Below are positions 1-64,000 of a DNA stretch of 64,000 bases, one piece after another (the first letter of the stretch is position 1; each line of letters starts with the position of its first letter). The notes beneath the pieces were generated by a model, which was given only the letters and a program-made list of their open reading frames with translations, was not told where the DNA came from and ran no database searches. This DNA comes from Polyangium sp. 15x6. Lineage in GTDB: Bacteria > Myxococcota_A > Polyangia > Polyangiales > Polyangiaceae. The translations under genes and the position numbers were made by a program. The stretch spans positions 124,001 to 188,000 of the forward strand of contig NZ_JASBQE010000005.1 of the NCBI RefSeq assembly GCF_029960785.1, in the 5' to 3' direction.

Positions 1-91
1 CCTTCACGGAGAAGCTCACGCCGCGGACGGCCTCGACGTCGCCGAAGCGCTTCGAGAGGTCACGGACCTCGATCGCGGGGGAGGGGTTCAT
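1..91 (-). CDS. ABC transporter ATP-binding protein, N-terminal fragment
   Basis: Only the first 30 codons of this leftward gene lie in the window; it runs off the left edge. Translation from the ATG at 91 gives MNPSPAIEVRDLSKRFGD followed by VEAVRGVSFSVK. This is the usual opening of an ABC ATPase: beta-strand, 'DLSKRFG', then 'AVRGVSF' ahead of the Walker A motif, which is outside the window. Such proteins power import or export with a membrane partner. The substrate cannot be told from this piece. The opening is that of a free-standing ATPase subunit rather than a fused permease. Confidence 0.8.
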   Translation of the reverse strand, partial: MNPSPAIEVRDLSKRFGDVEAVRGVSFSVK

Positions 92-430
92 CGTGCGCGG
101 ATAGGCCGGGGGGGGCCGTCTTCATACGCCCTGCAAGCCGAGGGCCGCAAGGGAAGGCGCGCGGAACGCCCGGGGCGCGCGACGTTACCGGAGGGGCGTC
201 CGCTCGTAAAGCGGAGGCGCGCCGCGGTCGTCCCCTGATTATGACGAACAATGTCCTACCTCGATTCCGCCGCTTTTTTCGGGGTAATCGCGGGACGCCG
301 TTCGCCATTGCGGAACGCTATGTCGAACAATGTCCGACCAGCCCGAATCGTCAATGGACAATCGCGTCGAATGGGCGCACATTGGACGAACCAATCGCGA
401 CGCGGTCGCGACGAATCGGAGGGCTTGGGC
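92..430. other. Intergenic region with repeated CGAACAATGTCC boxes
   Basis: This 339-bp divergent spacer lies between the ABC ATPase gene and the VWA gene. It holds two identical 12-bp boxes, CGAACAATGTCC, at 245-256 and 324-335. Each contains a near-palindrome GAACA-A-TGTCC. Related ATTG/GGAC words follow at 351-362, and a perfect 5-bp inverted repeat ATTGG-5-CCAAT lies at 381-395. The VWA gene has a GGAGGG ribosome-binding site at about 419-424. The boxes could be operators, which is inference. The 92-240 part shows nothing recognisable. Confidence 0.5.
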
Positions 431-1507
431 ATGATCGACAACAGGATCGAGGTCGTCTTCTCTTTCGACACCACCGGCAGCATGTACCCCTGCTTGACGC
501 AGGTTCGTCGCAAGGTCGGCGAGACGGTGCGGCGATTGATGAAGGAGATCCCGGGCATCCGGATCGGCATCATCGCCCACGGCGATTATTGCGACGCCGG
601 CTCGACGTACGTGACGAAGGCCCTCGACCTGACCGACGACGGCGACGCGATCGTGCGTTTCGTGGAAAAGGTCGGCCCCACGGGCGGCGGCGATGCGCCC
701 GAGTGTTACGAGCTCGTTTTGCACGAGGCGCGGTCGATGTCGTGGACCAAGGGGTACACGAAGGTCTTCGTCCTCATCGGCGACGACGTGCCGCACGGCC
801 CGAACCAGAACCCGAAGAAGCTCGATTGGCGCAGCGAGGTCGACGCGCTCGGCGCGGCCGGGATCCCGGTCTACGGCGTGCAATGCCTGGGTCGCCGTCA
901 CGCGACGCCGTTCTACGCGGAGCTCGCGCGGAAGAGCGGCGGCTTCCACATCGGCCTCGACCAGTTCGCCTACGTGACCGACATGATCCTCGCGGTCTGC
1001 TACAAGCAATCGTCCGACGAGAAGCTCCAGGATTACGAGCGCGAGGTGAAGAAGCAGGGCCGCATGAACCGCGGCCTCGACAAGATGTTCGGCACGATGA
1101 TGAAGCGCGAGGCGTCCGCCGAATACGGCGACACCGACCTGCGCGCCGTGCCGCCCGGCCGATTCCAGGCGCTCGAGGTGGACCGCGACATGCCGATCAA
1201 GCAGTTCGTCCTGGAAAACGGCCTCACCTTCAAGGCGGGCCGCGGCTTCTACGAGTTCATGAAGACCGAGACGATCCAGGGGCACAAGGAGGTGGTGCTC
1301 ATGGATCGCAAGACCGGCGATCTCTACAGCGGCGAGCGCGCCCGCGAGATGCTCGGATTGCCGCCCGGCGCGACCGTGCGCATCAAGCCCGCGAGCCTGG
1401 AGAAGTACGTCGTGTTCGTGCAGAGCACCTCGTACAACCGCAAGCTCATCGGCGGCACGCGCTTCCTTTACGAGGTCGAGGACTGGGCCAAGGCCGAGGC
1501 CGCCTGA
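431..1507 (+). CDS. VWA-domain protein with unique C-terminal domain
   Basis: This 358-residue soluble protein starts with a von Willebrand factor A domain. The first beta-strand carries the metal-site motif D13-T-T15-G-S17, and the later strand carries GGGDAPE, as in VWA domains related to the alpha-kinase-associated and cobalamin-chelatase types. VWA domains bind Mg2+ and a protein partner. Residues about 195-358 form a second, basic and globular region that I do not recognise. There is no signal peptide or membrane segment, so the protein is probably cytoplasmic. An in-frame reading frame extends upstream to 251, but the ATG at 431 is preferred because it has a GGAGGG site six to seven bases upstream and the VWA fold begins at once. 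The gene stands alone, behind repeated boxes that may control it. The biological role is unknown. Confidence 0.8.
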   Translation: MIDNRIEVVFSFDTTGSMYPCLTQVRRKVGETVRRLMKEIPGIRIGIIAHGDYCDAGSTYVTKALDLTDDGDAIVRFVEKVGPTGGGDAPECYELVLHEARSMSWTKGYTKVFVLIGDDVPHGPNQNPKKLDWRSEVDALGAAGIPVYGVQCLGRRHATPFYAELARKSGGFHIGLDQFAYVTDMILAVCYKQSSDEKLQDYEREVKKQGRMNRGLDKMFGTMMKREASAEYGDTDLRAVPPGRFQALEVDRDMPIKQFVLENGLTFKAGRGFYEFMKTETIQGHKEVVLMDRKTGDLYSGERAREMLGLPPGATVRIKPASLEKYVVFVQSTSYNRKLIGGTRFLYEVEDWAKAEAA

Positions 1508-1552
1508 AACGCCCATCCGCCGCCGCGGACGCATTTCAAGGCTCGGGCTGCA

Positions 1553-1610
1553 TGCCTCCTGGGTCGGCGCCGGACGTGCTTACGTCTGCCGAAGACCGTC
1601 CCAGGAGGCA
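1553..1610 (+). promoter_or_regulatory. 5' UTR hairpin that sequesters the Shine-Dalgarno sequence
   Basis: A perfect 11-bp stem pairs 1553-1563 (TGCCTCCTGGG) with 1600-1610 (CCCAGGAGGCA). Stacked on it are TCGGC/GCCGA (1564-1568 with 1588-1592) and an apical six-pair helix, 1572-1577 with 1582-1587, closed by a four-base loop. The right arm contains AGGAGG at 1603-1608, five bases before the ATG at 1614. The left arm is an exact anti-Shine-Dalgarno strand. In the folded state ribosomes should be excluded from the next gene. It could be an RNA thermometer, a ligand switch or a protein site. It might also end the upstream VWA transcript, although no T tract follows. Confidence 0.6.
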
Positions 1611-1613
1611 AAC

Positions 1614-2138
1614 ATGCGCCGAAACCTCTTCCTGATTTCCGTGATCGCTGGTTTTGGCGTGGTGGGGTTCATCCCTTCCACGGCCCGGGCTGGCCTTTCG
1701 TTGAACGCCGACATGAACGTGGGGGTCGTGACGAGCGGCGGAGGCCCCGTCGGCGACGTCGGCAGTGGTATCGGCGGCCGGATCGGATATCGCGCGAACC
1801 TGGGGCCGTTCGCGATTACCCCGGAGCTCGGGGGATCCTACCTGCGCTTGAATGCGGTCGAGACCCCGATGCGCGGCGTCGCGGGGGCGCGCCTTTCCTT
1901 GCGCGGCGTGGTGCAACCCTCGATCTTCGCCCATTACGGGATCGCGATCGTGCAGCGGGATGTCCGCGGACCCACGTACGACCTGGGCGGAGCGGTCGAT
2001 TTCAGCGCGTCGATCGTCCGGGTCGGCGTGCACGCAGGGTACGTGGCCGTGCAGAGCACGTTCGATCGAGGGGTCGTTTCGGTCTACACGCCCCTCGAAT
2101 GGGTCGAGCTCGGCCTGCACGCCGGGCTCGGATTCTAA
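1614..2138 (+). CDS. Small exported protein, possible outer-membrane beta-barrel
   Basis: This protein of 174 residues has a clear signal peptide: basic MRRN, a hydrophobic core over residues 5-20, and probable cleavage after TARA near residue 26. The mature part is rich in Gly and in alternating hydrophobic residues and ends in GLHAGLGF with a terminal Phe, as expected for a small outer-membrane barrel or barrel-like surface protein. No enzyme motif is visible. The start is fixed by AGGAGG five bases upstream, and that site is buried in a strong hairpin at 1553-1610, so translation is likely regulated. The stop overlaps the stop of the convergent zinc-ribbon gene. The function is unknown, and the barrel call is an inference from composition. 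Confidence 0.7.
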   Translation: MRRNLFLISVIAGFGVVGFIPSTARAGLSLNADMNVGVVTSGGGPVGDVGSGIGGRIGYRANLGPFAITPELGGSYLRLNAVETPMRGVAGARLSLRGVVQPSIFAHYGIAIVQRDVRGPTYDLGGAVDFSASIVRVGVHAGYVAVQSTFDRGVVSVYTPLEWVELGLHAGLGF

Positions 2139-2569
2139 CGGAACAGGTCTTCGAGCGCCTCGAGCTCGCCGAAATCGAGCCACACGCCGCGGCACTCGAT
2201 ACACGTATCGATCATCACCTCGGAACCAAACCCCCAGTTGCGCGCGGCCATCTCGCCGCCGCAGGCCGGACAAACGAGCGCGGCGGCTTCGGCCTCCCCT
2301 GCGGCGCCGCGCTCGCGGGCGCGCGCGTAGGCGCGCTGGACGGCCGTCGTCGGCGCGTGGGTCGGCAACGTGTCGCCGTGGGCCGCGGCGGACTGGATCT
2401 TGGCGAGCTCGCCGTGGTCGAGGAACACGCCGTCGCATCCGCTGCAGCGATCGATCTCCACGCCGGCCGCGTGGGCGACGGCTTCGAGCCGCTCACGCCG
2501 GTGATGGCGCTGTTCGGCGCCGCGGTAGGGGTCGTTCGTCATCTCGATCTTGCAACGAGGGCATTCCAT
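2135..2569 (-). CDS. Zinc-ribbon (zf-TFIIB family) protein
   Basis: This 144-residue cytoplasmic protein carries two zinc ribbons of the TFIIB-like family. The first ribbon uses CPRC near the N terminus and CSGCDGVFLDHGEL at about residues 42-55. The second uses CPACGGEM and CIECRGVWLDFGELE close to the C terminus. The C-x2-C pairs followed by 'G-V-W-L-D-x-G-E-L' are diagnostic of the family. A helical charged linker separates the two. Family members are mostly uncharacterised metal-binding proteins and are not true transcription factors. The gene is convergent with the barrel-like gene, and the stop codons overlap in the tetranucleotide CTAA. It is divergent from the radical SAM gene, with a 99-bp spacer. 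Confidence 0.85.
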   Translation of the reverse strand: MECPRCKIEMTNDPYRGAEQRHHRRERLEAVAHAAGVEIDRCSGCDGVFLDHGELAKIQSAAAHGDTLPTHAPTTAVQRAYARARERGAAGEAEAAALVCPACGGEMAARNWGFGSEVMIDTCIECRGVWLDFGELEALEDLFR

Positions 2570-2668
2570 CGGTTCCCGATGCTACCAGAGTTCGCGCCGC
2601 TACCGGAAGTGGCGGAAGGCTTGCTTGTTTCGTTCGCCTCGCCGGTACGTTATCGTTCGCCGCCGCGC

Positions 2669-3835
2669 ATGGATCTCGATCGCCACCTCCGCGCCCTCCT
2701 CGCGCCCCTCGCGCCCGGGGACGAGCTCACGAAAGGCGCGCGTATCACCGCACTCTCGACCGAGCTCGGGCTACGCGTCACCGTCGACGTCGGCGGGCGC
2801 GACGTGCACCTCGAGATCGCCCGCGTCGAAGACGGAGGCCGTTTCGCCGCGCGGACCGAGCGCCTGCTCTTCCGCTACCGCGACGGCGCGGGCCGCGGCG
2901 ACGTGGACCCCGCGCTCGGCCTCGCGCTTTGCAAGGCCCTCGCCGCGCGCGCATCGGCGAGCGAGCGGGACGTGCTCGCCGCGATCGAGCGCGAGGCGTT
3001 CGAAGCGCGCGAGCTCGAAGAAGCAGGCGCGCGCGTGCGGGAGGTACGCGTCAGCAGCTTGCTCACCCCGGCCGGCGCGCCGGGCGAGCGACACCATACC
3101 CTGAGTCCGTACGTCGGCTGCCTCGTCGGCTGCCGTTTCTGTTATGCGCAGACACGTGTCGTCGAGTCGCGCCGCCTCGCTCGTTTGCCCGAGGTGCCGT
3201 GGGGCTCGTACGTGGACGTGCGCATCAATGCGCCCGAGGTGCTCGCGGACGAGCTCGAACGGCTCCCGCCGTGGCCGATCAAGTTCTGCCCGATCGTGAG
3301 TGATCCCTATCATCCGATCGAGCGCCGTTATGGCCTCACGCGCGCGTGCCTCCGGACGATCGGGGCCGCTCGCTCGGCGCGCCCCGTCCTCGTGCTCACG
3401 CGCTGTCGCCTCGTCGAGCAAGATCTTTCGGTCTTCGCCGCGCTCCCCGAGGCCTGGCTCGGGGTCTCGATTCCGACGGTCGACGAGGAGGTTCGCCGAT
3501 TCTTCGAGCCTCGCGGGGCGAGCATCACGGAGCGGCTCGACATCCTCTCCACCTTCTCCCGGCATGGCGTGCGCACCTTCGCCGTGGTCCAGCCGATCCT
3601 CGAAGGATCGATCCCCGCGCTCGCGGACGCGCTCGCGCCCGTCGTTCGTTCGGTCAGCATCGACGTGCTGCGCGGAGCCTTCGGGGCAGAGGCGGAGTTC
3701 TCCGATCCGCGGTTTGCCCGGACACGCGATCCGGCATGGCAAGCGGCCCGCGCCGAGGAGCTCGCACGTGAGCTTTCGGCGCGCGGGATCCCCGTATGGA
3801 GCGGGGAGCTGCCGCCGGGCATGAAGATCGAATGA
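2669..3835 (+). CDS. Radical SAM protein, spore-photoproduct-lyase-like
   Basis: This 388-residue protein contains the radical SAM cluster motif C-x3-C-x2-C in CLVGCRFCYA, at about residues 151-160. The enzyme should bind a 4Fe-4S cluster and cleave S-adenosylmethionine to a 5'-deoxyadenosyl radical. The order of the following motifs (VRINAPE, PIVSDPYHPIE, then VLTRC) fits the SplB/Rv2578c-like branch, many of whose members act on nucleic acids or are uncharacterised. An N-terminal domain of about 130 residues precedes the barrel and is not familiar to me. The ATG at 2669 opens the first plausible domain but has no strong ribosome-binding site. The reading frame is open further upstream inside the divergent gene, which I reject. 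A strong terminator follows at 3899-3952. The substrate is unknown. Confidence 0.8.
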   Translation: MDLDRHLRALLAPLAPGDELTKGARITALSTELGLRVTVDVGGRDVHLEIARVEDGGRFAARTERLLFRYRDGAGRGDVDPALGLALCKALAARASASERDVLAAIEREAFEARELEEAGARVREVRVSSLLTPAGAPGERHHTLSPYVGCLVGCRFCYAQTRVVESRRLARLPEVPWGSYVDVRINAPEVLADELERLPPWPIKFCPIVSDPYHPIERRYGLTRACLRTIGAARSARPVLVLTRCRLVEQDLSVFAALPEAWLGVSIPTVDEEVRRFFEPRGASITERLDILSTFSRHGVRTFAVVQPILEGSIPALADALAPVVRSVSIDVLRGAFGAEAEFSDPRFARTRDPAWQAARAEELARELSARGIPVWSGELPPGMKIE

Positions 3836-3898
3836 AATCGCGGAGATCCGGCTTCTGCGCCTTGCACGCCCCGGACCCCGCTGCTACCAACCTCCTCG

Positions 3899-3952
3899 CG
3901 CGCCGCGCGTCGACCTGTCCCCCCCGAGGTCCGCGTGGCGCGTTTTTTTTTT
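3899..3952 (+). terminator. Strong intrinsic terminator with ten T
   Basis: Arms at 3899-3909 and 3932-3942 (CGCGCCGCGCG and CGCGTGGCGCG) pair over 11 bp with one G-T wobble. An inner GACCT/AGGTC helix pairs 3912-3916 with 3927-3931. The stem is followed at once by T10 (3943-3952). It lies 63 bases after the stop of the SplB-like gene and 110 bases before the next gene, so it separates the two radical SAM genes transcriptionally. Confidence 0.8.
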
Positions 3953-4061
3953 GCGCGCCTTCCAAGTGTCGACCGCGCCGGGCGGCGCCGAGCGGTGACG
4001 TGCGATTTTTGACGCGCCGGGCGCTTTCGACCCGTTACAATCGGTCCGTCGAGAGGCACCG

Positions 4062-5894
4062 ATGCGTATTGCGCTCCTGTATCCCCCGCCCTGGAAGATC
4101 CCGGCTCGCGGCGAGCCATACGACCCGCGCGGCGACGGGCCGCCCGCCGAGTACCGCGAGGGGGATCTCGACGCGGATTTCCACCAGATCCCGTACGGCC
4201 TGCTCTCGATCGCGGCGCAGGCCATTCGCGCGGGCCATCAGGTCAAGGTCCTGAACCTCTCGGCGATGACGTGGGCGAAGGTCGAGGAGGTGCTCGCCGC
4301 GCTCGACGCCGATGTCTACGCGATGTCGTGCTGGACCGCGAACCGCCGCGGCGTCGCCCTGGTCGCGAAGGCGATCCGCGCGCGCCGCCCGAAGGCGCCC
4401 ATCGTCGTCGGCGGCCCGCACGCGAGTCCGTTCGCGAAGGAGATCCTCGAACATTGGCCCGAGGTCGACGTCGCCACGGTCGGCGAGAGTGAGGTCACGT
4501 TCCTCGAGATCGTGGATCGCCTCTCGGCGGGCCGCAGCCTGCGGGGGCTCCCGGGCGCGGCGTATCGATTCGAGGGCCGCGTCGAGATGGGGCCGAGCCG
4601 CGCCTCGGTCGAGGATCTCGACACGCTCGCCTCGCCGCATTCGTTTTTCGACACGCACATCCTGATGACGTCGCGCGGCTGCCCGTGGGCGTGCACGTTC
4701 TGCGGGGCCGAGAACACCTGGGGGCGCGGGTTCCGCGGGCAATCGGTGCCGTACGTGCTCGACGTGCTCGAAAAGACGGTGGCGCGTTTGCCCGTGAAGA
4801 TGATCCTCGTCAAGGACGACACCTTCACCACGAACCGAAAACGCGTCCTCGACCTCTGCCGCGGCATCCGGGAGCGGAACATTCGATTCTTGTGGAGCTG
4901 CGACACGCGCGTCGACGTGCTCGGCGAGGAGCTGCTCTACGAGATGCGCCTCGCGGGCTGCGAGCGGCTCTCGCTCGGCGTGGAGAGCGGCTCGCCGCGG
5001 ATCTTGAAGGCGGTCGACAAGAAGATCACGGTCCAGAAGATCATCGATTCGACCGAGCTCGCGAAAAAGTACGGCATCAAGGTCCGCTATTACATGATGC
5101 TCGGCAATCGCGGCGAGACGGCCGAGACGTTCCGCGAGACCCTCGCGTTCCTCGACCGCGCGCGACCCCACCAGTACATTTTCTCGTGCCTCTCGATTTA
5201 CCCCGGCACGCGTGATTACGAGGAGGCGACGGCCACCGGCTGGCTCGATCCCGAGGTCTATTTCACGGGCGATTTCCAGGAGCTCAAGGTGCCCTTCGAC
5301 GCCTCCGAGGAGGACACGTTGCTCATGAGCGACTGGTTCCGCGAGAACAGCGGCCTGCGCGAGCATTACCGGGAGAACGCGGCCGAATGCGAGGCGATCC
5401 TCGGGCGGCTCGGCGATCACGCGCCGGCGCACCTCGACTGCGCGAGCGCCCATTACCGGGAAAACGACCTCGACGCGGCCGAGCGGCACGCGTCGCGGGC
5501 GCTCGAGCTCGGGCATCCGTTGCCCGGGCTTTGCTTGAACATGCTCGCGGTGATCGCGGCCCGGCGCTCCGCGTGGAAGAACATGCAAGACCTCTTCACG
5601 GAGGCCTGGCGCAAGGATCCGCAGCACTGGGTGCTCGTGCGCAACGTGCAGAAGGTGAAGGCGTGGCTCGATCAGGCGGGGCCGCTCCGGGGCACGCCGC
5701 TCGAACTCGAAGCGCACAACGATTTCCAGCTCCTCGAACGGACCGTGCAGCCGATGCTCCCGGGGCCGCTCTCGGCCGATTACGGGGTCTGGAGCGCGCC
5801 CGCGCCGCGCGCCCAGAATCCCGAGATGCGCGCCCCGCAGACGGGCAGCCACGCCTCGTTCCAGCCGAGGACGCGGCTTCGCGTGGTCACCTGA
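4062..5894 (+). CDS. B12-binding-type radical SAM protein with C-terminal TPR-like region
   Basis: This 610-residue protein opens with 'IALLYPPPW', the typical start of the cobalamin-binding (B12-BD) Rossmann-like domain, which covers about residues 1-150 and includes VVGGPHAS. The radical SAM barrel follows, with C-x3-C-x2-C in CPWACTFCGAE at about residue 206, and 'GVESGSPRILKAVDKK' later in the barrel, typical of the class B methyltransferase/cyclase superfamily. Residues about 455-540 look like two or three TPR-type helical repeats, which may bind a protein or peptide. Family members methylate or rearrange unactivated carbons in antibiotics, lipids and bacteriochlorophyll. A GAGAGG site lies upstream of the ATG at 4062. 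No biosynthetic cluster surrounds the gene, so the substrate cannot be guessed. Confidence 0.85.
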   Translation: MRIALLYPPPWKIPARGEPYDPRGDGPPAEYREGDLDADFHQIPYGLLSIAAQAIRAGHQVKVLNLSAMTWAKVEEVLAALDADVYAMSCWTANRRGVALVAKAIRARRPKAPIVVGGPHASPFAKEILEHWPEVDVATVGESEVTFLEIVDRLSAGRSLRGLPGAAYRFEGRVEMGPSRASVEDLDTLASPHSFFDTHILMTSRGCPWACTFCGAENTWGRGFRGQSVPYVLDVLEKTVARLPVKMILVKDDTFTTNRKRVLDLCRGIRERNIRFLWSCDTRVDVLGEELLYEMRLAGCERLSLGVESGSPRILKAVDKKITVQKIIDSTELAKKYGIKVRYYMMLGNRGETAETFRETLAFLDRARPHQYIFSCLSIYPGTRDYEEATATGWLDPEVYFTGDFQELKVPFDASEEDTLLMSDWFRENSGLREHYRENAAECEAILGRLGDHAPAHLDCASAHYRENDLDAAERHASRALELGHPLPGLCLNMLAVIAARRSAWKNMQDLFTEAWRKDPQHWVLVRNVQKVKAWLDQAGPLRGTPLELEAHNDFQLLERTVQPMLPGPLSADYGVWSAPAPRAQNPEMRAPQTGSHASFQPRTRLRVVT

Positions 5895-5904
5895 GCGCCG
5901 CGGC

Positions 5905-6771
5905 TCAGTTGCAGCTCGCCTCCGTGTCGCCGCCGAAGACCGTCGTCCAGTACACGTCGAAATCGCCGCCGCCGGTCGCGCGGCCGATGCCGATCACCTT
6001 GTACGAGCTGCCGAGCATGTTCGCGTTGTGCCCGGCCGAGTTCTTCCATTGTGTGAACGTCGCGTCCGCGGCGCCGTTGCCCGCGGCGATGTTTTCGGCC
6101 ATCGCGGTCTGCAAGGGACACGCGTGGTCGTAGCAGGCGTCGCACGCGCGGTCGCTGAAGCTCGAACCATTCTTTCCGTCGTGCGAGAAGTAATTCTGAT
6201 CGCGCATGTCCTCGCTGTGCCCCTGCGCCGCGCGGTTCAGCGAGGTGCACGCAGCGAGCGGCGAGAGGCCATTCTGCGCGCGGTAATCGTTCAGGATGCC
6301 CAGGAAGCCCTGCTCCTCGGCGTCGAGGGCGGTCGTGGCCGGGCCGGCGCCCAGGCACGTCGCGCAGGCTCCGCAATCGGAGGCGCAGGTCATGCACGTC
6401 TCGGCGCCGCTGCAAACGCCATTGCCACAACACGCGCCGCAATCCATCGGGCACGTCTCGCAGCTCTCGCCGCCGCTGCAAACCTTGTCCCCGCAGCCGG
6501 CGCCGCCACCCGAGCTCGCCGTGGACGAGGCTCCTCCGCCCCCGGCGCCTTGCCCCGCGCCGCCTCCGCCGCCCGCGCCGCCCACGCCCGCGCCGCCCAT
6601 GCCGTCGGCGCCGCTGCTCGCCGGGCCGTTTCCCACGCCCGCCGAACCGCCATCACCTTCGGCAGGCCCTTCGCCACCGCCTGCTCCGCCGATGACGCCG
6701 GTGCAGGCGCCGACCGCGAGAATCGAAATGAGCGCGAGGGAAGCCGTGCCGAAAGCCGAGCGATTTTGCAT
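5905..6771 (-). CDS. CAP/SCP-domain lipoprotein with Gly-rich linker and Cys-rich repeats
   Basis: The 288-residue precursor has a lipoprotein signal peptide ending in VGAC, with Cys23 the predicted lipidated residue. A Gly/Ser/Ala-rich linker of about 70 residues follows, then two Cys-rich modules with the spacing CSGGESCETC...CGAC and CSGAETCMTC...CGAC, and a C-terminal CAP (SCP/PR-1-like) domain from about residue 155, 'FLGILNDYRAQNGL'. CAP motifs visible are HSEDM, FSHDG, AENIA and the terminal GHNANML and YWTTVFGG. CAP proteins are extracellular and are thought to bind lipids, sterols or small ligands. Bacterial roles are mostly unknown. The start at 6771 is chosen because the signal peptide begins there; the longer upstream frame lacks one. 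It is convergent with the radical SAM gene, ten bases away. Confidence 0.88.
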   Translation of the reverse strand: MQNRSAFGTASLALISILAVGACTGVIGGAGGGEGPAEGDGGSAGVGNGPASSGADGMGGAGVGGAGGGGGAGQGAGGGGASSTASSGGGAGCGDKVCSGGESCETCPMDCGACCGNGVCSGAETCMTCASDCGACATCLGAGPATTALDAEEQGFLGILNDYRAQNGLSPLAACTSLNRAAQGHSEDMRDQNYFSHDGKNGSSFSDRACDACYDHACPLQTAMAENIAAGNGAADATFTQWKNSAGHNANMLGSSYKVIGIGRATGGGDFDVYWTTVFGGDTEASCN

Positions 6772-6941
6772 GGCGCCGATCCTACGTCGGGTACGGCGCG
6801 CGCCTCCACCGAGAAAAGGAACGATTGCGTGCTTCGCGGGCGGCGTCGGTTTGCCGGCGGCGCATTTTTCCGACAACGGAGCGCTCTCGCGGGGGGGAAC
6901 ATGCGGCGGCAAGCCGCGTGCATGGTGGGGAGACCTGTCTC

Positions 6942-8360
6942 ATGCGAGCGCGGCTCCCGACTCCGACCGTGCACCGGCTGATCAGCTCCCCGCTCGGGGC
7001 CCTGCTCGATACGCCCACGTACGAACGTTTCAAGCTCGAACGTCTGCCGTTCGAGCTGCGCCTCCTGCGCCTCGGCGCGATGGCCTCGGCCCTCGGCTCG
7101 TCCGACGCGGACGAATTGATCGCGCGCCTCGGGGTGAAAAGCGAGGTGCCGATGAAGATGCGGCGCCGCCTCGCCCGAGGGCTCGTGCACTTCGCGCGGG
7201 CGCGCGCGGCGCGCGAGGAGATCTCGCGCCGCTGGGAGCGCGCATTCTGGGGCGAACCCTGGCCGCCGCCCGGGCGCGAGGAGCTCGTTCACCTGGAAAT
7301 CGAGCGGCGCGTGCGCACGCGGCGGTGCCTCGTCCCCCAGCGGACGCTCGGGTTTTTCGCGGCTGATGTCTCATTTGATCCGATCGCCTTCCACGTCCCG
7401 TCGCCCGGCGAGGTCGCGGCGCGGTGGGCGCTGGAGATCGCGCGCCCGGAGCTGCTGTATGGTTTGCCCGCGGAGCTGCCCGCGATCGAGCGCTCCCGCG
7501 CGCTCCCGGGTCCCGCCGGTCCCGAATACTTGATTCGATTTCGTTCTCCCTCGCGCATCGGCGACGTCGTCCACGCCCGGGTCTTCGAGCCGGAGCGGCG
7601 CGAGGAGGTCGCGGCGACGTTCATTTACGCCGGCGGTCTCTTCACGGCCTGCGACGACGTCGTGTACTGGCCCGAGGAGGAGGCCATGGGGCGAGGGCTC
7701 GCCGCGCAGGGGTATCGCGTGATCCTGCTCGCGCCGCCGTGGCACGGGAGGCGCGCGCCGGCCGGAAAGGCGAGCGGCGAGGCGATTCTCTCGGCGGGGC
7801 CCGAGGGGCTTTTTCATCTCTGCGCGGCCGGCGCGCAGGAAATGGCGGTGCTCATTGCATGGGCCCGCGAGCTCGGTTCGTCCGTGGTGGGCATCGGGGG
7901 CACGAGCACCGGAGCGCTCGTGGCGCAGGCGGTCTGCGGGCGCGCGCGGAGTTTTCCGCGGGGGATGCGCCCGGACATCGCCTTCCTCGCCGGCGCGGCC
8001 CTGCGGCTCGACGAGGCGATGCTCGACGCGCCGCTCGCCGAGCGAATGGGTCTGTCTCGGGCGATCCTGGAGGCCGGGTGGACCCGCGAGGCCCTCGCTT
8101 GCCTGCGGGAGGTCTTCGATCCCCCGAGCGAGCCCGGCATTCCGCCGGAGCGCATTCACGCCGTGCTCGGCCTTTCGGACCCGTTTCTCCCGGCTACGCT
8201 CGGGCGCGAGCTCTTGCGAGCGTGGCACGTTCCAGAGGGGAACATAACATTGCGGCCCGGGGGCCAGGTCGGTTTGCTTCTCCACCTGGTTCGGGATTCG
8301 GATGCGCGCCTCACCATCGCGGGCGCGCTTCGCCGCGCGGCGCGGGCCGTTCGCGCGTGA
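6942..8360 (+). CDS. Alpha/beta-hydrolase-fold protein
   Basis: This 472-residue protein has a nucleophile elbow GTSTG inside 'GIGGTSTGALVAQ' at about residues 325-337, preceded by the strand 'YRVILLAPPWHGRRAPAG', which fits the oxyanion region of an alpha/beta hydrolase. A candidate acid lies in 'VLGLSDPFLPATLG', and a histidine near 'LLLHLVRD' could complete a triad. The N-terminal 200 residues are helical and Arg-rich and match nothing I know. There is no signal peptide, so it is cytoplasmic. The start at 6942 has GGGGAG upstream. Only 35 bases separate it from the paralog pair downstream, so the three genes may be co-transcribed. The substrate is unknown. Confidence 0.7.
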   Translation: MRARLPTPTVHRLISSPLGALLDTPTYERFKLERLPFELRLLRLGAMASALGSSDADELIARLGVKSEVPMKMRRRLARGLVHFARARAAREEISRRWERAFWGEPWPPPGREELVHLEIERRVRTRRCLVPQRTLGFFAADVSFDPIAFHVPSPGEVAARWALEIARPELLYGLPAELPAIERSRALPGPAGPEYLIRFRSPSRIGDVVHARVFEPERREEVAATFIYAGGLFTACDDVVYWPEEEAMGRGLAAQGYRVILLAPPWHGRRAPAGKASGEAILSAGPEGLFHLCAAGAQEMAVLIAWARELGSSVVGIGGTSTGALVAQAVCGRARSFPRGMRPDIAFLAGAALRLDEAMLDAPLAERMGLSRAILEAGWTREALACLREVFDPPSEPGIPPERIHAVLGLSDPFLPATLGRELLRAWHVPEGNITLRPGGQVGLLLHLVRDSDARLTIAGALRRAARAVRA

Positions 8361-8395
8361 CGTCGGGCCGCGAAGGTGTATCCTCCGCGCCGCTC

Positions 8396-9370
8396 ATGTC
8401 GAACTGGTCGACCTTCACCCTGCCCTTCGAGGGCCTGGAACTGCCGCGATTCCTCCTGACGCTGGAGCAGTCGCTCACCGCGTTCCCCGGCGCCCGCGTC
8501 ACGTTCGTCGAGCTCGACGCAGCCGACGACCCCGACGAACCCCTCTGCGGCATCGAGATCTCGCTGCCGCGCGCGCTCGTCGAGCATCACCGCGCGCCCG
8601 AAGATCCCGAATTGCCGGAAGGCGAGGACGCCCCGAGCGCCGAGATCACGCTCTCCGCCGAAGGCGAAGAGACGACGCTCGCCGTGGATCTCGAGCGAAA
8701 CGCCTACGTGATGCCCGTGCTCGTCAAGATCGTCGAGGATGTCCTCCGTCGGCTCGACGTGATCGACGAGGACGAAAGCGAAGACGAGGAAGACGAAGAA
8801 GACGAGGAAGACGAGGACGAGGAATTCGAGGACGACGAAGAACTGGACGACGAGGACGAAGACGAGGAAGACGAGGACGAGGACGAGGAGGACGAGGAGG
8901 ACGAGGAGGACGTCGACGAGGACGAGGAGGACGAAGAGGAAATCGAGGACGAGGTCGGAGAGGCCTTCGAATCGCTCCGTGTCGTCGCCGCGCGTACGTT
9001 CGGGGCCATCGAAGGCGACGAAACGTCGTTTTCGCTCACGGTCTCCTGGGAGGAGCCGCCGCGCAAGAAGGGCGTCCGCGTGCGCGCCTTCGAACCCGCG
9101 TTCGCCGCGGGCGAGGGCGAAGGCGCGTCGTGGGTGGCGCTCGAATGCGAGGTTTGTCCGCTGTCGGCACTCCCGCCCGCCGAGGCGGTCGGGATCAACA
9201 CGGCGGCCGATTTCCAGATGTCGCTCGACGGCGAGACGTACCTCCTTTCGACGAGTTATCCCGTGCGCGCGCTCGACGCGTCGCTCTTCCTGGAGATCAC
9301 GCTCGCGCTCGCCGAGCAGGCGGACATCCTCGGTCTGGCCATCGAAGAAGGCAAGCTCGCCCGTTCCTGA
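8396..9370 (+). CDS. Unknown protein with 64-residue acidic tract (first of a paralogous pair)
   Basis: This 324-residue protein has three parts: an N-terminal domain (residues 1-120), an almost pure Asp/Glu tract (124-187, bases 8765-8956) made of GAC/GAG/GAA codons, and a C-terminal domain (190-324). Both flanking domains align by eye with the next gene: 'FPGARVTFVELD' with 'FPDARIARAIVD', and 'YPVRALDASLFLEITLALAEQAD' region with 'YPLRVLDRARFVAIAMAIAEQAD' region. The neighbour has only a ten-residue acidic segment at the same place, so the tract has expanded here by repeat growth or shrunk there. There is no signal peptide or catalytic motif. Acidic tracts often mimic nucleic acid, bind basic proteins or chelate metal. 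The function is unknown. Confidence 0.75.
   Translation: MSNWSTFTLPFEGLELPRFLLTLEQSLTAFPGARVTFVELDAADDPDEPLCGIEISLPRALVEHHRAPEDPELPEGEDAPSAEITLSAEGEETTLAVDLERNAYVMPVLVKIVEDVLRRLDVIDEDESEDEEDEEDEEDEDEEFEDDEELDDEDEDEEDEDEDEEDEEDEEDVDEDEEDEEEIEDEVGEAFESLRVVAARTFGAIEGDETSFSLTVSWEEPPRKKGVRVRAFEPAFAAGEGEGASWVALECEVCPLSALPPAEAVGINTAADFQMSLDGETYLLSTSYPVRALDASLFLEITLALAEQADILGLAIEEGKLARS
8765..8956 (+). repeat. GA-rich triplet repeat encoding an Asp/Glu tract
   Basis: About 190 bases consist almost entirely of the codons GAC, GAG and GAA in varied order, interrupted by a few TTC, CTG, GTC and ATC codons. The tract encodes residues 124-187 of the first paralog. The low complexity suggests growth by slippage or unequal exchange. 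The complementary strand reads as poly-Ser or poly-Leu/Val in other frames, which creates false open frames. Confidence 0.85.
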
Positions 9371-9379
9371 GAGAAAACC

Positions 9380-10207
9380 ATGCCCCGTCCGTTTTGCTTC
9401 ACGCTGCCCTACGCTCGGTTCTCCCCGGCCCACGCGCTCGCGAGCCTGGAGGAGGCCATGGCCAATTTTCCGGACGCACGCATCGCGCGGGCCATCGTCG
9501 ACATGGAGCAGGAGAGCCCGCAAGGGCTCGACATCGATATCGAGGTCGGTCCCTCGCTCCTGCCCGAATCCGCGGGCGAGGAGATACGCACCGGGACCTT
9601 GTCGGTGCGCTTCGACGGTCAGGCGGTGTCACTCGTCATCGATCCACGCGACGCGAGCGCGGTGCTGCCCGCAATCTTCGCGATCGCCGAGACGATGCTC
9701 GCAAGCGTGCGTGATCTCGCCGCCGTCGCGGCAGGTCAGGACGCCGAGGAAGAGGAAGACGTCGAGGTGGACGCCGATCCATGGAGCAAGCCGGCGTCGT
9801 TCGACGATCTCGCGCAGCGGGCGAGGCACCTGTTCTCGCTGGACGGGCGCGGCGAGACAGCATTTGGCGTGACAATCGCCTGGCAAAAGCCAGTAGGCCG
9901 GACGCAGGGGTTGCTCGCGCATGCACACACGCCGCGCTTCGAGGAGGAAAACGGAGGCGAGGCGACGTGGGTGACGCTGGAGAGCCCCGTTTGTCCAAAG
10001 AATCGTCTGACGCCGGAGGAAGCGCTACGCCGGAGCCGCTCGCTCGACGTGGGCGCGCTCTGCGAGCGGGCCGAGCATTACACGATCGTGGCGAGGTATC
10101 CGCTGCGGGTGCTGGATCGGGCGCGGTTCGTGGCAATCGCGATGGCCATCGCCGAGCAGGCGGATCGGCTGGAAGCGATGCTGACGGGCGGCAAGGACGA
10201 GCTGTAG
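9380..10207 (+). CDS. Unknown protein, paralog of the preceding gene
   Basis: This 275-residue protein is homologous over its whole length to the gene just upstream, except that the acidic middle is only about ten residues (AEEEEDVEVD, residues 122-131). Shared landmarks are the start 'FTLPYARFSPAHALASLEEAM', the central FGVTIAWQKP (compare FSLTVSWEEP) and the end 'YTIVARYPLRVLD...IAEQADRLE'. It starts nine bases after the upstream stop, so the two are surely co-transcribed and arose by tandem duplication. No signal peptide, membrane segment or enzyme motif is seen. A 9-bp hairpin follows the stop. The function is unknown; a hetero-oligomer with the upstream protein is possible. Confidence 0.78.
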   Translation: MPRPFCFTLPYARFSPAHALASLEEAMANFPDARIARAIVDMEQESPQGLDIDIEVGPSLLPESAGEEIRTGTLSVRFDGQAVSLVIDPRDASAVLPAIFAIAETMLASVRDLAAVAAGQDAEEEEDVEVDADPWSKPASFDDLAQRARHLFSLDGRGETAFGVTIAWQKPVGRTQGLLAHAHTPRFEEENGGEATWVTLESPVCPKNRLTPEEALRRSRSLDVGALCERAEHYTIVARYPLRVLDRARFVAIAMAIAEQADRLEAMLTGGKDEL

Positions 10208-10215
10208 ACGCCCGC

Positions 10216-10236
10216 GCTCTCCACCGCGTGGAGAGC
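10216..10236 (+). terminator. Hairpin after the paralog pair, probable terminator
   Basis: A perfect 9-bp stem GCTCTCCAC / loop CGC / GTGGAGAGC begins nine bases after the stop at 10207. Only a weak T-rich stretch (TGGTCTCATCTT) follows, so termination may need Rho or rely on the larger palindrome that starts 20 bases further on. Confidence 0.5.
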
Positions 10237-10257
10237 TGGTCTCATCTTGAAACCGCT

Positions 10258-10558
10258 GCGCTGGGGCGTTGCCCCAGGCCCCACCGGGGCTATCCGCCCC
10301 TGGACCCGGACCAGCGCAAGCGCTGGACCCGGGGTCGATGAACTGCGCGATGCGCAGTTCATCGAACGGCCAGGGCAAGACCGGCGACGACCCTGCCAAC
10401 CAAGACCGCCGTGACCGGCAACGCCGTCCCTGGTCTTGCCACCGGCGTGTGGGAAGAACTGCGCATCGCGCAGTTCTTCCCCCTGAGGTCCAGGGCTTGC
10501 CCTGGTCCGGGTCGAGGGGCGGACAGCCCCCGCGGGGTCCGGGGCAGCGCCCCGGCGC
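10258..10558. repeat. Large imperfect inverted-repeat element with twin hairpins
   Basis: The 107-bp left arm (10258-10364) is the imperfect reverse complement of the right arm (10451-10558). For example GGGGCTATCCGCCCCTGGAC on the left matches GGGGCTGTCCGCCCCTCGAC read from the right on the other strand. Each arm ends inward in a perfect 14-bp hairpin with a three-base loop and a shared GAACTGCGC core: 10335-10365 and 10451-10481. The 85-bp centre also contains short inverted words (GGCAAGACC at about 10374 and GGTCTTGCC at 10432-10440). It fills the 357-bp gap between convergent genes and ends seven bases from the thiolase stop. It carries no open frame of its own. It looks like a non-coding mobile or dispersed palindromic element, which is inference. 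Confidence 0.75.
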
Positions 10559-10564
10559 GGCGGG

Positions 10565-11848
<1,284 letters not shown>

Positions 11849-11862
11849 CGAACGCTCCGATC

Positions 11863-13827
11863 TCATTCGTGGAGGAACGCCGCCGGTACACGCGGGCCGT
11901 TCTGGATGAAGTTCTTCATGCCGATGTCGAGGTCGACCGTCTCCTTGCACTGCCCGAAGCCCTTCGCCTCGAGCGCGAGGCCCTCGGCGAGCGAGAGTGC
12001 ATTGCCGCGGCGGACGACGGAGACCAGGATCGCGTCGATGGCCCGCGAATGATGGCCGAGGTCCGTGGCGGGGAGTTTGTCGGGGACCGCGATCGGGGCC
12101 GGATCGACGGGCGCCAGCTTGATCTCGCCGGTGAGATGCTTCTTCACGAGGGCCTTCGCTTCGCCGAGGAAATCCTTCGCCGGCGCGATCGTGGCCCAGC
12201 CCCAGGCGTGCGCTTCCTTCGCGCCGACCGAGCGGCCCGTGCGGAGGAGGTCGATGGCGCGCTCGAAGCCGATGAGCCGCGGCAATCGCTGCGTTCCGCC
12301 ATACCCGGGGATGATGCCGAGGTTCACCTCGGGCTGGCCGAGCACGAGCTCCGGGCCGACGACGCGGCCGTGGCAAGCCATCGAGATCTCGGCGCCGCCG
12401 CCGAGGACGGGGCCGTTCAAGGCCGCGACGACGGGCTTCTTCATCGAGGCGATGGTATCGAGCACTGCGTGGCCGAAATGGCAGATGCCCTCGCAATCGG
12501 CCGGCGTCTTCAGCGAGGCGAGCTCGCCGATGTCCGCGCCCGCGAGCGCGCCGTCCTGGCTCGTGAGAATCACGCCCTTGACCGCGTCATCACCGGAAAG
12601 CTCCTTCATCGACGCCTCGATCTCCGTGAGCGTCTCGCGGTTCAACGCATTGCGGACCTCGGGCCTTCGCACCGCGACGATCGCGAGCTCGCCGTCACGC
12701 GTGACGACGACGTTCTTGCGGAAGCGCGGCAGGTTTTTCTCCACGATGCTCTTCGGGACGTGGAATCCCGGGTGCTCGGCCGCGTAGGCGGTGCACACGG
12801 CGTGCACGCGCTCGATGCCGTACTCCTCGGCGAGCGAGAGCAGGCCCTTGCGGAAGCCGAGCGACATGCGCGTGAGCCAGTCGAGGTCCGAGGGGGCGCA
12901 GATGTTCTCGTCGGCCACGAAATAGGTGCGCGCGAAGAGCACGGCGAGGATCCGATCGAGCACCTTCTTGCCGAGCGCCTCGTCGTACCGGCCGTCGCCG
13001 CGGTTCTTCGGGTCGTGCCAGGGGCGATTGCCCACTTCGCGCAGAATGGCCGGCGGTTCGAACCAGGGGCTGCCCGTGGGCGCATCGCGCATGAGCTCCT
13101 GGCAATGGACCGTGAGCAGGTTGCCCCGGGTCAAGTCCATCACGTTGAGCGGGCCGCCGCCGCCGATCGCGTCGTTCACGATCGCGTCGACCTGCGCCGG
13201 CGTGGCCACGCCCTCGGCCACGATGCGCGCGGCCTCGGAGACGTAATTGCAGAAAATGTCGTCGGCCGCGAAACACGCGACGTCAGCCGTGATGATGGGG
13301 ACCTTGCCGAGCTTCTCCAGCGTGCGGATCATGCGCTCGCCGAGCGCGTCGTCGCCCGAGAGGACGACCTCGACCGGGAGGCTGCGCCACGCGGGATAGA
13401 AGGGGTGGTTCACGAAGCAGCGCTCGGGGTGCTTCGCGTCCTTCGCGATCTCGGCGCGCGGGATGCCACTCGTGGCGAAGCCGATCAGGCAGTCGGGCCG
13501 GACCGTGGCTTCGAGCGCGGCGATGATCTTGCGCTTGATGGGCAGATCCTCGGTCGCGGCTTCGAGCACGTAATCACACGCGGCGAGGTCCGAGAGGGAG
13601 AGGGTGGGGACGAGGGCCTCTTTCACGGCGCGCGCGGCGCTCTCGGAGAGCTTTCCGCGGGCCAGGGCCTTCGTCACGTAGGTCCCGATGCGGGCCATGC
13701 CCGCGTCGAGCGCCTCTTGCTTGATGTCGTGCAAATAGACGCGGCCACCTTCTCTGGCGATGGCGGATACGAAGCCGTACGCCAGATCCGGGCCGATCGA
13801 TCCCGAGCCGATCACGCCAACGATCAT
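11863..13827 (-). CDS. 3-hydroxyacyl-CoA dehydrogenase / enoyl-CoA hydratase fusion
   Basis: This 654-residue bifunctional beta-oxidation enzyme has an N-terminal NAD-binding dehydrogenase, with GxGxxG in GVIGSGSIG at residues 4-12 and 'NHPFYPAWRSLPVEVV' in the middle. Residues about 385-560 are a crotonase-fold enoyl-CoA hydratase with AGADIGEL, GPVLGGGAEISMACH and 'PEVNLGIIPGYGGTQRLPR'. This order, dehydrogenase first and hydratase last, is that of FadN-type and archaeal proteins and the reverse of E. coli FadB. A GTG 12 bases upstream (13839) is in frame, but the ATG at 13827 sits at better distance from GGAGG. It is co-transcribed with the thiolase. A 283-bp divergent spacer precedes it and should hold the promoter. 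Confidence 0.92.
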   Translation of the reverse strand: MIVGVIGSGSIGPDLAYGFVSAIAREGGRVYLHDIKQEALDAGMARIGTYVTKALARGKLSESAARAVKEALVPTLSLSDLAACDYVLEAATEDLPIKRKIIAALEATVRPDCLIGFATSGIPRAEIAKDAKHPERCFVNHPFYPAWRSLPVEVVLSGDDALGERMIRTLEKLGKVPIITADVACFAADDIFCNYVSEAARIVAEGVATPAQVDAIVNDAIGGGGPLNVMDLTRGNLLTVHCQELMRDAPTGSPWFEPPAILREVGNRPWHDPKNRGDGRYDEALGKKVLDRILAVLFARTYFVADENICAPSDLDWLTRMSLGFRKGLLSLAEEYGIERVHAVCTAYAAEHPGFHVPKSIVEKNLPRFRKNVVVTRDGELAIVAVRRPEVRNALNRETLTEIEASMKELSGDDAVKGVILTSQDGALAGADIGELASLKTPADCEGICHFGHAVLDTIASMKKPVVAALNGPVLGGGAEISMACHGRVVGPELVLGQPEVNLGIIPGYGGTQRLPRLIGFERAIDLLRTGRSVGAKEAHAWGWATIAPAKDFLGEAKALVKKHLTGEIKLAPVDPAPIAVPDKLPATDLGHHSRAIDAILVSVVRRGNALSLAEGLALEAKGFGQCKETVDLDIGMKNFIQNGPRVPAAFLHE

Positions 13828-14110
13828 GTGTGAGACCACCTCCGGCGCGTCGGGGCGGCCCGCGGCCGGGTGCCTCCGAAGCAGGGCGGGCCCTTATCAC
13901 CGGAGGGCCGCGGCGCCAAGGGCCCCGAGCGCGCCGGCCGTGCCCGCGCGCTCGCTCGCCTCGTCGACGTGAGCGCCCACGCCGCCACGCGTGCTCATCC
14001 GCGTCGAATGCGGCACGTGCATTGCAATTTACAACGGGAACGGTCGCCGCGGACCACGGTCTTCGCGCGCGATCGAGCGGTCCCAACCTTTTGCGGAGGA
14101 GGCGCGCATC

Positions 14111-14827
14111 ATGGCGAACCCGTTCGTCGATCTGGTCCGGGAAGGCATGGAGGTCCGCACCGTGGACGGGCACAAGCTAGGCAAGGTGGTGTCGGTCCAG
14201 GTGGACAGCTTCGTGGTGGAGAAAGGGTTCTTCTTCCCGAAAGATTACACCATTTCCTGCGAAGCCATCGAGGACGTCCGCGAAGGGACGCTCGTGCTCT
14301 CGAAGCGCCGGGAGGAGCTCGGCATCGAGAGCGGCGGAGTCCTGGAATCGCTCGGCTTGACGCATCAAGAGCCGCTCCAGGCCGCGCTGCGGCTGGAAGA
14401 AGCCGAGCGGGCGGAGGAGGCCGCCCGTTTGTCCTTGCACGAGGAGGAGGTGCAGACGTCGACGCACACCGAGCAGGTGGGCGAGGTGCGCATTCGCAAG
14501 GACGTGGTGACGGAGGAGCGGCAGATCACGGTGCCCGTGAAGCGCGAGGTGGTGACGGTCGAGCGCGTGCCCGTCGCCGCGCGAGGCGCGAGCCGCGACG
14601 TCGCGCAAGGGAAGGCATTTCAGGAAGAATCGATCATCATACCGATCCGCGAGGAGGTGGTCGATATTCAGAAGCGGCCCGTGGTGACGGAGGAAATCGT
14701 CGTCATGCGGGCGACCGAGGAGACGGAGGCGCCGGTGAGCACGACGGTGCGGCGCGAGGTGGCCGAGGTCGTGTCGGAAGGCGATCTGGAGGCGACCGAG
14801 GTGCCGCTGCGCAAGACGGGCACATGA
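14111..14827 (+). CDS. PRC-barrel and DUF2382 (YsnF/AvaK-type) protein
   Basis: This 238-residue protein has an N-terminal PRC-barrel-like module (residues 10-70, 'VRTVDGHKLGKVVSVQVDSF') and a C-terminal DUF2382 region of repeated acidic and basic beta-hairpins: 'VRIRKDVVTEERQITVPVKR' and 'IIIPIREEVVDIQKRPVVTE'. Proteins of this type (YsnF in Bacillus, AvaK) are linked to general stress responses, but their biochemical role is unknown. The start at 14111 has GGAGGAGG eight bases upstream; an in-frame extension to 13991 is rejected. The gene stands alone, divergent from the beta-oxidation operon and convergent with the membrane hydrolase gene 12 bases away. There is no signal peptide. Confidence 0.85.
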   Translation: MANPFVDLVREGMEVRTVDGHKLGKVVSVQVDSFVVEKGFFFPKDYTISCEAIEDVREGTLVLSKRREELGIESGGVLESLGLTHQEPLQAALRLEEAERAEEAARLSLHEEEVQTSTHTEQVGEVRIRKDVVTEERQITVPVKREVVTVERVPVAARGASRDVAQGKAFQEESIIIPIREEVVDIQKRPVVTEEIVVMRATEETEAPVSTTVRREVAEVVSEGDLEATEVPLRKTGT

Positions 14828-14839
14828 AGGCAGGCGGCG

Positions 14840-16837
14840 TCATTCGCGCGGGCGGAGCCATCCGGCGAGGCTCTCGGCGAGGCGCGCCGCCTCCGTGCCT
14901 CGCTCGCCCGCGAGATTGAAGAGCCCCTCGGGATCGGCTTCGAGATCGACGAGCACGCTCCGCCGCGCGCGGACGTCGAACGAATAAAACCACGGGTAGC
15001 TGACGAGACCGACTTCCATGGGAATTGCCGTCTCGGCATATCCCACGTTCTCGAAAAGTATCGGACGAGATGAGCCCTCGGAGCCTCCGGGCGGAGTCTG
15101 CAAGACACGGCCTGGGAGATCGCTGTCGAGGACGCCCGCAGCGGCGAGGATCGTGGGGGCCACGTCGAGGTGACCGACGGCGGACGCCGGGGCCCCCGGC
15201 TCGACCCCGGGGAGACGCGCGACGAAAGGAATGCGGATGTGAAGGGGATGCGCGAGGCCGTGGTGGACGAGGCCACGCTCGCCGAGCCCTTCGCCGTGAT
15301 CCGCGAGCACGAGGAGCGTGGTCGAACTCCAGCGCGGCGAGGCGCGCAGAACGGCGACGAGGCGGCCGATCTCGGCGTCGACGAGGCGGACGGCCTCGGC
15401 ATATCCAGCGGGGATCGGCTGCGGGAACAGCGCGTGATCGTGCGGCTCCATGAAATGGATCCAGGCAAAGAGGGGCGCGCGGCGGTCGGGGCGTGAGGCA
15501 ATACGAGTGAACGTGTCGACGAGGTCCGGGGCACGGAGCGGGGCGCGGGCGTTCTCCTCGTGGACCCGGGAAAAACCGAGCGCGAGGGAGGGGTAATACG
15601 AGATGAGGCGGCCGCCGACGAGGGCGACGGTCTCGTACCCGCGTGCGCCGAGGCGGCGCGCGATCGTATTGGTATCAGGGGAGAGCGGCGCGGCGACGCT
15701 GCTGCGGACGGCCAGGTGGACGAGGTCGCGCTCGGGTTTGCCCGTCATGATTTGCGTGACGGCGCCAATCGTGGCCGGGGCGGAGGCGTAGGCGTGGCGG
15801 AAGACGACGCTCTCGGCCGCGAGCGCGGCCAAGGCGGGCATGTGGGTATCGATGACCCCGGCCGGGCCATACAGGCGATCGGCGCGGAGGGTGTCGATGG
15901 TGACGAGGACGATATCGCCGCGGTTGGGCGCGGACGGGCTCGGCAGGGACGTCGAGGTTGTCACGGCGGCCCCGGTCGTGGGCGGCGGGGTCATGGCGAG
16001 CGTGACCGCGTGCGCGATATCGTCGGCGAAAGGCTCGGGGCGCAGGCTCGGGAGTTCGCGCAGGAGGGCCGAGGGCAAGGTGCGGCCCATGCGGAGCAGG
16101 TGGTAGGCGCGCGCCGAGGTGCCGGTGATGGAAATCGTGGCGACCCAGGCGATTGCGCCCACGGACAAGGTGGCCTGCACGCGGCGCGGAATGCGGCGGA
16201 GGAGGGAGATGCAGGCGAGGCAAGCGGACGCGAACGAGGCGACGAGGAGCGCGACGTACGTTTGCTGCGCGTGGGGTGAACGCAAAAAGGCGAGGATCGC
16301 GGCGAGCTCAGCCCCGGCGCAGAGCGCGGGGAGGGCCCAGCGCCGGGGGGCGAGGAAGGCGAGGGCGAAGGCCACGCCGCGCCGCGCGAGGCCAAACGCG
16401 AGGAGGAAGGCCGCGGTCGCGACGAGGACCCCCGCCGCGACGAACGCATGCCGCTTGAGCGTGGCCGGCAGCGTGGTGGCGTGGTTCGTCAAGGCTATGA
16501 CCGTGAGGGACAAACCACCGACGAGGAGGAGCGCAGTGAGCCGATCGACACGGCGGCTCCGCGCTTCGGGGGAATCGAAGTCGAGCTCCGCAGGCGCGAG
16601 CTTTCGCTGGACGACGGCCGCGAGGGCGAACGCGGCGCCGCCGACGAGGCCCGCGCCGAGATAGACGGCGCCCGCGGCGGCGATCGCGCCCGCGACCTCA
16701 CGCAATGGCGCGGCCGGCGGCGGTCGGGAGCGGAGGACGAGCAAGACCGCGTCGGCGAGCGTGGCGCCGAGCCCCCCCGCGATCCCCGCGGAGAGCGCCC
16801 CGAGGAGCGTCCGCAAGGGAGCGTGCGGTGAAGTCAC
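14840..16837 (-). CDS. Membrane-anchored sulfatase/phosphotransferase-superfamily protein
   Basis: This 665-residue protein has an N-terminal half with about six hydrophobic membrane segments (residues 10-245). A periplasmic alkaline-phosphatase-superfamily domain of the sulfatase type (PF00884-like) runs from 'VLVTIDTLRADRLYG' (about residue 308) to the end, with FAWIHFMEPHDH and LVLADHGEGLGE as metal-site strands. The usual sulfatase nucleophile motif C/S-x-P-x-R is absent. At that place the sequence reads SAPATIGAVTQIMTG, with a threonine in the nucleophile position, as in LtaS/phosphoethanolamine-transferase relatives. It may move a phospho-group on lipid or glycan instead of hydrolysing sulfate; this is inference. 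The GTG start overlaps the stop of the upstream gene by four bases (GTGA). Confidence 0.8.
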   Translation of the reverse strand: MTSPHAPLRTLLGALSAGIAGGLGATLADAVLLVLRSRPPPAAPLREVAGAIAAAGAVYLGAGLVGGAAFALAAVVQRKLAPAELDFDSPEARSRRVDRLTALLLVGGLSLTVIALTNHATTLPATLKRHAFVAAGVLVATAAFLLAFGLARRGVAFALAFLAPRRWALPALCAGAELAAILAFLRSPHAQQTYVALLVASFASACLACISLLRRIPRRVQATLSVGAIAWVATISITGTSARAYHLLRMGRTLPSALLRELPSLRPEPFADDIAHAVTLAMTPPPTTGAAVTTSTSLPSPSAPNRGDIVLVTIDTLRADRLYGPAGVIDTHMPALAALAAESVVFRHAYASAPATIGAVTQIMTGKPERDLVHLAVRSSVAAPLSPDTNTIARRLGARGYETVALVGGRLISYYPSLALGFSRVHEENARAPLRAPDLVDTFTRIASRPDRRAPLFAWIHFMEPHDHALFPQPIPAGYAEAVRLVDAEIGRLVAVLRASPRWSSTTLLVLADHGEGLGERGLVHHGLAHPLHIRIPFVARLPGVEPGAPASAVGHLDVAPTILAAAGVLDSDLPGRVLQTPPGGSEGSSRPILFENVGYAETAIPMEVGLVSYPWFYSFDVRARRSVLVDLEADPEGLFNLAGERGTEAARLAESLAGWLRPRE

Positions 16838-17406
16838 CCCTCGCCGTGCCCGCCCGAGGGCGAACGGGGGGTGATCGGGATGCGCACGGTGGCCGGCGTC
16901 GGCGCGCGCGCGCTGACCGGACCCCGCAGGCTCGGCGGCGTGCCCGTGCTTTGCGGGACCGCGACGCTCGCCGGCTGCGCGCTGATCGGGCCGCCCTGCT
17001 CGGCGCGACGCTCGATGACCTCGCGCAGGCGCGCCCGCTCGGGCAGGGTCACGACATCACCGAGAAAATTCTCGGCCTCGCGCACCTCGCGGAACGCGCG
17101 GCGATGCGGGTGGAAGGCGTCGCGGAGGATTCGCTGGATCTGGAGCGAGAGCGTGGGGCTCGCGCTGAGGACGAGGGCCGCGCGGAGCAGGCGCGGCTCG
17201 TTCCGCATCGTCGCGACGTACGCCTCGACCATGTCGGGCGGGAAGACGTTCGCGTCGCTCATATCGACGTAGACGATGTAGTTGCCCACCACCGACTGGA
17301 GCATCGCGTCGTGGTCACGCCGCCAACCAATGGCCTCGCCCTCACCGACCGGCGACCAGAACCGGACCTCGATCAGCCTGCCGACGTGGCTCTCGATGCT
17401 GTACAT
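16834..17406 (-). CDS. Unknown small protein, STAS-like N-terminal region
   Basis: This 190-residue soluble protein has residues 1-115 predicted as an alternating strand/helix fold ('MYSIESHVGRLIEVRF', then NYIVYVDMSDANVFPPD), which resembles the STAS/SpoIIAA-like proteins common in myxobacteria, though I see no decisive motif. The last 60 residues are Pro/Ala-rich and probably unstructured. Its stop overlaps the start of the membrane sulfatase-fold gene in GTGA, so the two are translationally coupled and may work together. No close enzyme family is recognised. Confidence 0.65.
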   Translation of the reverse strand: MYSIESHVGRLIEVRFWSPVGEGEAIGWRRDHDAMLQSVVGNYIVYVDMSDANVFPPDMVEAYVATMRNEPRLLRAALVLSASPTLSLQIQRILRDAFHPHRRAFREVREAENFLGDVVTLPERARLREVIERRAEQGGPISAQPASVAVPQSTGTPPSLRGPVSARAPTPATVRIPITPRSPSGGHGEG

Positions 17407-17562
17407 CGTTCGAGGGTAGCGTAACCGAGTTGCGCTTTCCCCTCAAGGCCGGCGTGCGCGGCGTGACGGGCCCCGACGAACGGCGCGGCGGGGGCGGCCC
17501 GAGGCTCGGCCCAGGACGGATCCCCGAGGGGCGATTTGGGGTTGTCGGGGCAATACGCTGGA

Positions 17563-19503
17563 TCAGATGCCGTATTGGCGGAGCTTCTTGTGCAGGCCCT
17601 CGCGCGTGATGCCGAGGGTCTTGGCGGCGTTCGTCTTGTTGTTGTTGTGCTCGCGGAGGGCCTCGAGGAGCAGGTATTTCTCCACGACGTCCATCATGTC
17701 CTTGAGCGTGCCGCGCGCGACGCCGGCGCGGTTGACGAGGCCCTCGACCTGGCGGATTCGCGGGGAGAGGAGGTCGGGCGTGGCGAAGGCGCCGGGATCG
17801 AGCTGGATCACGATGCGCTGGACCTCGTTCTGGAGCTCGCGCACGTTGCCCGGCCAGTCGTAGGCCACCATGAGCTCCATCGCCTGCTGGCTGAAGCCGC
17901 CCACGTGCTTGCCGAGTTCCTCGGCGTAGCGCTGGAGGAAATGCGAGGCGAGCAGCGGGATGTCCTCGCGGCGCTCGCGGAGCGGCGGCAAGCGGAGCGG
18001 GAACTGGCTCAGGCGATAGTAGAGATCCTCGCGGAACCGGCCCTTCTTGACCTCTTCTTCGAGGTTTCGGTTCGTCGCGGTCACGATTCGCACGTTGACG
18101 TGCTTCGGGCTCGTGGCGCCGACGGGGCGGATCTCGCCCTCCTGCAAGGCGCGCAAGAGCTTCGATTGCAAGGAGAGGGGCGTCTCGGTGATCTCGTCGA
18201 GGAAGAGGGTGCCGCCGTCGGCGATCTCGAAGAGGCCCTTCTTGTCCTCGGTCGCGCCGGTGAACGAGCCCTTCTTGTGGCCGAAGAGCTCGCTCTCGAG
18301 GAGCGTCTCGGCGAGCGCGGCGCAGTTCTGCGCGACGAAGAGCTTGTCGCGGCGGTTCGAGCCGTAATGAATGCGCGCCGCCATGACCTCCTTGCCCGTG
18401 CCGGTCTCGCCTTCGAGCAGGACGGTGACGCGCGTGTTCACGACCTTCTGGATCTGCGCGAGGACACGCTGCATCGGCTCGCTCTGGCCGATGATGACGA
18501 CGTCCTTGCCGCCGCGGCGCTTCTCCTCGCGGCCCTTCAGGAAGGTGTTCTCCTTCTGCAGGCGCTCTTCGGCCGAGACGAGGCGCTTGATGAGGCGCGC
18601 GTTGGCGACGGCGAGCGAGGCGTTGTACGCGAGGACGCCGAGGAGCTCGACGTCATGCGCGTGGAGCATGCCGGGCGCGCTGCGGTTGTCGATCTGGAGG
18701 ACGCCGATGATGTCCTCGCCGCGGAAGAGAGGGACGCCGATGGTGCTGCGGATGGAGGCGCCCATGATGGACTCGGTGCGGCCGACGTCGGTGGGCGCGT
18801 CGGCCGCGAGGACGGCGGCGCGCTCCTTGACGACCTTGCGGTAGACGCTGCGCGCGACGGGCACGGGGCCACGCGGCGGGCCGGCCGCGCCGTTCGCGAG
18901 GCGCACGCGGGTCATGACGGGCACGTAGGCGGCGGCGCCGGGATCACGGCCGTCTTCGTCGTCGCGCAGGATGACGGTGGCGTGCGTCGCGCTCGGCACG
19001 AGGAAGAGCGATGCGTCGGCGACCTCGATGAGCACTTGATCGAGATCGCTGCCCGCGCCGATGCGCTTCTGCGCGGCGTAGAGCTTCGAGAGCAGGCCCG
19101 GGTCGCGCTCGATCGCCGCCGCGGCGGGGACGATCTCTTCGATGGGCTTGAGCTGCACGACGCGGGCTTTGTCGCCGTCGTCGGAGAGGGTGACGCGCAG
19201 CGCGGCCACGTTGTCGCCGGAGCCGAGCTCGACGATGTCGCCGGACTCGAGCTCGACGGGCCCGGTCTCGGGCGTCACGCGCTTGCGTTCTTCGCGACGC
19301 ACGAGGGTCGTGCCGTTCGTCGAGCGCAGGTCGTGCAGGGCGGCGCGATCGGCGCCGACGACGATGCGCGCGTGCTCCCCGGAGACGTGCTGGTCATCGA
19401 GCACGACGTCGTTCGAGGGAGCGCGCCCGATGCGAACGACCTCCTCGCCGACCTCGAAGGTTCGACCCGCAGCGATCCCCTGCGTTATCTCCAGCACGAG
19501 CAT
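17563..19503 (-). CDS. Sigma-54-dependent activator with FHA and GAF domains
   Basis: This 646-residue transcription activator has, in order, an FHA phosphothreonine-binding domain (residues 1-105, with GRAPSNDVVLDD, SGEHARI and LRSTNGT), a GAF sensor domain (about 150-315, ending GVLQIDNRSA), an AAA+ domain with Walker A GETGTGKE (365-372), GSFTGA (412-417) and Walker B GGTLFLDE (430-437), and a Fis-type helix-turn-helix at the C terminus. The FHA domain suggests control by a Ser/Thr kinase, as in the Myxococcus enhancer-binding proteins. The sigma-54 contact motif is GSFTGA in place of the common GAFTGA. The ATG at 19503 starts directly at the FHA strand; an in-frame extension to 19548 adds 15 unlikely residues. 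Targets are unknown. Confidence 0.92.
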   Translation of the reverse strand: MLVLEITQGIAAGRTFEVGEEVVRIGRAPSNDVVLDDQHVSGEHARIVVGADRAALHDLRSTNGTTLVRREERKRVTPETGPVELESGDIVELGSGDNVAALRVTLSDDGDKARVVQLKPIEEIVPAAAAIERDPGLLSKLYAAQKRIGAGSDLDQVLIEVADASLFLVPSATHATVILRDDEDGRDPGAAAYVPVMTRVRLANGAAGPPRGPVPVARSVYRKVVKERAAVLAADAPTDVGRTESIMGASIRSTIGVPLFRGEDIIGVLQIDNRSAPGMLHAHDVELLGVLAYNASLAVANARLIKRLVSAEERLQKENTFLKGREEKRRGGKDVVIIGQSEPMQRVLAQIQKVVNTRVTVLLEGETGTGKEVMAARIHYGSNRRDKLFVAQNCAALAETLLESELFGHKKGSFTGATEDKKGLFEIADGGTLFLDEITETPLSLQSKLLRALQEGEIRPVGATSPKHVNVRIVTATNRNLEEEVKKGRFREDLYYRLSQFPLRLPPLRERREDIPLLASHFLQRYAEELGKHVGGFSQQAMELMVAYDWPGNVRELQNEVQRIVIQLDPGAFATPDLLSPRIRQVEGLVNRAGVARGTLKDMMDVVEKYLLLEALREHNNNKTNAAKTLGITREGLHKKLRQYGI

Positions 19504-19557
19504 AAAGCGGCGGGATACTACGCCTGGATTCGCCTGGCCGAAGAACAAAACCCTTCG

Positions 19558-19620
19558 AAAAACAAAGCCCCACGGGCTTCGAAAAACAAAACCCCCCTCT
19601 CCCGGCGGGAGAAGGGGGTT
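19558..19620 (-). terminator. Two tandem intrinsic-terminator-like hairpins
   Basis: Read leftward after the HEAT-like lipoprotein gene, a hairpin at 19591-19620 (CCCCTTCTCCC...GGGAGAGGGG, one bulge) is followed by TTTTGTTTTT. A second hairpin at 19567-19577 (GCCC GTG GGGC) is followed by TTTGTTTTT. Both give the stem-plus-T layout expected for termination on the minus strand. The CTCTCCC/GGGAGAG core recurs at 49587-49611. Confidence 0.65.
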
Positions 19621-19640
19621 GGGGGGTGTGGGCGCTCGGC

Positions 19641-21416
19641 CTACTGGCCGCGCGCGTTCAAGCGGTAGATGACCGTCTTGAAGGGGTTGACCGCGGCGAT
19701 CTTGTTGCTGTCCTTCGTCGCCTCGGCCTCGTCGACCATCTTCTGGAGCTGGCCCGCGATCGTCGCGTCGCCCTTCGCCGAGCGGCGGTCGATCACCTGC
19801 ACCGAGATGTACTTCCCGGCCGCGTTCGTGATCTTCGGCAGGAGCTCGACGAGCTTCGGCCGCGCGGCGTCGCCGCCGAGCACGCCGACCATGTACGCGC
19901 TCTTCATGCCGATGAACTGCTTGTCACCGACGTGCGAGTTCGGATCCGCGAGCTTGCCGTAGTAGCAGTCGAGCTTGTCGCCGCACTCCTTCAGCAGCTC
20001 CGTGGCCATCTTGTATTCCTTCTCGTAGCCCTTGCCGAGCGTCGAAGGCTTGCCATCGGGGCCGTTGATCTTCGAGTTGAAGAGCTTGTCGACCTCGGGG
20101 ATCTGGTCGGCCTTCATGAGCTTCATCGCCGTGAGCAGCGTCGCGGCGCGCATCGGCTCGAGATCGGCGTCCTCGCCCTTCGCGTCGAGCGCGTTCTTCA
20201 CCATCCAGGGCACGAGGCTCGCGTCGAAGAGGTAACCCATCGTCTCGAGGAGCTGATCACGCGCGCCGACGCCGGGCGGGATCGTCATCGTGATCGAGGT
20301 CTTCTCGTAGACGCCCTGCACCGCCTTGAGCGCCGGCTCCGAGGTCGGCAGCTTGAGCAGCTCGCGGGCGATGACGACCTTGCCCGTGTCGTCGGCCTTG
20401 CCGATCGTGTCGATCATCGGCTGCACGGCCTCCTCGCGGCCGATGCTGCCGAGGATGAGCGCGGCGGGCGCGACGTGCGCCGTATCGGCCTGCTTCGTCG
20501 CGGCCTCGGGCACCTTGCCGTCCTCGCCCTTGTTCGCGAGGAGGTACTCCTCCTTCGCGTACTTCACGAGATCCGCGTCGGCGCCCTGGAGCAGCTTCAC
20601 CGTCGGCTCGATCGAGGGCTTGCCGATCTTGATGAGCGCGTAGATCGCCGTCGCCTGCGCGTCCGCCTTCGTGGGCGACAGGACGATCTTGACGAGCGGC
20701 TGCACCGCCTTCGCGCTCTTCAGCTGGCCGAGGATTTCGGCGCAGGTGATCTGCCAGTAGAACTGGTCCTTGAGGACGTTGATGTCCTTGCGGTCGGCGA
20801 TCGGAACCTCGATCTTCTTGATGCAGTCGCCTTCCCACGAGGGCTCGGCGAGCTCGAGCAGCGCGTCGTGCACGTCGCGCGTGATGAGCGAGGCCTTGGG
20901 CTTCGAGTGGCGCAGCTTCGAGAACGCCTCGAAGAGCGGGCCCGCCGCCTCCTTCGCCTTCATCGGGCCGACGCCGCGCGCCGCGGCGCGCACGTCTTCT
21001 TCCGTGCTGTCGGGCTTGTAGTCCTTGAGCGTCTTGATGAGGCACGGCGCGCCGCGGGGATCACGCGCGTCGGAGAGGAACTTGACGACCTTCGACTGCG
21101 TCTTCTCGTCGAGATCGCCGCCCGCGCAGATCTGCGACATCGGCTCGACGATCTTGTCGAGCAGCGGCTTGACGTTCGGACCGTTCCTGTCCTTGTTGTC
21201 CTTCGTCATCGCGTCTTCGAAGAACTGGACGAGGCGGCTCACGGCAGGCACGCGCGTGGCCGGATCCTGGAGCTTCTTGACGTGCGTTGCGGGGTCGTTC
21301 TCGTCCCCCCCACAGCCAACGACGGCGCTCGTGGCGACGGTCACCCCCGAGGCGACGACGGCCCCCAAGAGGAGCGAGCGAAGGGTGGGGTAAATTCGGC
21401 GTGCAGTGCGGAACAT
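19641..21416 (-). CDS. HEAT-like helical repeat lipoprotein
   Basis: The 591-residue precursor has a hydrophobic signal peptide and lipobox VVGC (Cys about residue 35). The rest is almost wholly alpha-helical and shows repeated units such as 'AVQPLVKIVLSPTKADAQATAIYALIKIGK' parts and 'SIEPTVKLLQ', typical of HEAT/armadillo-type scaffolds. Four or more cysteines are spread through it. HEAT lipoproteins are common on myxobacterial envelopes and serve as protein-binding scaffolds, but this one has no known partner. The start at 21416 is set by GGAGGAAGAC upstream and by the signal peptide; a longer in-frame reading to 21506 is rejected. The gene is alone, followed by terminators. Confidence 0.8.
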   Translation of the reverse strand: MFRTARRIYPTLRSLLLGAVVASGVTVATSAVVGCGGDENDPATHVKKLQDPATRVPAVSRLVQFFEDAMTKDNKDRNGPNVKPLLDKIVEPMSQICAGGDLDEKTQSKVVKFLSDARDPRGAPCLIKTLKDYKPDSTEEDVRAAARGVGPMKAKEAAGPLFEAFSKLRHSKPKASLITRDVHDALLELAEPSWEGDCIKKIEVPIADRKDINVLKDQFYWQITCAEILGQLKSAKAVQPLVKIVLSPTKADAQATAIYALIKIGKPSIEPTVKLLQGADADLVKYAKEEYLLANKGEDGKVPEAATKQADTAHVAPAALILGSIGREEAVQPMIDTIGKADDTGKVVIARELLKLPTSEPALKAVQGVYEKTSITMTIPPGVGARDQLLETMGYLFDASLVPWMVKNALDAKGEDADLEPMRAATLLTAMKLMKADQIPEVDKLFNSKINGPDGKPSTLGKGYEKEYKMATELLKECGDKLDCYYGKLADPNSHVGDKQFIGMKSAYMVGVLGGDAARPKLVELLPKITNAAGKYISVQVIDRRSAKGDATIAGQLQKMVDEAEATKDSNKIAAVNPFKTVIYRLNARGQ

Positions 21417-21659
21417 GTCTTCCTCCGGCGTTCCCTCAGAAGCGGCCTTGGCACGGCGGGCGTGCGCTGGATGGGTCCCAGATGCCCCCCGCATCACGAC
21501 GACCACGGTGCCACTAGCGAGCGGAAACGAATGACAACGCGATGCCGAAGACCAGCGGGCCGCGTTCCCCGGAGGGCCAAGTCCCCCGGATGACTGAAGA
21601 AAGCGACCCAGCTCGCCTGCGATCTCGGGTCCGCACGCTATTCGTGGTCGCTCGACGTG

Positions 21660-22502
21660 TCAACGAACCCGCGAAAGCGCGAGCGCTCGGCGCAGCCCCA
21701 GCGCAAACAAACGGTCAGGCATCACACCGCGTAGGGTCGTCATCGCGAAACCATCGCGACCCACGATCGTCCGGAACGGGGGATAGGGCTCGCCGACGAG
21801 GCGCATGATGGTGCGACCCACCTCGTCCGGAGGCGGCGCGCGCCGAGCGCCGCCGATCGCGAGATCCTCGATCCTGCGGATGAGCGCGCCGTAAGGGCCC
21901 TCGTCGGCGACGTGCGCGCCGCGCTTCAGGTTCTCGAAGAAGATCGGCGTGCGGAACGTGCCGGGCGCGACGACGAGGACATCGATGCCGAAGGGCTCGA
22001 GCTCCCAGCGCAGCGCCTCGCTGAAGCCCTCCACGGCGTGCTTCGTCGCCGCGTAGATCGAGAGGCACGGCATGGCCACGCGGCCCGAGGTGCTCGACAC
22101 GTTGAGGATGCGGCCGCGGCCGGCGCCGCGCATCGACGGGAGGATCGCGCGCGTGGTCGCCATGAGCCCGAGGACGTTGGTCTCGAGCTGGAGGCGCACG
22201 TCGTCTTCGGATTGCTCCTCGAAGGGGCCGCCGATCGCGATCCCCGCGTTGTTGACGAGCGCGAAGAAGGGCCCGTACTTCAGGACGAGCTCGCGGATCT
22301 TGTCGCCCGCGCCGGGCGAGGTCACGTCGAGCTGCTCGACGTCGACCGTCACGCCGCGTGCCTTGGCGGCCCTCTCGAGGGCTTCGCGCCGGTCGAGATC
22401 GCGCATCGTCGCCACGACCTTGTGCCCCGCCGCCGCGCACTCGACGGCCGCGGACAACCCAATGCCGCTCGACGTCCCCGTGATCAGGACAAGCTTGCTC
22501 AC
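21660..22502 (-). CDS. Short-chain dehydrogenase/reductase
   Basis: This 280-residue classical SDR has the cofactor motif TGTSSGIG (residues 8-15), NNAG at about 84-87, the catalytic serine in NVSSTSG, and the Tyr-x3-Lys motif in YAATK. Arg31-like residues after the second strand suggest NADP preference. It starts with GTG at 22502, which fits the N-terminal 'SKLVLITGTSSGIG'. It is the last gene of a four-gene leftward operon after the FAD oxidoreductase, 11 bases away. The C-terminal 60 residues resemble the SDRs that accept lipophilic alcohols, but the substrate is not known. Confidence 0.9.
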   Translation of the reverse strand: MSKLVLITGTSSGIGLSAAVECAAAGHKVVATMRDLDRREALERAAKARGVTVDVEQLDVTSPGAGDKIRELVLKYGPFFALVNNAGIAIGGPFEEQSEDDVRLQLETNVLGLMATTRAILPSMRGAGRGRILNVSSTSGRVAMPCLSIYAATKHAVEGFSEALRWELEPFGIDVLVVAPGTFRTPIFFENLKRGAHVADEGPYGALIRRIEDLAIGGARRAPPPDEVGRTIMRLVGEPYPPFRTIVGRDGFAMTTLRGVMPDRLFALGLRRALALSRVR

Positions 22503-22513
22503 GGCCGTTGAGT

Positions 22514-23662
22514 TTAGCCGATGATCATCGATTCGGAGAGCAACTTGCCCTCGGCGAACCTGCGCAGGTTCCAGCGGTCGAAGAGCGGCAGCTTCGTGCC
22601 CTCGGCGATGTGCTGCGCGAGGAGCTTGCCCATCACGGGCGCCATCATGAAGCCGTGGCCCATGAAGCCCGAGGCCTGGTAGAAGTTTTCGATCGCATCG
22701 ACCTCGCCGACGATGGGGTTCGCGTCGGGCGTGAGGTCGTAACAGCCCGCCCACTGGCGCAGGACCTTGACCCGGCCGAGCAGAGGGACCGTAGCCGTGA
22801 GGGCGCGCGCGTAGAGCGCGAGGAAGCGGTGGGACGAGCCCATGTCGAGGCCCTCGGGGACGTCCTCGTTGGAGATGCCTCCGACGATCTCGCCGCGCAT
22901 CGACTGCGAGAAGTACAGGCCGTTCGAGAGGTCCGCGACGAGCGGCTTGAGCCAGGGCTTGAGCGGCTCGGTCGAGCAGATCTCGTGGCGGTGCGGGCGG
23001 TTCGGGAGCTTCACGTCGAGCATCGCCGCGAGGATCGGGCTCCACGCGCCGCAGGCGTTGACGACGCGGTTCGTCCGGATGACGCCCTTGTTCGTCACGA
23101 CGCCCTCGATGCGCGAGCCGCGCGTCTCGAAGCCCGTGACCTCGGTGAAGGTCTCGATGTCGACGCCGAGCTTCTGCGCGCACTCGGCGTAGCCCCAGAC
23201 GAACGGCCACGGGAAGACGACGGCGTCGTCGGGGTTGTAGCTCGCGAGCAGGACGCCCTCGACGTCGAGCTCGGGCACGATGCGCTTGGCCTCTTTGGGT
23301 TCGAGCAGGCGCGTCGCGAGGCCACACTCGTTCTGCACGCGCACGCTCTTCTCGAGGTTCTTCTGCGCGCGCTCGTTCCGGACGAGGAAGAGGTAGCCGC
23401 CCTGGCGGAACCAGACGTTGATCTTCATCTCGGCCGCGAAATCGCGGCACATGCGGATGCTCTCCTGCATGAGCCGGATGTTCTCTTCGCTGCCGAACTG
23501 GGCCCGCACGCCGCCGCCGTTGCGGCCGCTCGCGCCGCCGCAGAGGTAGCCCTTCTCGACGACGACCGTGTCCGTGATGCCGTGGTTCTTCGCGAGGTGC
23601 CAGGCGACGGACAGGCCCATGATCCCGCCCCCCACGATCACCACGCTGGCTCGGTCGCGCAT
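22514..23662 (-). CDS. FAD-dependent oxidoreductase, DAO family
   Basis: This 382-residue protein has an N-terminal FAD-binding Rossmann motif VVIVGGGIMG (residues 7-16) followed by 'GGASGRNGGGVRAQFG', as in sarcosine oxidase, glycine oxidase and the beta subunit of heterotetrameric sarcosine oxidase. Near the C terminus 'GCYDLTPDANPIVGE' and 'GFMGHGFMMAPVMG' fit the family. Such enzymes oxidise secondary amines or N-methyl amino acids with O2 or another acceptor. It lies third in the operon, 12 bases after the phosphatase gene. It is probably cytoplasmic. The exact substrate cannot be told. Confidence 0.9.
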   Translation of the reverse strand: MRDRASVVIVGGGIMGLSVAWHLAKNHGITDTVVVEKGYLCGGASGRNGGGVRAQFGSEENIRLMQESIRMCRDFAAEMKINVWFRQGGYLFLVRNERAQKNLEKSVRVQNECGLATRLLEPKEAKRIVPELDVEGVLLASYNPDDAVVFPWPFVWGYAECAQKLGVDIETFTEVTGFETRGSRIEGVVTNKGVIRTNRVVNACGAWSPILAAMLDVKLPNRPHRHEICSTEPLKPWLKPLVADLSNGLYFSQSMRGEIVGGISNEDVPEGLDMGSSHRFLALYARALTATVPLLGRVKVLRQWAGCYDLTPDANPIVGEVDAIENFYQASGFMGHGFMMAPVMGKLLAQHIAEGTKLPLFDRWNLRRFAEGKLLSESMIIG

Positions 23663-23674
23663 GGTACGCGGAGC

Positions 23675-24514
23675 TTAGCTCAAAGCCGAGATGGCTTCGA
23701 TCACGGTGTCGTAGAGCGCCGCGTTCGTCGCGACGAGGCCGTTTTCGAGCTGCAGCCCGCCGTAGGCGTAGTCGATCGGCGCGCCGTCGAGGTCCGAGAA
23801 GCGGCCGCCTGCGGCGACGAGGATCGCCTCGGGGCCGCACGTGTCCCAGAGCTTCGCGCCGGTGCCGCCGTGTACGTAAATCTCGGCTTCTCCGGTGCTG
23901 ACGCGCGCGACCTTCACCCCCACGGATCCGCACGGGACGATTCGCCGCACGCCGAGCCGCTGGGCGAACGGCTCGACCAGGCGCGGGCGGTGCGAGCGCG
24001 AGACCATCATCGTGGCCTTCGAGGGATCCCCCTGATCGGAGACACGAAGCGGGCGGCGCGCGCCGTCCGGGCCTTCGACGAAGGCGACGGATGAGGTGCC
24101 GACGCGGCCGCAGAGCGCCTCGCCCGACTCGGGCATGACGACCACGCCGAGGGTCGCGCGGCCGCTGACGGCGAGGCCGATCATCACGGCGAACTCGGGG
24201 TTCCGATCGGCGAACTCGCGCGTGCCGTCGAGGGGATCGACGAAGAAGACGCGGTCGTTCTGGACCATCCTCCGCGCCTCGGCCGCGGTCTCCGGCGGGG
24301 TCTCCTCGGCGATGATCGGGACGCCGGGGAACTTCTCGGTGAGGCGCGCGCAGATGAGCGTGTTCGCCTCTCGATCGGCGCGCGTGACCGGATCGTTCGG
24401 GCCCTTCATCTCGACGGCGAATGCCGTCCGGTAGACCGCGCGGACGATCTCCGCTGCTTCGCGGGCGATGGCCAGAACGGTCAAAAGCTCCGTGTCCATG
24501 CTGGCGCTTTCCAT
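23675..24514 (-). CDS. Inositol monophosphatase-family phosphatase, CysQ-like
   Basis: This 279-residue member of the Mg2+-dependent, lithium-sensitive phosphatase family shows the metal sites: IIAEETPP (about residues 66-73), DPLDGTREF (about 93-101) and 'WDTCGPEAILVAAGG' near residue 223. The WDTCGPEAI form and the overall length fit the CysQ/3'(2'),5'-bisphosphate nucleotidase subgroup, which removes a phosphate from PAP made in sulfur metabolism. Inositol-phosphate hydrolysis remains possible. ATG at 24514 has GGAG seven bases upstream; a second ATG lies five codons later. It is second in the operon, 21 bases after the aldo/keto reductase gene. Confidence 0.85.
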   Translation of the reverse strand: MESASMDTELLTVLAIAREAAEIVRAVYRTAFAVEMKGPNDPVTRADREANTLICARLTEKFPGVPIIAEETPPETAAEARRMVQNDRVFFVDPLDGTREFADRNPEFAVMIGLAVSGRATLGVVVMPESGEALCGRVGTSSVAFVEGPDGARRPLRVSDQGDPSKATMMVSRSHRPRLVEPFAQRLGVRRIVPCGSVGVKVARVSTGEAEIYVHGGTGAKLWDTCGPEAILVAAGGRFSDLDGAPIDYAYGGLQLENGLVATNAALYDTVIEAISALS

Positions 24515-24535
24515 GGTGTCTCCGCGCGGGCTCCG

Positions 24536-25477
24536 TCAGATCTCGACGCCCACGGCCTTGAGCCGCGCGGCGAGCTCGACCATGACCGTGTCCTTGAGGT
24601 ACGGCGGTTCGCCCGCCTCGCGCTCGAGCTGATCGAACTGCGCGACCGAGCGAGGGCCGAGGATCGCCGAGGAGACGAGCTGGTTCGCCAGGACGAACCG
24701 GAGCGCCACCGAGCGGAGCGTGCCGACGTCCTCGGCCTTGGAGAAGGGGCGCAGCGCGCCGAGCTGCTCGATGCGCTTGGCGAGTTCCTTCTGGCTCCAA
24801 CGATCGGCGCGATGGTCGCCTGCGTAGAACTCACGCTCGGGGCTCCAGTGGCCGGTGAGCAGGCCGTGAGCGAGGACGCTCCGCGCGAGGACGCCGACGC
24901 CGTGCTCCTTCACGTCTGCGGAGAGCGCGTGGAGATCCTTGGCGATGAAAACGTTGTAGGCGAGCTCGAGGACCTTGGCGCCGGCGCGGATCGCGGCGCG
25001 GCCGACCTCCACCGAGCCGGCACTCACGCCCCAGGCGCGTACGAGCCCGCGCTCTTCGAGCTCCTTCATGAACGCGACCGTCTCGGAGCGCCCGAGCGCG
25101 TGCTCGGTAGGGTTGTGCAGGAGCACGACGTCGAGCGGGCTGCGATCGAGCCGCTCGCGCGAGCGCTCGAAGGCGACGCGCAGGTAGCTCGGATCGAAGC
25201 GCTTCTGCGCGGGCGAGGCTTCGAGGTCGGTGCCGATCTTCGTGACGACGTAGGTCTTGTCCTTCGGCAGGCGCGCGCCGAGCTTCTTCTCCATCGCGCC
25301 GCGGCCGTAGACGTCGGCGGTGTCGAAGAGGTTCACGCCGGAGGCGACGGCGCGATCGAGGACACGATCGACCTCGGGCAAGACGACCGGCCCGTAGCCG
25401 TCGCCGGAGAGCCCCCACGTACCGAGCCCGAGCTCGGAGACTTCGAGGGAGGTTTTGCCGAGAGGCCGCTTTCGCAC
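24536..25477 (-). CDS. Aldo/keto reductase
   Basis: This 313-residue protein shows the aldo/keto reductase barrel signatures: DTADVYGRG with the catalytic Asp and Tyr, VVTKIG with the catalytic Lys, and VVLLHNP with the His of the tetrad. A second NADPH-binding patch lies near 'SSAILGPRSVAQFDQL'. The start is GTG at 25477, giving MRKRPLGKTSLEVSELGLG, the normal opening of this family. An ATG ten bases upstream is in another frame. This is the first gene of the four-gene operon that runs to 21660. The substrate is unknown; the operon pairs two NAD(P)-dependent and one FAD-dependent oxidoreductase with a phosphatase. Confidence 0.9.
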   Translation of the reverse strand: MRKRPLGKTSLEVSELGLGTWGLSGDGYGPVVLPEVDRVLDRAVASGVNLFDTADVYGRGAMEKKLGARLPKDKTYVVTKIGTDLEASPAQKRFDPSYLRVAFERSRERLDRSPLDVVLLHNPTEHALGRSETVAFMKELEERGLVRAWGVSAGSVEVGRAAIRAGAKVLELAYNVFIAKDLHALSADVKEHGVGVLARSVLAHGLLTGHWSPEREFYAGDHRADRWSQKELAKRIEQLGALRPFSKAEDVGTLRSVALRFVLANQLVSSAILGPRSVAQFDQLEREAGEPPYLKDTVMVELAARLKAVGVEI

Positions 25478-25592
25478 GGGCCTGCATTTACAACGTACGG
25501 CGGTGTCCGTCCATCGTGCATGGCGCGAGGGCGCGCCTGCGCCGGGCTCCCGATCGAGCCGCCCCGGAACCAGGGAGGTTTACGAGGGAACC

Positions 25593-26222
25593 ATGGCGAA
25601 GGAGCCGTTTTTCGCGTCGAGGACGGAGGGGGAGAAAACCTCCGGAGGTCGGGATGTGGAGGCGGCGGAGGGCGCACACAAAGCGCTCGAGCTCGTCGCG
25701 CTGCGTGGCACCGAGGTGCTCGGCGTGCGCCACGTGCTCGATGGCGGCGCGTGCTGGATCGGGCAGGCCCCGGAGTCGATCGCGAGGATCCCGATGGTCG
25801 AATACGGAGGTCACGCCGCCGTCGTGGCCGAGGTCAAGGAGGGGCAGTTCATGCTCCACGTGCCCCCGCGCGCGAGAGGACGAACGCATGGAAAAGATGG
25901 GCTCGGCCGCCTCGTGACGGGGCCCGTGTCGCTCGAAGTGGAGGAGGGCGATCGGGCGGTGATCGTGCTCGGGCCGGTGCAGATCCGCGCGCGGCTCGTG
26001 GCGATCGAGGCGTCGGGCAAGGAGCGGGTGCGGATCCCGAACGAGACGCGTCGCCTGCTCACCGTGATGGGCGCGCTCTACGTGACGGCGCTCGCGCTCT
26101 GCGCGGCGATCGCGCCCGCGCGGCCCGAGCGGCTCGCGAACGGGTCGATCCGGCGGGCGATCGCGACGGTGACGGAGAGCGTGGCGAGCGTGAACACGAC
26201 GCAAGAGTTCCCGCGCCCGTGA
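25593..26222 (+). CDS. Unknown protein with one C-terminal membrane segment
   Basis: This 209-residue protein has residues 30-150 predicted as mainly beta-strand ('LELVALRGTEVLGVRHVLDG', 'VEEGDRAVIVLGPVQIRARLV'). This layout recalls an FHA-like or sandwich domain seen ahead of TonB-like segments in myxobacterial motility proteins, but no diagnostic motif is present. A hydrophobic stretch at about residues 157-172 (LTVMGALYVTALALCAAIA) should anchor it in the inner membrane. GGGAGG and GAGGG lie upstream of the ATG at 25593. It is divergent from the redox operon and convergent with the large membrane protein 18 bases away. The function is unknown. Confidence 0.65.
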   Translation: MAKEPFFASRTEGEKTSGGRDVEAAEGAHKALELVALRGTEVLGVRHVLDGGACWIGQAPESIARIPMVEYGGHAAVVAEVKEGQFMLHVPPRARGRTHGKDGLGRLVTGPVSLEVEEGDRAVIVLGPVQIRARLVAIEASGKERVRIPNETRRLLTVMGALYVTALALCAAIAPARPERLANGSIRRAIATVTESVASVNTTQEFPRP

Positions 26223-26240
26223 TCCGCGGAGGCAGGCGCG

Positions 26241-28316
26241 TCACTGGTAAAGCCAGTAGTGAAACGAATGGAACGTGCCCGCCTCGCGTGGCGTGACCTC
26301 GATCTCGGTCCGGGACCAGACGCGATCCGGCGGGATTTCCAAGACACGCTCGACCCACGGGCCGGCGGGGAGCCGCGCCGAGCCGATCTCGATGCCGCCC
26401 GCGCGCACGACGAGCTCGACGTCGGTGTCGGCCGAGGCGCGCAGGACGAGCGACGCGGTGCGGCCCTGGGCGAGGTTCGTGGTGAAGCGATCGACCGCGC
26501 GGCGCATGCGGCCGCCGTCGGCGATCTCCGCGGCGGTCGTACCCTCGTCCGATCCTGCGTCCTCCCGCCGCGGCGACTCCGCCATCACCGCCACGTTGTC
26601 CTGATCCGACGCGCCGAGCCGCGCGTAGCCGTGCGTGTCCTCGGACTCGAGGTCGGAGACGTCGAGCTCGTCGGCGAGCGCGCCCTTCGGCGTCACCGCG
26701 CGCGGCAGCGCCCCCGTGCCGAGGAGCTCCCAACGCGCCTCGTGGGCGATCATCGTGGGTCCTCCAAGGATCGACTGATCGACCACGGTCTCGCGGTGCA
26801 GCTCCTCGCCGAGCACGGGCGGGCAGGCCATCCACTGCGGGTACACGATGAAGTGCGAGGGCCTTCGCTCGGCGGGGAGTTTTTCGTAGTGCTCGAAGCG
26901 TGAGCCCGCGCCGAACGTCCAGTAGCGCGACTCGCCCTCGGTCGTCAGGCCGACGACGTCGAAGGTGCGCCGGTCGGAGACGTAGGCGATCGCGCCCGTG
27001 TCGTTCACGCCGATGCGCGCGTCCGCGGGCAGGTTCTCGCGCGCCCAGAAGCCGAGCGTGACCTGCTGGTGATCGATCGCGCGCGCGCTCGTGGCGAGGT
27101 CGGAGAGCGTCCAGGGGAGCTTCGTGACGAGCGCGCCGGTGAAGAGGCCAAGGACGAGCGGCGTGACCGGCGCGCGCGCGCGGACGAAGCGACGCGCGAC
27201 GTCGCCGATCTCGCGGGCGAGGCAAGCGAGGAGGACGAAGTGCGCGGCGTAGAAGGGCCAGACGTAGCGGACGCGGTTCCAGAGGAAGCTCAGGTACGTG
27301 CACGGCAGCGCCGTCGCGAGGACGATCGCGAGGACGAACGTGCCGTGGACCGGGAGCGCGGCGCGGTGCGCGCGGGTGACGACCGCGAAGGCGCCGATGA
27401 TCGTCGGCACGAGGAAGTTCTCGGGGACGAAGACCGCGGACCACTCGCCGCCGTCGAGCACGCTCTGCCAGAGGACACGCAGATTCGACTGGATGAAGCC
27501 GATCATGCCGGCGCGGTCGTACGCGGGGTTTGCCGGCAGCCACTTGACCATCGTCGTCGACGAGGCCGCGTGCCCCGCGATCACGAGATGGAGCAGCGGC
27601 ACGAGCAGCGGACCGATCGCGGGGACGAGCGCGACGAGGCGCCGCGGCTTGCCATCGCCGCTCGGGCGGAGCGCGAGCGCGGCCACGGCGAGCGCCGAGG
27701 CGACGGCGCCTTCGGGACGAACGAGGGGCGTGAGCAAGCCGAGCGCGGCGACCTCGATCGCCTGGCGACGACCCGGCGCGGGGGATGCGGGATCGGGCTC
27801 GCAGTACGCGGCCGCGACGCGCGCCGTGCGCATGAGCATCCACGCGAAGGGGATGGTCTCCATGCCGCTCCAGGCGAACCACGCGAACGCGCCGAAGCCG
27901 AGGCACATGATCATCGCGCCCGCGCCCGCGGCGCGGCCGGCGAGGCGATGCGCGAGGCGGCCGGTCTCGACTGCGAGCGCGGCGTGCGCGAGCGTGCCGA
28001 GCAGCCACGTGGCCCAGACGAACGAGAGCCCGCGCAGGCCGAGGAGGTAGAGCGGCGCGAGGACGATCGGCCAGAGCAGGCTCGTCGCGCCCGTCGTGTA
28101 GCCCTCGCCGGGCACGTACGAGAAGAAGTGACCCTCGGCGAGGCGACGCGCGTATTGCAGATGGATGAAGGCGTCGTCGAGCGGGAGCGCGGGGCGGCCG
28201 GCGCGGTTCAGGATCCCGCGGACGGCGAGGGCGCCGAGGGCGAAGCTCACCACGAGGGGAAAGGCGTAAGGGGCCAGGCGTTTGCCCACGTCCCGAGGCG
28301 TCACGGGCGCGACCAT
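26241..28316 (-). CDS. Polytopic membrane protein, GT-C glycosyltransferase-like
   Basis: This 691-residue protein has about ten hydrophobic segments in its first 440 residues and a periplasmic C-terminal part of about 250 residues. Just after the first membrane segment it reads 'LPLDDAFIHLQYARRLAEG' (about residues 43-61). The paired acidic residues after a first membrane helix followed by 'I-x-x-x-YAR' are the hallmark of lipid-linked-sugar transferases of the GT-C class (ArnT/PMT/Emb-like). The C-terminal domain has beta-rich segments such as 'RTASLVLRASADTDVELVVR', which look like a carbohydrate-binding sandwich. It would transfer a sugar from a polyprenyl carrier in the periplasm; donor and acceptor are unknown. 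It is the only gene on this strand here. Confidence 0.75.
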   Translation of the reverse strand: MVAPVTPRDVGKRLAPYAFPLVVSFALGALAVRGILNRAGRPALPLDDAFIHLQYARRLAEGHFFSYVPGEGYTTGATSLLWPIVLAPLYLLGLRGLSFVWATWLLGTLAHAALAVETGRLAHRLAGRAAGAGAMIMCLGFGAFAWFAWSGMETIPFAWMLMRTARVAAAYCEPDPASPAPGRRQAIEVAALGLLTPLVRPEGAVASALAVAALALRPSGDGKPRRLVALVPAIGPLLVPLLHLVIAGHAASSTTMVKWLPANPAYDRAGMIGFIQSNLRVLWQSVLDGGEWSAVFVPENFLVPTIIGAFAVVTRAHRAALPVHGTFVLAIVLATALPCTYLSFLWNRVRYVWPFYAAHFVLLACLAREIGDVARRFVRARAPVTPLVLGLFTGALVTKLPWTLSDLATSARAIDHQQVTLGFWARENLPADARIGVNDTGAIAYVSDRRTFDVVGLTTEGESRYWTFGAGSRFEHYEKLPAERRPSHFIVYPQWMACPPVLGEELHRETVVDQSILGGPTMIAHEARWELLGTGALPRAVTPKGALADELDVSDLESEDTHGYARLGASDQDNVAVMAESPRREDAGSDEGTTAAEIADGGRMRRAVDRFTTNLAQGRTASLVLRASADTDVELVVRAGGIEIGSARLPAGPWVERVLEIPPDRVWSRTEIEVTPREAGTFHSFHYWLYQ

Positions 28317-28376
28317 ACCGACCTCGTCAAAGGCCCGCTACCCATCCGGCCGACGTTGTGCTTGTTTGCGCCCGCC

Positions 28377-29018
28377 ATGGTGTTCCGGCCGCGCCCCAAC
28401 CATCCCTACGCTCACGCCGCTCGCTTCCCGGACGAGGGCCCGGTCGACATCGGCTCGATCCTGCCCGGTGACGGTCCCATCGAGATCGAGATCGGCCCCG
28501 GCCGCGGAGGCTTCGTCTTCGAGCGCGCGGCGGCCGCGCCGGATCGCCGGCTGCTCGGGCTCGAGATCCGGCTGAAATGGTCGTCGATCGTGGACGAACG
28601 GCTCAAGAAGCAGGGCCTCGGCGCGCGCGCGCGTGTGCTCAACGCGGACGCGCGCGAGGCGCTCTCCCGGCTCGGCCCGGACGCCTCGATCGACACGTTT
28701 TTCATGCACTTCCCCGATCCCTGGTGGAAGAAGAAGCACGCGAAGCGCCTCGTCATGGGGCCCGGTCTGCTCGACTCGATCGCGCGGCTCTTGCGTGACG
28801 GCGGCGCGTTTTACGTGCAGACGGACGTCGCGGAGCGGGCGGAGATGTACGAGGCGCAGATCGGCGCGCACGAGGCGTTCGAGCCGAGCGGCGACGAGCC
28901 GGGTTCGGCGCGGATGGCCGAGAACCCGTACAACGCGCGGAGCCCGCGCGAGCACCACGCCATCGCGGACGGGCTGCCCGTGACGCGCTTGCGGTATCGC
29001 CGCCGCTCGCGCTCGTAA
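28377..29018 (+). CDS. trmB: tRNA (guanine-N7-)-methyltransferase
   Basis: This 213-residue SAM-dependent methyltransferase should make m7G46 in the tRNA variable loop. It has the SAM-binding strand EIEIGPGRGGF (about residues 37-47) and the TrmB-specific motif HFPDPWWKKKHAKRLV (about residues 111-126), and ends in a Tyr/Arg-rich tail. Usual family length is about 200-240 residues. The frame is open far upstream, but homology starts at the ATG at 28377. It is convergent with the kinase gene, only five bases between stops. Confidence 0.93.
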   Translation: MVFRPRPNHPYAHAARFPDEGPVDIGSILPGDGPIEIEIGPGRGGFVFERAAAAPDRRLLGLEIRLKWSSIVDERLKKQGLGARARVLNADAREALSRLGPDASIDTFFMHFPDPWWKKKHAKRLVMGPGLLDSIARLLRDGGAFYVQTDVAERAEMYEAQIGAHEAFEPSGDEPGSARMAENPYNARSPREHHAIADGLPVTRLRYRRRSRS

Positions 29019-29023
29019 CGCGC

Positions 29024-31063
29024 TCAGTTCAGCTTGAAGGCCGCGCGCGCGACCTCGCCGGCCTTCACCTGCACGGCCTGCGACTGCGAGGCGCCGCCGC
29101 CTTCGGGCTTGCACGAGACGCGCGCGGTCCCTGCGTTGACCACGGCCTCGACGGGCGTGGACCCGTAGCCGACGCCGTTGATCGTCACGTTGCAGAAGCC
29201 GCCCTTCGACGTGACGCGCACCTTGCCGCTGCCGCCGCCGCCACCGGCGCCCGCGGCGGGCGGGCTGCTCGTGCTCGCGGCCGCGGCGCTGTTCGGATCG
29301 GCCTTCACGAGCCGCTCCTGGATGACCTTCGTCTCGCCTTGCTCGGCGGTGAACGTGATCGTCTTCGGCACGTAGCCCGAGAGCTGGAGCACGAGCTTGT
29401 GCTCCTCGCCCGCGGAGAGGCCTTCGAGTTTGTCGACCACGCCCTTCAGCTGCTTGTTGTCGAGCCAGACCGTCGCGGGGGGATCGATCTTGAGCACCAC
29501 CGTGACCGATCCGGTCTTCATCACGGCCTGGACGGCGCGCAGGGGCGCCTGCTCCGTCAGCGTGATCGACTCGCGGTGCGCCTCGAAGCCTTCCTTCGTC
29601 AGCTTGACCTTGATCTCGCTGTCGAGCGGCAGCCCCTCGATCTTCGCGGGCGTGACCTGCTTCTGCAGCTCGCCGTTGATCCAGATCGAGCAACCCTCGT
29701 CCGCGCCGCACTTGACGTCGAGCGCGCCCTTCGTCTCTCGCGCGCGGGCTGTCGCCTGGCTGCTCGCGTCGGCGATGAGCTTCGCCTCGCGCTCCGCGGC
29801 TTGCTTGCGCATGTAGAAGAAGCCGCTCACGCCGGCGGCCACCACGGCGGCGAGCGCGATCCAGAGCCCCACGCTCGAGCGCTTCGGCAGCGGCGTCGAC
29901 GCGCCCGTCGCCGACATGCCCCCGCCCGCCGTCACGATGCCTTCGTACATCGAGGGGCTGTGCTGCAGGGCGATGATGTCGGCGAGCTGCTTGACGTCCT
30001 GCAGCGCCTCCTTCTGCTGCTCCAGTTTGTCCTGGAACAGGGACTGCATCCACTGCGTGAGGCTGATCTGCGAGACGGGGATGCGCTCCTCGCGCACGAA
30101 CGCCTCGAGGTCGCTCTGCATCTCGCGCGCGCTCTGGTAGCGATCCTCGCGCTTCTTCTCGAGCGACTTCATCACGATGCGCTCGAGCGCGGGCGGGTAG
30201 CCGGGTTTGACCTGGCTCGGGCGCGGATACTCCTTCTCGCAGATGAGCTTCAGCGTCTCGAACTCGCTCGATCCCTTGAAGAGGCGTTTGCCCGTGGTGA
30301 GCTCGAAGATCAGCACGCCGACCGCGAAGATGTCGCTGCGCCAGTCGACGTCGCCGCCCGACGCCTGCTCGGGCGACATGTACGGGACTTTGCCCTTGAG
30401 CTGACCGTCCTTCGTGTCCTCGCCGACCTGCGAGCTCGACTTGGCCACGCCGAAGTCGACGATCTTCACGTCGCCCGAGAACGTGCACACGATGTTCTGC
30501 GGCGAGATGTCGCGATGCACGATGTGCAGGAGGTTGCCCTCGAGGTCGCGCTTCTCGTGCGCGTAGGCGAGGCCCGCGCAGGTGCCGAGGCCGATCGCGA
30601 CGGCGTGCTCCAGCGGGAACTCGGTGAGGCCCTTCTTGCGCATCGCGCGGACGATGGAGCGGATGTCCTCGCCGTGGATGTGCTCCATGGCGATGAAGTA
30701 CGTCCCGTCGACCTGCCCGACGTCGAAGGTCTGCACGATGTTCGGGTGCGACATCGTCGCGGCGACGCGCGCCTCGTGCAGGAGCATCTCGATGAACGCC
30801 TGGTCGTTGTTCATCGAGGGCAAGATCCGCTTGATGACGATGAGCTTCTCGAAGCCCGCGACCGAGCGGTGCAAGGCGAGGAAGATCTCCGCCATCCCGC
30901 CGGCCGCCAGCCGACGCAGAAGCGTGTACTTGCCGAACTGGCGCGGCAGGTTCTCTTCAGGGAGCGAGGCCAGGTTGATCCCCGCGTCGTCCTGTGGCTC
31001 TCCGCCCGCGCGCTGCACCATCCCGTAATCCCGTCTGTCCGTAAGGTTACGGCGCAGCATCAT
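29024..31063 (-). CDS. Ser/Thr protein kinase with membrane segment and PEGA-type repeats
   Basis: This kinase of about 679 residues has a Hanks-type domain (residues 45-320): glycine loop LAAGGMAE, catalytic Lys in VIKRI (78), HRD (183-185), DFG (203-205) and YMSPEQASG. A hydrophobic segment follows at about 392-415, so the kinase faces the cytoplasm and the rest the periplasm. The outer part holds three PEGA-like beta-repeats ('CSIWINGELQKQVTPAKIEG', 'ATVWLDNKQLKG', 'CNVTINGVGYGSTPVEAVV') with a Ser/Gly/Pro linker. This is a typical myxobacterial receptor kinase. The start is uncertain: ATG at 31063 (used here) or 31060, or 31021, none with a good ribosome-binding site. It may act on FHA proteins such as the activator at 17563-19503; this is speculative. 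Confidence 0.9.
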   Translation of the reverse strand: MMLRRNLTDRRDYGMVQRAGGEPQDDAGINLASLPEENLPRQFGKYTLLRRLAAGGMAEIFLALHRSVAGFEKLIVIKRILPSMNNDQAFIEMLLHEARVAATMSHPNIVQTFDVGQVDGTYFIAMEHIHGEDIRSIVRAMRKKGLTEFPLEHAVAIGLGTCAGLAYAHEKRDLEGNLLHIVHRDISPQNIVCTFSGDVKIVDFGVAKSSSQVGEDTKDGQLKGKVPYMSPEQASGGDVDWRSDIFAVGVLIFELTTGKRLFKGSSEFETLKLICEKEYPRPSQVKPGYPPALERIVMKSLEKKREDRYQSAREMQSDLEAFVREERIPVSQISLTQWMQSLFQDKLEQQKEALQDVKQLADIIALQHSPSMYEGIVTAGGGMSATGASTPLPKRSSVGLWIALAAVVAAGVSGFFYMRKQAAEREAKLIADASSQATARARETKGALDVKCGADEGCSIWINGELQKQVTPAKIEGLPLDSEIKVKLTKEGFEAHRESITLTEQAPLRAVQAVMKTGSVTVVLKIDPPATVWLDNKQLKGVVDKLEGLSAGEEHKLVLQLSGYVPKTITFTAEQGETKVIQERLVKADPNSAAAASTSSPPAAGAGGGGGSGKVRVTSKGGFCNVTINGVGYGSTPVEAVVNAGTARVSCKPEGGGASQSQAVQVKAGEVARAAFKLN

Positions 31064-31148
31064 GACATGGTAGCTCGTGGTGTCGACGGATTCTTCCACC
31101 CGCGCGCCGTCTCGCCCTCCCTCCCGGTGGCACGCCCTCCGGCTAGAA

Positions 31149-32522
31149 ATGAGCGCAAGATCCATGCTAGGCAGCGTCGTGTCCCCGTCTCCTTCGACCC
31201 TGCGCGTCCTCCCTCGCATCACCGTCGCGCTTTCCATCACGGCGGCGCTGCTCGGGACCTCGACCGCCGCCGATGCGGCATCGATCCGCAAGGGCCCGTA
31301 CCTGCAAGCGCTCGGCCCGTCGGCCGTCACGATCAAGCTGGAGCTCTCGACGCCGGAGCCGGCGACGATCCTCGTGACCGGGCCTTCGGGGTTCAGCACG
31401 TCGAAGGCGTCGGCGTCGGAGAAGCGCTTCCACGCGATCCGGGTCGATGGGCTCTCGCCCGCGACGACGTACGCGTATCGCGTGAAGGTCGGCGACGTGG
31501 AGAGCCGGCCCGTGGATTTCACCACCGCGCCCGCGGATGACCGCCCCTTCAAGTTCATCGCCTACGGCGACAGCCGCTCGGACCCCGCGGCGCACGCGGC
31601 CGTCGCGCGGGTCATCGAAGTCGCGCCCGGCGACTTCTTCGTGCACACGGGCGACATGGTCCAGGACGGCGACAACGAGGCGCAGTGGCAGGAGTTCTTC
31701 GGCATCGAGGGCAAGCTGCTCGGCAGCCGGTGCATCTTCGTCGCCGTCGGCAACCACGAGCTCACGGCGCCCGATCCCACGGGGCAGGTGAACTTCCTCC
31801 GGTACTTCGCGGCGACCGAGACGGACGGCCGGGAGCGCCCGCACCTCTACGGCTCGTTCCGCTGGTCGAACACGCGGTTCTTCCTGCTGAACGCGATGGA
31901 TACGTGGACCGGCGACGAGAAGGAGTGGCTACGCGCGGAGCTCGCGAGCGCGCGCGACGAGCCGGGGCTCGTGCATCGGATCGCCGTGATGCACCACGGA
32001 CCGTTCTCGAGCGGCTACCACGGCGGCAACGCGCGCCTCGCCTCGCAAGGGATCATCCCGATGCTGCGGGACAACAAGGTCGAGCTCGTGATCGCGGGGC
32101 ACGACCACATCTACGAGCGCGGCGAAGGGCAGGGGCTCAAGTACATCGTGTCGGGAGGCGCGGGCGCGCCGCTCTACCAGCAGCGCAGCCGCGCGCCGGA
32201 GCAGCGGTACTTCGAGTCGGTGCATCACTTCCTCGAATTCGCGGTCGACGGCCCCGAGGTCAACGTCCTCGCCCGCCGCGCGAGCGGGAGCGTGATCGAG
32301 CAGTGCAGTTACCGGGGGACGGAGAGCTGGTCCTGCAAATCCGACGAGAAGAAGCCCGCCACCGCCGCCACGCCCGCGACGACACGAGCGAGCACCGCCT
32401 GCGCCTGCGCGGTCCCGGGGAGCGCGTCCGGGAACGCGGGCGGGGCCACGGCGCTCGTCGCCCTCGCCGCGCTCGGGGCCCTCGGGGCCAGGCGCCGCGT
32501 TTCGTCCGCGGGAGATACTTGA
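31149..32522 (+). CDS. Exported metallophosphoesterase with MYXO-CTERM-like anchor
   Basis: The 457-residue precursor has a signal peptide (core 'ITVALSITAALLGTSTAADA', cleavage near residue 43), a fibronectin-III-like domain (residues 50-130) and a calcineurin-type metallophosphoesterase domain with AYGDSRSD, HTGDMVQDGD, VGNHEL, VMHHGPF and GHDHIYERG as the five metal-binding motifs. This is the layout of purple-acid-phosphatase-like enzymes. The C terminus has CACAVPG, a Gly-rich turn, a hydrophobic stretch and RRR, matching a MYXO-CTERM sorting signal that anchors proteins to the envelope. It hydrolyses phosphate esters outside the cell, substrate unknown. Start choice between 31149 and 31164 is open. 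A lipoprotein gene follows after 32 bases. Confidence 0.87.
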   Translation: MSARSMLGSVVSPSPSTLRVLPRITVALSITAALLGTSTAADAASIRKGPYLQALGPSAVTIKLELSTPEPATILVTGPSGFSTSKASASEKRFHAIRVDGLSPATTYAYRVKVGDVESRPVDFTTAPADDRPFKFIAYGDSRSDPAAHAAVARVIEVAPGDFFVHTGDMVQDGDNEAQWQEFFGIEGKLLGSRCIFVAVGNHELTAPDPTGQVNFLRYFAATETDGRERPHLYGSFRWSNTRFFLLNAMDTWTGDEKEWLRAELASARDEPGLVHRIAVMHHGPFSSGYHGGNARLASQGIIPMLRDNKVELVIAGHDHIYERGEGQGLKYIVSGGAGAPLYQQRSRAPEQRYFESVHHFLEFAVDGPEVNVLARRASGSVIEQCSYRGTESWSCKSDEKKPATAATPATTRASTACACAVPGSASGNAGGATALVALAALGALGARRRVSSAGDT

Positions 32523-32554
32523 TCACCGGCCGAGCCCGGGGATATCGTCCCGCC

Positions 32555-33100
32555 ATGCCTCGTTTGGCCTCGCTCGTCTCGACCGCGTCCGCGCTGGCTC
32601 TTCTCGGCAGCGTGCTGCTCGGCTGCGCCACGTACCGTCAGGATCTGGAGCGGGCGCAGAAGCACTACGAGGAGAACCAGTACGAGAAGGCGCTCGCGCT
32701 CTTCCGCGTGCTCGAGCCCGACATCGACTCGCTCTCCGACGCCGAGCAGGCGAAGTACGCGTACCTCCGCGGCATGACGGACTACCGGCTCGCGGGGCTC
32801 TCGCTCGCCGCGAACGTGCCGGGCGGCGTGGCCGATCCGAAGCGCGGCTACCGCGACAACGCGCGCCACTGGCTCGCCGTCGCCGCCGCCACCGAGAAGA
32901 ACACGCCGGGCGGGCTCACGGCCGACGAGAAGAAGCGGCTCGAAGACGCGCTGTCGGATCTCAACAAGGACGTGTACGGCGGCGTCGAGAGCGTCGAGGA
33001 CAAGGCAGAAGGCACGAAGAAGCCCGAAGACGCCGCCGAGAAGAAGGAAGATCCCAGCGCGGCTCCCGCGGCCCCGGCTCCGACGCCGGCGCCGAAGTAG
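32555..33100 (+). CDS. Small TPR-like lipoprotein
   Basis: The 181-residue precursor has a lipoprotein signal ending in LLGC (Cys about residue 24). The mature part begins with a TPR-type helix pair ('LERAQKHYEENQYEKALALF') and stays helical to about residue 135. The last 40 residues are Lys/Glu then Pro/Ala-rich and disordered. It is probably a periplasmic envelope lipoprotein with a protein-binding role. It follows the phosphoesterase gene in the same direction and precedes a strong hairpin terminator. No specific family is recognised. Confidence 0.78.
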   Translation: MPRLASLVSTASALALLGSVLLGCATYRQDLERAQKHYEENQYEKALALFRVLEPDIDSLSDAEQAKYAYLRGMTDYRLAGLSLAANVPGGVADPKRGYRDNARHWLAVAAATEKNTPGGLTADEKKRLEDALSDLNKDVYGGVESVEDKAEGTKKPEDAAEKKEDPSAAPAAPAPTPAPK

Positions 33101-33123
33101 AGCTCGCCGAGGCCTGAAACGCC

Positions 33124-33159
33124 GAGAGCGCCGCATCGGCCTTGCCGATCGGCGCTCTC
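33124..33159. terminator. Bidirectional hairpin between convergent genes
   Basis: GAGAGCGCCG and CGGCGCTCTC (10 bp) enclose ATCGGC/GCCGAT (6 bp) with one bulged C and loop CTT. It lies 23 bases after the lipoprotein stop and 80 bases from the stop of the DUF465-type gene. T content after it is modest (GTTCGTTCG), so it may end transcription from both sides with limited efficiency. Confidence 0.6.
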
Positions 33160-33239
33160 GTTCGTTCGAAGGGCCCTCTCTCATGATGGGGGGCCGAGGC
33201 TCGCTCCGGACTTCTCTCTCGTGTCCGGTCGCCCGTAGG

Positions 33240-33446
33240 TCAGGACGTTCCCCGGCGGAGGGCGTGAATCTCGTCCTTCGCCTTGAGTTTTTGCTTCTTC
33301 AGCTCGGCCATCTCGAGCTGCTCGGAGGGCGTCAGATACGCGTGTCGCCCGAGCTCGGCGAGGCGCTCGTCGAGCTCCCGATGGCGCATCTCCGCATGGT
33401 TCAGCCGCTCGGCATCGGAATCGGTCTCGGTCACCCGCTTCATCAT
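33240..33446 (-). CDS. Small DUF465/YdcH-like coiled protein
   Basis: This 68-residue all-helical protein has a heptad-like pattern and a turn at 'HAYLTPSEQLEMAELKKQKL', followed by KDEIHALRRG. This helix-turn-helix hairpin with 'L-K-x-x-K-L-x-x-K-D-E-I' is the signature of the YdcH/DUF465 family, whose function is not established. The ATG at 33446 (then a second ATG) sits five bases after AGGAGG; a GTG at 33452 is too close to that site. It is monocistronic and divergent from the TPR lipoprotein gene, with a 290-bp spacer in which I see no further gene. Confidence 0.8.
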   Translation of the reverse strand: MMKRVTETDSDAERLNHAEMRHRELDERLAELGRHAYLTPSEQLEMAELKKQKLKAKDEIHALRRGTS

Positions 33447-33736
33447 GCCCACCTCCTGGTGAGGGCTCCCGTCTCACTGCTGCGAAGAGCCCCGTTCGCT
33501 GGTCCATCATCGAGCCGGCCCCCGAGGACGGGGAGCCGCCGCGATGATTTCAAGGTACCCTAGGACGAGCAGCCTCGGATCCCCTTTCCGCGTGGCTCAT
33601 GTGCTTCTTCGGTCGACGTTTTCCACTCGGGTCGGGTTCGTCCTTGTCGCCTCCGGCCGCCCCACGCGACGCGCCGGAGAGGTGGTCTCCCGCGATGGAG
33701 ACACGAGAAACCAGGGCCCGAGTGGTTGGGGTAGGG

Positions 33737-34894
33737 ATGTTTTTTTTCACGCGCACGTGCCTCGCTCTCGCTCTCGCCGGCTTGCTCGCGGGGTGTGGTT
33801 CGTCCGCACCTCGGCCCGAGGTTCGAACGCCCGCGCCGAAGGCCGAGGGCGGACCCGTGATCGAGGTCTCGCCCGTCGTGGTCTCGCCGTATTCCGAGGC
33901 CGAGCTCGTGCAGGAGTTCGAGCGGGCGAAGGCGCTGCTCCTCGGCGGGAAGTCTCGCGAAGCCGCCGAGGTCTTCGACAAGCTCACGCGGCATGCGCCC
34001 GACGGGGAGGTCGGGGCGGCGAGCCTCTACAACGCGGCCGTCGCGTACGAGGCGCTCGGGGAGCGGGAGGCGTCGGCCGCGCGGCTGCGGGAGCATTTGC
34101 GGCGCTTTCCGGGCCACGTCCTCGAGCGCAGCGCGCTGTTTCGTCTTGGTCGAGCGCTCGCGTACCTGGAGCGCTGGGCCGAGCTCGTCGCCGTCTCGGA
34201 GAAGCTCCTCGCGCGGCAGGACCTCGCGGTGCTGGAGGTGATCGAGGCACGCGGGGCGCGGGCGCTGGGGCTCGTGGAGCAGGACCTCGTGGAGGAGGCG
34301 GCGCGCGAGGTCTCGGTGGCGCGGGACCTCGTCGAGCGCGAGCGTCTGGGCGAGGCGGGCAAGCCCCCGATCGAGCTCGCGCAGCTCTGGTTCGCGGTAG
34401 GCGAGGTGCGACGGAAGCGGAGCGAGGCGATCAAGTTCGAGCCCGTACCCCCGAACTTCGCCGACACACTCGAGAAGCGCTGCCAGGGCCTGCTCGACGC
34501 GCAGGGGGCGTACACCGAGGCGATGCGGAGCCTCGACGCGCACTGGTCGGCGATGGCGGGCTACCGCGTGGGTCAGCTCTACCAGGAGCTACACCGCGAC
34601 GTGATGCGGGTGCCTCCGCCCGCGGCGGCGGACACGGTGCGCAAGCGGCAGCTCTTCGAGGGGGCGATGCGGCTGCGCTACCGCGTGCTCCTGGAGAAGG
34701 GGCTCAAGATGATGGAGGGGACGGTGCGGCTCGGGGATCGCACGGGGGAGGCGTCGGCGTGGATCGGGCGGGCGCGGGAGGCCGAGCGTGCGCTCGAGCT
34801 TTCGCTTGCCGACGAGAAGGCGGCGCTCGATCGGCTCCCGTTCACCGAGGACGAGCTCCGGGAGGCGCTCGAGGCGCTGAAGAAGAAGCCGTGA
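33737..34894 (+). CDS. Helical repeat (TPR-type) lipoprotein
   Basis: The 385-residue precursor has a lipobox LAGC at about residue 20. The mature protein is helical with TPR-like pairs: 'AKALLLGGKSREAAEVFDKL', 'AASLYNAAVAYEALGEREAS' and 'HVLERSALFRLGRALAYLE'. It is likely a periplasmic adapter on the inner or outer membrane. The ATG at 33737 is chosen because the signal peptide starts there; an in-frame extension to 33599 is out of keeping. It stands alone between divergent and convergent neighbours, with two perfect hairpins after its stop. Function unknown. Confidence 0.78.
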   Translation: MFFFTRTCLALALAGLLAGCGSSAPRPEVRTPAPKAEGGPVIEVSPVVVSPYSEAELVQEFERAKALLLGGKSREAAEVFDKLTRHAPDGEVGAASLYNAAVAYEALGEREASAARLREHLRRFPGHVLERSALFRLGRALAYLERWAELVAVSEKLLARQDLAVLEVIEARGARALGLVEQDLVEEAAREVSVARDLVERERLGEAGKPPIELAQLWFAVGEVRRKRSEAIKFEPVPPNFADTLEKRCQGLLDAQGAYTEAMRSLDAHWSAMAGYRVGQLYQELHRDVMRVPPPAAADTVRKRQLFEGAMRLRYRVLLEKGLKMMEGTVRLGDRTGEASAWIGRAREAERALELSLADEKAALDRLPFTEDELREALEALKKKP

Positions 34895-34955
34895 AGCGAC
34901 GAACTTGTTCGGCGCTTTGCGAGATCGCGAAGCGAGCTCGCCTCGGGGGGTGAAT

Positions 34956-35002
34956 CGTCCGGGCTTTGCCCGGACGAGAGGGGGACGCGAGGCGTCCCCC
35001 TC
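34956..35002. terminator. Twin perfect hairpins between convergent genes
   Basis: The first hairpin is CGTCCGGGC TTT GCCCGGACG (34956-34976, 9-bp stem). The second is GAGGGGGACGC GAG GCGTCCCCCTC (34978-35002, 11-bp stem). One base separates them. Neither has a long T tract, so they may act as a bidirectional barrier or be part of a dispersed palindromic repeat. Confidence 0.6.
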
Positions 35003-35043
35003 GGGACGAGAGGTGCATCCGGGCTCGAGCGCCCGGCGAGCCT

Positions 35044-36249
35044 TCAATGGATGTCGGGCTTGCAGCCGAAGAAGATATCGAGTTTGCCGTCGGAGTCGGC
35101 CTGGACGATCTGGCACGAGGCGGGGCAAAGCATGATCTTCTGCGGATTCTTCGGATCGTCGTAATACCAGCCCGGGCCCACGCCGCAGTCGGCCGCGCTC
35201 GTGGCCTGCGGGATCTCTTTTTCGATGCCCCCGCCGTTCGTGTGCTTGACCGTGGCCTTGTCGAGCTCGAGCGGCGTGCCCCCGGACGGCTCGGGGACGA
35301 CGTACTCGCAGGCGACGGCCTTCGAGCGGATCTCCGTCATCTTCTGCGCGAACTGCGACACGTTCGCGGTGACGTCGTATGATTTCATGGTCCCGCCGGC
35401 GGCGGCGATCTGGTCGAGGTTCAAGACGCTCGCGCCGTTGATGGCGACGACGTACGTCTCGACGCCGTTGTAATCGAGGGCGGCCTTCGCCAGACTCGCG
35501 ATGCTGGGGATGTCGTTCTGGTTGCCGGGGCAGCTATTGGGATCGCCGTCGCTCGCGAAGACCAGGATGACCTTGTGGTTCGGGTGCGCGTCCTTGTAGG
35601 CCGTCGCATTGAAGAGCGCGCCTTCGAGCGCGCCGTACATCGGCGTCGAGCCGCCGTTCGGGCTTTCGCTGTTGATCGACTGGACGAGGGCCGGCGCGTT
35701 TCCGGGCAGGGTCCCGACGGGGACGGACAGGTCGTCGTAATGGTGGTAGTTGCAAACGAGCCCGTCGGGCGGGGTATCCACGGGGAAATACAGGATCCCA
35801 ACGTTGATCCCTGCCGAGGCCGGATCCTCCACGAATTGCTTGATCGCGGCCGTCGCGCCGTTCCAGTTCTGGCCGTACATGCTGCCGGAGCGGTCGAGCA
35901 GGATGACGAGATCGAGCTCGACGGGCTCGGCTTTTCCACCGGTCTGGGCGCAGGCCTCCTCCCCGCCTCCGCCCATCATGCCGCCGTCGAAATCGAACAT
36001 GTCGCCGCCCGTGCCGGCGGCGCTGCCCGGATCCGCGCCTCCGCCGCCACCCGTGCCGCTCGTCTCCTCCACGCCGTTCGTCGCTTGACCCTCATGGCCC
36101 CCGGAGGCGCTGCACGCGAGGCCGAGCGAGGAGACGCAGAGCGCCGCGAGGGCGCAGAGGGTCTTGGGGCTTTGGCCGCCGAATGCGAGGGAGCGCCCCA
36201 AATGTCCGACCTGCGTTGTGCTCGTGATGCGGGATGCGCGGAAAAACAT
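35044..36249 (-). CDS. VWA-domain exported protein
   Basis: The 401-residue precursor has an N-terminal signal segment (CALAALCVSSLGLAC, about residues 31-45). The lipobox is imperfect because the -3 residue is Gly, so lipidation is uncertain. A Gly-rich linker follows, then a von Willebrand A domain from about residue 110, 'LDLVILLDRSGSM', with the metal site D-R-S-G-S, T-P-M and 'VILVFASDGDPNSC'. The C-terminal 90 residues contain six cysteines, probably in disulfides. This family of Cys-containing VWA proteins is common in myxobacteria as surface adhesins, but no ligand is known. CAGGAG precedes the ATG at 36249. It is divergent from the Cys-rich lipoprotein gene. Confidence 0.85.
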   Translation of the reverse strand: MFFRASRITSTTQVGHLGRSLAFGGQSPKTLCALAALCVSSLGLACSASGGHEGQATNGVEETSGTGGGGGADPGSAAGTGGDMFDFDGGMMGGGGEEACAQTGGKAEPVELDLVILLDRSGSMYGQNWNGATAAIKQFVEDPASAGINVGILYFPVDTPPDGLVCNYHHYDDLSVPVGTLPGNAPALVQSINSESPNGGSTPMYGALEGALFNATAYKDAHPNHKVILVFASDGDPNSCPGNQNDIPSIASLAKAALDYNGVETYVVAINGASVLNLDQIAAAGGTMKSYDVTANVSQFAQKMTEIRSKAVACEYVVPEPSGGTPLELDKATVKHTNGGGIEKEIPQATSAADCGVGPGWYYDDPKNPQKIMLCPASCQIVQADSDGKLDIFFGCKPDIH

Positions 36250-36652
36250 GTTTACTCCTGGGAATCTGGAGAAAGACGACCATCCGCTCGGTGCCTCGTA
36301 TCCATCACCGATCGGGGAGCTTTGCGTCGCCGGAGGGCCGTGATCTCGAATCATTCGAGGCGCTCGGGGGGCGACGACGGAGCAAGATCGATGTATACGG
36401 CAAGGACGTGCGCGGCAAGCACCCGCGAATTGGAGATGGGTTTCGACGAGGGCATCGAAGGCGCGGCATTCGTCGAAATGATGGCCTTACGAAGGATGGA
36501 TCGCAATCGGGGGACGTCTGATTGCGATCTCGAACGTGCAATTTGGAAAAACCGGTGCGTCGCGGCCATACGCGCCGTTCCGGAGAACGGTGCGCCGTCG
36601 CGCGGCATGGGCGAGGATTCGTGCCTCGCCGCGGCAGAGAGGTGGGTCGACG
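36250..36652. other. Divergent promoter region with 10-bp inverted repeat
   Basis: This 403-bp spacer lies between the VWA gene and the Cys-rich lipoprotein gene. It contains a perfect inverted repeat GATCGCAATC-11-GATTGCGATC at 36499-36529, the size of a typical dimer operator or an RNA hairpin, and a smaller CCGTTC-CGGA-GAACGG at 36575-36590. It is less GC-rich than its surroundings in places, as promoters often are. No convincing gene is seen on either strand. Confidence 0.5.
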
Positions 36653-38254
36653 ATGAGGGAATGGATGAATTGGGGGCGCATTCTCGCCGTGTCCGTGAGC
36701 GTCGTCGCCGCGGGCTGCGCGGAGCAGGCGTCTGATGCCGTGCGTGGAGAGGGCGGTCGCGGCGAAAACGGCGAAGGCGGCGCGGGGGGCCAAGACGGCG
36801 CCTCCCTCGGGGCCACCGACTGCCCCTTGGATTGCTCGCTCATCGACACGCCGCCCTGCCTCGCGTCCGTCTGCGACGCGGAGAAAAAGCGCTGCGCCGT
36901 CGTCCCGCGCCCCGCCGGGACCTCCTGCGAGGATGGCCTCTTCTGCACCGTGGGCGACAGCTGCCAGGACGGCGTTTGCGTCGGGGGCGGGCAAAACGAC
37001 TGCGGCATCAAAGCCGCGACCTGCTCGGTCGTGACCTGCCACGAGGACACGGCCTCCTGCGACGAGGGGCCCGCGCTCGACGGAGCGCCTTGCGTGTCGA
37101 GCGACGCGTGCACGGTCTCCGCGACCTGCAAGGGCGGCGCCTGCGTCGGGTCGCCGAAGAGCTGCCACTTCGCGCCCGTGCCCGACGATTGTCACGTCGC
37201 GGTCTGCAACCCCCAGACGGGCGCCTGCGAGCCCGTCCCCGGCAACGAGGGCCTCGCGTGCGAGCAAGGCGGCGACCCGTGCCTGACGGGCAAGACCTGC
37301 GCCGCCGGCGCCTGCCAGGGAGGAGGCCCGAAAGACTGCGCGAGCGCCGCGGACGACTGCAACACGGGCGTTTGCGACGCGGCCACGGGCGCGTGCGTGG
37401 GCGCGCCGCGCGGCGCGGGCCTCTCGTGCAGCGAAGTCGTCGATGCGTGCAACACGGGGATGTGCGACGCGTCGGGTGTTTGTCAGAGGGTGCCCACGCC
37501 GGGCGTGGCCTGCGCGTCCGCCAAGAACGACTGCAACGACGGCGTCTGCGACGCGTCGGGCGCCTGCGTGGCCGTGCCGGTCAACGAGGGCGGAGCCTGC
37601 GAGGATGGCAACGCGTGCACGCTGGGCGAGACGTGCTCGGCGGGGTCGTGCACGGGCGGCAAGGCCGAGGGGTACGTCGTCTACCTGCACGAGACGTTCG
37701 CGGACAACTCCGCGGGCTGGACGCTCGAGGGCGAGTGGCAGATCGGCCCCGCGAAGGCCTCACCGGGCAACGCCTCCCACGGCGCCGAGGACCCGGCCAC
37801 GGACCGCACCTCGACGGCCGACAACGGCATCGCGGGCGTGAGCATCGGAGGGTATGCGGCTGAGGCCGTTCACCCGCCGGAGTACCTCGTGAGCCCGCCG
37901 ATCGACACGAGCGGCACGGGCTCTTTGTGGCTCTCCTTCTACCGCTGGCTCAACAGCGATTACGGGCCGTACATGACGAACACCGTCGACGTCTTCGACG
38001 GCAGCGGGTGGGTCAACGTGTGGAACTCGGGCGCGCCGCCGGCGATCAAGGACGCGGCGTGGACGCTCATGACGTACGACCTCACGGCGTACCGAAACCC
38101 GGCGCTGCGCGTGCGTTTCGGCTTCGAGGTGGGCAACGGCGGCGTGTTCACGGTCTCGGGGTGGAACCTCGACGACGTGACGATCGCGAATGCCGTCTGC
38201 GAGGTGGCGGACCCGCCCGCGCCGGAGCCTGGGCCCACCTCCGCCACGTACTGA
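36653..38254 (+). CDS. Cys-rich repeat lipoprotein with C-terminal beta-sandwich
   Basis: The 533-residue precursor has a signal segment ending in AAGC (lipobox nearly canonical). Residues about 45-340 are a chain of Cys-rich units of about 40 residues with the pattern C-x-D-G/A-x-x-C-T-x-x-D-x-C-x-x-G-x-C, for example CEDGLFCTVGDSCQDGVCVG and DDCNTGVCDAATGACVG. A C-terminal domain of about 180 residues ('YVVYLHETFADNSAGWTLEG') looks like a MAM/jelly-roll sandwich. It is a surface-exposed adhesin-like protein; the Cys units should be disulfide-bonded. GAGAGGTGGG precedes the ATG at 36653. Such proteins are frequent in Polyangiales. Ligand unknown. Confidence 0.82.
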   Translation: MREWMNWGRILAVSVSVVAAGCAEQASDAVRGEGGRGENGEGGAGGQDGASLGATDCPLDCSLIDTPPCLASVCDAEKKRCAVVPRPAGTSCEDGLFCTVGDSCQDGVCVGGGQNDCGIKAATCSVVTCHEDTASCDEGPALDGAPCVSSDACTVSATCKGGACVGSPKSCHFAPVPDDCHVAVCNPQTGACEPVPGNEGLACEQGGDPCLTGKTCAAGACQGGGPKDCASAADDCNTGVCDAATGACVGAPRGAGLSCSEVVDACNTGMCDASGVCQRVPTPGVACASAKNDCNDGVCDASGACVAVPVNEGGACEDGNACTLGETCSAGSCTGGKAEGYVVYLHETFADNSAGWTLEGEWQIGPAKASPGNASHGAEDPATDRTSTADNGIAGVSIGGYAAEAVHPPEYLVSPPIDTSGTGSLWLSFYRWLNSDYGPYMTNTVDVFDGSGWVNVWNSGAPPAIKDAAWTLMTYDLTAYRNPALRVRFGFEVGNGGVFTVSGWNLDDVTIANAVCEVADPPAPEPGPTSATY

Positions 38255-38335
38255 CGGGGCGTTTGTCGGGGGGGGACGCCTCGGGCGAAGGAATTCGTGG
38301 CGACACGGTTCCTTCGCTCGGGTAGGATGCCGCCC

Positions 38336-38695
38336 ATGATTGACCACATCTCGATCGGCGTTCGTGACCTGGAGAAGAGCAAGGCGTTTTACGCGGCCGC
38401 CCTCGCGCCGCTCGGTTATGCGGTGATGATGGAGTTCCCCGGCGTGGCCGGGCTCGGGGAAAAGGGCAAACCCGATTTCTGGCTCGGCGCGGGGGAGGTG
38501 GGGAAGGGCCAGCACGTCGCGTTCGTCGCCGCGGATCGCAAGACGGTCGACGCGTTTTACGAGGCCGCGATCCGCGCCGGAGCCAAGGACAACGGCGCGC
38601 CGGGGCTCCGGCCGCAGTACCATCCGAATTATTACGGCGCGTTCGTCCTGGATCCGGACGGGCACAACATCGAGGCGGTCTGTCACACGCCGTGA
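38336..38695 (+). CDS. Glyoxalase/VOC-superfamily protein
   Basis: This 119-residue protein has the vicinal-oxygen-chelate fold: 'MIDHISIGVRDLEKSKAFY' at the start and 'YGAFVLDPDGHNIEAVCH' at the end, with His4 and the terminal Glu/His positions as possible metal ligands. Family members bind a divalent metal and act on small molecules (lyases, dioxygenases, resistance proteins). The substrate of this small single-domain form is unknown. The ATG at 38336 is favoured; an ATG three codons upstream (38327) is possible. The next gene starts 12 bases after it. Confidence 0.85.
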   Translation: MIDHISIGVRDLEKSKAFYAAALAPLGYAVMMEFPGVAGLGEKGKPDFWLGAGEVGKGQHVAFVAADRKTVDAFYEAAIRAGAKDNGAPGLRPQYHPNYYGAFVLDPDGHNIEAVCHTP

Positions 38696-38707
38696 CGGGA
38701 CGGGCGC

Positions 38708-39940
38708 ATGAGCGATGCGAACGCCCGGCAACCTCGTCGTAGGTGGCTCGCCATCGCCGGCGCCGTCTCGGGTGTGCTCATCGTTTCCCTCGGCGTGTTC
38801 TCGTTCTGGCCTGGCGGCGCCGCGCAGGATGGGCCGAACGACACGAGCGACGCTGGCGACGAATCCGCGTCAGCGCCGCTCGGAAGCGCCGCTTTCGGCT
38901 CCACCGCCGATGCCCGCGACGCGGGGAGCAACGTCTTCTTCGTCGGCAATTTCTCGGATGTGATCGGGGCCAACCGGGACGAGCAGACGATCCTCGTGGT
39001 GCGGGATGGTTCGTGGAAGAGGCGTGCCCAGCATGCGTACTTCGTCGTGCATCTGGATGGCCGAACCGAAGACGAGCTCGTCCTCCCGTCGGAAGGATAC
39101 GATCGCGAGACGGAGGATCCGAGCGCGCTGAATACGCCCGAATCGCGGGCGATCCTCGGCCGGCTGGAGGGGCTTGCACGGCGGTTCCGCCGCATGGGCG
39201 TGTGGCTACCGTTTCTCGCGTTCCCCGACGCCGAAAGCTGGAACGTTCGATTCGACGAGGATGGCGGCGCGGAGATCGATGCGAACAAGACAGACTGGAG
39301 CTGGGTCCGAAGGGCCGGATCTCCTGAGTTCGTTCGGCGGCCGCGGGATTCCAAGACGCCGCGGAGCGCGCCCGCTGGTCTGCCGGTCATCTCCTACGAC
39401 TACGACGACCGGCGGACGGCTCATTTGTCCGAAGGGATAGGAGACGTGTGCTTTTTCTGGGAGGCGCCGCCCGCCGCCCGCCGCAAGTTGACCTGTTTCG
39501 ACGGGATCTCGGCTCCGAGCGTCTTCTGTGACCACGGCGTCTGCGGTCTCTTCGTCCACGGCGCCGCGGCCCTCTTTTTCTCGCTGGTCGACCAGCGGAG
39601 CGCGCGGAAGCTCGGGAATGGGTTCCTCGACGGTATCGCTCTGGATGCCCGCCTCGGCCTCGCCGTCAACCACGCCGGTCGCGTCGCGATATCCCACAGC
39701 CACTCGAACGGAGGGGCGACCGTCGTCGATGTACGCACCGGTATCGTTCGCGAACGTCGCGGCCATTCGTCTGGGCCCACGACGACCGTGTGGATCGACG
39801 ACGATACGCTCATCGCGTGTGATCACGACCGGAGAGACAGGCGCCGCCTCGTGCGGCTGTCGCTCGACGACGAGGGGGTCTGGGAGGTACGCAAGCCGGA
39901 CCGATGGTGGCAAGCGGATGTGGACGGAGGCTCGCGCTGA
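38708..39940 (+). CDS. Unknown protein with N-terminal membrane anchor
   Basis: This 410-residue protein has one hydrophobic segment at about residues 13-34 ('WLAIAGAVSGVLIVSLGVFS') after a short basic start, so it is anchored with its bulk in the periplasm. A Ser/Asp/Ala linker follows. The rest is mixed and has repeated strand-like pieces (CFFWEAPPA, LFVHGAAALFFSLVD, TTVWIDDDTLIACDHD), which suggests a beta-propeller-like or bespoke domain. I recognise no motif. It follows the glyoxalase gene by 12 bases and may be co-transcribed. The stop is followed by the 84-bp repeat array. Confidence 0.65.
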   Translation: MSDANARQPRRRWLAIAGAVSGVLIVSLGVFSFWPGGAAQDGPNDTSDAGDESASAPLGSAAFGSTADARDAGSNVFFVGNFSDVIGANRDEQTILVVRDGSWKRRAQHAYFVVHLDGRTEDELVLPSEGYDRETEDPSALNTPESRAILGRLEGLARRFRRMGVWLPFLAFPDAESWNVRFDEDGGAEIDANKTDWSWVRRAGSPEFVRRPRDSKTPRSAPAGLPVISYDYDDRRTAHLSEGIGDVCFFWEAPPAARRKLTCFDGISAPSVFCDHGVCGLFVHGAAALFFSLVDQRSARKLGNGFLDGIALDARLGLAVNHAGRVAISHSHSNGGATVVDVRTGIVRERRGHSSGPTTTVWIDDDTLIACDHDRRDRRRLVRLSLDDEGVWEVRKPDRWWQADVDGGSR

Positions 39941-40284
39941 TCCCCATGGCGGGCGCCGCGCGAGGCGCCTTCGTGCGGCCCTGCCCGAAGGCGGCGCGTC
40001 ACGAAGGCGCCTTCGGCGTCTCCGTCCATGTGGCGGGACGCACTCGCGAGGGTTCTGCGCAGTCCTGCCACATGGCGGGGCGTGCCGAAGGCGCCTTCGG
40101 CGTCTCCGTCCATGTGGCGGGACGCGCTCGCGAGGGTTTTGCGCAGTCCTGCCACATGGCGGGGCGTGCCGAAAGGCGCCTTCGGCGTCTCCGTCCATGA
40201 GGCGGGCGCGCTCGGAGGAGCGTTCGGGCGTGTCGGGCAGGATCCGGCGAGGGTGGGGCGACCGGTGACGACGCGGTCGGCCAC
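39941..40284. other. Gene-free region between convergent genes
   Basis: These 344 bases separate the membrane-anchored unknown and the SEC-C gene. They are dominated by the tandem repeat at 40003-40208 and a degenerate forerunner of its palindrome at about 39955-40000. Open frames exist on both strands only because the 84-bp unit is a multiple of three. No ribosome-binding site or domain supports a gene. Confidence 0.6.
40003..40208. repeat. 84-bp tandem repeat with internal palindromes
   Basis: Two full copies (40003-40086 and 40087-40170) differ at a few bases. A partial third copy from 40171 carries one inserted A and ends at about 40208. Each unit begins with a perfect 12-bp palindrome, GAAGGCGCCTTC. 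Each full unit then has inverted arms CCATGTGGCGGGAC and GTCCTGCCACATGG, 22 bp apart (40026-40039 with 40062-40075, and 40110-40123 with 40146-40159), with one G-T pair. Every full unit can thus form a 14-bp-stem hairpin on either strand. It lies between convergent stops. Confidence 0.85.
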
Positions 40285-41697
40285 TCAGCGATCGCCGCAG
40301 CAGCGCTTGTACTTCTTCCCGCTCCCGCACGGGCACGGCGCGCTCCGGGCGGGGCCCGCCTGCTCTGCTTTGGCCTCCGCCGCGCGGACGTTCTTCAGCC
40401 TGCGGCGGTCCTGGCGCAGGAGCGTGAGCGCGTGGTCCGGGTCGTAGGGGGCGCGGATGGCGGCGAGGTAGTCGGCGGGCAGGTAGAGCTCCTCGGGCTT
40501 CACGCGCGCGAGCCACGGGAGCGCCATGATCATCACGGTCAGGAGCTTCTGGTCTGCCAGGTAGCACCCATCGATGAGGAGCAGGACGCTGCGCGCGAGG
40601 TCCCGCGGCGCATCCTCGGCGGCCTTGAAATGGTAGGGCGACGAGGGAGGGGCGCGCTTTCCGAGGACGACCGCGAGGTCAGCCCCGATCCTCGCGAGCC
40701 GGGTAGGGAGATCCGTCGGGTCCTCGTCGTCGCTGAGGAAGACGTTCGTGAGCGCTTTGCGCACGGACGCGAGATGGCTCCTGCCCTCCGGCACGGGGGC
40801 GCTCGGCGACAGCGCTCGTCTCACCTCCTCGCGCAGCGCCGGGTAGCGAAGGCCGATCGCCGCGAACGTGAGCGCGCTGTCGGCGACTTCGATGACGTTG
40901 TCGGCCTCTTCATGCGCCTTCTCGTAGTACGAGAACAGATCCTCGCCGAGGCGCGCGGCACCCCACAGGCCGCGGAGCGCGTTGCCGACGAGCCCCTGCG
41001 AGACGGCGACGCGCGCGTACGCGAGCCCCGATATGGCCTTGCGCGCGGACTCCGGCAGCTCCTCATAGGGCGCCTTGCCGTCCATCGCGGCGAGCACCGA
41101 CAGGTGCCCGAGCGTCCACATCCGGCACCAGAGCCCGTGCAGCGTCTCGTCCCAGCGTCGGTGCAGCTTGCCGTTCTTCGGCACCTCGCGGAGCAGGAGC
41201 TCGCGCATGTGGTCGACCGCCTTGGCCTCCTCGAGCATCCACCTCAAGAGCTCGTGCGCGAGGAACGGTTGCCACACGGCGATGCCCTCGAATTGCTCGC
41301 GCGTGAGCCACTGCGCTCGCTCGTAGAGCGCGCGCATGAGCTCGGTCGCGTTGCCCGTCGAGTTGAGGAAGCGGTCGGTGCGCTCGCGCCACGTGATGAC
41401 CTTCTCCGTGATCGCGTCGAGCTTCTCCCGCGTGATGACGTGGAGGTTCTTGGCGCTCATGCCCGCGCCGAGGCACGTGACGAACTTGCCGCTCCGCGTG
41501 ACGATGAGGAACGGGCCCTTCTCGGGATCCGCGAGTGAGATGGCCACGCGCTCCATGCCCTCCGGGACACGCGCGGTGTTCAGGATGTGCCGCAGGAGAG
41601 GATCGTCGCGGTAGAGCGAGAGGGCGATGTCGAGGTGCGGCACCGAGAGCCGGTCGAGCCGCGAAAGGAAGTGATGTGCGTGTCCGGTGAGCGTCAT
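40285..41697 (-). CDS. SEC-C-motif protein with large helical N-terminal region
   Basis: This 470-residue cytoplasmic protein ends in the zinc-binding SEC-C motif CPCGSGKKYKRCCG (about residues 456-469), as in SecA and many unrelated proteins. The preceding 450 residues are helical, with no motif I recognise. SEC-C binds zinc and often ribosomes or other proteins. The gene starts the leftward side of a gene-dense region with tmk and panC upstream (30-base gap), so it may be co-transcribed with them. Specific function unknown. Confidence 0.78.
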   Translation of the reverse strand: MTLTGHAHHFLSRLDRLSVPHLDIALSLYRDDPLLRHILNTARVPEGMERVAISLADPEKGPFLIVTRSGKFVTCLGAGMSAKNLHVITREKLDAITEKVITWRERTDRFLNSTGNATELMRALYERAQWLTREQFEGIAVWQPFLAHELLRWMLEEAKAVDHMRELLLREVPKNGKLHRRWDETLHGLWCRMWTLGHLSVLAAMDGKAPYEELPESARKAISGLAYARVAVSQGLVGNALRGLWGAARLGEDLFSYYEKAHEEADNVIEVADSALTFAAIGLRYPALREEVRRALSPSAPVPEGRSHLASVRKALTNVFLSDDEDPTDLPTRLARIGADLAVVLGKRAPPSSPYHFKAAEDAPRDLARSVLLLIDGCYLADQKLLTVMIMALPWLARVKPEELYLPADYLAAIRAPYDPDHALTLLRQDRRRLKNVRAAEAKAEQAGPARSAPCPCGSGKKYKRCCGDR

Positions 41698-41727
41698 GCG
41701 AAGCTCGCGGTCAAGCTCGTGACTCGA

Positions 41728-42393
41728 TCAGGGGCCTTCTTTCACGTACGGCTCGAGCGCGCGGATGATCGCCGCGGTGACGGAGTCGACGTCGCCGTTG
41801 CCGTCGACGTGCACGAGCCGATCGCCGCCGATGATCGTGTCGGCTTCGAGGTAGGCGCGGGCGAGGCGGGCCTGGAGCTCGGGCTCCTCGAAGAGCTCGC
41901 TCGCGCCGCCGCGCGCGCGCCTGCGTTGCGCGGCGACCTCCGGATCGACGTCCACGACGACCGTGACGTCGGGCTTGAGCGCGTGGCGGTTGCAGTGGCG
42001 GATCCAGGCGATCATGTCGGCGCGCGCGCCCTCGTCTTCGATGCCGATCGACTGGTAGATGATGCTCGAGAGCTCGTAGCGATCCGAGATGACCACGTAG
42101 CCGTCGCGCAGGTGCGGGGCGACCTCGGTCTCGATGTGATCGAGCCTGTCCGCCGCGAAGAGCAGCGCCATCGTGCTGTCGCGGTGCCTCGAAGGCAGGT
42201 TCACGCGCTGGGTGAGCACGAGCCGGAGGAGCGAGCCCATCGGCCCGCCGCTCGGCTCGCGCGTGACGTGCGCGAGCCTGCGCCGTCCTCGCAAGAACGA
42301 GCCGTACCGCGCGGCTTGCGTCGTGGTCCCCGCGCCGTCGATGCCCTCGAAGACGACGAACAGCCCGTCGTTTCCGTCCTCGGCTTCACGCAT
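41728..42393 (-). CDS. tmk: Thymidylate kinase with an altered P-loop
   Basis: This 221-residue dTMP kinase phosphorylates dTMP to dTDP for DNA synthesis. Family features are [11 protein letters not shown] at the N terminus, the DR(Y/H) motif in ISDRYELSS (about residue 103), and '[14 protein letters not shown]' in the lid. The P-loop reads [10 protein letters not shown] where nearly all kinases have GKT/GKS: the invariant lysine is a threonine, read directly from GGGACCACG on the minus strand. The rest of the protein is intact and normal in length, so this looks like a lineage variant rather than decay, but activity is not certain. It overlaps panC by eight bases. Confidence 0.88.
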
Positions 42394-43294
42394 GGCGTTC
42401 CTCGTCTCCTTCCTTCGCGGCGGTCGTGTCGAGCGGTATGGGATCCTCGCCGAGCACCATGTTGTCGATGAGCCGCGCGCCGCCGATGCGGACGGCGAGC
42501 GCGAGCAGCACGCGATCCGGCGTGTGCTCCTCGGGGCCGAGCACGGTGAGCGTGTCGGCGTCGGCCACGTCCACGTAGTCGATCGAGCTCGCGACGGGCG
42601 CGACGTGTCCGCGCGCGAGCGCCGTCAGCATGCCCGCGCGGCGCTCCCCCGCGGCGAACGCGCGCGCCGCGGCCGAGAGACCCTGCGGGATGGCGAGCGC
42701 CTGCGCGCGTGCTTCCGCGGAGAGGTACGCGTTGCGCGACGACATCGCGAGCCCGTCCGGCTCGCGCACGGTCCGCACGCCGACGACCTCCACGGGCAGG
42801 AAGAGGTCCCGCGTGAAGCGCTCGATGACCTTGAGCTGCTGGTAGTCCTTGCGGCCGAAGAGCGCGATGGCAGGTCCTACGAGCGCAAACAATTTCGTGA
42901 CCACCGTGGCCACGCCTTCGAAGTGACCGGGCCGATGCGCGCCGCAGAGGCCCGCGGCCGTGGCGCCGACGTGCACGCGGGTCTCGTCGCCGGGCGGGTA
43001 CATGTCTGCGGGGGCCGGCGCGAAGATGCCGTGCGCGCCCGCCTCGGCGCACTTCTTCGCGTCGCCTTCGAGGTCCCGCGGATACCGGGCGAAGTCTTCG
43101 TTCGGCCCGAACTGCGTGGGGTTCACGAAGATCGAGACGACGATGAAATCAGCGTGCTTCCGGGCCTCCTCGATGAGCGTCTGATGCCCGCGGTGCAAGG
43201 CGCCCATCGTGGGAACGAGGCCGACGCGCGCGCCGCGCTGCCGGGCCTCGTCACACGCACGCCGGAAGTCGAGAGGTGCGCGCCAGATCTCCAT
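42386..43294 (-). CDS. panC: Pantothenate synthetase (pantoate-beta-alanine ligase)
   Basis: This 302-residue enzyme of coenzyme A biosynthesis joins pantoate and beta-alanine using ATP. Signature segments are [15 protein letters not shown] (ATP-binding HxGH-like motif), [14 protein letters not shown], '[15 protein letters not shown]', FGRKDYQQL and MSSRNAYLS. Length and motif order are normal. It is first in a leftward set panC-tmk-(SEC-C gene); its end overlaps tmk by eight bases, which couples translation. No other pan gene is in the window. A 120-bp divergent spacer separates it from ppk. Confidence 0.96.
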
Positions 43295-43414
43295 GGCGCG
43301 CCCACGCTAGCAGAAAGCGCACGCCACAAGGAGGCGGCCGACCTCCACGGCGATCGCTTCTCTCGGGGCCGATCGACTGACCCGAGCGATCGGGTAGGCT
43401 AGACTGAGCCCATC

Positions 43415-45661
43415 GTGACGTTCGAGACACCTTCCACGCCCGATGTCGCAGCTCGCCATTCGTCCCTGGTCCCGGCCGCGGGCGACTCGGATCCCACGCA
43501 GTACCTGAATCGCGAGCTCTCGTGGCTCGAGTTCAACGCCCGCGTCCTCTCCGAGGCCGGCTCGATGGAGGTGCCGCTCTTCGAACGCCTCAAGTTCCTC
43601 GGGATCTTCTTCTCGAACCTCGACGAGTTCTTCATGGTGCGCGTGGCGGGCCTGCAGGCCCAGACGCACCGCACGATCACCGAGGTCCCGCCGGACGGCA
43701 TGAAGCCGCAGGAGCAGCTCCTCGCCATCAGCGCGCGTGCGCACGCGCTTGTCGACAGCGCGTACCGGCTCTGGAACACGGAGATGCTGCCGGCGCTGCA
43801 CCGCGTGGGCGTGCGGATCGTGCGGCCCGAGGAGCTCGACGCGGCCGAGCTCGCGGTGCTCGACGAGCGGTTCCGCACGGACATTTTCCCGATCCTCACG
43901 CCGCTCGCGATCGACCCCGGCCATCCGTTCCCGCACCTGCGCAACAAGAGCATCAACCTCGGCATCATGTTCAGCCGCGAGCACGAGGGCGAGGAGCCCG
44001 GCTTCGGCGTGATCCAGGTGCCGCCGATGCTGAGCCGCCTCATGCGCGTGCGCGTCGACGGCTGCGGACGAGCGTTCGTGCTGCTGGAAGACGTGATCGC
44101 GCGCCACGTAAAGGAGTTCTTCCCGGTCTCGCGTCTCCGCGGGACGTACCCGTTCCGCGTCACGCGCAACTGGGACCTCGAGATCGACGAGGAAGAAGGC
44201 GAGGACCTCCTCGAGACGATCCAGGCCGAGCTCCGGCGCCGTGATCGCGGCAACGCCGTGCGCGTGGAGATCGGCGTCGGCGGCGGCGTGGGCGCGAGCG
44301 TGCAGCGCCTCTGCCGCGCGCTCGGCATCGATCCGAACCTCGACGTCTACCGCGTCTCGGGCCCGCTCAGCATCGCGGATCTCGTCTCCGTGGTGGGCGA
44401 GGAGGATCGGCGGGATCTGCGCGACGAGGTCTTCACGCCGCAGGTGCCGGTCGCGCTGCGCGACGTCGAGGATCCGTTCGCCGTGATCCGCGAGCGGGAC
44501 GTCTTGCTCCACCACCCGTACGACTCGTTCGAGCCGGTGGTCGAGTTCGTCTCGCGCGCGGCCGACGATCCGAACGTGCTCGCGATCAAGCAGACGCTCT
44601 ACCGCACCGGCGGCGACTCGCCGATCGTGAAGGCGCTCGCGCGGGCCGCGGAGAACGGCAAGCAGGTGACGGCGATCGTCGAGCTCAAGGCGCGCTTCGA
44701 CGAGGCCTCGAACATCCAGTGGGCGCGCACGCTCGAGCAGAGCGGCGCGCAGGTGATCTACGGCCTGCTCGGCCTGAAGACGCACGTGAAGGCGCTGCTC
44801 GTGGTGCGGCGGGAGAAGGACAAACTCCGGCGCTACGTGCACCTCTCGACGGGCAACTACAACCCGCACACGGCGCGCCTCTACACGGACTTCGGCGTCT
44901 TCACGGCGAACCGCGAGCTCGGCGAGGACGTGACCTCGCTCTTCAACCTGCTCACGGGCTACAGCGCGCCGCCGAAGTGGAACCGGCTCGTGGTGGCGCC
45001 GCTCGGGCTGCACGAGGCGATCCTCGGGCTCATCGCGCGCGAGACCGAGCACGCGCGCGCGGGCCGGAAGGCCGAGATCGTGGCGCAGATGAACGCGCTC
45101 GTGGACGTGGACGTGATCGACGCGCTCTATTCGGCGAGCCAGCACGGCGTCGACATCCGGCTCTTCGTCCGCGGCATCTGCTGCTTGCGTCCCGGGATCC
45201 CGGGGCTCTCGGAGCGGATCCAGGTGCGCGCACTCATCGACCGCTTCCTCGAGCACAAGCGCGTCTTCCGCTTCGCGAACGGCGGCAGCGAGGAGCTTTA
45301 CTTCTCGAGCGCGGACTGGATGCCGCGGAACTTCCACCGACGCGTGGAGGTGCTCGTGCCGCTGCTCGATCCGGCCGCGCGCACCCGCGCCGAGGACATG
45401 CTCGCGACGCTCGAGGCGGACACGGCGAAGACGTGGGCGCTCAACGCGGACGGCAGTTACACGCGCGTCGCGACGCCCCCGGGCGCGACCCCGGTGCGCT
45501 CGCAGCAGCGGTTCATGGAGCTCGCGCGCGAGCGGCCGAAGCCGGCCGACGTGCTCGCGCGGGGCGGCCGGTTCCACATCTTCCAGGTGGGCCACGGCGA
45601 GGGCGGCGACGAGCTACGCCGCAAGAACGGCAAGAAAAAGAAGCACCATCCCCCGTCCTGA
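43415..45661 (+). CDS. ppk: Polyphosphate kinase 1
   Basis: This 748-residue enzyme makes inorganic polyphosphate from ATP. All four PPK1 domains are visible: N-terminal 'YLNRELSWLEFNARVL', head domain with 'LKFLGIFFSNLDEFFMVRVAG', and the two phospholipase-D-like catalytic domains with VHLSTGNYNPHTARLYTD (autophosphorylated His region) and 'DIRLFVRGICCLRPG'. Length is in the usual 690-750 range. The start is GTG at 43415, and the upstream sequence offers no better start. It is monocistronic. A 7-bp inverted repeat (CCGATCG-11-CGATCGG at 43369-43393) lies just upstream and may be an operator. Confidence 0.96.
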   Translation: MTFETPSTPDVAARHSSLVPAAGDSDPTQYLNRELSWLEFNARVLSEAGSMEVPLFERLKFLGIFFSNLDEFFMVRVAGLQAQTHRTITEVPPDGMKPQEQLLAISARAHALVDSAYRLWNTEMLPALHRVGVRIVRPEELDAAELAVLDERFRTDIFPILTPLAIDPGHPFPHLRNKSINLGIMFSREHEGEEPGFGVIQVPPMLSRLMRVRVDGCGRAFVLLEDVIARHVKEFFPVSRLRGTYPFRVTRNWDLEIDEEEGEDLLETIQAELRRRDRGNAVRVEIGVGGGVGASVQRLCRALGIDPNLDVYRVSGPLSIADLVSVVGEEDRRDLRDEVFTPQVPVALRDVEDPFAVIRERDVLLHHPYDSFEPVVEFVSRAADDPNVLAIKQTLYRTGGDSPIVKALARAAENGKQVTAIVELKARFDEASNIQWARTLEQSGAQVIYGLLGLKTHVKALLVVRREKDKLRRYVHLSTGNYNPHTARLYTDFGVFTANRELGEDVTSLFNLLTGYSAPPKWNRLVVAPLGLHEAILGLIARETEHARAGRKAEIVAQMNALVDVDVIDALYSASQHGVDIRLFVRGICCLRPGIPGLSERIQVRALIDRFLEHKRVFRFANGGSEELYFSSADWMPRNFHRRVEVLVPLLDPAARTRAEDMLATLEADTAKTWALNADGSYTRVATPPGATPVRSQQRFMELARERPKPADVLARGGRFHIFQVGHGEGGDELRRKNGKKKKHHPPS

Positions 45662-45683
45662 GAAGGGCCCGGAGCGGGGCTCG

Positions 45684-48005
45684 TCAGGGTTTGACGGAGA
45701 CCTTGTGCACGAGGTCTCCGTCGACGAACGCGCTCCACGCCCCCGTCGCGCGGCCGATCCACGCGTACTGACCGTCGAGGTGCGGGTGCCTCGCGTGCAT
45801 CACGAAGATCTGGCTCGACCCGGTGTCGCGGCCCGCGAGCGCGACGCCCACCGTGAGCGGAGCGAACGCGATCGGCGACGTCTCGCAGCGCAGCGGCGCC
45901 TTGCCCGGCGGTCCGCCGTAGCCGTCGCCGAAGGGCGCGCCGAGCTGCGTCACGAAGCCCGGCACCACGCGGTGCACGACCATCCCGTCGTAGTAACCGG
46001 CGCGCGCGAGATCCACGATCCGCGTGACGGCCACCGGCGCGACGTTGGCGTCGAGCACGAGTGATGCCTCGCCGACGTCCGTCTCCAGGGTGAGCGTCAC
46101 GGTGCCCGCCGCGCGCGCGTCGAGCTCCGGCGGCTTCGGCCCGCCGCCCGGCGGCGCCTTGCAGGACGTCACCGGTTTGCCCGAGACGAGCTCGATCGCC
46201 TTCTCCGCACGCTTGCGGAGCTCGGGCCACGAGGATCGGCAGAGCTCTTCGAGCCGCGGCTGCGTCTCCTTCAAGCCGAGCGCGCCTGCGGCCTCGATCA
46301 TCGAGCTCACGTGCTCGGGATCGTTCTCCACGTCGGCGCGACCGAGCGCCGCCACGATGGCCTTCACGATCGCGGGCGAAGGCGCGCGCGTGACCGTCTC
46401 CTCCGCGGCCTGCTCCTCGTCGCCCTTCTTCTTCTTGCCCTTCTTCTTTCGTTTCTCGGGCTCGGTCGCGAGGTTCGGCTTCCGCGCGATCACGCCTGCC
46501 GCCGTCGACACGAGGCCCGGCTCCGGCGCTGCGAGCGCGGCTTCGAGCAGCGGCCCTGCCTCCTCCGCGAGCTCTTCGTGCGTCGGGAGCAGCTCGATCG
46601 CGGCCTCGCGCGCCCGCAGATCGCCGCCCTTTGCGTGCGTGAGGAACACCGCGCGCCGTGAGCCCTCGATCGGCGCTCGATCCAGCACCTTCACCATCGC
46701 CCGCGCGCCGATCGATCCCGGCTGCCCCGGTACCTTCGCGCCCGCGTCCGCGCCGTCGCCGCCCGCGAGCGCGGCCGTCACGTCGCACCGCGCGAGCAGC
46801 GGATCCCGCACGTCGGCGCCCGCGAGCGCCGTCGCGGCGCTGCACCGGATCCAGGCCATTCGCCGCAGCACCGTGACCGGCGCCGAGGGCGGCGGCTCCA
46901 TCGTGGCCAGATCCTTGAGCCACTTCTTCGCCTTGGTCGTCGGTTCGAGCGCGTCGAGCGTGGCGAGGAGCACGCCGATGTCCTCCCCGAGCGCGGTGAG
47001 CGCGACGGCCCCGCCCGGCGGAATGAGCGCGGGCAACGTGGACGCGAGCATGGCTTGTCCGGCCGTACCGAGGCGACGGAGCGCGCGCGCGGCCTCCGCG
47101 CGTTCGGCCGCCGTGAAGAGCGTCGCCCCGCCGAGCACGCGTCCGAGATCCGCCGCGGCTTCCGGGCCTGCACGACCGAGCGCGCGGACGGCGAAGATCC
47201 GGTACGGACCGGGCTCCGCGAGGCGCGCGCCCGCGACCTCGCGCAGGCGCGCCGTTACCGTGTTCGGCACGTTTTCGAGCCGACCGATGGGGAAGAGCCC
47301 CTCGGGCGCGGGCGGCGACGACGCGCTCCCCGCCGCGAGGTTGAGCAGCGCCGCGAGCGTCTCCTCGCGGAGCCGCTCCTTCACCGCGGCGAGATCTCCC
47401 AGCGCGAACGCCGCGGCCGACGCTTGCGCCTCCGTGCCCGAGAGCCACGCGACCAGCGTCGGCTCGCTCTGCTCGGCCCCGCAGCGGCCGATGGCGCGCG
47501 CGATCGCCATGCGCGGCTCGAACGTTCCGCTCTCTCGTCCATCGACCGGCGCGCTTTTCGGAGGTGGAGCCTCCTTCGCATCGCCGATCGACAACGAGCG
47601 CGCCACGAGCGCCGTGACGGTCGCCTTGTCGCCCGTCGTGCACGACGAACCGAGCCCGTAGGCCGCCCACGTGACGACCTCCGGATCCTCGTCGGCGAGC
47701 GCGCGCAGGAGCCCCGGCTGCGCGTCCGCGCCGCCGATCCGCGCGAGGGCACGAGCGGCCGCGCGCCGCACCGAGACATCACGGTTCTGCTGGTCCGAGC
47801 TCGTGATCTCCGCGGCCGCACGCCGATGTTCCGCGACGAGCAGCGCTTCTTGCCGCTGCTTCGCTTCATCGACCACCACGGCCGCCGCGTCGGATCCTGC
47901 GTCCGTGCTCGACGTCGTGGGCTCGCCTCGGCTGCACGCGCCGAGCGCGGCGACGACGCCGAGCACGAGGCCTCTCGGACCTCGCCTCGTTCCCTCGCGC
48001 TTCAT
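45684..48005 (-). CDS. HEAT-repeat lipoprotein fused to a cyclophilin-type PPIase
   Basis: The 773-residue precursor has lipobox LGAC (Cys about residue 24), then some 560 residues of HEAT/armadillo-like helical repeats ('PRVRRAAARALARIGGADAQ'-type, 'PEVVTWAAYGLGSS', 'PEAAADLGRVLGG'), a Lys-rich stretch (RKKKGKKKKG) and a C-terminal cyclophilin domain (about 610-773) with 'YYDGMVVHRVVPGFVTQLG' and 'FVMHARHPHLDGQYAWIG'. Cyclophilins isomerise peptidyl-proline bonds. This combination suggests a periplasmic folding or quality-control factor with a large scaffold. Its start overlaps the stop of the upstream DUF218 gene in ATGA. HEAT and PPIase are clear; the biological client is unknown. Confidence 0.88.
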   Translation of the reverse strand: MKREGTRRGPRGLVLGVVAALGACSRGEPTTSSTDAGSDAAAVVVDEAKQRQEALLVAEHRRAAAEITSSDQQNRDVSVRRAAARALARIGGADAQPGLLRALADEDPEVVTWAAYGLGSSCTTGDKATVTALVARSLSIGDAKEAPPPKSAPVDGRESGTFEPRMAIARAIGRCGAEQSEPTLVAWLSGTEAQASAAAFALGDLAAVKERLREETLAALLNLAAGSASSPPAPEGLFPIGRLENVPNTVTARLREVAGARLAEPGPYRIFAVRALGRAGPEAAADLGRVLGGATLFTAAERAEAARALRRLGTAGQAMLASTLPALIPPGGAVALTALGEDIGVLLATLDALEPTTKAKKWLKDLATMEPPPSAPVTVLRRMAWIRCSAATALAGADVRDPLLARCDVTAALAGGDGADAGAKVPGQPGSIGARAMVKVLDRAPIEGSRRAVFLTHAKGGDLRAREAAIELLPTHEELAEEAGPLLEAALAAPEPGLVSTAAGVIARKPNLATEPEKRKKKGKKKKGDEEQAAEETVTRAPSPAIVKAIVAALGRADVENDPEHVSSMIEAAGALGLKETQPRLEELCRSSWPELRKRAEKAIELVSGKPVTSCKAPPGGGPKPPELDARAAGTVTLTLETDVGEASLVLDANVAPVAVTRIVDLARAGYYDGMVVHRVVPGFVTQLGAPFGDGYGGPPGKAPLRCETSPIAFAPLTVGVALAGRDTGSSQIFVMHARHPHLDGQYAWIGRATGAWSAFVDGDLVHKVSVKP

Positions 48006-48565
48006 CGAGCGTTCTCCTCGGCGTTCTCCGCGCCGGACACACGGGGACCGGGCCTCGGCACGGCGCGAACGAGCGCGTGCGCGCGCCGGAGGGCGCGTCG
48101 ATCGAGCCACGCGCAGACGAGCTCGTGCCCGTGTCGATACGCGCGCCGCAGGGCCCCGACGCGCACGCCTTCGGACGGCAGCGGCCACGCATCGACGCCC
48201 ACGCGGCGAAAGTTCTGGATCGCGCGCTCCACGTGCCACGCGCACGTCACCACGAGCACACGCCGCGCTTCTCTTCGACGCAGGATCTCCGCCGAAAACG
48301 CCGCGTTTTCGTGCGTCGTGAGCGACCAGAGCTCGGTCGTCACGGCCTCTTCCGGCACCCCCGCACGGACCAGCGCTCGGCGCAAGGCTTCCGCTTCGAT
48401 CTGCGCGCCCCAGCGACGCCCGCCGCTGGTCACGATGTGGGGAGCGACACCCGCCTGATACGCTTCGGCGGCCTTGGCTGCGCGGCGCGCTGCGGCGGTC
48501 GTGAGCCGACCCGACGGCAGCACGCGGCATCCGAGGACCACGATGGCATCTGCGCGATCCGGCAT
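48002..48565 (-). CDS. DUF218 / YdcF-like protein
   Basis: This 187-residue protein has the DUF218 fold signatures: 'DAIVVLGCRVLPSGRL' at the start, VTSGGRRWG, LTTHENA and 'RRVLVVTCAWHVERAIQNF'. Members (SanA, YdcF, ElyC relatives) are linked to envelope integrity and polyprenyl-phosphate or SAM binding, but the chemistry is not settled. There is no membrane segment in this copy. The start at 48565 opens the domain at once; a longer frame to 48775 reads through noncoding sequence. Its stop overlaps the start of the HEAT-cyclophilin gene by four bases, so the two are translated together and may share an envelope role. Confidence 0.85.
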   Translation of the reverse strand: MPDRADAIVVLGCRVLPSGRLTTAAARRAAKAAEAYQAGVAPHIVTSGGRRWGAQIEAEALRRALVRAGVPEEAVTTELWSLTTHENAAFSAEILRRREARRVLVVTCAWHVERAIQNFRRVGVDAWPLPSEGVRVGALRRAYRHGHELVCAWLDRRALRRAHALVRAVPRPGPRVSGAENAEENAR

Positions 48566-48698
48566 CGGGCCGACGATAGCCGAACCGACGCCGCTCGCCA
48601 GAAAGTCACGTAAGGGCCACCTCTCGCTTGACGTTGCGCCCGGTAGGCATTTATCACGGGGAATCGGACCAAGGGCGGGGGCCGGAAGGGCGATCAGG

Positions 48699-49532
48699 AT
48701 GCGACTCAAGATGTGGGGTGTCCGCGGAAGCATCCCCACGCCCGGACCCGACACGGTCGAGTTCGGCGGCAACACGAGCTGCTACGAAGTGCGGGCCGGC
48801 GAGACGTTGATCATCCTGGACGGGGGCACGGGTCTGCGCCTCCTCGGGCAGAGCCTTCTCCGGGAGATGCCGTTCGAGGCGTGGATGTTCTTCAGCCACG
48901 TCCACTGGGATCACATCCAGGGCTTCCCGTTCTTCACGCCCGCCTTCGTCCGCAAGAACACGGTCCACCTTTTCGGCGGCCTCAACGTCTCGCGCACGCT
49001 CGAAGAGACGCTCGCGGGCCAGATGGACTACCCGAGCTTCCCCGTCCACCTCTCGGAGATGGGCGCGAACATGACCTTCCGCGACCTCTACGAGGGCGAG
49101 GTCGTGACGATCGGTCGCAAGCAAGACGTGCGCGTCTCGAACGCGCGCGGCAACCATCCGAACGGCGTCTACGCGTACCGCATCGACCACGAAGGCAAGT
49201 CGCTCGTGTACATCACGGACTCGGAGCACTACGCGATCGTGGATCCGAAGCTCCGCAAGCTCGCGCAAGGCGCGGACGTCCTGATCTTCGACGCGATGTA
49301 CACGCCCGAGGAGTACGCGGGCGAGGTCGGCGGCGGCCCGAAGACGGGCTGGGGTCACGCGACGTTCGTAGCAGGCTGCGAGCTCGCGAATGCCGCGGGC
49401 GTCAAGCAGCTCATCCTGCACCACCACGATCCGCTGCAGACCGACGCGATGGTCCGCGAGAAGGAGCGCCGCGCGCGGGAGCTCTTCCCGAACACGATCG
49501 CGGCGAAAGAAGGTTTGGTGATCGATATCTGA
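48699..49532 (+). CDS. MBL-fold metallo-hydrolase
   Basis: This 277-residue metallo-beta-lactamase-fold protein begins MRLKMWGVRGSIPTPG, with the zinc-site motif HVHWDH (about residues 66-71) and later 'LVYITDSEHY', 'DVLIFDAMYTPEEY' and LILHHHDP carrying further ligands. The start 'WGVRGSIP' and the spacing put it with the RNase Z/PhnP-like group of hydrolases, often annotated as cyclic-nucleotide or phosphodiester hydrolases. It is cytoplasmic, about 280 residues as usual, and monocistronic. GGAAGGG lies upstream of the ATG at 48699. Substrate unknown. Confidence 0.88.
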   Translation: MRLKMWGVRGSIPTPGPDTVEFGGNTSCYEVRAGETLIILDGGTGLRLLGQSLLREMPFEAWMFFSHVHWDHIQGFPFFTPAFVRKNTVHLFGGLNVSRTLEETLAGQMDYPSFPVHLSEMGANMTFRDLYEGEVVTIGRKQDVRVSNARGNHPNGVYAYRIDHEGKSLVYITDSEHYAIVDPKLRKLAQGADVLIFDAMYTPEEYAGEVGGGPKTGWGHATFVAGCELANAAGVKQLILHHHDPLQTDAMVREKERRARELFPNTIAAKEGLVIDI

Positions 49533-49586
49533 GGGGGGTCGGGGGCGGTTTTCCCTTGGAAGTCGAACGATCGACCTCATCCCCAT

Positions 49587-49611
49587 CCCCCTCTCCCGCG
49601 GGGAGAGGGGG
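49587..49611. terminator. Perfect 11-bp hairpin between convergent genes
   Basis: CCCCCTCTCCC, loop GCG, GGGAGAGGGGG. It lies 54 bases after the MBL stop and 27 bases before the stop of the convergent sigma-factor gene, with no T tract on either side. The same CTCTCCC/GGGAGAG core forms a hairpin at 19591-19620. Likely a bidirectional terminator or a dispersed palindrome. Confidence 0.6.
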
Positions 49612-49638
49612 CGATGTCTGCGGTGATGGACCGAGCTC

Positions 49639-50448
49639 CTAGTGGAGCAGCTCGGTGAGCCGCGCGCGGACGCGCTTCTTCGCGCGCTCCTCGATCTGAC
49701 GCACGCGCTCCTTGCTCACGCCGAAGTCGGCGCCGAGCTCTTCGAGCGTCGCCGGGTCTTCGCTGAGCCAGCGCGCGTTCGCGATCTTCTGCTCGCGCGG
49801 CGAGAGCTCCGTGACGATCTGCCGCAGCGCCGTGGCGACTTGCCGCTGCTCCTCATCCTGACACGCCTGATCCTCGGGCGAGGGGAGAGGCGAGGAGAGA
49901 CGGTCGAGCGGCGCGTCGCCCTCGGGGTTCTTCTTGTCGAGGCTCACGTCGCGCGCCATGAGCAGCGGCAGGAGCTCCATCACGCGCTCGCGCGGCAGGC
50001 CGCTCTGCGCGGCGAGGACGTCCGGATCGCGCTCGTGCGTGCGGCGGAAGATGCGCAAGACGCGCCGCTCGCTCTTCGAGGAGCCGAGCCGCACGATGCG
50101 GTAGCCGCGCGCCACATGCTCGCGGATCTCGGCGCGGATCCAGTACGCGGCGTACGTCACGAGCCGACAGCCGCGCGACGGGTCGAAGCGCTCGGCCGCC
50201 TTGAGCAGGCCGATGTTGCCTTCCTGGACGAGGTCCTCCACCGGGATGCCCCAGCGCCGGTACTCGAGGGCGATGGTCATCACGAAGGGCAGACACGCCT
50301 CTATGATGCGGCGACCCGCGTCGCGGTCGCCGCTCCGGAAGCGCTCGGCGAGGTCGCGCTCCAGCTCGGGGGTCAAGGGCTCGCGCTTGTCGAGCTCGCG
50401 CTGGCGCGGAGCGTGGGCGAAGACGGCGGGACTTCGGCTCTCGGCCAT
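49639..50448 (-). CDS. RNA polymerase sigma factor, RpoH-like
   Basis: This 269-residue group of sigma-70 factors has region 2 ('LPFVMTIALEYRRWGIPVED', 'GLLKAAERFDPSRGCRLVTYAAYWIRAEI') with the -10 recognition helix, and region 4 ('LEELGADFGVSKERVRQIEE') with the -35 helix. The RpoH-type features are the short N terminus, the 'YRIVRLGSSKSERR' stretch after region 2 and no region 1.1. It probably directs a stress or heat-shock regulon, though Polyangiales have several such factors. It is divergent from the S41 protease gene with a 235-bp spacer carrying two GGGGCGCCCC palindromes (50595-50604 and 50636-50645). The ATG at 50448 is the natural start. Confidence 0.92.
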   Translation of the reverse strand: MAESRSPAVFAHAPRQRELDKREPLTPELERDLAERFRSGDRDAGRRIIEACLPFVMTIALEYRRWGIPVEDLVQEGNIGLLKAAERFDPSRGCRLVTYAAYWIRAEIREHVARGYRIVRLGSSKSERRVLRIFRRTHERDPDVLAAQSGLPRERVMELLPLLMARDVSLDKKNPEGDAPLDRLSSPLPSPEDQACQDEEQRQVATALRQIVTELSPREQKIANARWLSEDPATLEELGADFGVSKERVRQIEERAKKRVRARLTELLH

Positions 50449-50683
50449 GGGGACTCCTCGCGCCCCGGGGCGTTCCCGCTGCCTCCGCGGCGGCGGGATG
50501 GGGAAGGCGCGCGGCCCGCCAATGCAGGGCCGATGCCGTACGCAAATCAGGCTCTTTCTCGAAACCGGGCGATCTCGTTTCGCGCAAACGTCACGGGGCG
50601 CCCCGGGGGCGCGAAACGGTTGCGTGAATCCGTGAGGGGCGCCCCGGCGTCGCGGGGGCCACGCGCGCCCCTCGCTCCTCGAG

Positions 50684-52636
50684 ATGTTCGTACGCCGTTT
50701 TCACCCCCGCGCCCCGGGCGTGGTACACCCTTTCCAGACACACGTGGGCAGGCGTCTCGCATCCAGAGGGTGGTACTTCGCTGCTGCCACCGCCATCCTC
50801 GCGGTCGCGGCGCAGCGGCCGGCCGAGCCTCCGAAGCCCGCGCAACGCGGCATCGCGCTGTGGTCGCTGCGCACCCTCGACGTCACGGACGAAGAGGCCC
50901 TCGGCGCGGAGTGCGGCGCGCCCTCGGGCGGCGGCCTCGTCCTTCCGACGGGGGCGCCCGCGGCGCTCTCCTGCGACGCGGCGCGCACCATCATCGCGCA
51001 GGTCCGCGCGAACCTCGCGGCGCCGGTCACCGACGTCGAAGCCGCAAAGTTTGCCGATGGGGTCGTCGACTGGCTCGACCCGCACGGGCTCTGGTCCGTC
51101 GCGCCCGACGCGCCCGTCGCGCCGCTCGTGCGCCGCGAAGGCGAGCGGCTCCTGCGGGAGCTCCAAACCGCGCCGAACGGCGGCCCTTGCGCCGCGGCGG
51201 ACGTGGTCGGCGCCTCGCTCGCGACCTGGATGAAGACGCTGCGCGTGTCCTTCGACGAGGGCCTGCGTGAAGGTCGCCCCGAAGGCCGCCCCCCAGCGCG
51301 CTCGCCCGCCGAGGTCTGGCGCACGGTGACCGCCGCGCCCTTCGAGGACGGACCGATCACGCGCAAGGGTCGCGAGCTCGCGCGGGAGCTCGGACGCGAG
51401 GTCGGCGCGGCGCGGGCCGCGTACGGCGCGGCGCTCGACCCGTACGTCACTGCGGCGGGCCAGCGGCTCTTCCCCGAGCTCACGGCCGAGGCCTGGGGCC
51501 GCGTGGTCATCGCGGCCGCGGTGCGCGCGTACGTGCCCCAGCTCGACGCGCATGGCGCGTGGGCGCCGCTCGACGAGGAGATCTCGATCTACGACCTCGA
51601 CCTCGAGACGAGCCCGCCGCTTCGCCTCTGGTCGGAGATGACGCGGACGGCGCTCGGCGTCCGCATCGATCGAAGCGCGCTCGCGCCGCTCCTCGACGGC
51701 GACGTCGTGCTCTCCGTGCGTGGTGTGCCGCTCGCGGGCATGAGCGTGGAGCAGGCCGAGCAGAGCGCCCTCGTCGAAGGTGCGCCGCACGGCCCACCGG
51801 CTTCCGTGACGATCCTCCGGCCGCATGTCGCTGAGCCCTTGGAGCTCGTCGTCGCGCCTGCGCCCGCGCGGGAAGGTCCCGCGCCTCCGGCCGAACCCCC
51901 GGAGCTGCCCTTCGACGTCGTCCGGTACGCGGATGGTCGCGTCGCCGTCGTCACGGTTCCGGACGTCCCCGATGATCTGGGCGATCGGATCGGCGCGGCG
52001 CTCGCGCGCGTCCGCGAAGCGCACGACGTTCGCGGCGTGCTGCTCGACCTGCGGGCGAATGGCGGCGGCTCGACGGATGGCGCGATGGCGGCGCTCGGCC
52101 ATTTCCTCCCCGGCGCGGCGCTCTTTCCGATGCGCCGGCGGGATGGCGGCGTCGAGGTCGAGCGGGCGCCCGAGGTCCCCGCGGAAGAGTCGTATTCGGG
52201 TCCGCTCGCGGTGCTCGTGGACGGCGACTCCGCGAGCGCGGCGGAGATGATCGCGGGGGCGATCGCGAGTTATCGACGCGGTGTAGTCATTGGAGACCGT
52301 ACGTATGGCAAAGGCTGCGCGCAGGAATACCTCGACGACGAGGCGCACGCGGGCGTCCTTCGTTTGACGACATTGCTCTTTTCTTTGCCGGATGGCGCGC
52401 CGGTCCAGAAAGTCGGCATATCGCCGCAGATCACGCTCTCGCTCCCGGCGGCGACGGAGCGGGAGGCGCGGCTTTCGCGCGCGCTCGAGCCCTGGCGTGG
52501 GCCGGACGTGCGGGATTCTGCGCTCGTGCGCGAGGTGCCGTGGGCGCTGCATGGCGGGCGTGTCGGTCCTTGTCGGGACGAGACGGTCTGCCGCGCGCTC
52601 CGGGCGCTCGGGACATCCGTGGCCGCGGCGCGCTGA
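50684..52636 (+). CDS. S41-family C-terminal processing protease
   Basis: This 650-residue periplasmic serine protease has an N-terminal hydrophobic stretch ('GWYFAAATAILAVAA', about residues 29-44) as signal or anchor, a PDZ-like domain ('LLDGDVVLSVRGVPLAGMSV', about 345-365) and the S41 catalytic domain with LLDLRANGGGSTDGAM, the nucleophile Ser518 in DSASAAE, and the catalytic Lys about 25 residues later in GDRTYGKG. Homologs (Prc/CtpA) cut proteins at their C termini in envelope and signalling pathways. The large insert between PDZ and anchor (residues 60-300) is longer than in typical CtpA. No ribosome-binding site is clear. Targets unknown. Confidence 0.9.
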   Translation: MFVRRFHPRAPGVVHPFQTHVGRRLASRGWYFAAATAILAVAAQRPAEPPKPAQRGIALWSLRTLDVTDEEALGAECGAPSGGGLVLPTGAPAALSCDAARTIIAQVRANLAAPVTDVEAAKFADGVVDWLDPHGLWSVAPDAPVAPLVRREGERLLRELQTAPNGGPCAAADVVGASLATWMKTLRVSFDEGLREGRPEGRPPARSPAEVWRTVTAAPFEDGPITRKGRELARELGREVGAARAAYGAALDPYVTAAGQRLFPELTAEAWGRVVIAAAVRAYVPQLDAHGAWAPLDEEISIYDLDLETSPPLRLWSEMTRTALGVRIDRSALAPLLDGDVVLSVRGVPLAGMSVEQAEQSALVEGAPHGPPASVTILRPHVAEPLELVVAPAPAREGPAPPAEPPELPFDVVRYADGRVAVVTVPDVPDDLGDRIGAALARVREAHDVRGVLLDLRANGGGSTDGAMAALGHFLPGAALFPMRRRDGGVEVERAPEVPAEESYSGPLAVLVDGDSASAAEMIAGAIASYRRGVVIGDRTYGKGCAQEYLDDEAHAGVLRLTTLLFSLPDGAPVQKVGISPQITLSLPAATEREARLSRALEPWRGPDVRDSALVREVPWALHGGRVGPCRDETVCRALRALGTSVAAAR

Positions 52637-52761
52637 TCCTTTTGGCGCAGGCTGGGCCAACGCCGCGACATCGCGGCCTGCCTTTGCATTCGCGGTGGGC
52701 CTCGAAAGAACGTGATACGCTGTGGCATTACGCTTGCTGAAGGGCGTGTCTGGAGGCCGTG

Positions 52762-53466
52762 ATGCGATTGGCTTTGCATGGATGGTTGGGCGCAGCTTCG
52801 CTTTGTGTTTTGCTGCTCGGCGGCTGCAGCGTGTCGTTCGTCGATTCGAACAATGGCTCGGGGGGCGCGGGCGGTTCGGGCGGTATGGGCGGCGGTCAGG
52901 GCGGCGGTGGCGGTTGCGGCGCTGATTCCTGCGGTCAGGGCGGCGGCGGTGGTTCGTCGTCGTCCTCCGGCGGCGGCGGTATGGGCGGCGGCGGCGGGTC
53001 CAGCGGCGCGGCGTGTGGTGGTTTCGCCGGGCTCGTGTGTGGACCCGACGAGTGGTGCGACTTCCCGAATGATCGGTGCGGCGATACCGACCTCACGGGC
53101 ATTTGCAAACCGCGGCCGTCCGGTTGCCCGGACGCTTATTTTCCGACCTGCGCTTGCGACGGCAAGGTGTATGGCAATCCCTGCGACGCCGCACAGGCGG
53201 GCCACGACGTCTCCGACATCGGCAATTGCGAGCCCCCGGGGGAGGAGCTGTTCTCCTGCGGCCACAACTTCTGCGACAAGGCCACGGAGTATTGCCAGAA
53301 GACCACGTCGGACGTCGGAGGCTACCCCGATTCCTACCAGTGCGCGCCGATCCCCGCCGCGTGCGGCAGCACGCCGAATTGCGCGTGCTTGAACGACCCG
53401 TGCTTTCAGTTCTCCTGCGACAGCCTGTCCGGCGGCGGTATTCTCGTCACCTGCCCCGGAGGCTGA
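52762..53466 (+). CDS. Gly/Ser-rich lipoprotein with a Kazal-like domain
   Basis: The 234-residue precursor has lipobox LGGC at about residue 22. A Gly/Ser linker of about 60 residues (GGxGG repeats, SSSSS) follows, then a Cys-rich region in which 'CACDGKVYGNPCDAAQAG' matches the core of Kazal-type serine-protease inhibitors (C-x-CDG-x-x-Y-x-N-x-C-x-A-x-x-AG). The C terminus has eight more cysteines in an unfamiliar pattern. A surface lipoprotein that may inhibit proteases; only the Kazal-like match supports that role. GTG at 52759 could also start, but ATG at 52762 has TGGAGG at a good distance. Convergent with the J-domain gene. Confidence 0.78.
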   Translation: MRLALHGWLGAASLCVLLLGGCSVSFVDSNNGSGGAGGSGGMGGGQGGGGGCGADSCGQGGGGGSSSSSGGGGMGGGGGSSGAACGGFAGLVCGPDEWCDFPNDRCGDTDLTGICKPRPSGCPDAYFPTCACDGKVYGNPCDAAQAGHDVSDIGNCEPPGEELFSCGHNFCDKATEYCQKTTSDVGGYPDSYQCAPIPAACGSTPNCACLNDPCFQFSCDSLSGGGILVTCPGG

Positions 53467-53493
53467 ACGTCCACGAATCTCGGCGGGGCATGC

Positions 53494-55221
53494 TCAGCGC
53501 TTCTTGTTGAAGAGCTTGCCGAGCAGGCCCCGGCCGGGGTTCGAGCCGGGCCCGTCGTCCTCGGGCGGGTGCCTCATTTCGTAGAGACGCACCTCGCGCG
53601 CCGCCTCGATGTTCTTCGGGCTGATGACCGTGACGCGCTTGAAGTCCCGGTACGCCTGGTGGACACGCCCGGCGAGCTTGAGCAGCCGGCCGCGGTAGAT
53701 CAGCGCCTTCTCGTAATCGGGCTCCGCCTTGAGGACGCCGTCGAGCTGCGTGATGCAGTCGTCGTAGACGTTGTTCGTCTTGCCCTCCTCGGGCACCGGC
53801 GCGAGCGGCCGCCGGCTCGCCACGACCCACGCCAGCAAGGCAATGTACGCGGGCTGCTCGGGATCGGCGGCCACGGCGCGCCGCACGGAGGCCTCGCAGG
53901 CGGCGAGGTCGTTCTTCCGCAGGTAGACCTCGGCCTTCTCGAATTCGAGCGCGGCATTCACCGCGCGTTCGATCTGGGCCTGCTCGTCGAGCACGGCGCC
54001 GCTCAGCGACGCGAGGTACTGTGCGCGCCCCGCGTCGTCTTTCAGCGCCTCGTAGGCCCCGTTGACGGTCGCGAAGAGCCGCGCCACCCGGGGCTTCAAG
54101 TCGTGCAGGTCCTTCGGAAGTTTGTCCGGATGGTACAGCAGCGCCAGCTTGAAGTACGCGTTTCGGACGTCGCTCGACGTCGCGTCGCGCGGGATGCCGA
54201 GCATCTGGAAATGGTCCTCGTTCGGGGCGGAGGCGAGCTTGGCCTCGATCTCGGCGCGGCGCTTCTCGTGGTTCGGGGGCCCGGCCTGCGATGGGACCTG
54301 TGGCATCGGCCCGGTCGGGTCGGCCGCACGTTTGACGGCCTGGAGCGGCCCGGTCCCCTCGCGCTTGACGGCCTGGAGAGGCCCGGTCCCCTCACGCTTG
54401 ACGGCCTGGAGAGGCCCGGTCGGGTCGGCCGCGCGGATCACCTCGTCCCGCGGCCGCGTCCCGGTCTGATCCGCGTACTGCAGGCCCGTCGTGCCCGTCG
54501 TCGGTCGCCACCCGTACGGGTCGGAGGTCATCGCGGTGCGCGCGGCGGCGGCGCGCTCGAGCCCGACGGGCGGGCGCGTGGAGCCGCCGAAGTCCAGGTG
54601 CCGCGTGATCGTCATCCCGTAGACCACGCCACGCACGATGCGCGGGGGCACGCCGCTCGTCTTCACGAGGTCGGCGAGCGTCGTCCGCTGCTTGCGGAGC
54701 CGCTCGACGAGCGCGCGCTCCTCGGGCGTCAACCGGAACCGCTCCGGCGTCGCCCCGTTCGCGATCCCCATCGGGACATCGTCGATCCGGAGCAGCGTCG
54801 CCTCGGCCTGCGGCGCCCCGACGAACGCGCGCGCGCCGGCCATGATCACCGCGAGCGGCTCGACCCGCGGCACCGCCGCGCCCCGCTCCGCGAGCAGGTC
54901 TTGCCCCGCGTAGAACGCGTAACGTGTCTCGGCCTCGACCTCGCAGAGCTTGATCATGGCCCGCTCGAGCGGGGTTCGTTCGGCGTACCGGGTGCCCGCG
55001 AGATCCATCACGCGCGTCGGCGTCCCCTCGTCGAACGACACCGCGGCGCGCGCGCCCGTCTTCGTGGTCAGCACGAGCGTCCCCGTGAGGAGCTTGTCGA
55101 GCAGGTACACGTAGAGGTGCAGGAGCGGCGTCTGCACCAGGTTGGCTTCCGCCGTCGGTGCGAGCCCCGGAGGGACGACGAAGGGCAATCCGGTCGTGGA
55201 GGCAGGGGGCGAAGCAGCCAT
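53494..55221 (-). CDS. DUF4388, 11-residue repeats, J-domain and TPR fusion protein
   Basis: This 575-residue cytoplasmic protein has a DUF4388-like domain (residues 35-115, 'LLTGTLVLTTKTGARAAVSF'), a helical linker, three perfect or near-perfect copies of the 11-residue unit GPLQAVKREGT (residues 269-300), a J-domain (about 337-405) with the Hsp70-contact HPD at 364-366 in LLYHPDKLP, and TPR-like helices to residue 545. DUF4388 occurs in signalling and kinase-associated proteins; J-domains stimulate Hsp70 (DnaK). The fusion suggests a regulated co-chaperone. The start at 55221 precedes the DUF4388 region; an in-frame extension to 55275 is not supported. No DnaK gene is near. Confidence 0.85.
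   Translation of the reverse strand: MAASPPASTTGLPFVVPPGLAPTAEANLVQTPLLHLYVYLLDKLLTGTLVLTTKTGARAAVSFDEGTPTRVMDLAGTRYAERTPLERAMIKLCEVEAETRYAFYAGQDLLAERGAAVPRVEPLAVIMAGARAFVGAPQAEATLLRIDDVPMGIANGATPERFRLTPEERALVERLRKQRTTLADLVKTSGVPPRIVRGVVYGMTITRHLDFGGSTRPPVGLERAAAARTAMTSDPYGWRPTTGTTGLQYADQTGTRPRDEVIRAADPTGPLQAVKREGTGPLQAVKREGTGPLQAVKRAADPTGPMPQVPSQAGPPNHEKRRAEIEAKLASAPNEDHFQMLGIPRDATSSDVRNAYFKLALLYHPDKLPKDLHDLKPRVARLFATVNGAYEALKDDAGRAQYLASLSGAVLDEQAQIERAVNAALEFEKAEVYLRKNDLAACEASVRRAVAADPEQPAYIALLAWVVASRRPLAPVPEEGKTNNVYDDCITQLDGVLKAEPDYEKALIYRGRLLKLAGRVHQAYRDFKRVTVISPKNIEAAREVRLYEMRHPPEDDGPGSNPGRGLLGKLFNKKR
54332..54430 (-). repeat. 33-bp tandem repeat inside the J-domain protein gene
   Basis: Three consecutive 33-bp units (54332-54364, 54365-54397, 54398-54430) differ at very few bases except at the last end. 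They encode three 11-residue repeats with the core GPLQAVKR. Being a multiple of three they preserve the frame and could vary in number between strains. Confidence 0.9.
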
Positions 55222-55338
55222 GCGCGGCGACTCGCCAAAGGGTGCCAGGGTGCGCGCGGGGGCGCAACGGGGCACTCCGATGAACGTGTGGATTTCGCGG
55301 GCGTCTGGAAAACGGTTGGCGCGGCCGCAAGACGCGGA

Positions 55339-56208
55339 TCAGGGCCCGCGGGCGACGAGCGAGCGGCAGCGCGCGTCGTCTGCGTAGACGCGTACGCCGC
55401 GGTTCGAGGGCACGAGCGCGTTCAGGCGGATCGTCGCGGCGGGATCTCCCGTGAAGACGTCGATCTGCCTTCCGACGACCTTCATGCCGCGGTCCTCGGC
55501 GACGAAACAGCCGTCGTGGCGCCCGCCCTCGGGCAAGCTCACGCCCTTGAACTCGGGGATGAAGAGCACGGTCCCGAGCGGGATCACCGAGGAGTCCACG
55601 GCCACCGAGCGCAGCGGCGTGATGGGCTTGCCGAGCGCGCCGCGGCCCGTGGGGAAGCGGGCGGGGTCGAGCCGCTCGAAGCAGATCTTCTGGTTCGTGC
55701 GCGGGCAGACCGCGGCGCAATCGCAGTCGCGCTTGGCGAAGCTCACGGTCTCGCCGGTCGAGAGCCGGCCGCTGCCCTGCACGCAGACGCGATCGTGGAA
55801 GTCCTGCGTGACGAGCGTGATCGGCTTGCAGCTCGCGTCGTAGATCGTCGCGTTCTTCGGGCCCGCGTCTTCCTTCGGGAAGTCGTAGTAGGTGTTGCGG
55901 AAGCGCTCGCCGTTGCGGAACGCCGTCCCGGGCGTCGCGCCCGAGCCTTGCGCCGTGATCGTCACGACCTCCTCCGCGTTCGGCGTGGGAGCGGCCGCGG
56001 GCGTCGTGTCGCGCGGCGTGAACGGCGTTCGTTCGGGCGCGCGCTCGGCTCCGAGAAACCCCGCCCGCGCGCCCCGCGCGTCCGACCAGCCGCGATGCTC
56101 GGCTTCGCGCGCGGGCTCGCCTTCGCCTTGCACCCAGGCTTGCCCGGCTGCGGTCGCGCACGCGGCGCCCGAGAGGCAGGCGACGAGCGCCATGGTCAAA
56201 GGTCGCAT
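55339..56208 (-). CDS. Exported 3D-domain protein
   Basis: The 289-residue precursor has a signal sequence (LTMALVACLSGAACATAAGQA, cleavage near residue 22; a lipobox is imperfect). The mature part has a disordered Ala/Pro/Glu stretch and a C-terminal 3D domain (PF06725-like) with 'IPLGTVLFIPEFKG', 'GCFVAEDRGMKVVGRQIDVF' and the conserved Asp residues that name the family. 3D domains occur in MltA-type lytic transglycosylases and act on peptidoglycan, so this may be a wall-remodelling enzyme lacking the other MltA part. Several cysteines precede the domain. Monocistronic. Confidence 0.8.
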   Translation of the reverse strand: MRPLTMALVACLSGAACATAAGQAWVQGEGEPAREAEHRGWSDARGARAGFLGAERAPERTPFTPRDTTPAAAPTPNAEEVVTITAQGSGATPGTAFRNGERFRNTYYDFPKEDAGPKNATIYDASCKPITLVTQDFHDRVCVQGSGRLSTGETVSFAKRDCDCAAVCPRTNQKICFERLDPARFPTGRGALGKPITPLRSVAVDSSVIPLGTVLFIPEFKGVSLPEGGRHDGCFVAEDRGMKVVGRQIDVFTGDPAATIRLNALVPSNRGVRVYADDARCRSLVARGP

Positions 56209-56260
56209 GCGACGAGGATACCCTCGCTCGCCCGCCGATGGCCAAGAGGACGCCGGGGGG

Positions 56261-56707
56261 TCAGGCGTCTCGGCTTGGCTGCTTCGGGTTCTTCAGCGCG
56301 TAGACGCCGCGGGCCGTGGCGACGAGCTCCGACGCCGCGCTCGGGTGGTAGAGCCGGATGTCGGCCCAGCCGAGCTTGCCGCCGACGCGCACCGTGGTCG
56401 CGTCGCCGACGAGCGTCTCGCGTCGACCGGGCCGGAGGTAATCGACGCGCAGATCCACCGTCGAGACCCGTCCGAGCGCCGGGTTCTCGATCGCGGTCCA
56501 CACGCAGAGCCCGCCTGCCGTGTCGGCGAGCATGCTGATCACGCCGCCGTGGATCGCCTGGCGCACGGGGTCGCCGATGAGCTCGTCGCGCCACGGGATC
56601 GACAGCGTCACGTGGCCCCGCGCGAGGTGATCGACCTTCACGCCGATCCACTTGTTGAAAGGGATGAGCTCCTCGGCGAGCTGCCGAAAGACGTCCAGAT
56701 CCAACAT
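56261..56707 (-). CDS. PaaI-family hotdog-fold thioesterase
   Basis: This 148-residue protein has the hotdog fold of acyl-CoA thioesterases: 'HVTLSIPWRDELIGDPVRQA', then AIHGGVISMLADTAGG with the nucleophile region, and 'STVDLRVDYLRPGRRETLVG'. It hydrolyses acyl- or aryl-CoA esters, as does PaaI in phenylacetate metabolism. Two starts are possible: ATG at 56707 used here, and GTG at 56719 which adds MPKK; neither has a clear ribosome-binding site. It is divergent from typA. No pathway genes are near. Confidence 0.85.
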   Translation of the reverse strand: MLDLDVFRQLAEELIPFNKWIGVKVDHLARGHVTLSIPWRDELIGDPVRQAIHGGVISMLADTAGGLCVWTAIENPALGRVSTVDLRVDYLRPGRRETLVGDATTVRVGGKLGWADIRLYHPSAASELVATARGVYALKNPKQPSRDA

Positions 56708-56824
56708 TTTTTTCGGCACGCACCATGCCGGAAAAGCCCTTGTTCTGGAAGGCCGCCCTGCGCGCGCGGTCCGCCGGGCTCGCTCGCCTCGTCACGAAGC
56801 GCGTGCTAGGAGCGGCGCCTCAAA

Positions 56825-58663
56825 ATGGCCCGCAAGGATCTCCGCAACATCGCCATCGTGGCCCACGTCGACCACGGTAAGACCACGCTCGTCGATCACA
56901 TGCTCCGCCAGGCGGGCGCTTTCCGCGACAACGAGGTGGTTGCCGAGCGCGTGATGGACTCGAACGACCTCGAGCGCGAGCGAGGAATCACCATCCTTGC
57001 GAAGAACACGAGCGTCCGCTGGAAGGGCGTCAAGATCAACATCGTCGACACCCCGGGACACTCCGACTTCGGCGGCGAGGTCGAGCGCACCCTCATGATG
57101 GCCGACGGCGCGCTCCTGCTCGTCGACGCGGCCGAGGGGCCCCTGCCGCAGACGCGCTTCGTGCTCTCGAAGTGCCTCGAGCGCGGCTTCCCGCTCATCG
57201 TCGTCATCAACAAGATCGACCGCCAGGACGCCCGTCCGCACGAGGTCCTCTCCGAGGTCTTCGACCTCTTCTGCGATCTCGGCGCGAGCGACGCGCAGAC
57301 CGACTTCCCCACGGTCTACGCGATCGGCAAGCTCGGCCAGTGCAAGCGCGAGCTCGAGCACGAGCTCACGAACCTCGTGCCGCTCTTCGAGACCGTCCTC
57401 GCGCGGGTCCCCGAGCCCAAGGGTGACCCCGAGGAGCCGCTGCAGATCATCGTCTGCAACACGACGCACGACGACTACGTCGGCAGGCTCGCGGTCGGGC
57501 GCATCGCGCGCGGCAGCATCCGGCAGGCCGGCGAGGTCGTGGTCCTCGGCGAGAACGGCAAGGTCACGAAGGGCGCGGTGAAGGCGCTCTTCACCTTCGA
57601 GGGCCTCAAGCGCGTCAACGCGGAGAGCGCGCAGGCCGGCGAGGTCGTGGCCATCGCGGGGCTCGAGGTGAACATCGGCGACACGATCGCCGACCCGCAG
57701 CGCCCCGAGGCCCTCGAGCGGATCGTCGTCGAGGAGCCGACGATCAAGATGAAGATCGGCGTCAACACCTCGCCGTTCGCGGGCAAGAGCAAGCAGTCGA
57801 AGTTCTTGACGAGCCGCCAGCTCAAGGATCGGCTGGAGCGCGAGGCCCGGAAGAACCTGGCGATCCGCGTCGAGCCCACGGACTCGCCCGACACGTTCCT
57901 CGTGCTCGGCCGCGGCGAGCTCCAGCTCGCGATCCTCGTCGAGACGATGCGGCGCGAGGGCTACGAGATGCAGCTCTCGAACCCCGAGGTCGTCACGCGC
58001 GAGATCGATGGGCAGGCCATGGAGCCCGTCGAGCTCGTGGTGATCGACGTGCCGGAGACGTACGTCGGCATCGTGACCGAGCGGCTCTCGTCGCGGCGCG
58101 GGCGCATGGTGAAGATGACGAACCCCGGGTTTGGCCGGGCGCGCCTGGAGTTCCAGGTCCCGTCGCGCGGGCTCATCGGCTTCCGCGGCGAGTTCCTCAC
58201 GTCGACGCGCGGCACGGGCCTGCTCAACACCATGTTCGACGGCTGGACGCCGTGGGGCGGGCCCATGATGCGCAGGCCCACGGGCGCCATCGTCGCCGAT
58301 CGCGCGGGCGTCTCGACGCCCTACGCGCTCCACCACCTGCAGCCGCGCGGCACGTTCTTCATCGTGCCGGGCGTCGAGGTGTACGAGGGCATGATCTGCG
58401 GCGAGCACAACCGCCCGAACGACACGGACTGCAACGTCATCAAGGAGAAGAAGCTCTCCAACATCCGCAACCACGGCAAGGACGAGAACGTCCTGCTCGC
58501 GAGCCCGAGGCTTCTCACCATCGAGACCGCGATGGAGTGGATCGACGCCGACGAACTCGTCGAGGTCACGCCGGAGTTCGTGCGGGTGCGCAAGAAGGTG
58601 CTCGCGGTGAACCTGCGCGATCGGCGTGAAGACGCGATCGAACAGGCACAGGCCGTCGAGTAA
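56825..58663 (+). CDS. typA: Ribosome-associated GTPase TypA/BipA
   Basis: This 612-residue translational GTPase shows G1 AHVDHGKTT (residues 13-21), G3 [14 protein letters not shown] and G4 NKIDR, followed by EF-G-like domains III and V and the TypA-specific C-terminal domain ('[17 protein letters not shown]', '[13 protein letters not shown]'). TypA binds the 70S ribosome and is needed for growth under cold or other stress and for large-subunit assembly. Length is typical. It precedes the SbcD-like gene by 46 bases in the same direction and may be read with it. ATG at 56825. Confidence 0.96.
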
Positions 58664-58709
58664 ATCGATCGACCGTGCGGGGCGCCGCGGCTAGTATCCG
58701 CGGCCCCCG

Positions 58710-59957
58710 ATGAAGTTCTTTCACGCGGCGGACATCCACCTCGACAGTCCTCTGCGCGGGCTGGATCGATACGAAGGGGCGCCCGCGGACAAACTCCGCG
58801 GCGCGACGCGGCGGGCCCTCGAAGCGCTCGTCGAGGCGTGTATCGCCGAGGCCGTCGATTTCCTCCTCATCGCCGGCGACCTCTACGACGGCGACTGGAC
58901 CGACTACAACACGGGCCTCTTCTTCGTCCGGCAGATGGCGCGCCTGCGAGACGCCGGCATCCGTGTCTTCATCGTCCGCGGCAACCACGACGCGAAGAGC
59001 AAGATCCTCCGTTTGCCCGAGGGCGTGCGTGAGCTCTCGACCGCGCGCGCGGAGACCGTCCTTCTCGACGACGTCGGCGTCGCCGTGCACGGCCGCGGCT
59101 ACGCCCGCGCCGAGACGACCGAGGACCTCGCCCAGACCTACCCCGGGCCGCGGGCGGGCTACTTCAACATCGGCCTGCTCCACACCGCCGCCGAGGGCCG
59201 CGACGGGCACGCGCCGTACGCGCCTTGCCGCGTCGAGTCGCTCGTCCAGAAGGGCTACGACTACTGGGCCCTCGGGCACGTGCACGCGCGCGAGGTCCTC
59301 CACGAAAAACCCTGGATCGTTTTTCCCGGCAATCTGCAAGGCCGCCACGCCCGCGAGACCGGGCCCAAGGGCGCGAGCCTCGTCACGGTCGAGGACGGGC
59401 GCGTGAAATCGGTCGAGCATCGCGTCCTCGACGTCGCGCGCTGGGCCGCCTGCCAGGTCGACGCCTCGCCCGCGCGTTCGCCCGACGACGTCCTCGAGCT
59501 CTGCCGCGCTGCGCTCTCGCGCGAGGTCGACGCGGCGATGGGCCGTGGCCTCTGCGCGCGTGTCGCCGTCACCGGTCCGAGCCGCGCGCACGCCGCGCTC
59601 TCGCGCGACCCCGACAAGTTCCGCACCGAGCTCTGCACGCTCGCGAACGACCTCGGCGAGGTCTGGGTCGAGAAGGTCCAGGTCCGCACGCGCACCCTCG
59701 CCGATCTCGACGCGCTCGCCGAGCGCGACGATCCCGTGGGCGCGCTCCTCGGCAAGCTCCGATGGATCACCGAGGACGACGTCGAGCTCGGAAAGCTCGG
59801 GCGGGAGCTCGACGACATCGCGGCGAAGCTTCCGCCCGAGTATTTCCAGGCCGAGGTGGGCCCCCGGATCAAGGAGATCGACGTCGTCCGGCGCCTCGTC
59901 TCGGACCTACCGGATTACCTCCTGCCCGAGCTGTTCCCGGAGGGGGAGGCGCCTTGA
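58710..59957 (+). CDS. SbcD/YhaO-like DNA-repair metallophosphoesterase
   Basis: This 415-residue member of the Mre11/SbcD nuclease family has the metal motifs 'FFHAADIHLDSP' at the start, IAGDLYDGDW, VRGNHDAKS and WALGHVHARE in the usual order, then a capping domain and a helical C terminus that would bind the ATPase partner. It should be an Mn2+-dependent DNA exo/endonuclease acting with the downstream ATPase on DNA ends. The N-terminal 'HAADIHLDSPLRG' resembles Bacillus YhaO more than E. coli SbcD. Its stop overlaps the TTG start of the ATPase gene (TTGA), so they are translationally coupled. Confidence 0.9.
   Translation: MKFFHAADIHLDSPLRGLDRYEGAPADKLRGATRRALEALVEACIAEAVDFLLIAGDLYDGDWTDYNTGLFFVRQMARLRDAGIRVFIVRGNHDAKSKILRLPEGVRELSTARAETVLLDDVGVAVHGRGYARAETTEDLAQTYPGPRAGYFNIGLLHTAAEGRDGHAPYAPCRVESLVQKGYDYWALGHVHAREVLHEKPWIVFPGNLQGRHARETGPKGASLVTVEDGRVKSVEHRVLDVARWAACQVDASPARSPDDVLELCRAALSREVDAAMGRGLCARVAVTGPSRAHAALSRDPDKFRTELCTLANDLGEVWVEKVQVRTRTLADLDALAERDDPVGALLGKLRWITEDDVELGKLGRELDDIAAKLPPEYFQAEVGPRIKEIDVVRRLVSDLPDYLLPELFPEGEAP
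59939..59949 (+). promoter_or_regulatory. Ribosome-binding site for the TTG start
   Basis: GGAGGGGGAGG, complementary to the 16S rRNA end over two overlapping cores, lies four bases before the TTG at 59954. It decides the start of the YhaN-like gene, since no ATG or GTG is available before 'ILALELLRWGPFSD', and it lies within the end of the SbcD-like coding sequence. Confidence 0.8.
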
Positions 59958-62900
59958 AGATCCTCGCGCTCGAGCTCCTCCGCTGGGGACCATTTTCCGA
60001 CCTGCAGCTCGACTTCTCCTCGCCCGCGCGTGCGCTGCACGTCGTCGTGGGTTCGAACGAGGCTGGCAAGAGCACCACACTGCGCGCCGTCACGGGCCTC
60101 TTCTTCGGCATCCCCGAGCGCACTGCGGACGATCATCGTCACAAGAAGCCCGACCTCCGCATCGGCGGACGCATCGGCGGCGAGGACGACGAGGAGCTCG
60201 CGATCGTCCGCACGAAGGGCCGCAAGAACACCTTACGAGATCGTACGGACGCGCCGATCGAGGAAGAGCACCTCCGGCGCCTGCTCGGCAACCTCGAGCA
60301 GGGGCAGTTCGAGACCATGTTCGGCCTCTCGCACGATCGCCTCGTCGAGGGCGGACGCGCGCTCGTCGAGGGGCGCGGCGATCTCGGCGAGAGCCTCTTC
60401 GGCGCGGGCCTCGGGCAAACCGGGCTCTCTTCGCTCCTGCGCAAGCTCGAGCAACGCGCCGAGGAGATCTTCGTCCCGCGCGGCCGCACGAAGAAGCTCA
60501 ACCACGTCATCGAGAAGTTCAAGAAGGCGAAGGACGATCAGAAGACGTTCTCGCAGCCCGTGCGCGCTTGGGAGGAGCACAAGAAGGAGCTCGACGTGTT
60601 GCGCGAGCGCGCCGCCGCGGCCCAGGCCGAGCGGGAGAGCTTGCTGCGCGAGCACCGGCGCCTCTCGCGGATCAAGCGCGCGCTCAGGCCCATCGCCGAG
60701 CGCACCGAGATCCTCCTCTCGCTCGAAGCGCGCCGCGACGTCGTCCTCTTGCCCGAGACCGCGGCCGAGGATCGGCGGCGCGCGCAGGCCGTGATCGCCG
60801 ACGCGGGTCCGTGGGAAGATCGGCTCCGCGCCGAGATCGCCGAGCTCGAAGGAAAGCTCGCATCGCTCGACGTCCCCGCGCAGCTCCTCGACAAGGCGCA
60901 AGCGGTCCGGAAGATCCAGGAGGACCTCGGCAGCCATCGGAAGGCCAGCGGCGACGGGGCGCGGCTTCGCGGCGAGCTCCGGCAAATCGAGGACGAGGTG
61001 CGCGCGATCTGCGCGCGGCTCGGTCGCTCGATGACGGCGGAGCAAGCCGAGGCGTGGCGTTTGCCCGCGGCGCTGGAGCTGCGCGTCCGCGGGCTCGTCA
61101 AGCAGCACGTGGCGCTCGACGCCCAGGTCCGCGCCGCGGAGAGCGCGCTCGCGACCGTCGAGGCGAGGCTCGCCGAGGAGCGACAGCGCGGCGCGGGCTT
61201 GCCTCCGCTCGCCGACGTCGCGGATCTCGGGCGCGCGGTCGAGCGCGCGCAGCGGGAGGGCGATCTCGACAAACTCATCCGGGAGCGCGAGCGCGTCGCC
61301 GAGGACCTCGGGGCGCGCGTGCGCAGGGAGCACGCGGCGCTCGCGCTCTTCGAGTTGCCGTTCGACCGCATCGGCGCCTTGCCCTTGCCGTCGCGCGAGA
61401 CCATCGAGCGCTTCGAGCGGGCCTTCGCCGACGACGAGGCGAAGGCCCGCGGGCTCTCGCAGACGCTCGTGGATCGCCGCAAAAAGCTCGCGGACGTGGA
61501 TCGGGAGCTCGAGCGCACGCGGCGCGGCGGGGCCGTGCCGACGGAGGACGAGGTCGCGGCGGCGCGTGAGCATCGAGATGCGCTCTGGGTCGCGATGCGT
61601 CGCTCGATCCTCGCGGATCCGGCGAGCGAGCAAGGAGACGTCGCGATGTTCCGCGCCGCCCCCGCGCGCGTCGGCGTCGAGACGGTGCTCGACTACGAGG
61701 CGCGCGTGCGGCACGCCGACGATCTCGCGAAACGCCTGTTCCACGAGGCGGATCGCGTCGCGAAGGTCTCGACGTTGTCCTTCGAGCGCGCGAACCTCCT
61801 CCAGGAGATCGACGATCTCTCGGCTTCGCTCTCGGCGCTCGCGAGCGCGCGCGAGGCGGAGAGCGCGAAGTGGCAGCAGGAGTGGTCGCGCTCCGGCATC
61901 GCGCCGCTCTCGCCTGCGGAGATGAAGGGGTTTCTCGTGCATTACGAGAAGCTCGCCGAGGACCGCGCGCGCTGGATGGCCGCCGAGGCCGAGCTCGCGT
62001 CGATGCGCACGCTCCGCGCGGATCACGAGGAGGCGCTCACGCGGCTCCTCGGGTCTCCCCTGCCGGGAGAAGCCTCTCTCTCGGCGCTGATGGAGCGCGC
62101 GCGTTCGGTCTGCGAGCGTGCCGCGCGAGCGCGTACGGAGCGCGAGTCCCATGACAAGGAGCTTGCGCGACGCTCGGCCGAGTCCGCGCAGCTCGAGGCG
62201 GATCTCACGAAGAAGCAGGCCGAGCTCGACGCGTGGTCGTCCTCGTGGGCCGAAGCGATGCAGAGCATGGATCTCGCCCGGGCCACGCGCCCGGATGAGG
62301 CCGAAGAGGTCCTGCGGCTCTGGGCCGAGCTCACGAAGCGATGCGAAAAAGCAGGCGCGATCCGGCATCGCATCGCGGGCATCGAGCAGGACTCCAAGCG
62401 GTTTTCCGCGAACGTGCTCGACGTGGTGCGCGTCGCCGCGCCCGACCTCGCCGGCGAGCCCACGGAGCAAGCGGCAGACATGCTCGTCGAACGCTTCTCC
62501 CTCGCCGAGAAGGACGACATCAAGAAGCGCGAGGTCACGGACAAGCTCGACGAGAAGCGACGCGAGCTCGAGGACGTGACGCACAAGCGCAAGGCCGCCG
62601 AACGCAAGCTCGCCCAGCTCTTCGACGAGGCTCGCGCGACGAGCGTCTCCGAGCTCGTCGTCGCCGAGGAGCGCTCGAAGGAGGTGCGTGATCTCCGGGC
62701 GCGGCTCGACCCGCTCGAACGACAGCTCCTCGATTTCGGCGAGGGGCTCGGCCTCGACGCGCTCGTCGCCGAGTGCCAGGGGCTCACGGGCGACGACATC
62801 GCCACCGCCCTCCGCGCGGTCGAGGAGAAGATCACGGCGGCGAGCGAGGCGCGCGCCAACATCGACAAGGAGATCGGCAAGCTCGAAGAGCGGCTCGCCC

Positions 62901-63502
62901 TGCTCGACGGCAGCGGCAAGGCGGCCGAGGCGGCGGAGGAGGCGGAGCAGCACCTCGCGGCCATGGCGACCCTCGTCGAGGAGTATGCCCGCGCGCGGCT
63001 CGCGTACCGGCTGCTCGAGGACGAAATCAAGCAATACCGGGAGAAACACCAGGGGCCGATCGTGCGCCGCGCCTCCGAGCTCTTCGAGCGTCTCACGCTC
63101 GGGTCGTTCGTGGGGATTCGCGGCGACGACGAAGGCGAGGAGGGCCGGCCGATCCTGAAATGCGTGCGGCCCGCGGGAGGCCTCGTCGGCGTCGAGGGTC
63201 TCAGCGACGGCACGCGGGATCAGCTCTTTTTTGCGCTCCGCATGGCGAGCCTTTGGCGCCATTTCGAGCACAACGAACCCATTCCGTTCGTCCTCGACGA
63301 CATCCTCGTCAATTTCGACGATGCGCGCTCGCGCGCCGCGCTCTCCATCCTCGGCGAGCTCTCGCAGAAGACGCAGGTCCTTTTCTTCACGCACCACGCG
63401 CGCGTCGCCGATCTCGCCCGCGAGGCCGTCCCACCGTCCCGGCTTTGCTTGCACGACCTCGACACGCTCGGCGGGCGCGCTCGTTTGCGTCCTGCAAGCT
63501 AG
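59954..63502 (+). CDS. YhaN/SbcC-like AAA ATPase with long coiled coil
   Basis: This 1182-residue SMC/Rad50-like ATPase begins at a TTG (59954) and reads 'KILALELLRWGPFSDLQLDF', with Walker A GSNEAGKST (about residues 34-42). Residues about 180-1000 are long coiled coil rich in Glu, Arg and Ala. The C-terminal lobe carries the ABC signature GLSDGTRDQLFFALRMA, Walker B VLDDILVNFDD and the H-loop FFTHH. It should form a hinge-type dimer with the SbcD/YhaO-like nuclease and use ATP to open DNA ends or toroids. The coupling TTGA and a strong GGAGGGGGAGG site fix the start. The protein is longer than B. subtilis YhaN (about 960 residues). Confidence 0.9.
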   Translation: MKILALELLRWGPFSDLQLDFSSPARALHVVVGSNEAGKSTTLRAVTGLFFGIPERTADDHRHKKPDLRIGGRIGGEDDEELAIVRTKGRKNTLRDRTDAPIEEEHLRRLLGNLEQGQFETMFGLSHDRLVEGGRALVEGRGDLGESLFGAGLGQTGLSSLLRKLEQRAEEIFVPRGRTKKLNHVIEKFKKAKDDQKTFSQPVRAWEEHKKELDVLRERAAAAQAERESLLREHRRLSRIKRALRPIAERTEILLSLEARRDVVLLPETAAEDRRRAQAVIADAGPWEDRLRAEIAELEGKLASLDVPAQLLDKAQAVRKIQEDLGSHRKASGDGARLRGELRQIEDEVRAICARLGRSMTAEQAEAWRLPAALELRVRGLVKQHVALDAQVRAAESALATVEARLAEERQRGAGLPPLADVADLGRAVERAQREGDLDKLIRERERVAEDLGARVRREHAALALFELPFDRIGALPLPSRETIERFERAFADDEAKARGLSQTLVDRRKKLADVDRELERTRRGGAVPTEDEVAAAREHRDALWVAMRRSILADPASEQGDVAMFRAAPARVGVETVLDYEARVRHADDLAKRLFHEADRVAKVSTLSFERANLLQEIDDLSASLSALASAREAESAKWQQEWSRSGIAPLSPAEMKGFLVHYEKLAEDRARWMAAEAELASMRTLRADHEEALTRLLGSPLPGEASLSALMERARSVCERAARARTERESHDKELARRSAESAQLEADLTKKQAELDAWSSSWAEAMQSMDLARATRPDEAEEVLRLWAELTKRCEKAGAIRHRIAGIEQDSKRFSANVLDVVRVAAPDLAGEPTEQAADMLVERFSLAEKDDIKKREVTDKLDEKRRELEDVTHKRKAAERKLAQLFDEARATSVSELVVAEERSKEVRDLRARLDPLERQLLDFGEGLGLDALVAECQGLTGDDIATALRAVEEKITAASEARANIDKEIGKLEERLALLDGSGKAAEAAEEAEQHLAAMATLVEEYARARLAYRLLEDEIKQYREKHQGPIVRRASELFERLTLGSFVGIRGDDEGEEGRPILKCVRPAGGLVGVEGLSDGTRDQLFFALRMASLWRHFEHNEPIPFVLDDILVNFDDARSRAALSILGELSQKTQVLFFTHHARVADLAREAVPPSRLCLHDLDTLGGRARLRPAS

Positions 63503-63530
63503 AGCCTCCCCGCGTTCGCATCGCGGTACC

Positions 63531-64000
63531 ATGAACCTCCTCATGGTCACCACCGCGCGGCGCCTCTCCGGGGCCCTTTCGTTCCTCGTTTCCCCCCTCT
63601 TTCTCGGCTGCGGCGGCGAGCCCGATCCCTCGCAAGCGCCCCCTGCTCCCGCCATTTCCTGGGAGGATTGCGGGGGCGGCTTCGAATGCGCCACGTTCTC
63701 CGTGCCCGTCGATCACGACGCGCCGGACGGACGGACGTTTTCGATTCCGCTCGTGCGCCGCCCGGCCGCGGTTCCGTCCGCGCGCATCGGCTCCTTGCTC
63801 ATGAATCCCGGCGGACCCGGCGCATCCGGTGTGGGCTGGGCGCGCGCGGTGCAGATCGTTTTGCCAGAGCCCCTCAAGGATCGGTTCGATCTCGTCAGCT
63901 TCGATCCGCGCGGCCAGGCCGGGAGCACGCCCACGATCGATTGCGTCGACGACCTCGCGCCCCTCATCGGGCTCGATCCGACGCCCGACGACGACGCGGA
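63531..64000 (+). CDS. Exported alpha/beta hydrolase, TAP-like (N-terminal part)
   Basis: The first 156 codons are in the window; the gene runs off the right edge. A signal peptide of about 26 residues ('RRLSGALSFLVSPLFLGC') is followed by 'ISWEDCGGGFECATFSVPVD', LLMNPGGPGASG with the oxyanion 'GGPG' loop, and 'RFDLVSFDPRGQ'. This is the opening of the TAP-like/S33 peptidase family of alpha/beta hydrolases, such as Streptomyces tripeptidyl aminopeptidases. The nucleophile elbow lies beyond the window. The ATG at 63531 starts 28 bases after the YhaN-like stop, so it may belong to that transcript. Confidence 0.85.
   Translation, partial: MNLLMVTTARRLSGALSFLVSPLFLGCGGEPDPSQAPPAPAISWEDCGGGFECATFSVPVDHDAPDGRTFSIPLVRRPAAVPSARIGSLLMNPGGPGASGVGWARAVQIVLPEPLKDRFDLVSFDPRGQAGSTPTIDCVDDLAPLIGLDPTPDDDA

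Follow-up and report, generated by a model that had tools for sequence, protein, structure and literature searches.

At positions 10253–10563 of the window, by which we mean the whole 64-kb stretch of Polyangium sp. 15x6 DNA analysed here, two genes converge on a gap occupied by a large palindrome. What is this structure, how did it come to lie behind two stop codons, and what keeps its many copies alike?

The palindrome and its surroundings

The structure is a quasi-palindrome with arms of 111 nt (10253–10363 and 10453–10563) that are 84% complementary and 89 nt apart. The first-pass annotation was right to call the arms imperfect reverse complements, but the 107–108 bp it gave was slightly short. 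Among the two minus-strand self-matches listed for the window (E ≤ 1e-5), the palindrome is clearly the stronger (E = 1e-52). The other match (E = 1e-7) is a weaker palindrome at 40057–40127, 81% over 74 aligned columns, amid near-repeated units containing GCCGAAGGCGCCTTCGGC. Folded as RNA, the palindrome is predicted to reach −262.6 kcal/mol (z = −16.9), and none of 100 shuffled sequences was equally stable.

The arms carry a series of stem-loops. The twin hairpins named in the annotation are indeed perfect 14-bp stems with 3-nt loops. They pair 10335–10348 with 10352–10365 (SL4) and 10451–10464 with 10468–10481 (SL4′), and have in common the core GAACTGCGC-3-GCGCAGTTC. Allowing up to 3 mismatches, the window has two occurrences of this core where 0.12 would be expected. 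In 153 aligned copies, 99.0% of cells were paired in the left hairpin and 99.5% in the right. Stem-loops termed SL3 are found at 10311–10326 (CCAGCGC-AA-GCGCTGG) and 10490–10505 (CCAGGGC-TT-GCCCTGG); in other copies, the counterpart of the left SL3 is the usual landing place of the insertion sequence (IS) described below. SL1 stem-loops are located at 10261–10277 (CTGGGGC-GTT-GCCCCAG) and 10539–10555 (CCGGGGC-AGC-GCCCCGG). A central hairpin at 10374–10440 has 24-nt arms that are 79% complementary.

The gap is convergent and without a gene, as first annotated. On the left, a plus-strand gene (9380–10207) encodes 275 amino acids with no Pfam match. On the right, a minus-strand thiolase gene (10565–11848) has its stop 1 bp past the palindromic core. 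The list of open reading frames has none of 60 or more codons wholly within 10253–10563. Upstream of the left neighbour, at 8396–9370, is a predicted protein with a long aspartate/glutamate run, for which the sole Pfam match, BUD22, falls below the cut-off. Rfam gave 8 matches up to E = 10 across 9900–10900, all far under their gathering scores, and the reading as a known RNA family was rejected on that count.

A repeat family and its partner insertion sequence

We compared 39 genomes: six of Polyangium (our own and five of the same genus, labelled G000 to G005) and 33 from outside the genus. Our own genome (13.38 Mb, 275 contigs) contains 480 exact hairpin cores; a reversed control gave none. 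At least 40 copies there are full-length (40 of 573 candidates were scored), and 39 further scored places match the window core almost end to end, with 87–95% identity. At the examined loci, overlaps included, 89 pairs of adjacent exact cores are separated by under 400 bp, and in 59 of these the spacing is 116–119 bp. Strong matches occurred in all six Polyangium genomes, and a single genome of the 33 outside gave one weak 39-bp match. The best 80 of at least 82 stretches in a scan of named genomes comprised 72 from Polyangium (P. fumosum, sp. y55x31 and sp. 6x1) and 8 single hairpins in other organisms. These counts uphold the earlier proposal of a non-autonomous, family-forming element; with hundreds of cores, it is no single-copy sequence. 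A description of this palindromic family in Polyangium was not found in open-licence papers.

Distribution along the chromosome was mapped in G005, where the 13.24-Mb contig C1 has 55 exact hairpins of one loop sequence between 1.31 and 10.0 Mb. The zone running from 10.0 Mb through 0 to 1.4 Mb (35% of the contig, with dnaA at 11.65 Mb) holds 1 of the 55 hairpins versus 14 of 20 PF01609 transposases; it was picked after the data had been seen and concerns one exact loop variant, so p-values here are descriptive only. GC skew, sampled at 20 places, was too weak to place the terminus, and the map speaks neither for nor against a terminus-organising role. The near lack of elements in the third of this chromosome that bears dnaA, a region rich in other transposons, calls for explanation.

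The best-preserved copies, 350–365 bp long, end in 18-bp terminal inverted repeats (CTGAGCATKGGTCTCATC) and are flanked by 9-bp target duplications. The repeat came to light as a motif directly outside the core, which adjoins an element in 24 of 25 distinct occurrences (≤3 mismatches). Both repeats (≤5 mismatches of 18 each) are present in 11 of 200 distinct copies. The 9-bp duplication is perfect in four of these 11 and matches at 8/9 in one. The other six match at ≤5/9 at the register tested; in one of them, L273, a shift of 1 nt gives a perfect 9-mer. In a mismatched-pair control, 0 of 110 pairs were perfect and 2 of 110 matched at 8 or more positions. The next best duplication length, 10 bp, gave one perfect match. 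Target duplications of the kind that the first-pass annotation associated with such an element therefore do flank some intact copies.

The window copy reaches approximately 10229 if a degenerate left repeat is included (10229–10246, plus strand, 13/18 against CTGAGCATKGGTCTCATC of intact copies). The stop of the left neighbour is 21 bp ahead of this repeat, and the right repeat is absent. Judged by its ends, the window copy is a worn relic, and as a member of the terminal-repeat-poor class it should be immobile. Such copies are common. In our own genome, repeats of at least 15/18 are found at 3 of 58 ends, and the core of copies in G000, G002, G004 and G005 is sharply bounded, mostly with no terminal repeats. 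No consistent target duplication was found at the trimmed boundary of the repeat-poor copies in G000, G002, or G004 and G005 together. Hence, a single recent burst of terminal-repeat transposition fails as an explanation.

A partner was found by seeking the terminal repeats beside PF01609 transposases of G005. It is an IS of 1,503–1,504 bp that encodes a 475-aa transposase and shares both its type of ends and its duplication length with the element. G005 has four intact copies (1,504 bp; two perfect duplications, one at 8/9, one absent) and two partial ones. G002 has one full-length copy (84% identical), with one end identical to the element's repeat and a perfect 9-bp duplication, plus three partial copies. 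Partial matches alone were obtained in G000 (2), G001 (2) and G003 (16, of which 11 or more lie no further than 3 bases from a contig end); G004 gave none. A full-length transposase was not found in G000, G001, G003 or G004. The transposase scores above cut-off for PF14706 (Tn5 DNA-binding), PF01609 (DDE), PF02281 (Tn5 dimerisation) and NF033590 (IS4 family), and matches the Tn5 transposase in the PDB (E = 4.5e-36). These domains place the IS in the IS4/Tn5 family, alongside Tn5/IS50. Tn5 ends also begin with CTGA, after which they depart from those of the partner IS, and Tn5 makes a 9-bp duplication. Unlike Tn5/IS50, the partner IS has a narrow choice of hairpin targets and an associated MITE.

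Since ends and duplication length are shared with a Tn5-like IS, the element is best read as a MITE of that IS and not as a REP/IS200-type repeat. By eye, the likeness between MITE and IS seems confined to the terminal repeats. On sequence grounds, every MITE feature that can be tested is present: terminal inverted repeats (11 of 200 copies; the window copy has only its 13/18 left remnant), a 9-bp target duplication, short length with no coding capacity (350–365 bp in the five duplication-bearing copies) and an autonomous partner with the same ends (full length in G002 and G005 alone among six genomes). We infer that the Tn5-like transposase of the partner IS moves the MITE. The accessible part of PMC10969869 describes bacterial MITEs as likewise short, geneless and mostly intergenic, with terminal repeats, a target duplication and a related transposase in the genus. 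Unlike the MITEs described there, the Polyangium element has a body that is almost wholly quasi-palindrome, with a stem-loop array on each arm; most copies have no terminal repeats, yet the core is homogeneous; and the partner IS inserts in the MITE's own hairpin.

Landing sites and gene ends

We counted those IS flanks for which 40 bp or more of DNA beyond the IS was available. Twenty-four of 28 end within a palindromic element, 21 of those 24 in an SL3 stem; these are not 28 insertions, because five copies contribute 10 flanks, one from each side, and two single flanks at contig ends may come from one copy. Single-flank copies with ends of more than 2 mismatches were left out; they include old relatives in G000 and G001 with no hairpin nearby. 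As read from these junctions, the IS lands in its own MITE. For MITE insertions alone, the preference for hairpin centres is weak and only suggestive (3, 6, 2, 5, 3 and 5 matches of 10, versus a control mean of 2.8). The pooled figure, over 10 sites, takes in IS sites inside elements, which by construction are in hairpins.

A precedent is ISRm22, an IS4-family IS of Sinorhizobium. The accessible part of PMC1525189 places every copy of ISRm22 in REP elements, and describes Tn5 target sites as palindromic and GC-bounded. The partner IS resembles ISRm22 in its family and in targeting a palindromic repeat. Unlike the unrelated REP described for ISRm22 in that source, the Polyangium target carries the IS's own terminal repeats, and is an apparent non-autonomous derivative. 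A search of open-licence papers turned up no report of an IS4-family IS that sits inside its own MITE.

Gaps between convergent genes hold 106 of the 200 distinct copies; 75 are in tandem gaps, 18 in divergent gaps and 1 is at an edge. For the 168 copies of at least 280 bp, the counts are 92 convergent, 60 tandem and 16 divergent. Element-free gene pairs at examined loci of 7 kb or more were 73 convergent, 349 tandem and 116 divergent (p = 4e-27), with genes called by our own codon-usage script and most loci chosen for their elements, not at random. Among these longer copies, all 92 convergent and 54 of 60 tandem examples have a stop codon no more than 60 bp away. Element-free convergent gaps have a median of 12 bp; such short gaps mean that closeness to stop codons is there partly forced. 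In tandem gaps, the median distance is 15 bp to the upstream stop versus 96 bp to the next start. On these gene calls, most copies are just behind stop codons and convergent pairs are favoured. MITEs near gene ends, and IS4-family ISs in palindromic repeats, have already been described (PMC10969869, PMC1525189). In the accessible part of PMC10969869, QMITE2 of Coxiella is chiefly in 3′ untranslated regions and SPRITE of pneumococcus is named terminator-like.

The structure is well conserved. In 153 aligned copies, local stems have 90.9% standard pairs versus 34–44% when slid, and arm-to-arm pairing is 87.3% versus 37–46%. Two-sided changes seen in at least 3 copies affect 25 of 112 pairs versus 9–15 when slid, and two-sided changes fill 357 cells versus 85–162; all four statistics take the structure from the consensus and ignore kinship among copies. 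Template-directed correction of palindromes could mimic selection on pairing.

A two-way role at 3′ ends is plausible from position and structure. The strongest alternative to our preferred reading goes further: the cores would be selected as two-way 3′-end structures, either terminators or barriers to 3′ exonucleases, with transposition explaining only their origin. We take this to be a serious contender, somewhat short of even odds. It draws on the position behind stop codons and the conserved local pairing, and on stem arrays of the same kind on both strands. In addition, some empty orthologous gaps, examined by eye, hold another GC-rich hairpin. Against it, the U-tract of an intrinsic (Rho-independent) terminator was not seen: with 300 of the 14-bp hairpins read on both strands, none of the 600 readings has TTTT within 14 nt downstream. 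The sole terminator-like site in 10150–10650 is a 5-pair stem with 3 G–C pairs (0.1 expected). A constraint on pairing alone would not preserve the exact core sequence. Finally, avoidance of genes and promoters predicts a similar distribution, convergent gaps being short regardless.

Shared sites and unshared sequences

We compared orthologous positions for five loci of our own genome. Whole or part elements are present in 15 of 24 scorable combinations of locus and genome. At the window locus, G002 and G004 have whole elements, G005 and G003 have parts (contig ends truncate that of G003), and the gap in G001 is 52 bp, with a hairpin and no element. The first element of locus L142 is whole in G003 and G004 and partial in G002 and G005; G001 is empty. 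The second is occupied in G004, halved in G001, spans two contig ends in G002 and is empty in G003 and G005. At L141:9442, G003 to G005 hold elements, G001 is empty and G002 could not be scored. At L141:4111, G005 is occupied, G001 is empty, and G002 to G004 have other DNA with no element. Empty sites, to be looked for in relatives of a mobile element according to the first-pass annotation, thus occur at four loci in G001, the window locus among them, and at one in G003 and G005.

Other differences were seen at these loci. The window-locus orthologs in G002 (L154) and G003 (L152) have a third hairpin, GCATCGACTGCGC-TTC-GCGCAGTCGATGC, with a different stem, inside the element; modules can seemingly be added. 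In the G005 ortholog (L155), the part element adjoins repeated units (CTCGGAGACTCGGCCGCACTGCCCAGAGACACG...) that run for several hundred bases. At the empty sites in G003 and G005 (L189 and L191), a different hairpin, with CTCTC..GCGGGAGAGGGG or similar, is found at the position that the palindromic element has in other species. A segment of roughly 1 kb that includes a polysaccharide deacetylase gene (L141:6533–7558) is present in our own genome and G004; its place is a gap of 3–4 bases in G001, G003 and G005, and of 26 bases in G002.

Sequence relationships follow the genome. The nearest relative is in the same genome for 126 of 153 copies (17% expected), the copies having been picked mostly by similarity to the window copy or by an exact hairpin core. 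Mean identity within genomes is 84–89%, and the closest copy of the same genome averages 90–94%. We ranked each positional ortholog among the sampled copies of the other genome, using 15 pairs with comparable elements. For the 11 pairs outside G003–G005, ranks were uniform (mean normalised rank 0.50; KS p = 0.99; one direction), and the best match was the positional ortholog once. The two genomes closest by flanks, G003 and G005, gave ranks of 16, 1, 3 and 1 of 21. Of 19 positional pairs, 10 agree in orientation and 9 are flipped; leaving out G003–G005, 6 of 15 agree and 9 are flipped. All four G003–G005 pairs keep their orientation. By this test, and with G003–G005 set aside, two species' copies at one site resemble each other no more than copies drawn at random do.

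Shared sites, together with nearest relatives in the same genome, suggest homogenisation within genomes. For the 18 copies of our own genome with a paralog of at least 93% identity, recognisable terminal repeats were found at 2 of 36 ends; the figure in G003 is 15 of 46. A recent burst of terminal-repeat insertion misfits our own genome; gene conversion or re-insertion fits.

Re-insertion is the basis of a second alternative, which we consider unlikely though worth weighing. Here, the terminal-repeat-poor copies at shared sites would be independent insertions, made via a second route into preferred 3′-end gaps, and not inherited copies that gene conversion has homogenised. The uniform ranks outside G003–G005, the mixed orientations and the sharp core boundaries are all as this would predict. 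It has difficulty with the degree of site sharing, 15 of 24 being far above chance for a few hundred copies among thousands of gene ends (a chance level that we estimated and did not compute), with the trimmed boundary that has no consistent duplication, and with the kept orientation in all four G003–G005 pairs.

The single-strand, REP/IS200-like mover suggested by the first-pass annotation can be dismissed, being highly improbable. Like the REPINs of PMC3116915 and PMC3733652, in their accessible parts, the element has two inverted hairpins, is extragenic and has hundreds of copies; unlike them, it has no GTAG tag (0 of 600 readings of 300 hairpins, both strands), is about 10 times the length of a REP, and has terminal repeats with 9-bp duplications, which match a Tn5-like DDE IS. 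The Y1 transposase domain of RAYT and IS200/IS605 elements, PF01797, was found in three of the six Polyangium genomes but not in the family-bearing G002, G004 or G005, and the match in our own genome is a fragment (positions 63–121 of 121). CGTC or its complement is within 12 nt of a hairpin in 22 of 600 readings, which does not amount to a REP/REPIN tag. We rejected a RAYT/IS200 mover on these grounds.

We therefore favour, with a probability of about 0.85 for the explanation as a whole, a MITE of a Tn5-like IS that has spread behind gene ends and whose old copies persist as repeat-less cores. In this MITE explanation, the Tn5-like transposase of the partner IS would mobilise the element. A preference of that transposase for GC-rich hairpins would steer the MITE towards terminators where genes end. 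Old copies would lose their terminal repeats, and the multi-hairpin core would be kept as a tolerated or useful two-way 3′-end structure. Recombination between copies would homogenise the cores within each genome.

So read, an anonymous intergenic palindrome becomes a defined MITE with a recognisable partner, and an IS appears to insert into its own non-autonomous offspring. That the sites are shared between species and the sequences are not gives a natural test of how dispersed repeats are kept similar in a bacterial genome. One extension of the MITE explanation, which is speculative and in our view doubtful, is that MITE and IS reinforce each other as a pair. The hairpin preferred by the parent IS would be part of the MITE, and spreading MITEs would provide harmless landing pads behind genes. 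Cut-and-paste exit of the IS from these hairpins would leave breaks to be mended from other copies, and because the element is quasi-palindromic, repair would be possible in either orientation. If this is true, hundreds of dispersed 3′-end elements would be homogenised in each species while their sites are inherited, and the family would be a case of transposon-driven concerted evolution of a bacterial repeat.
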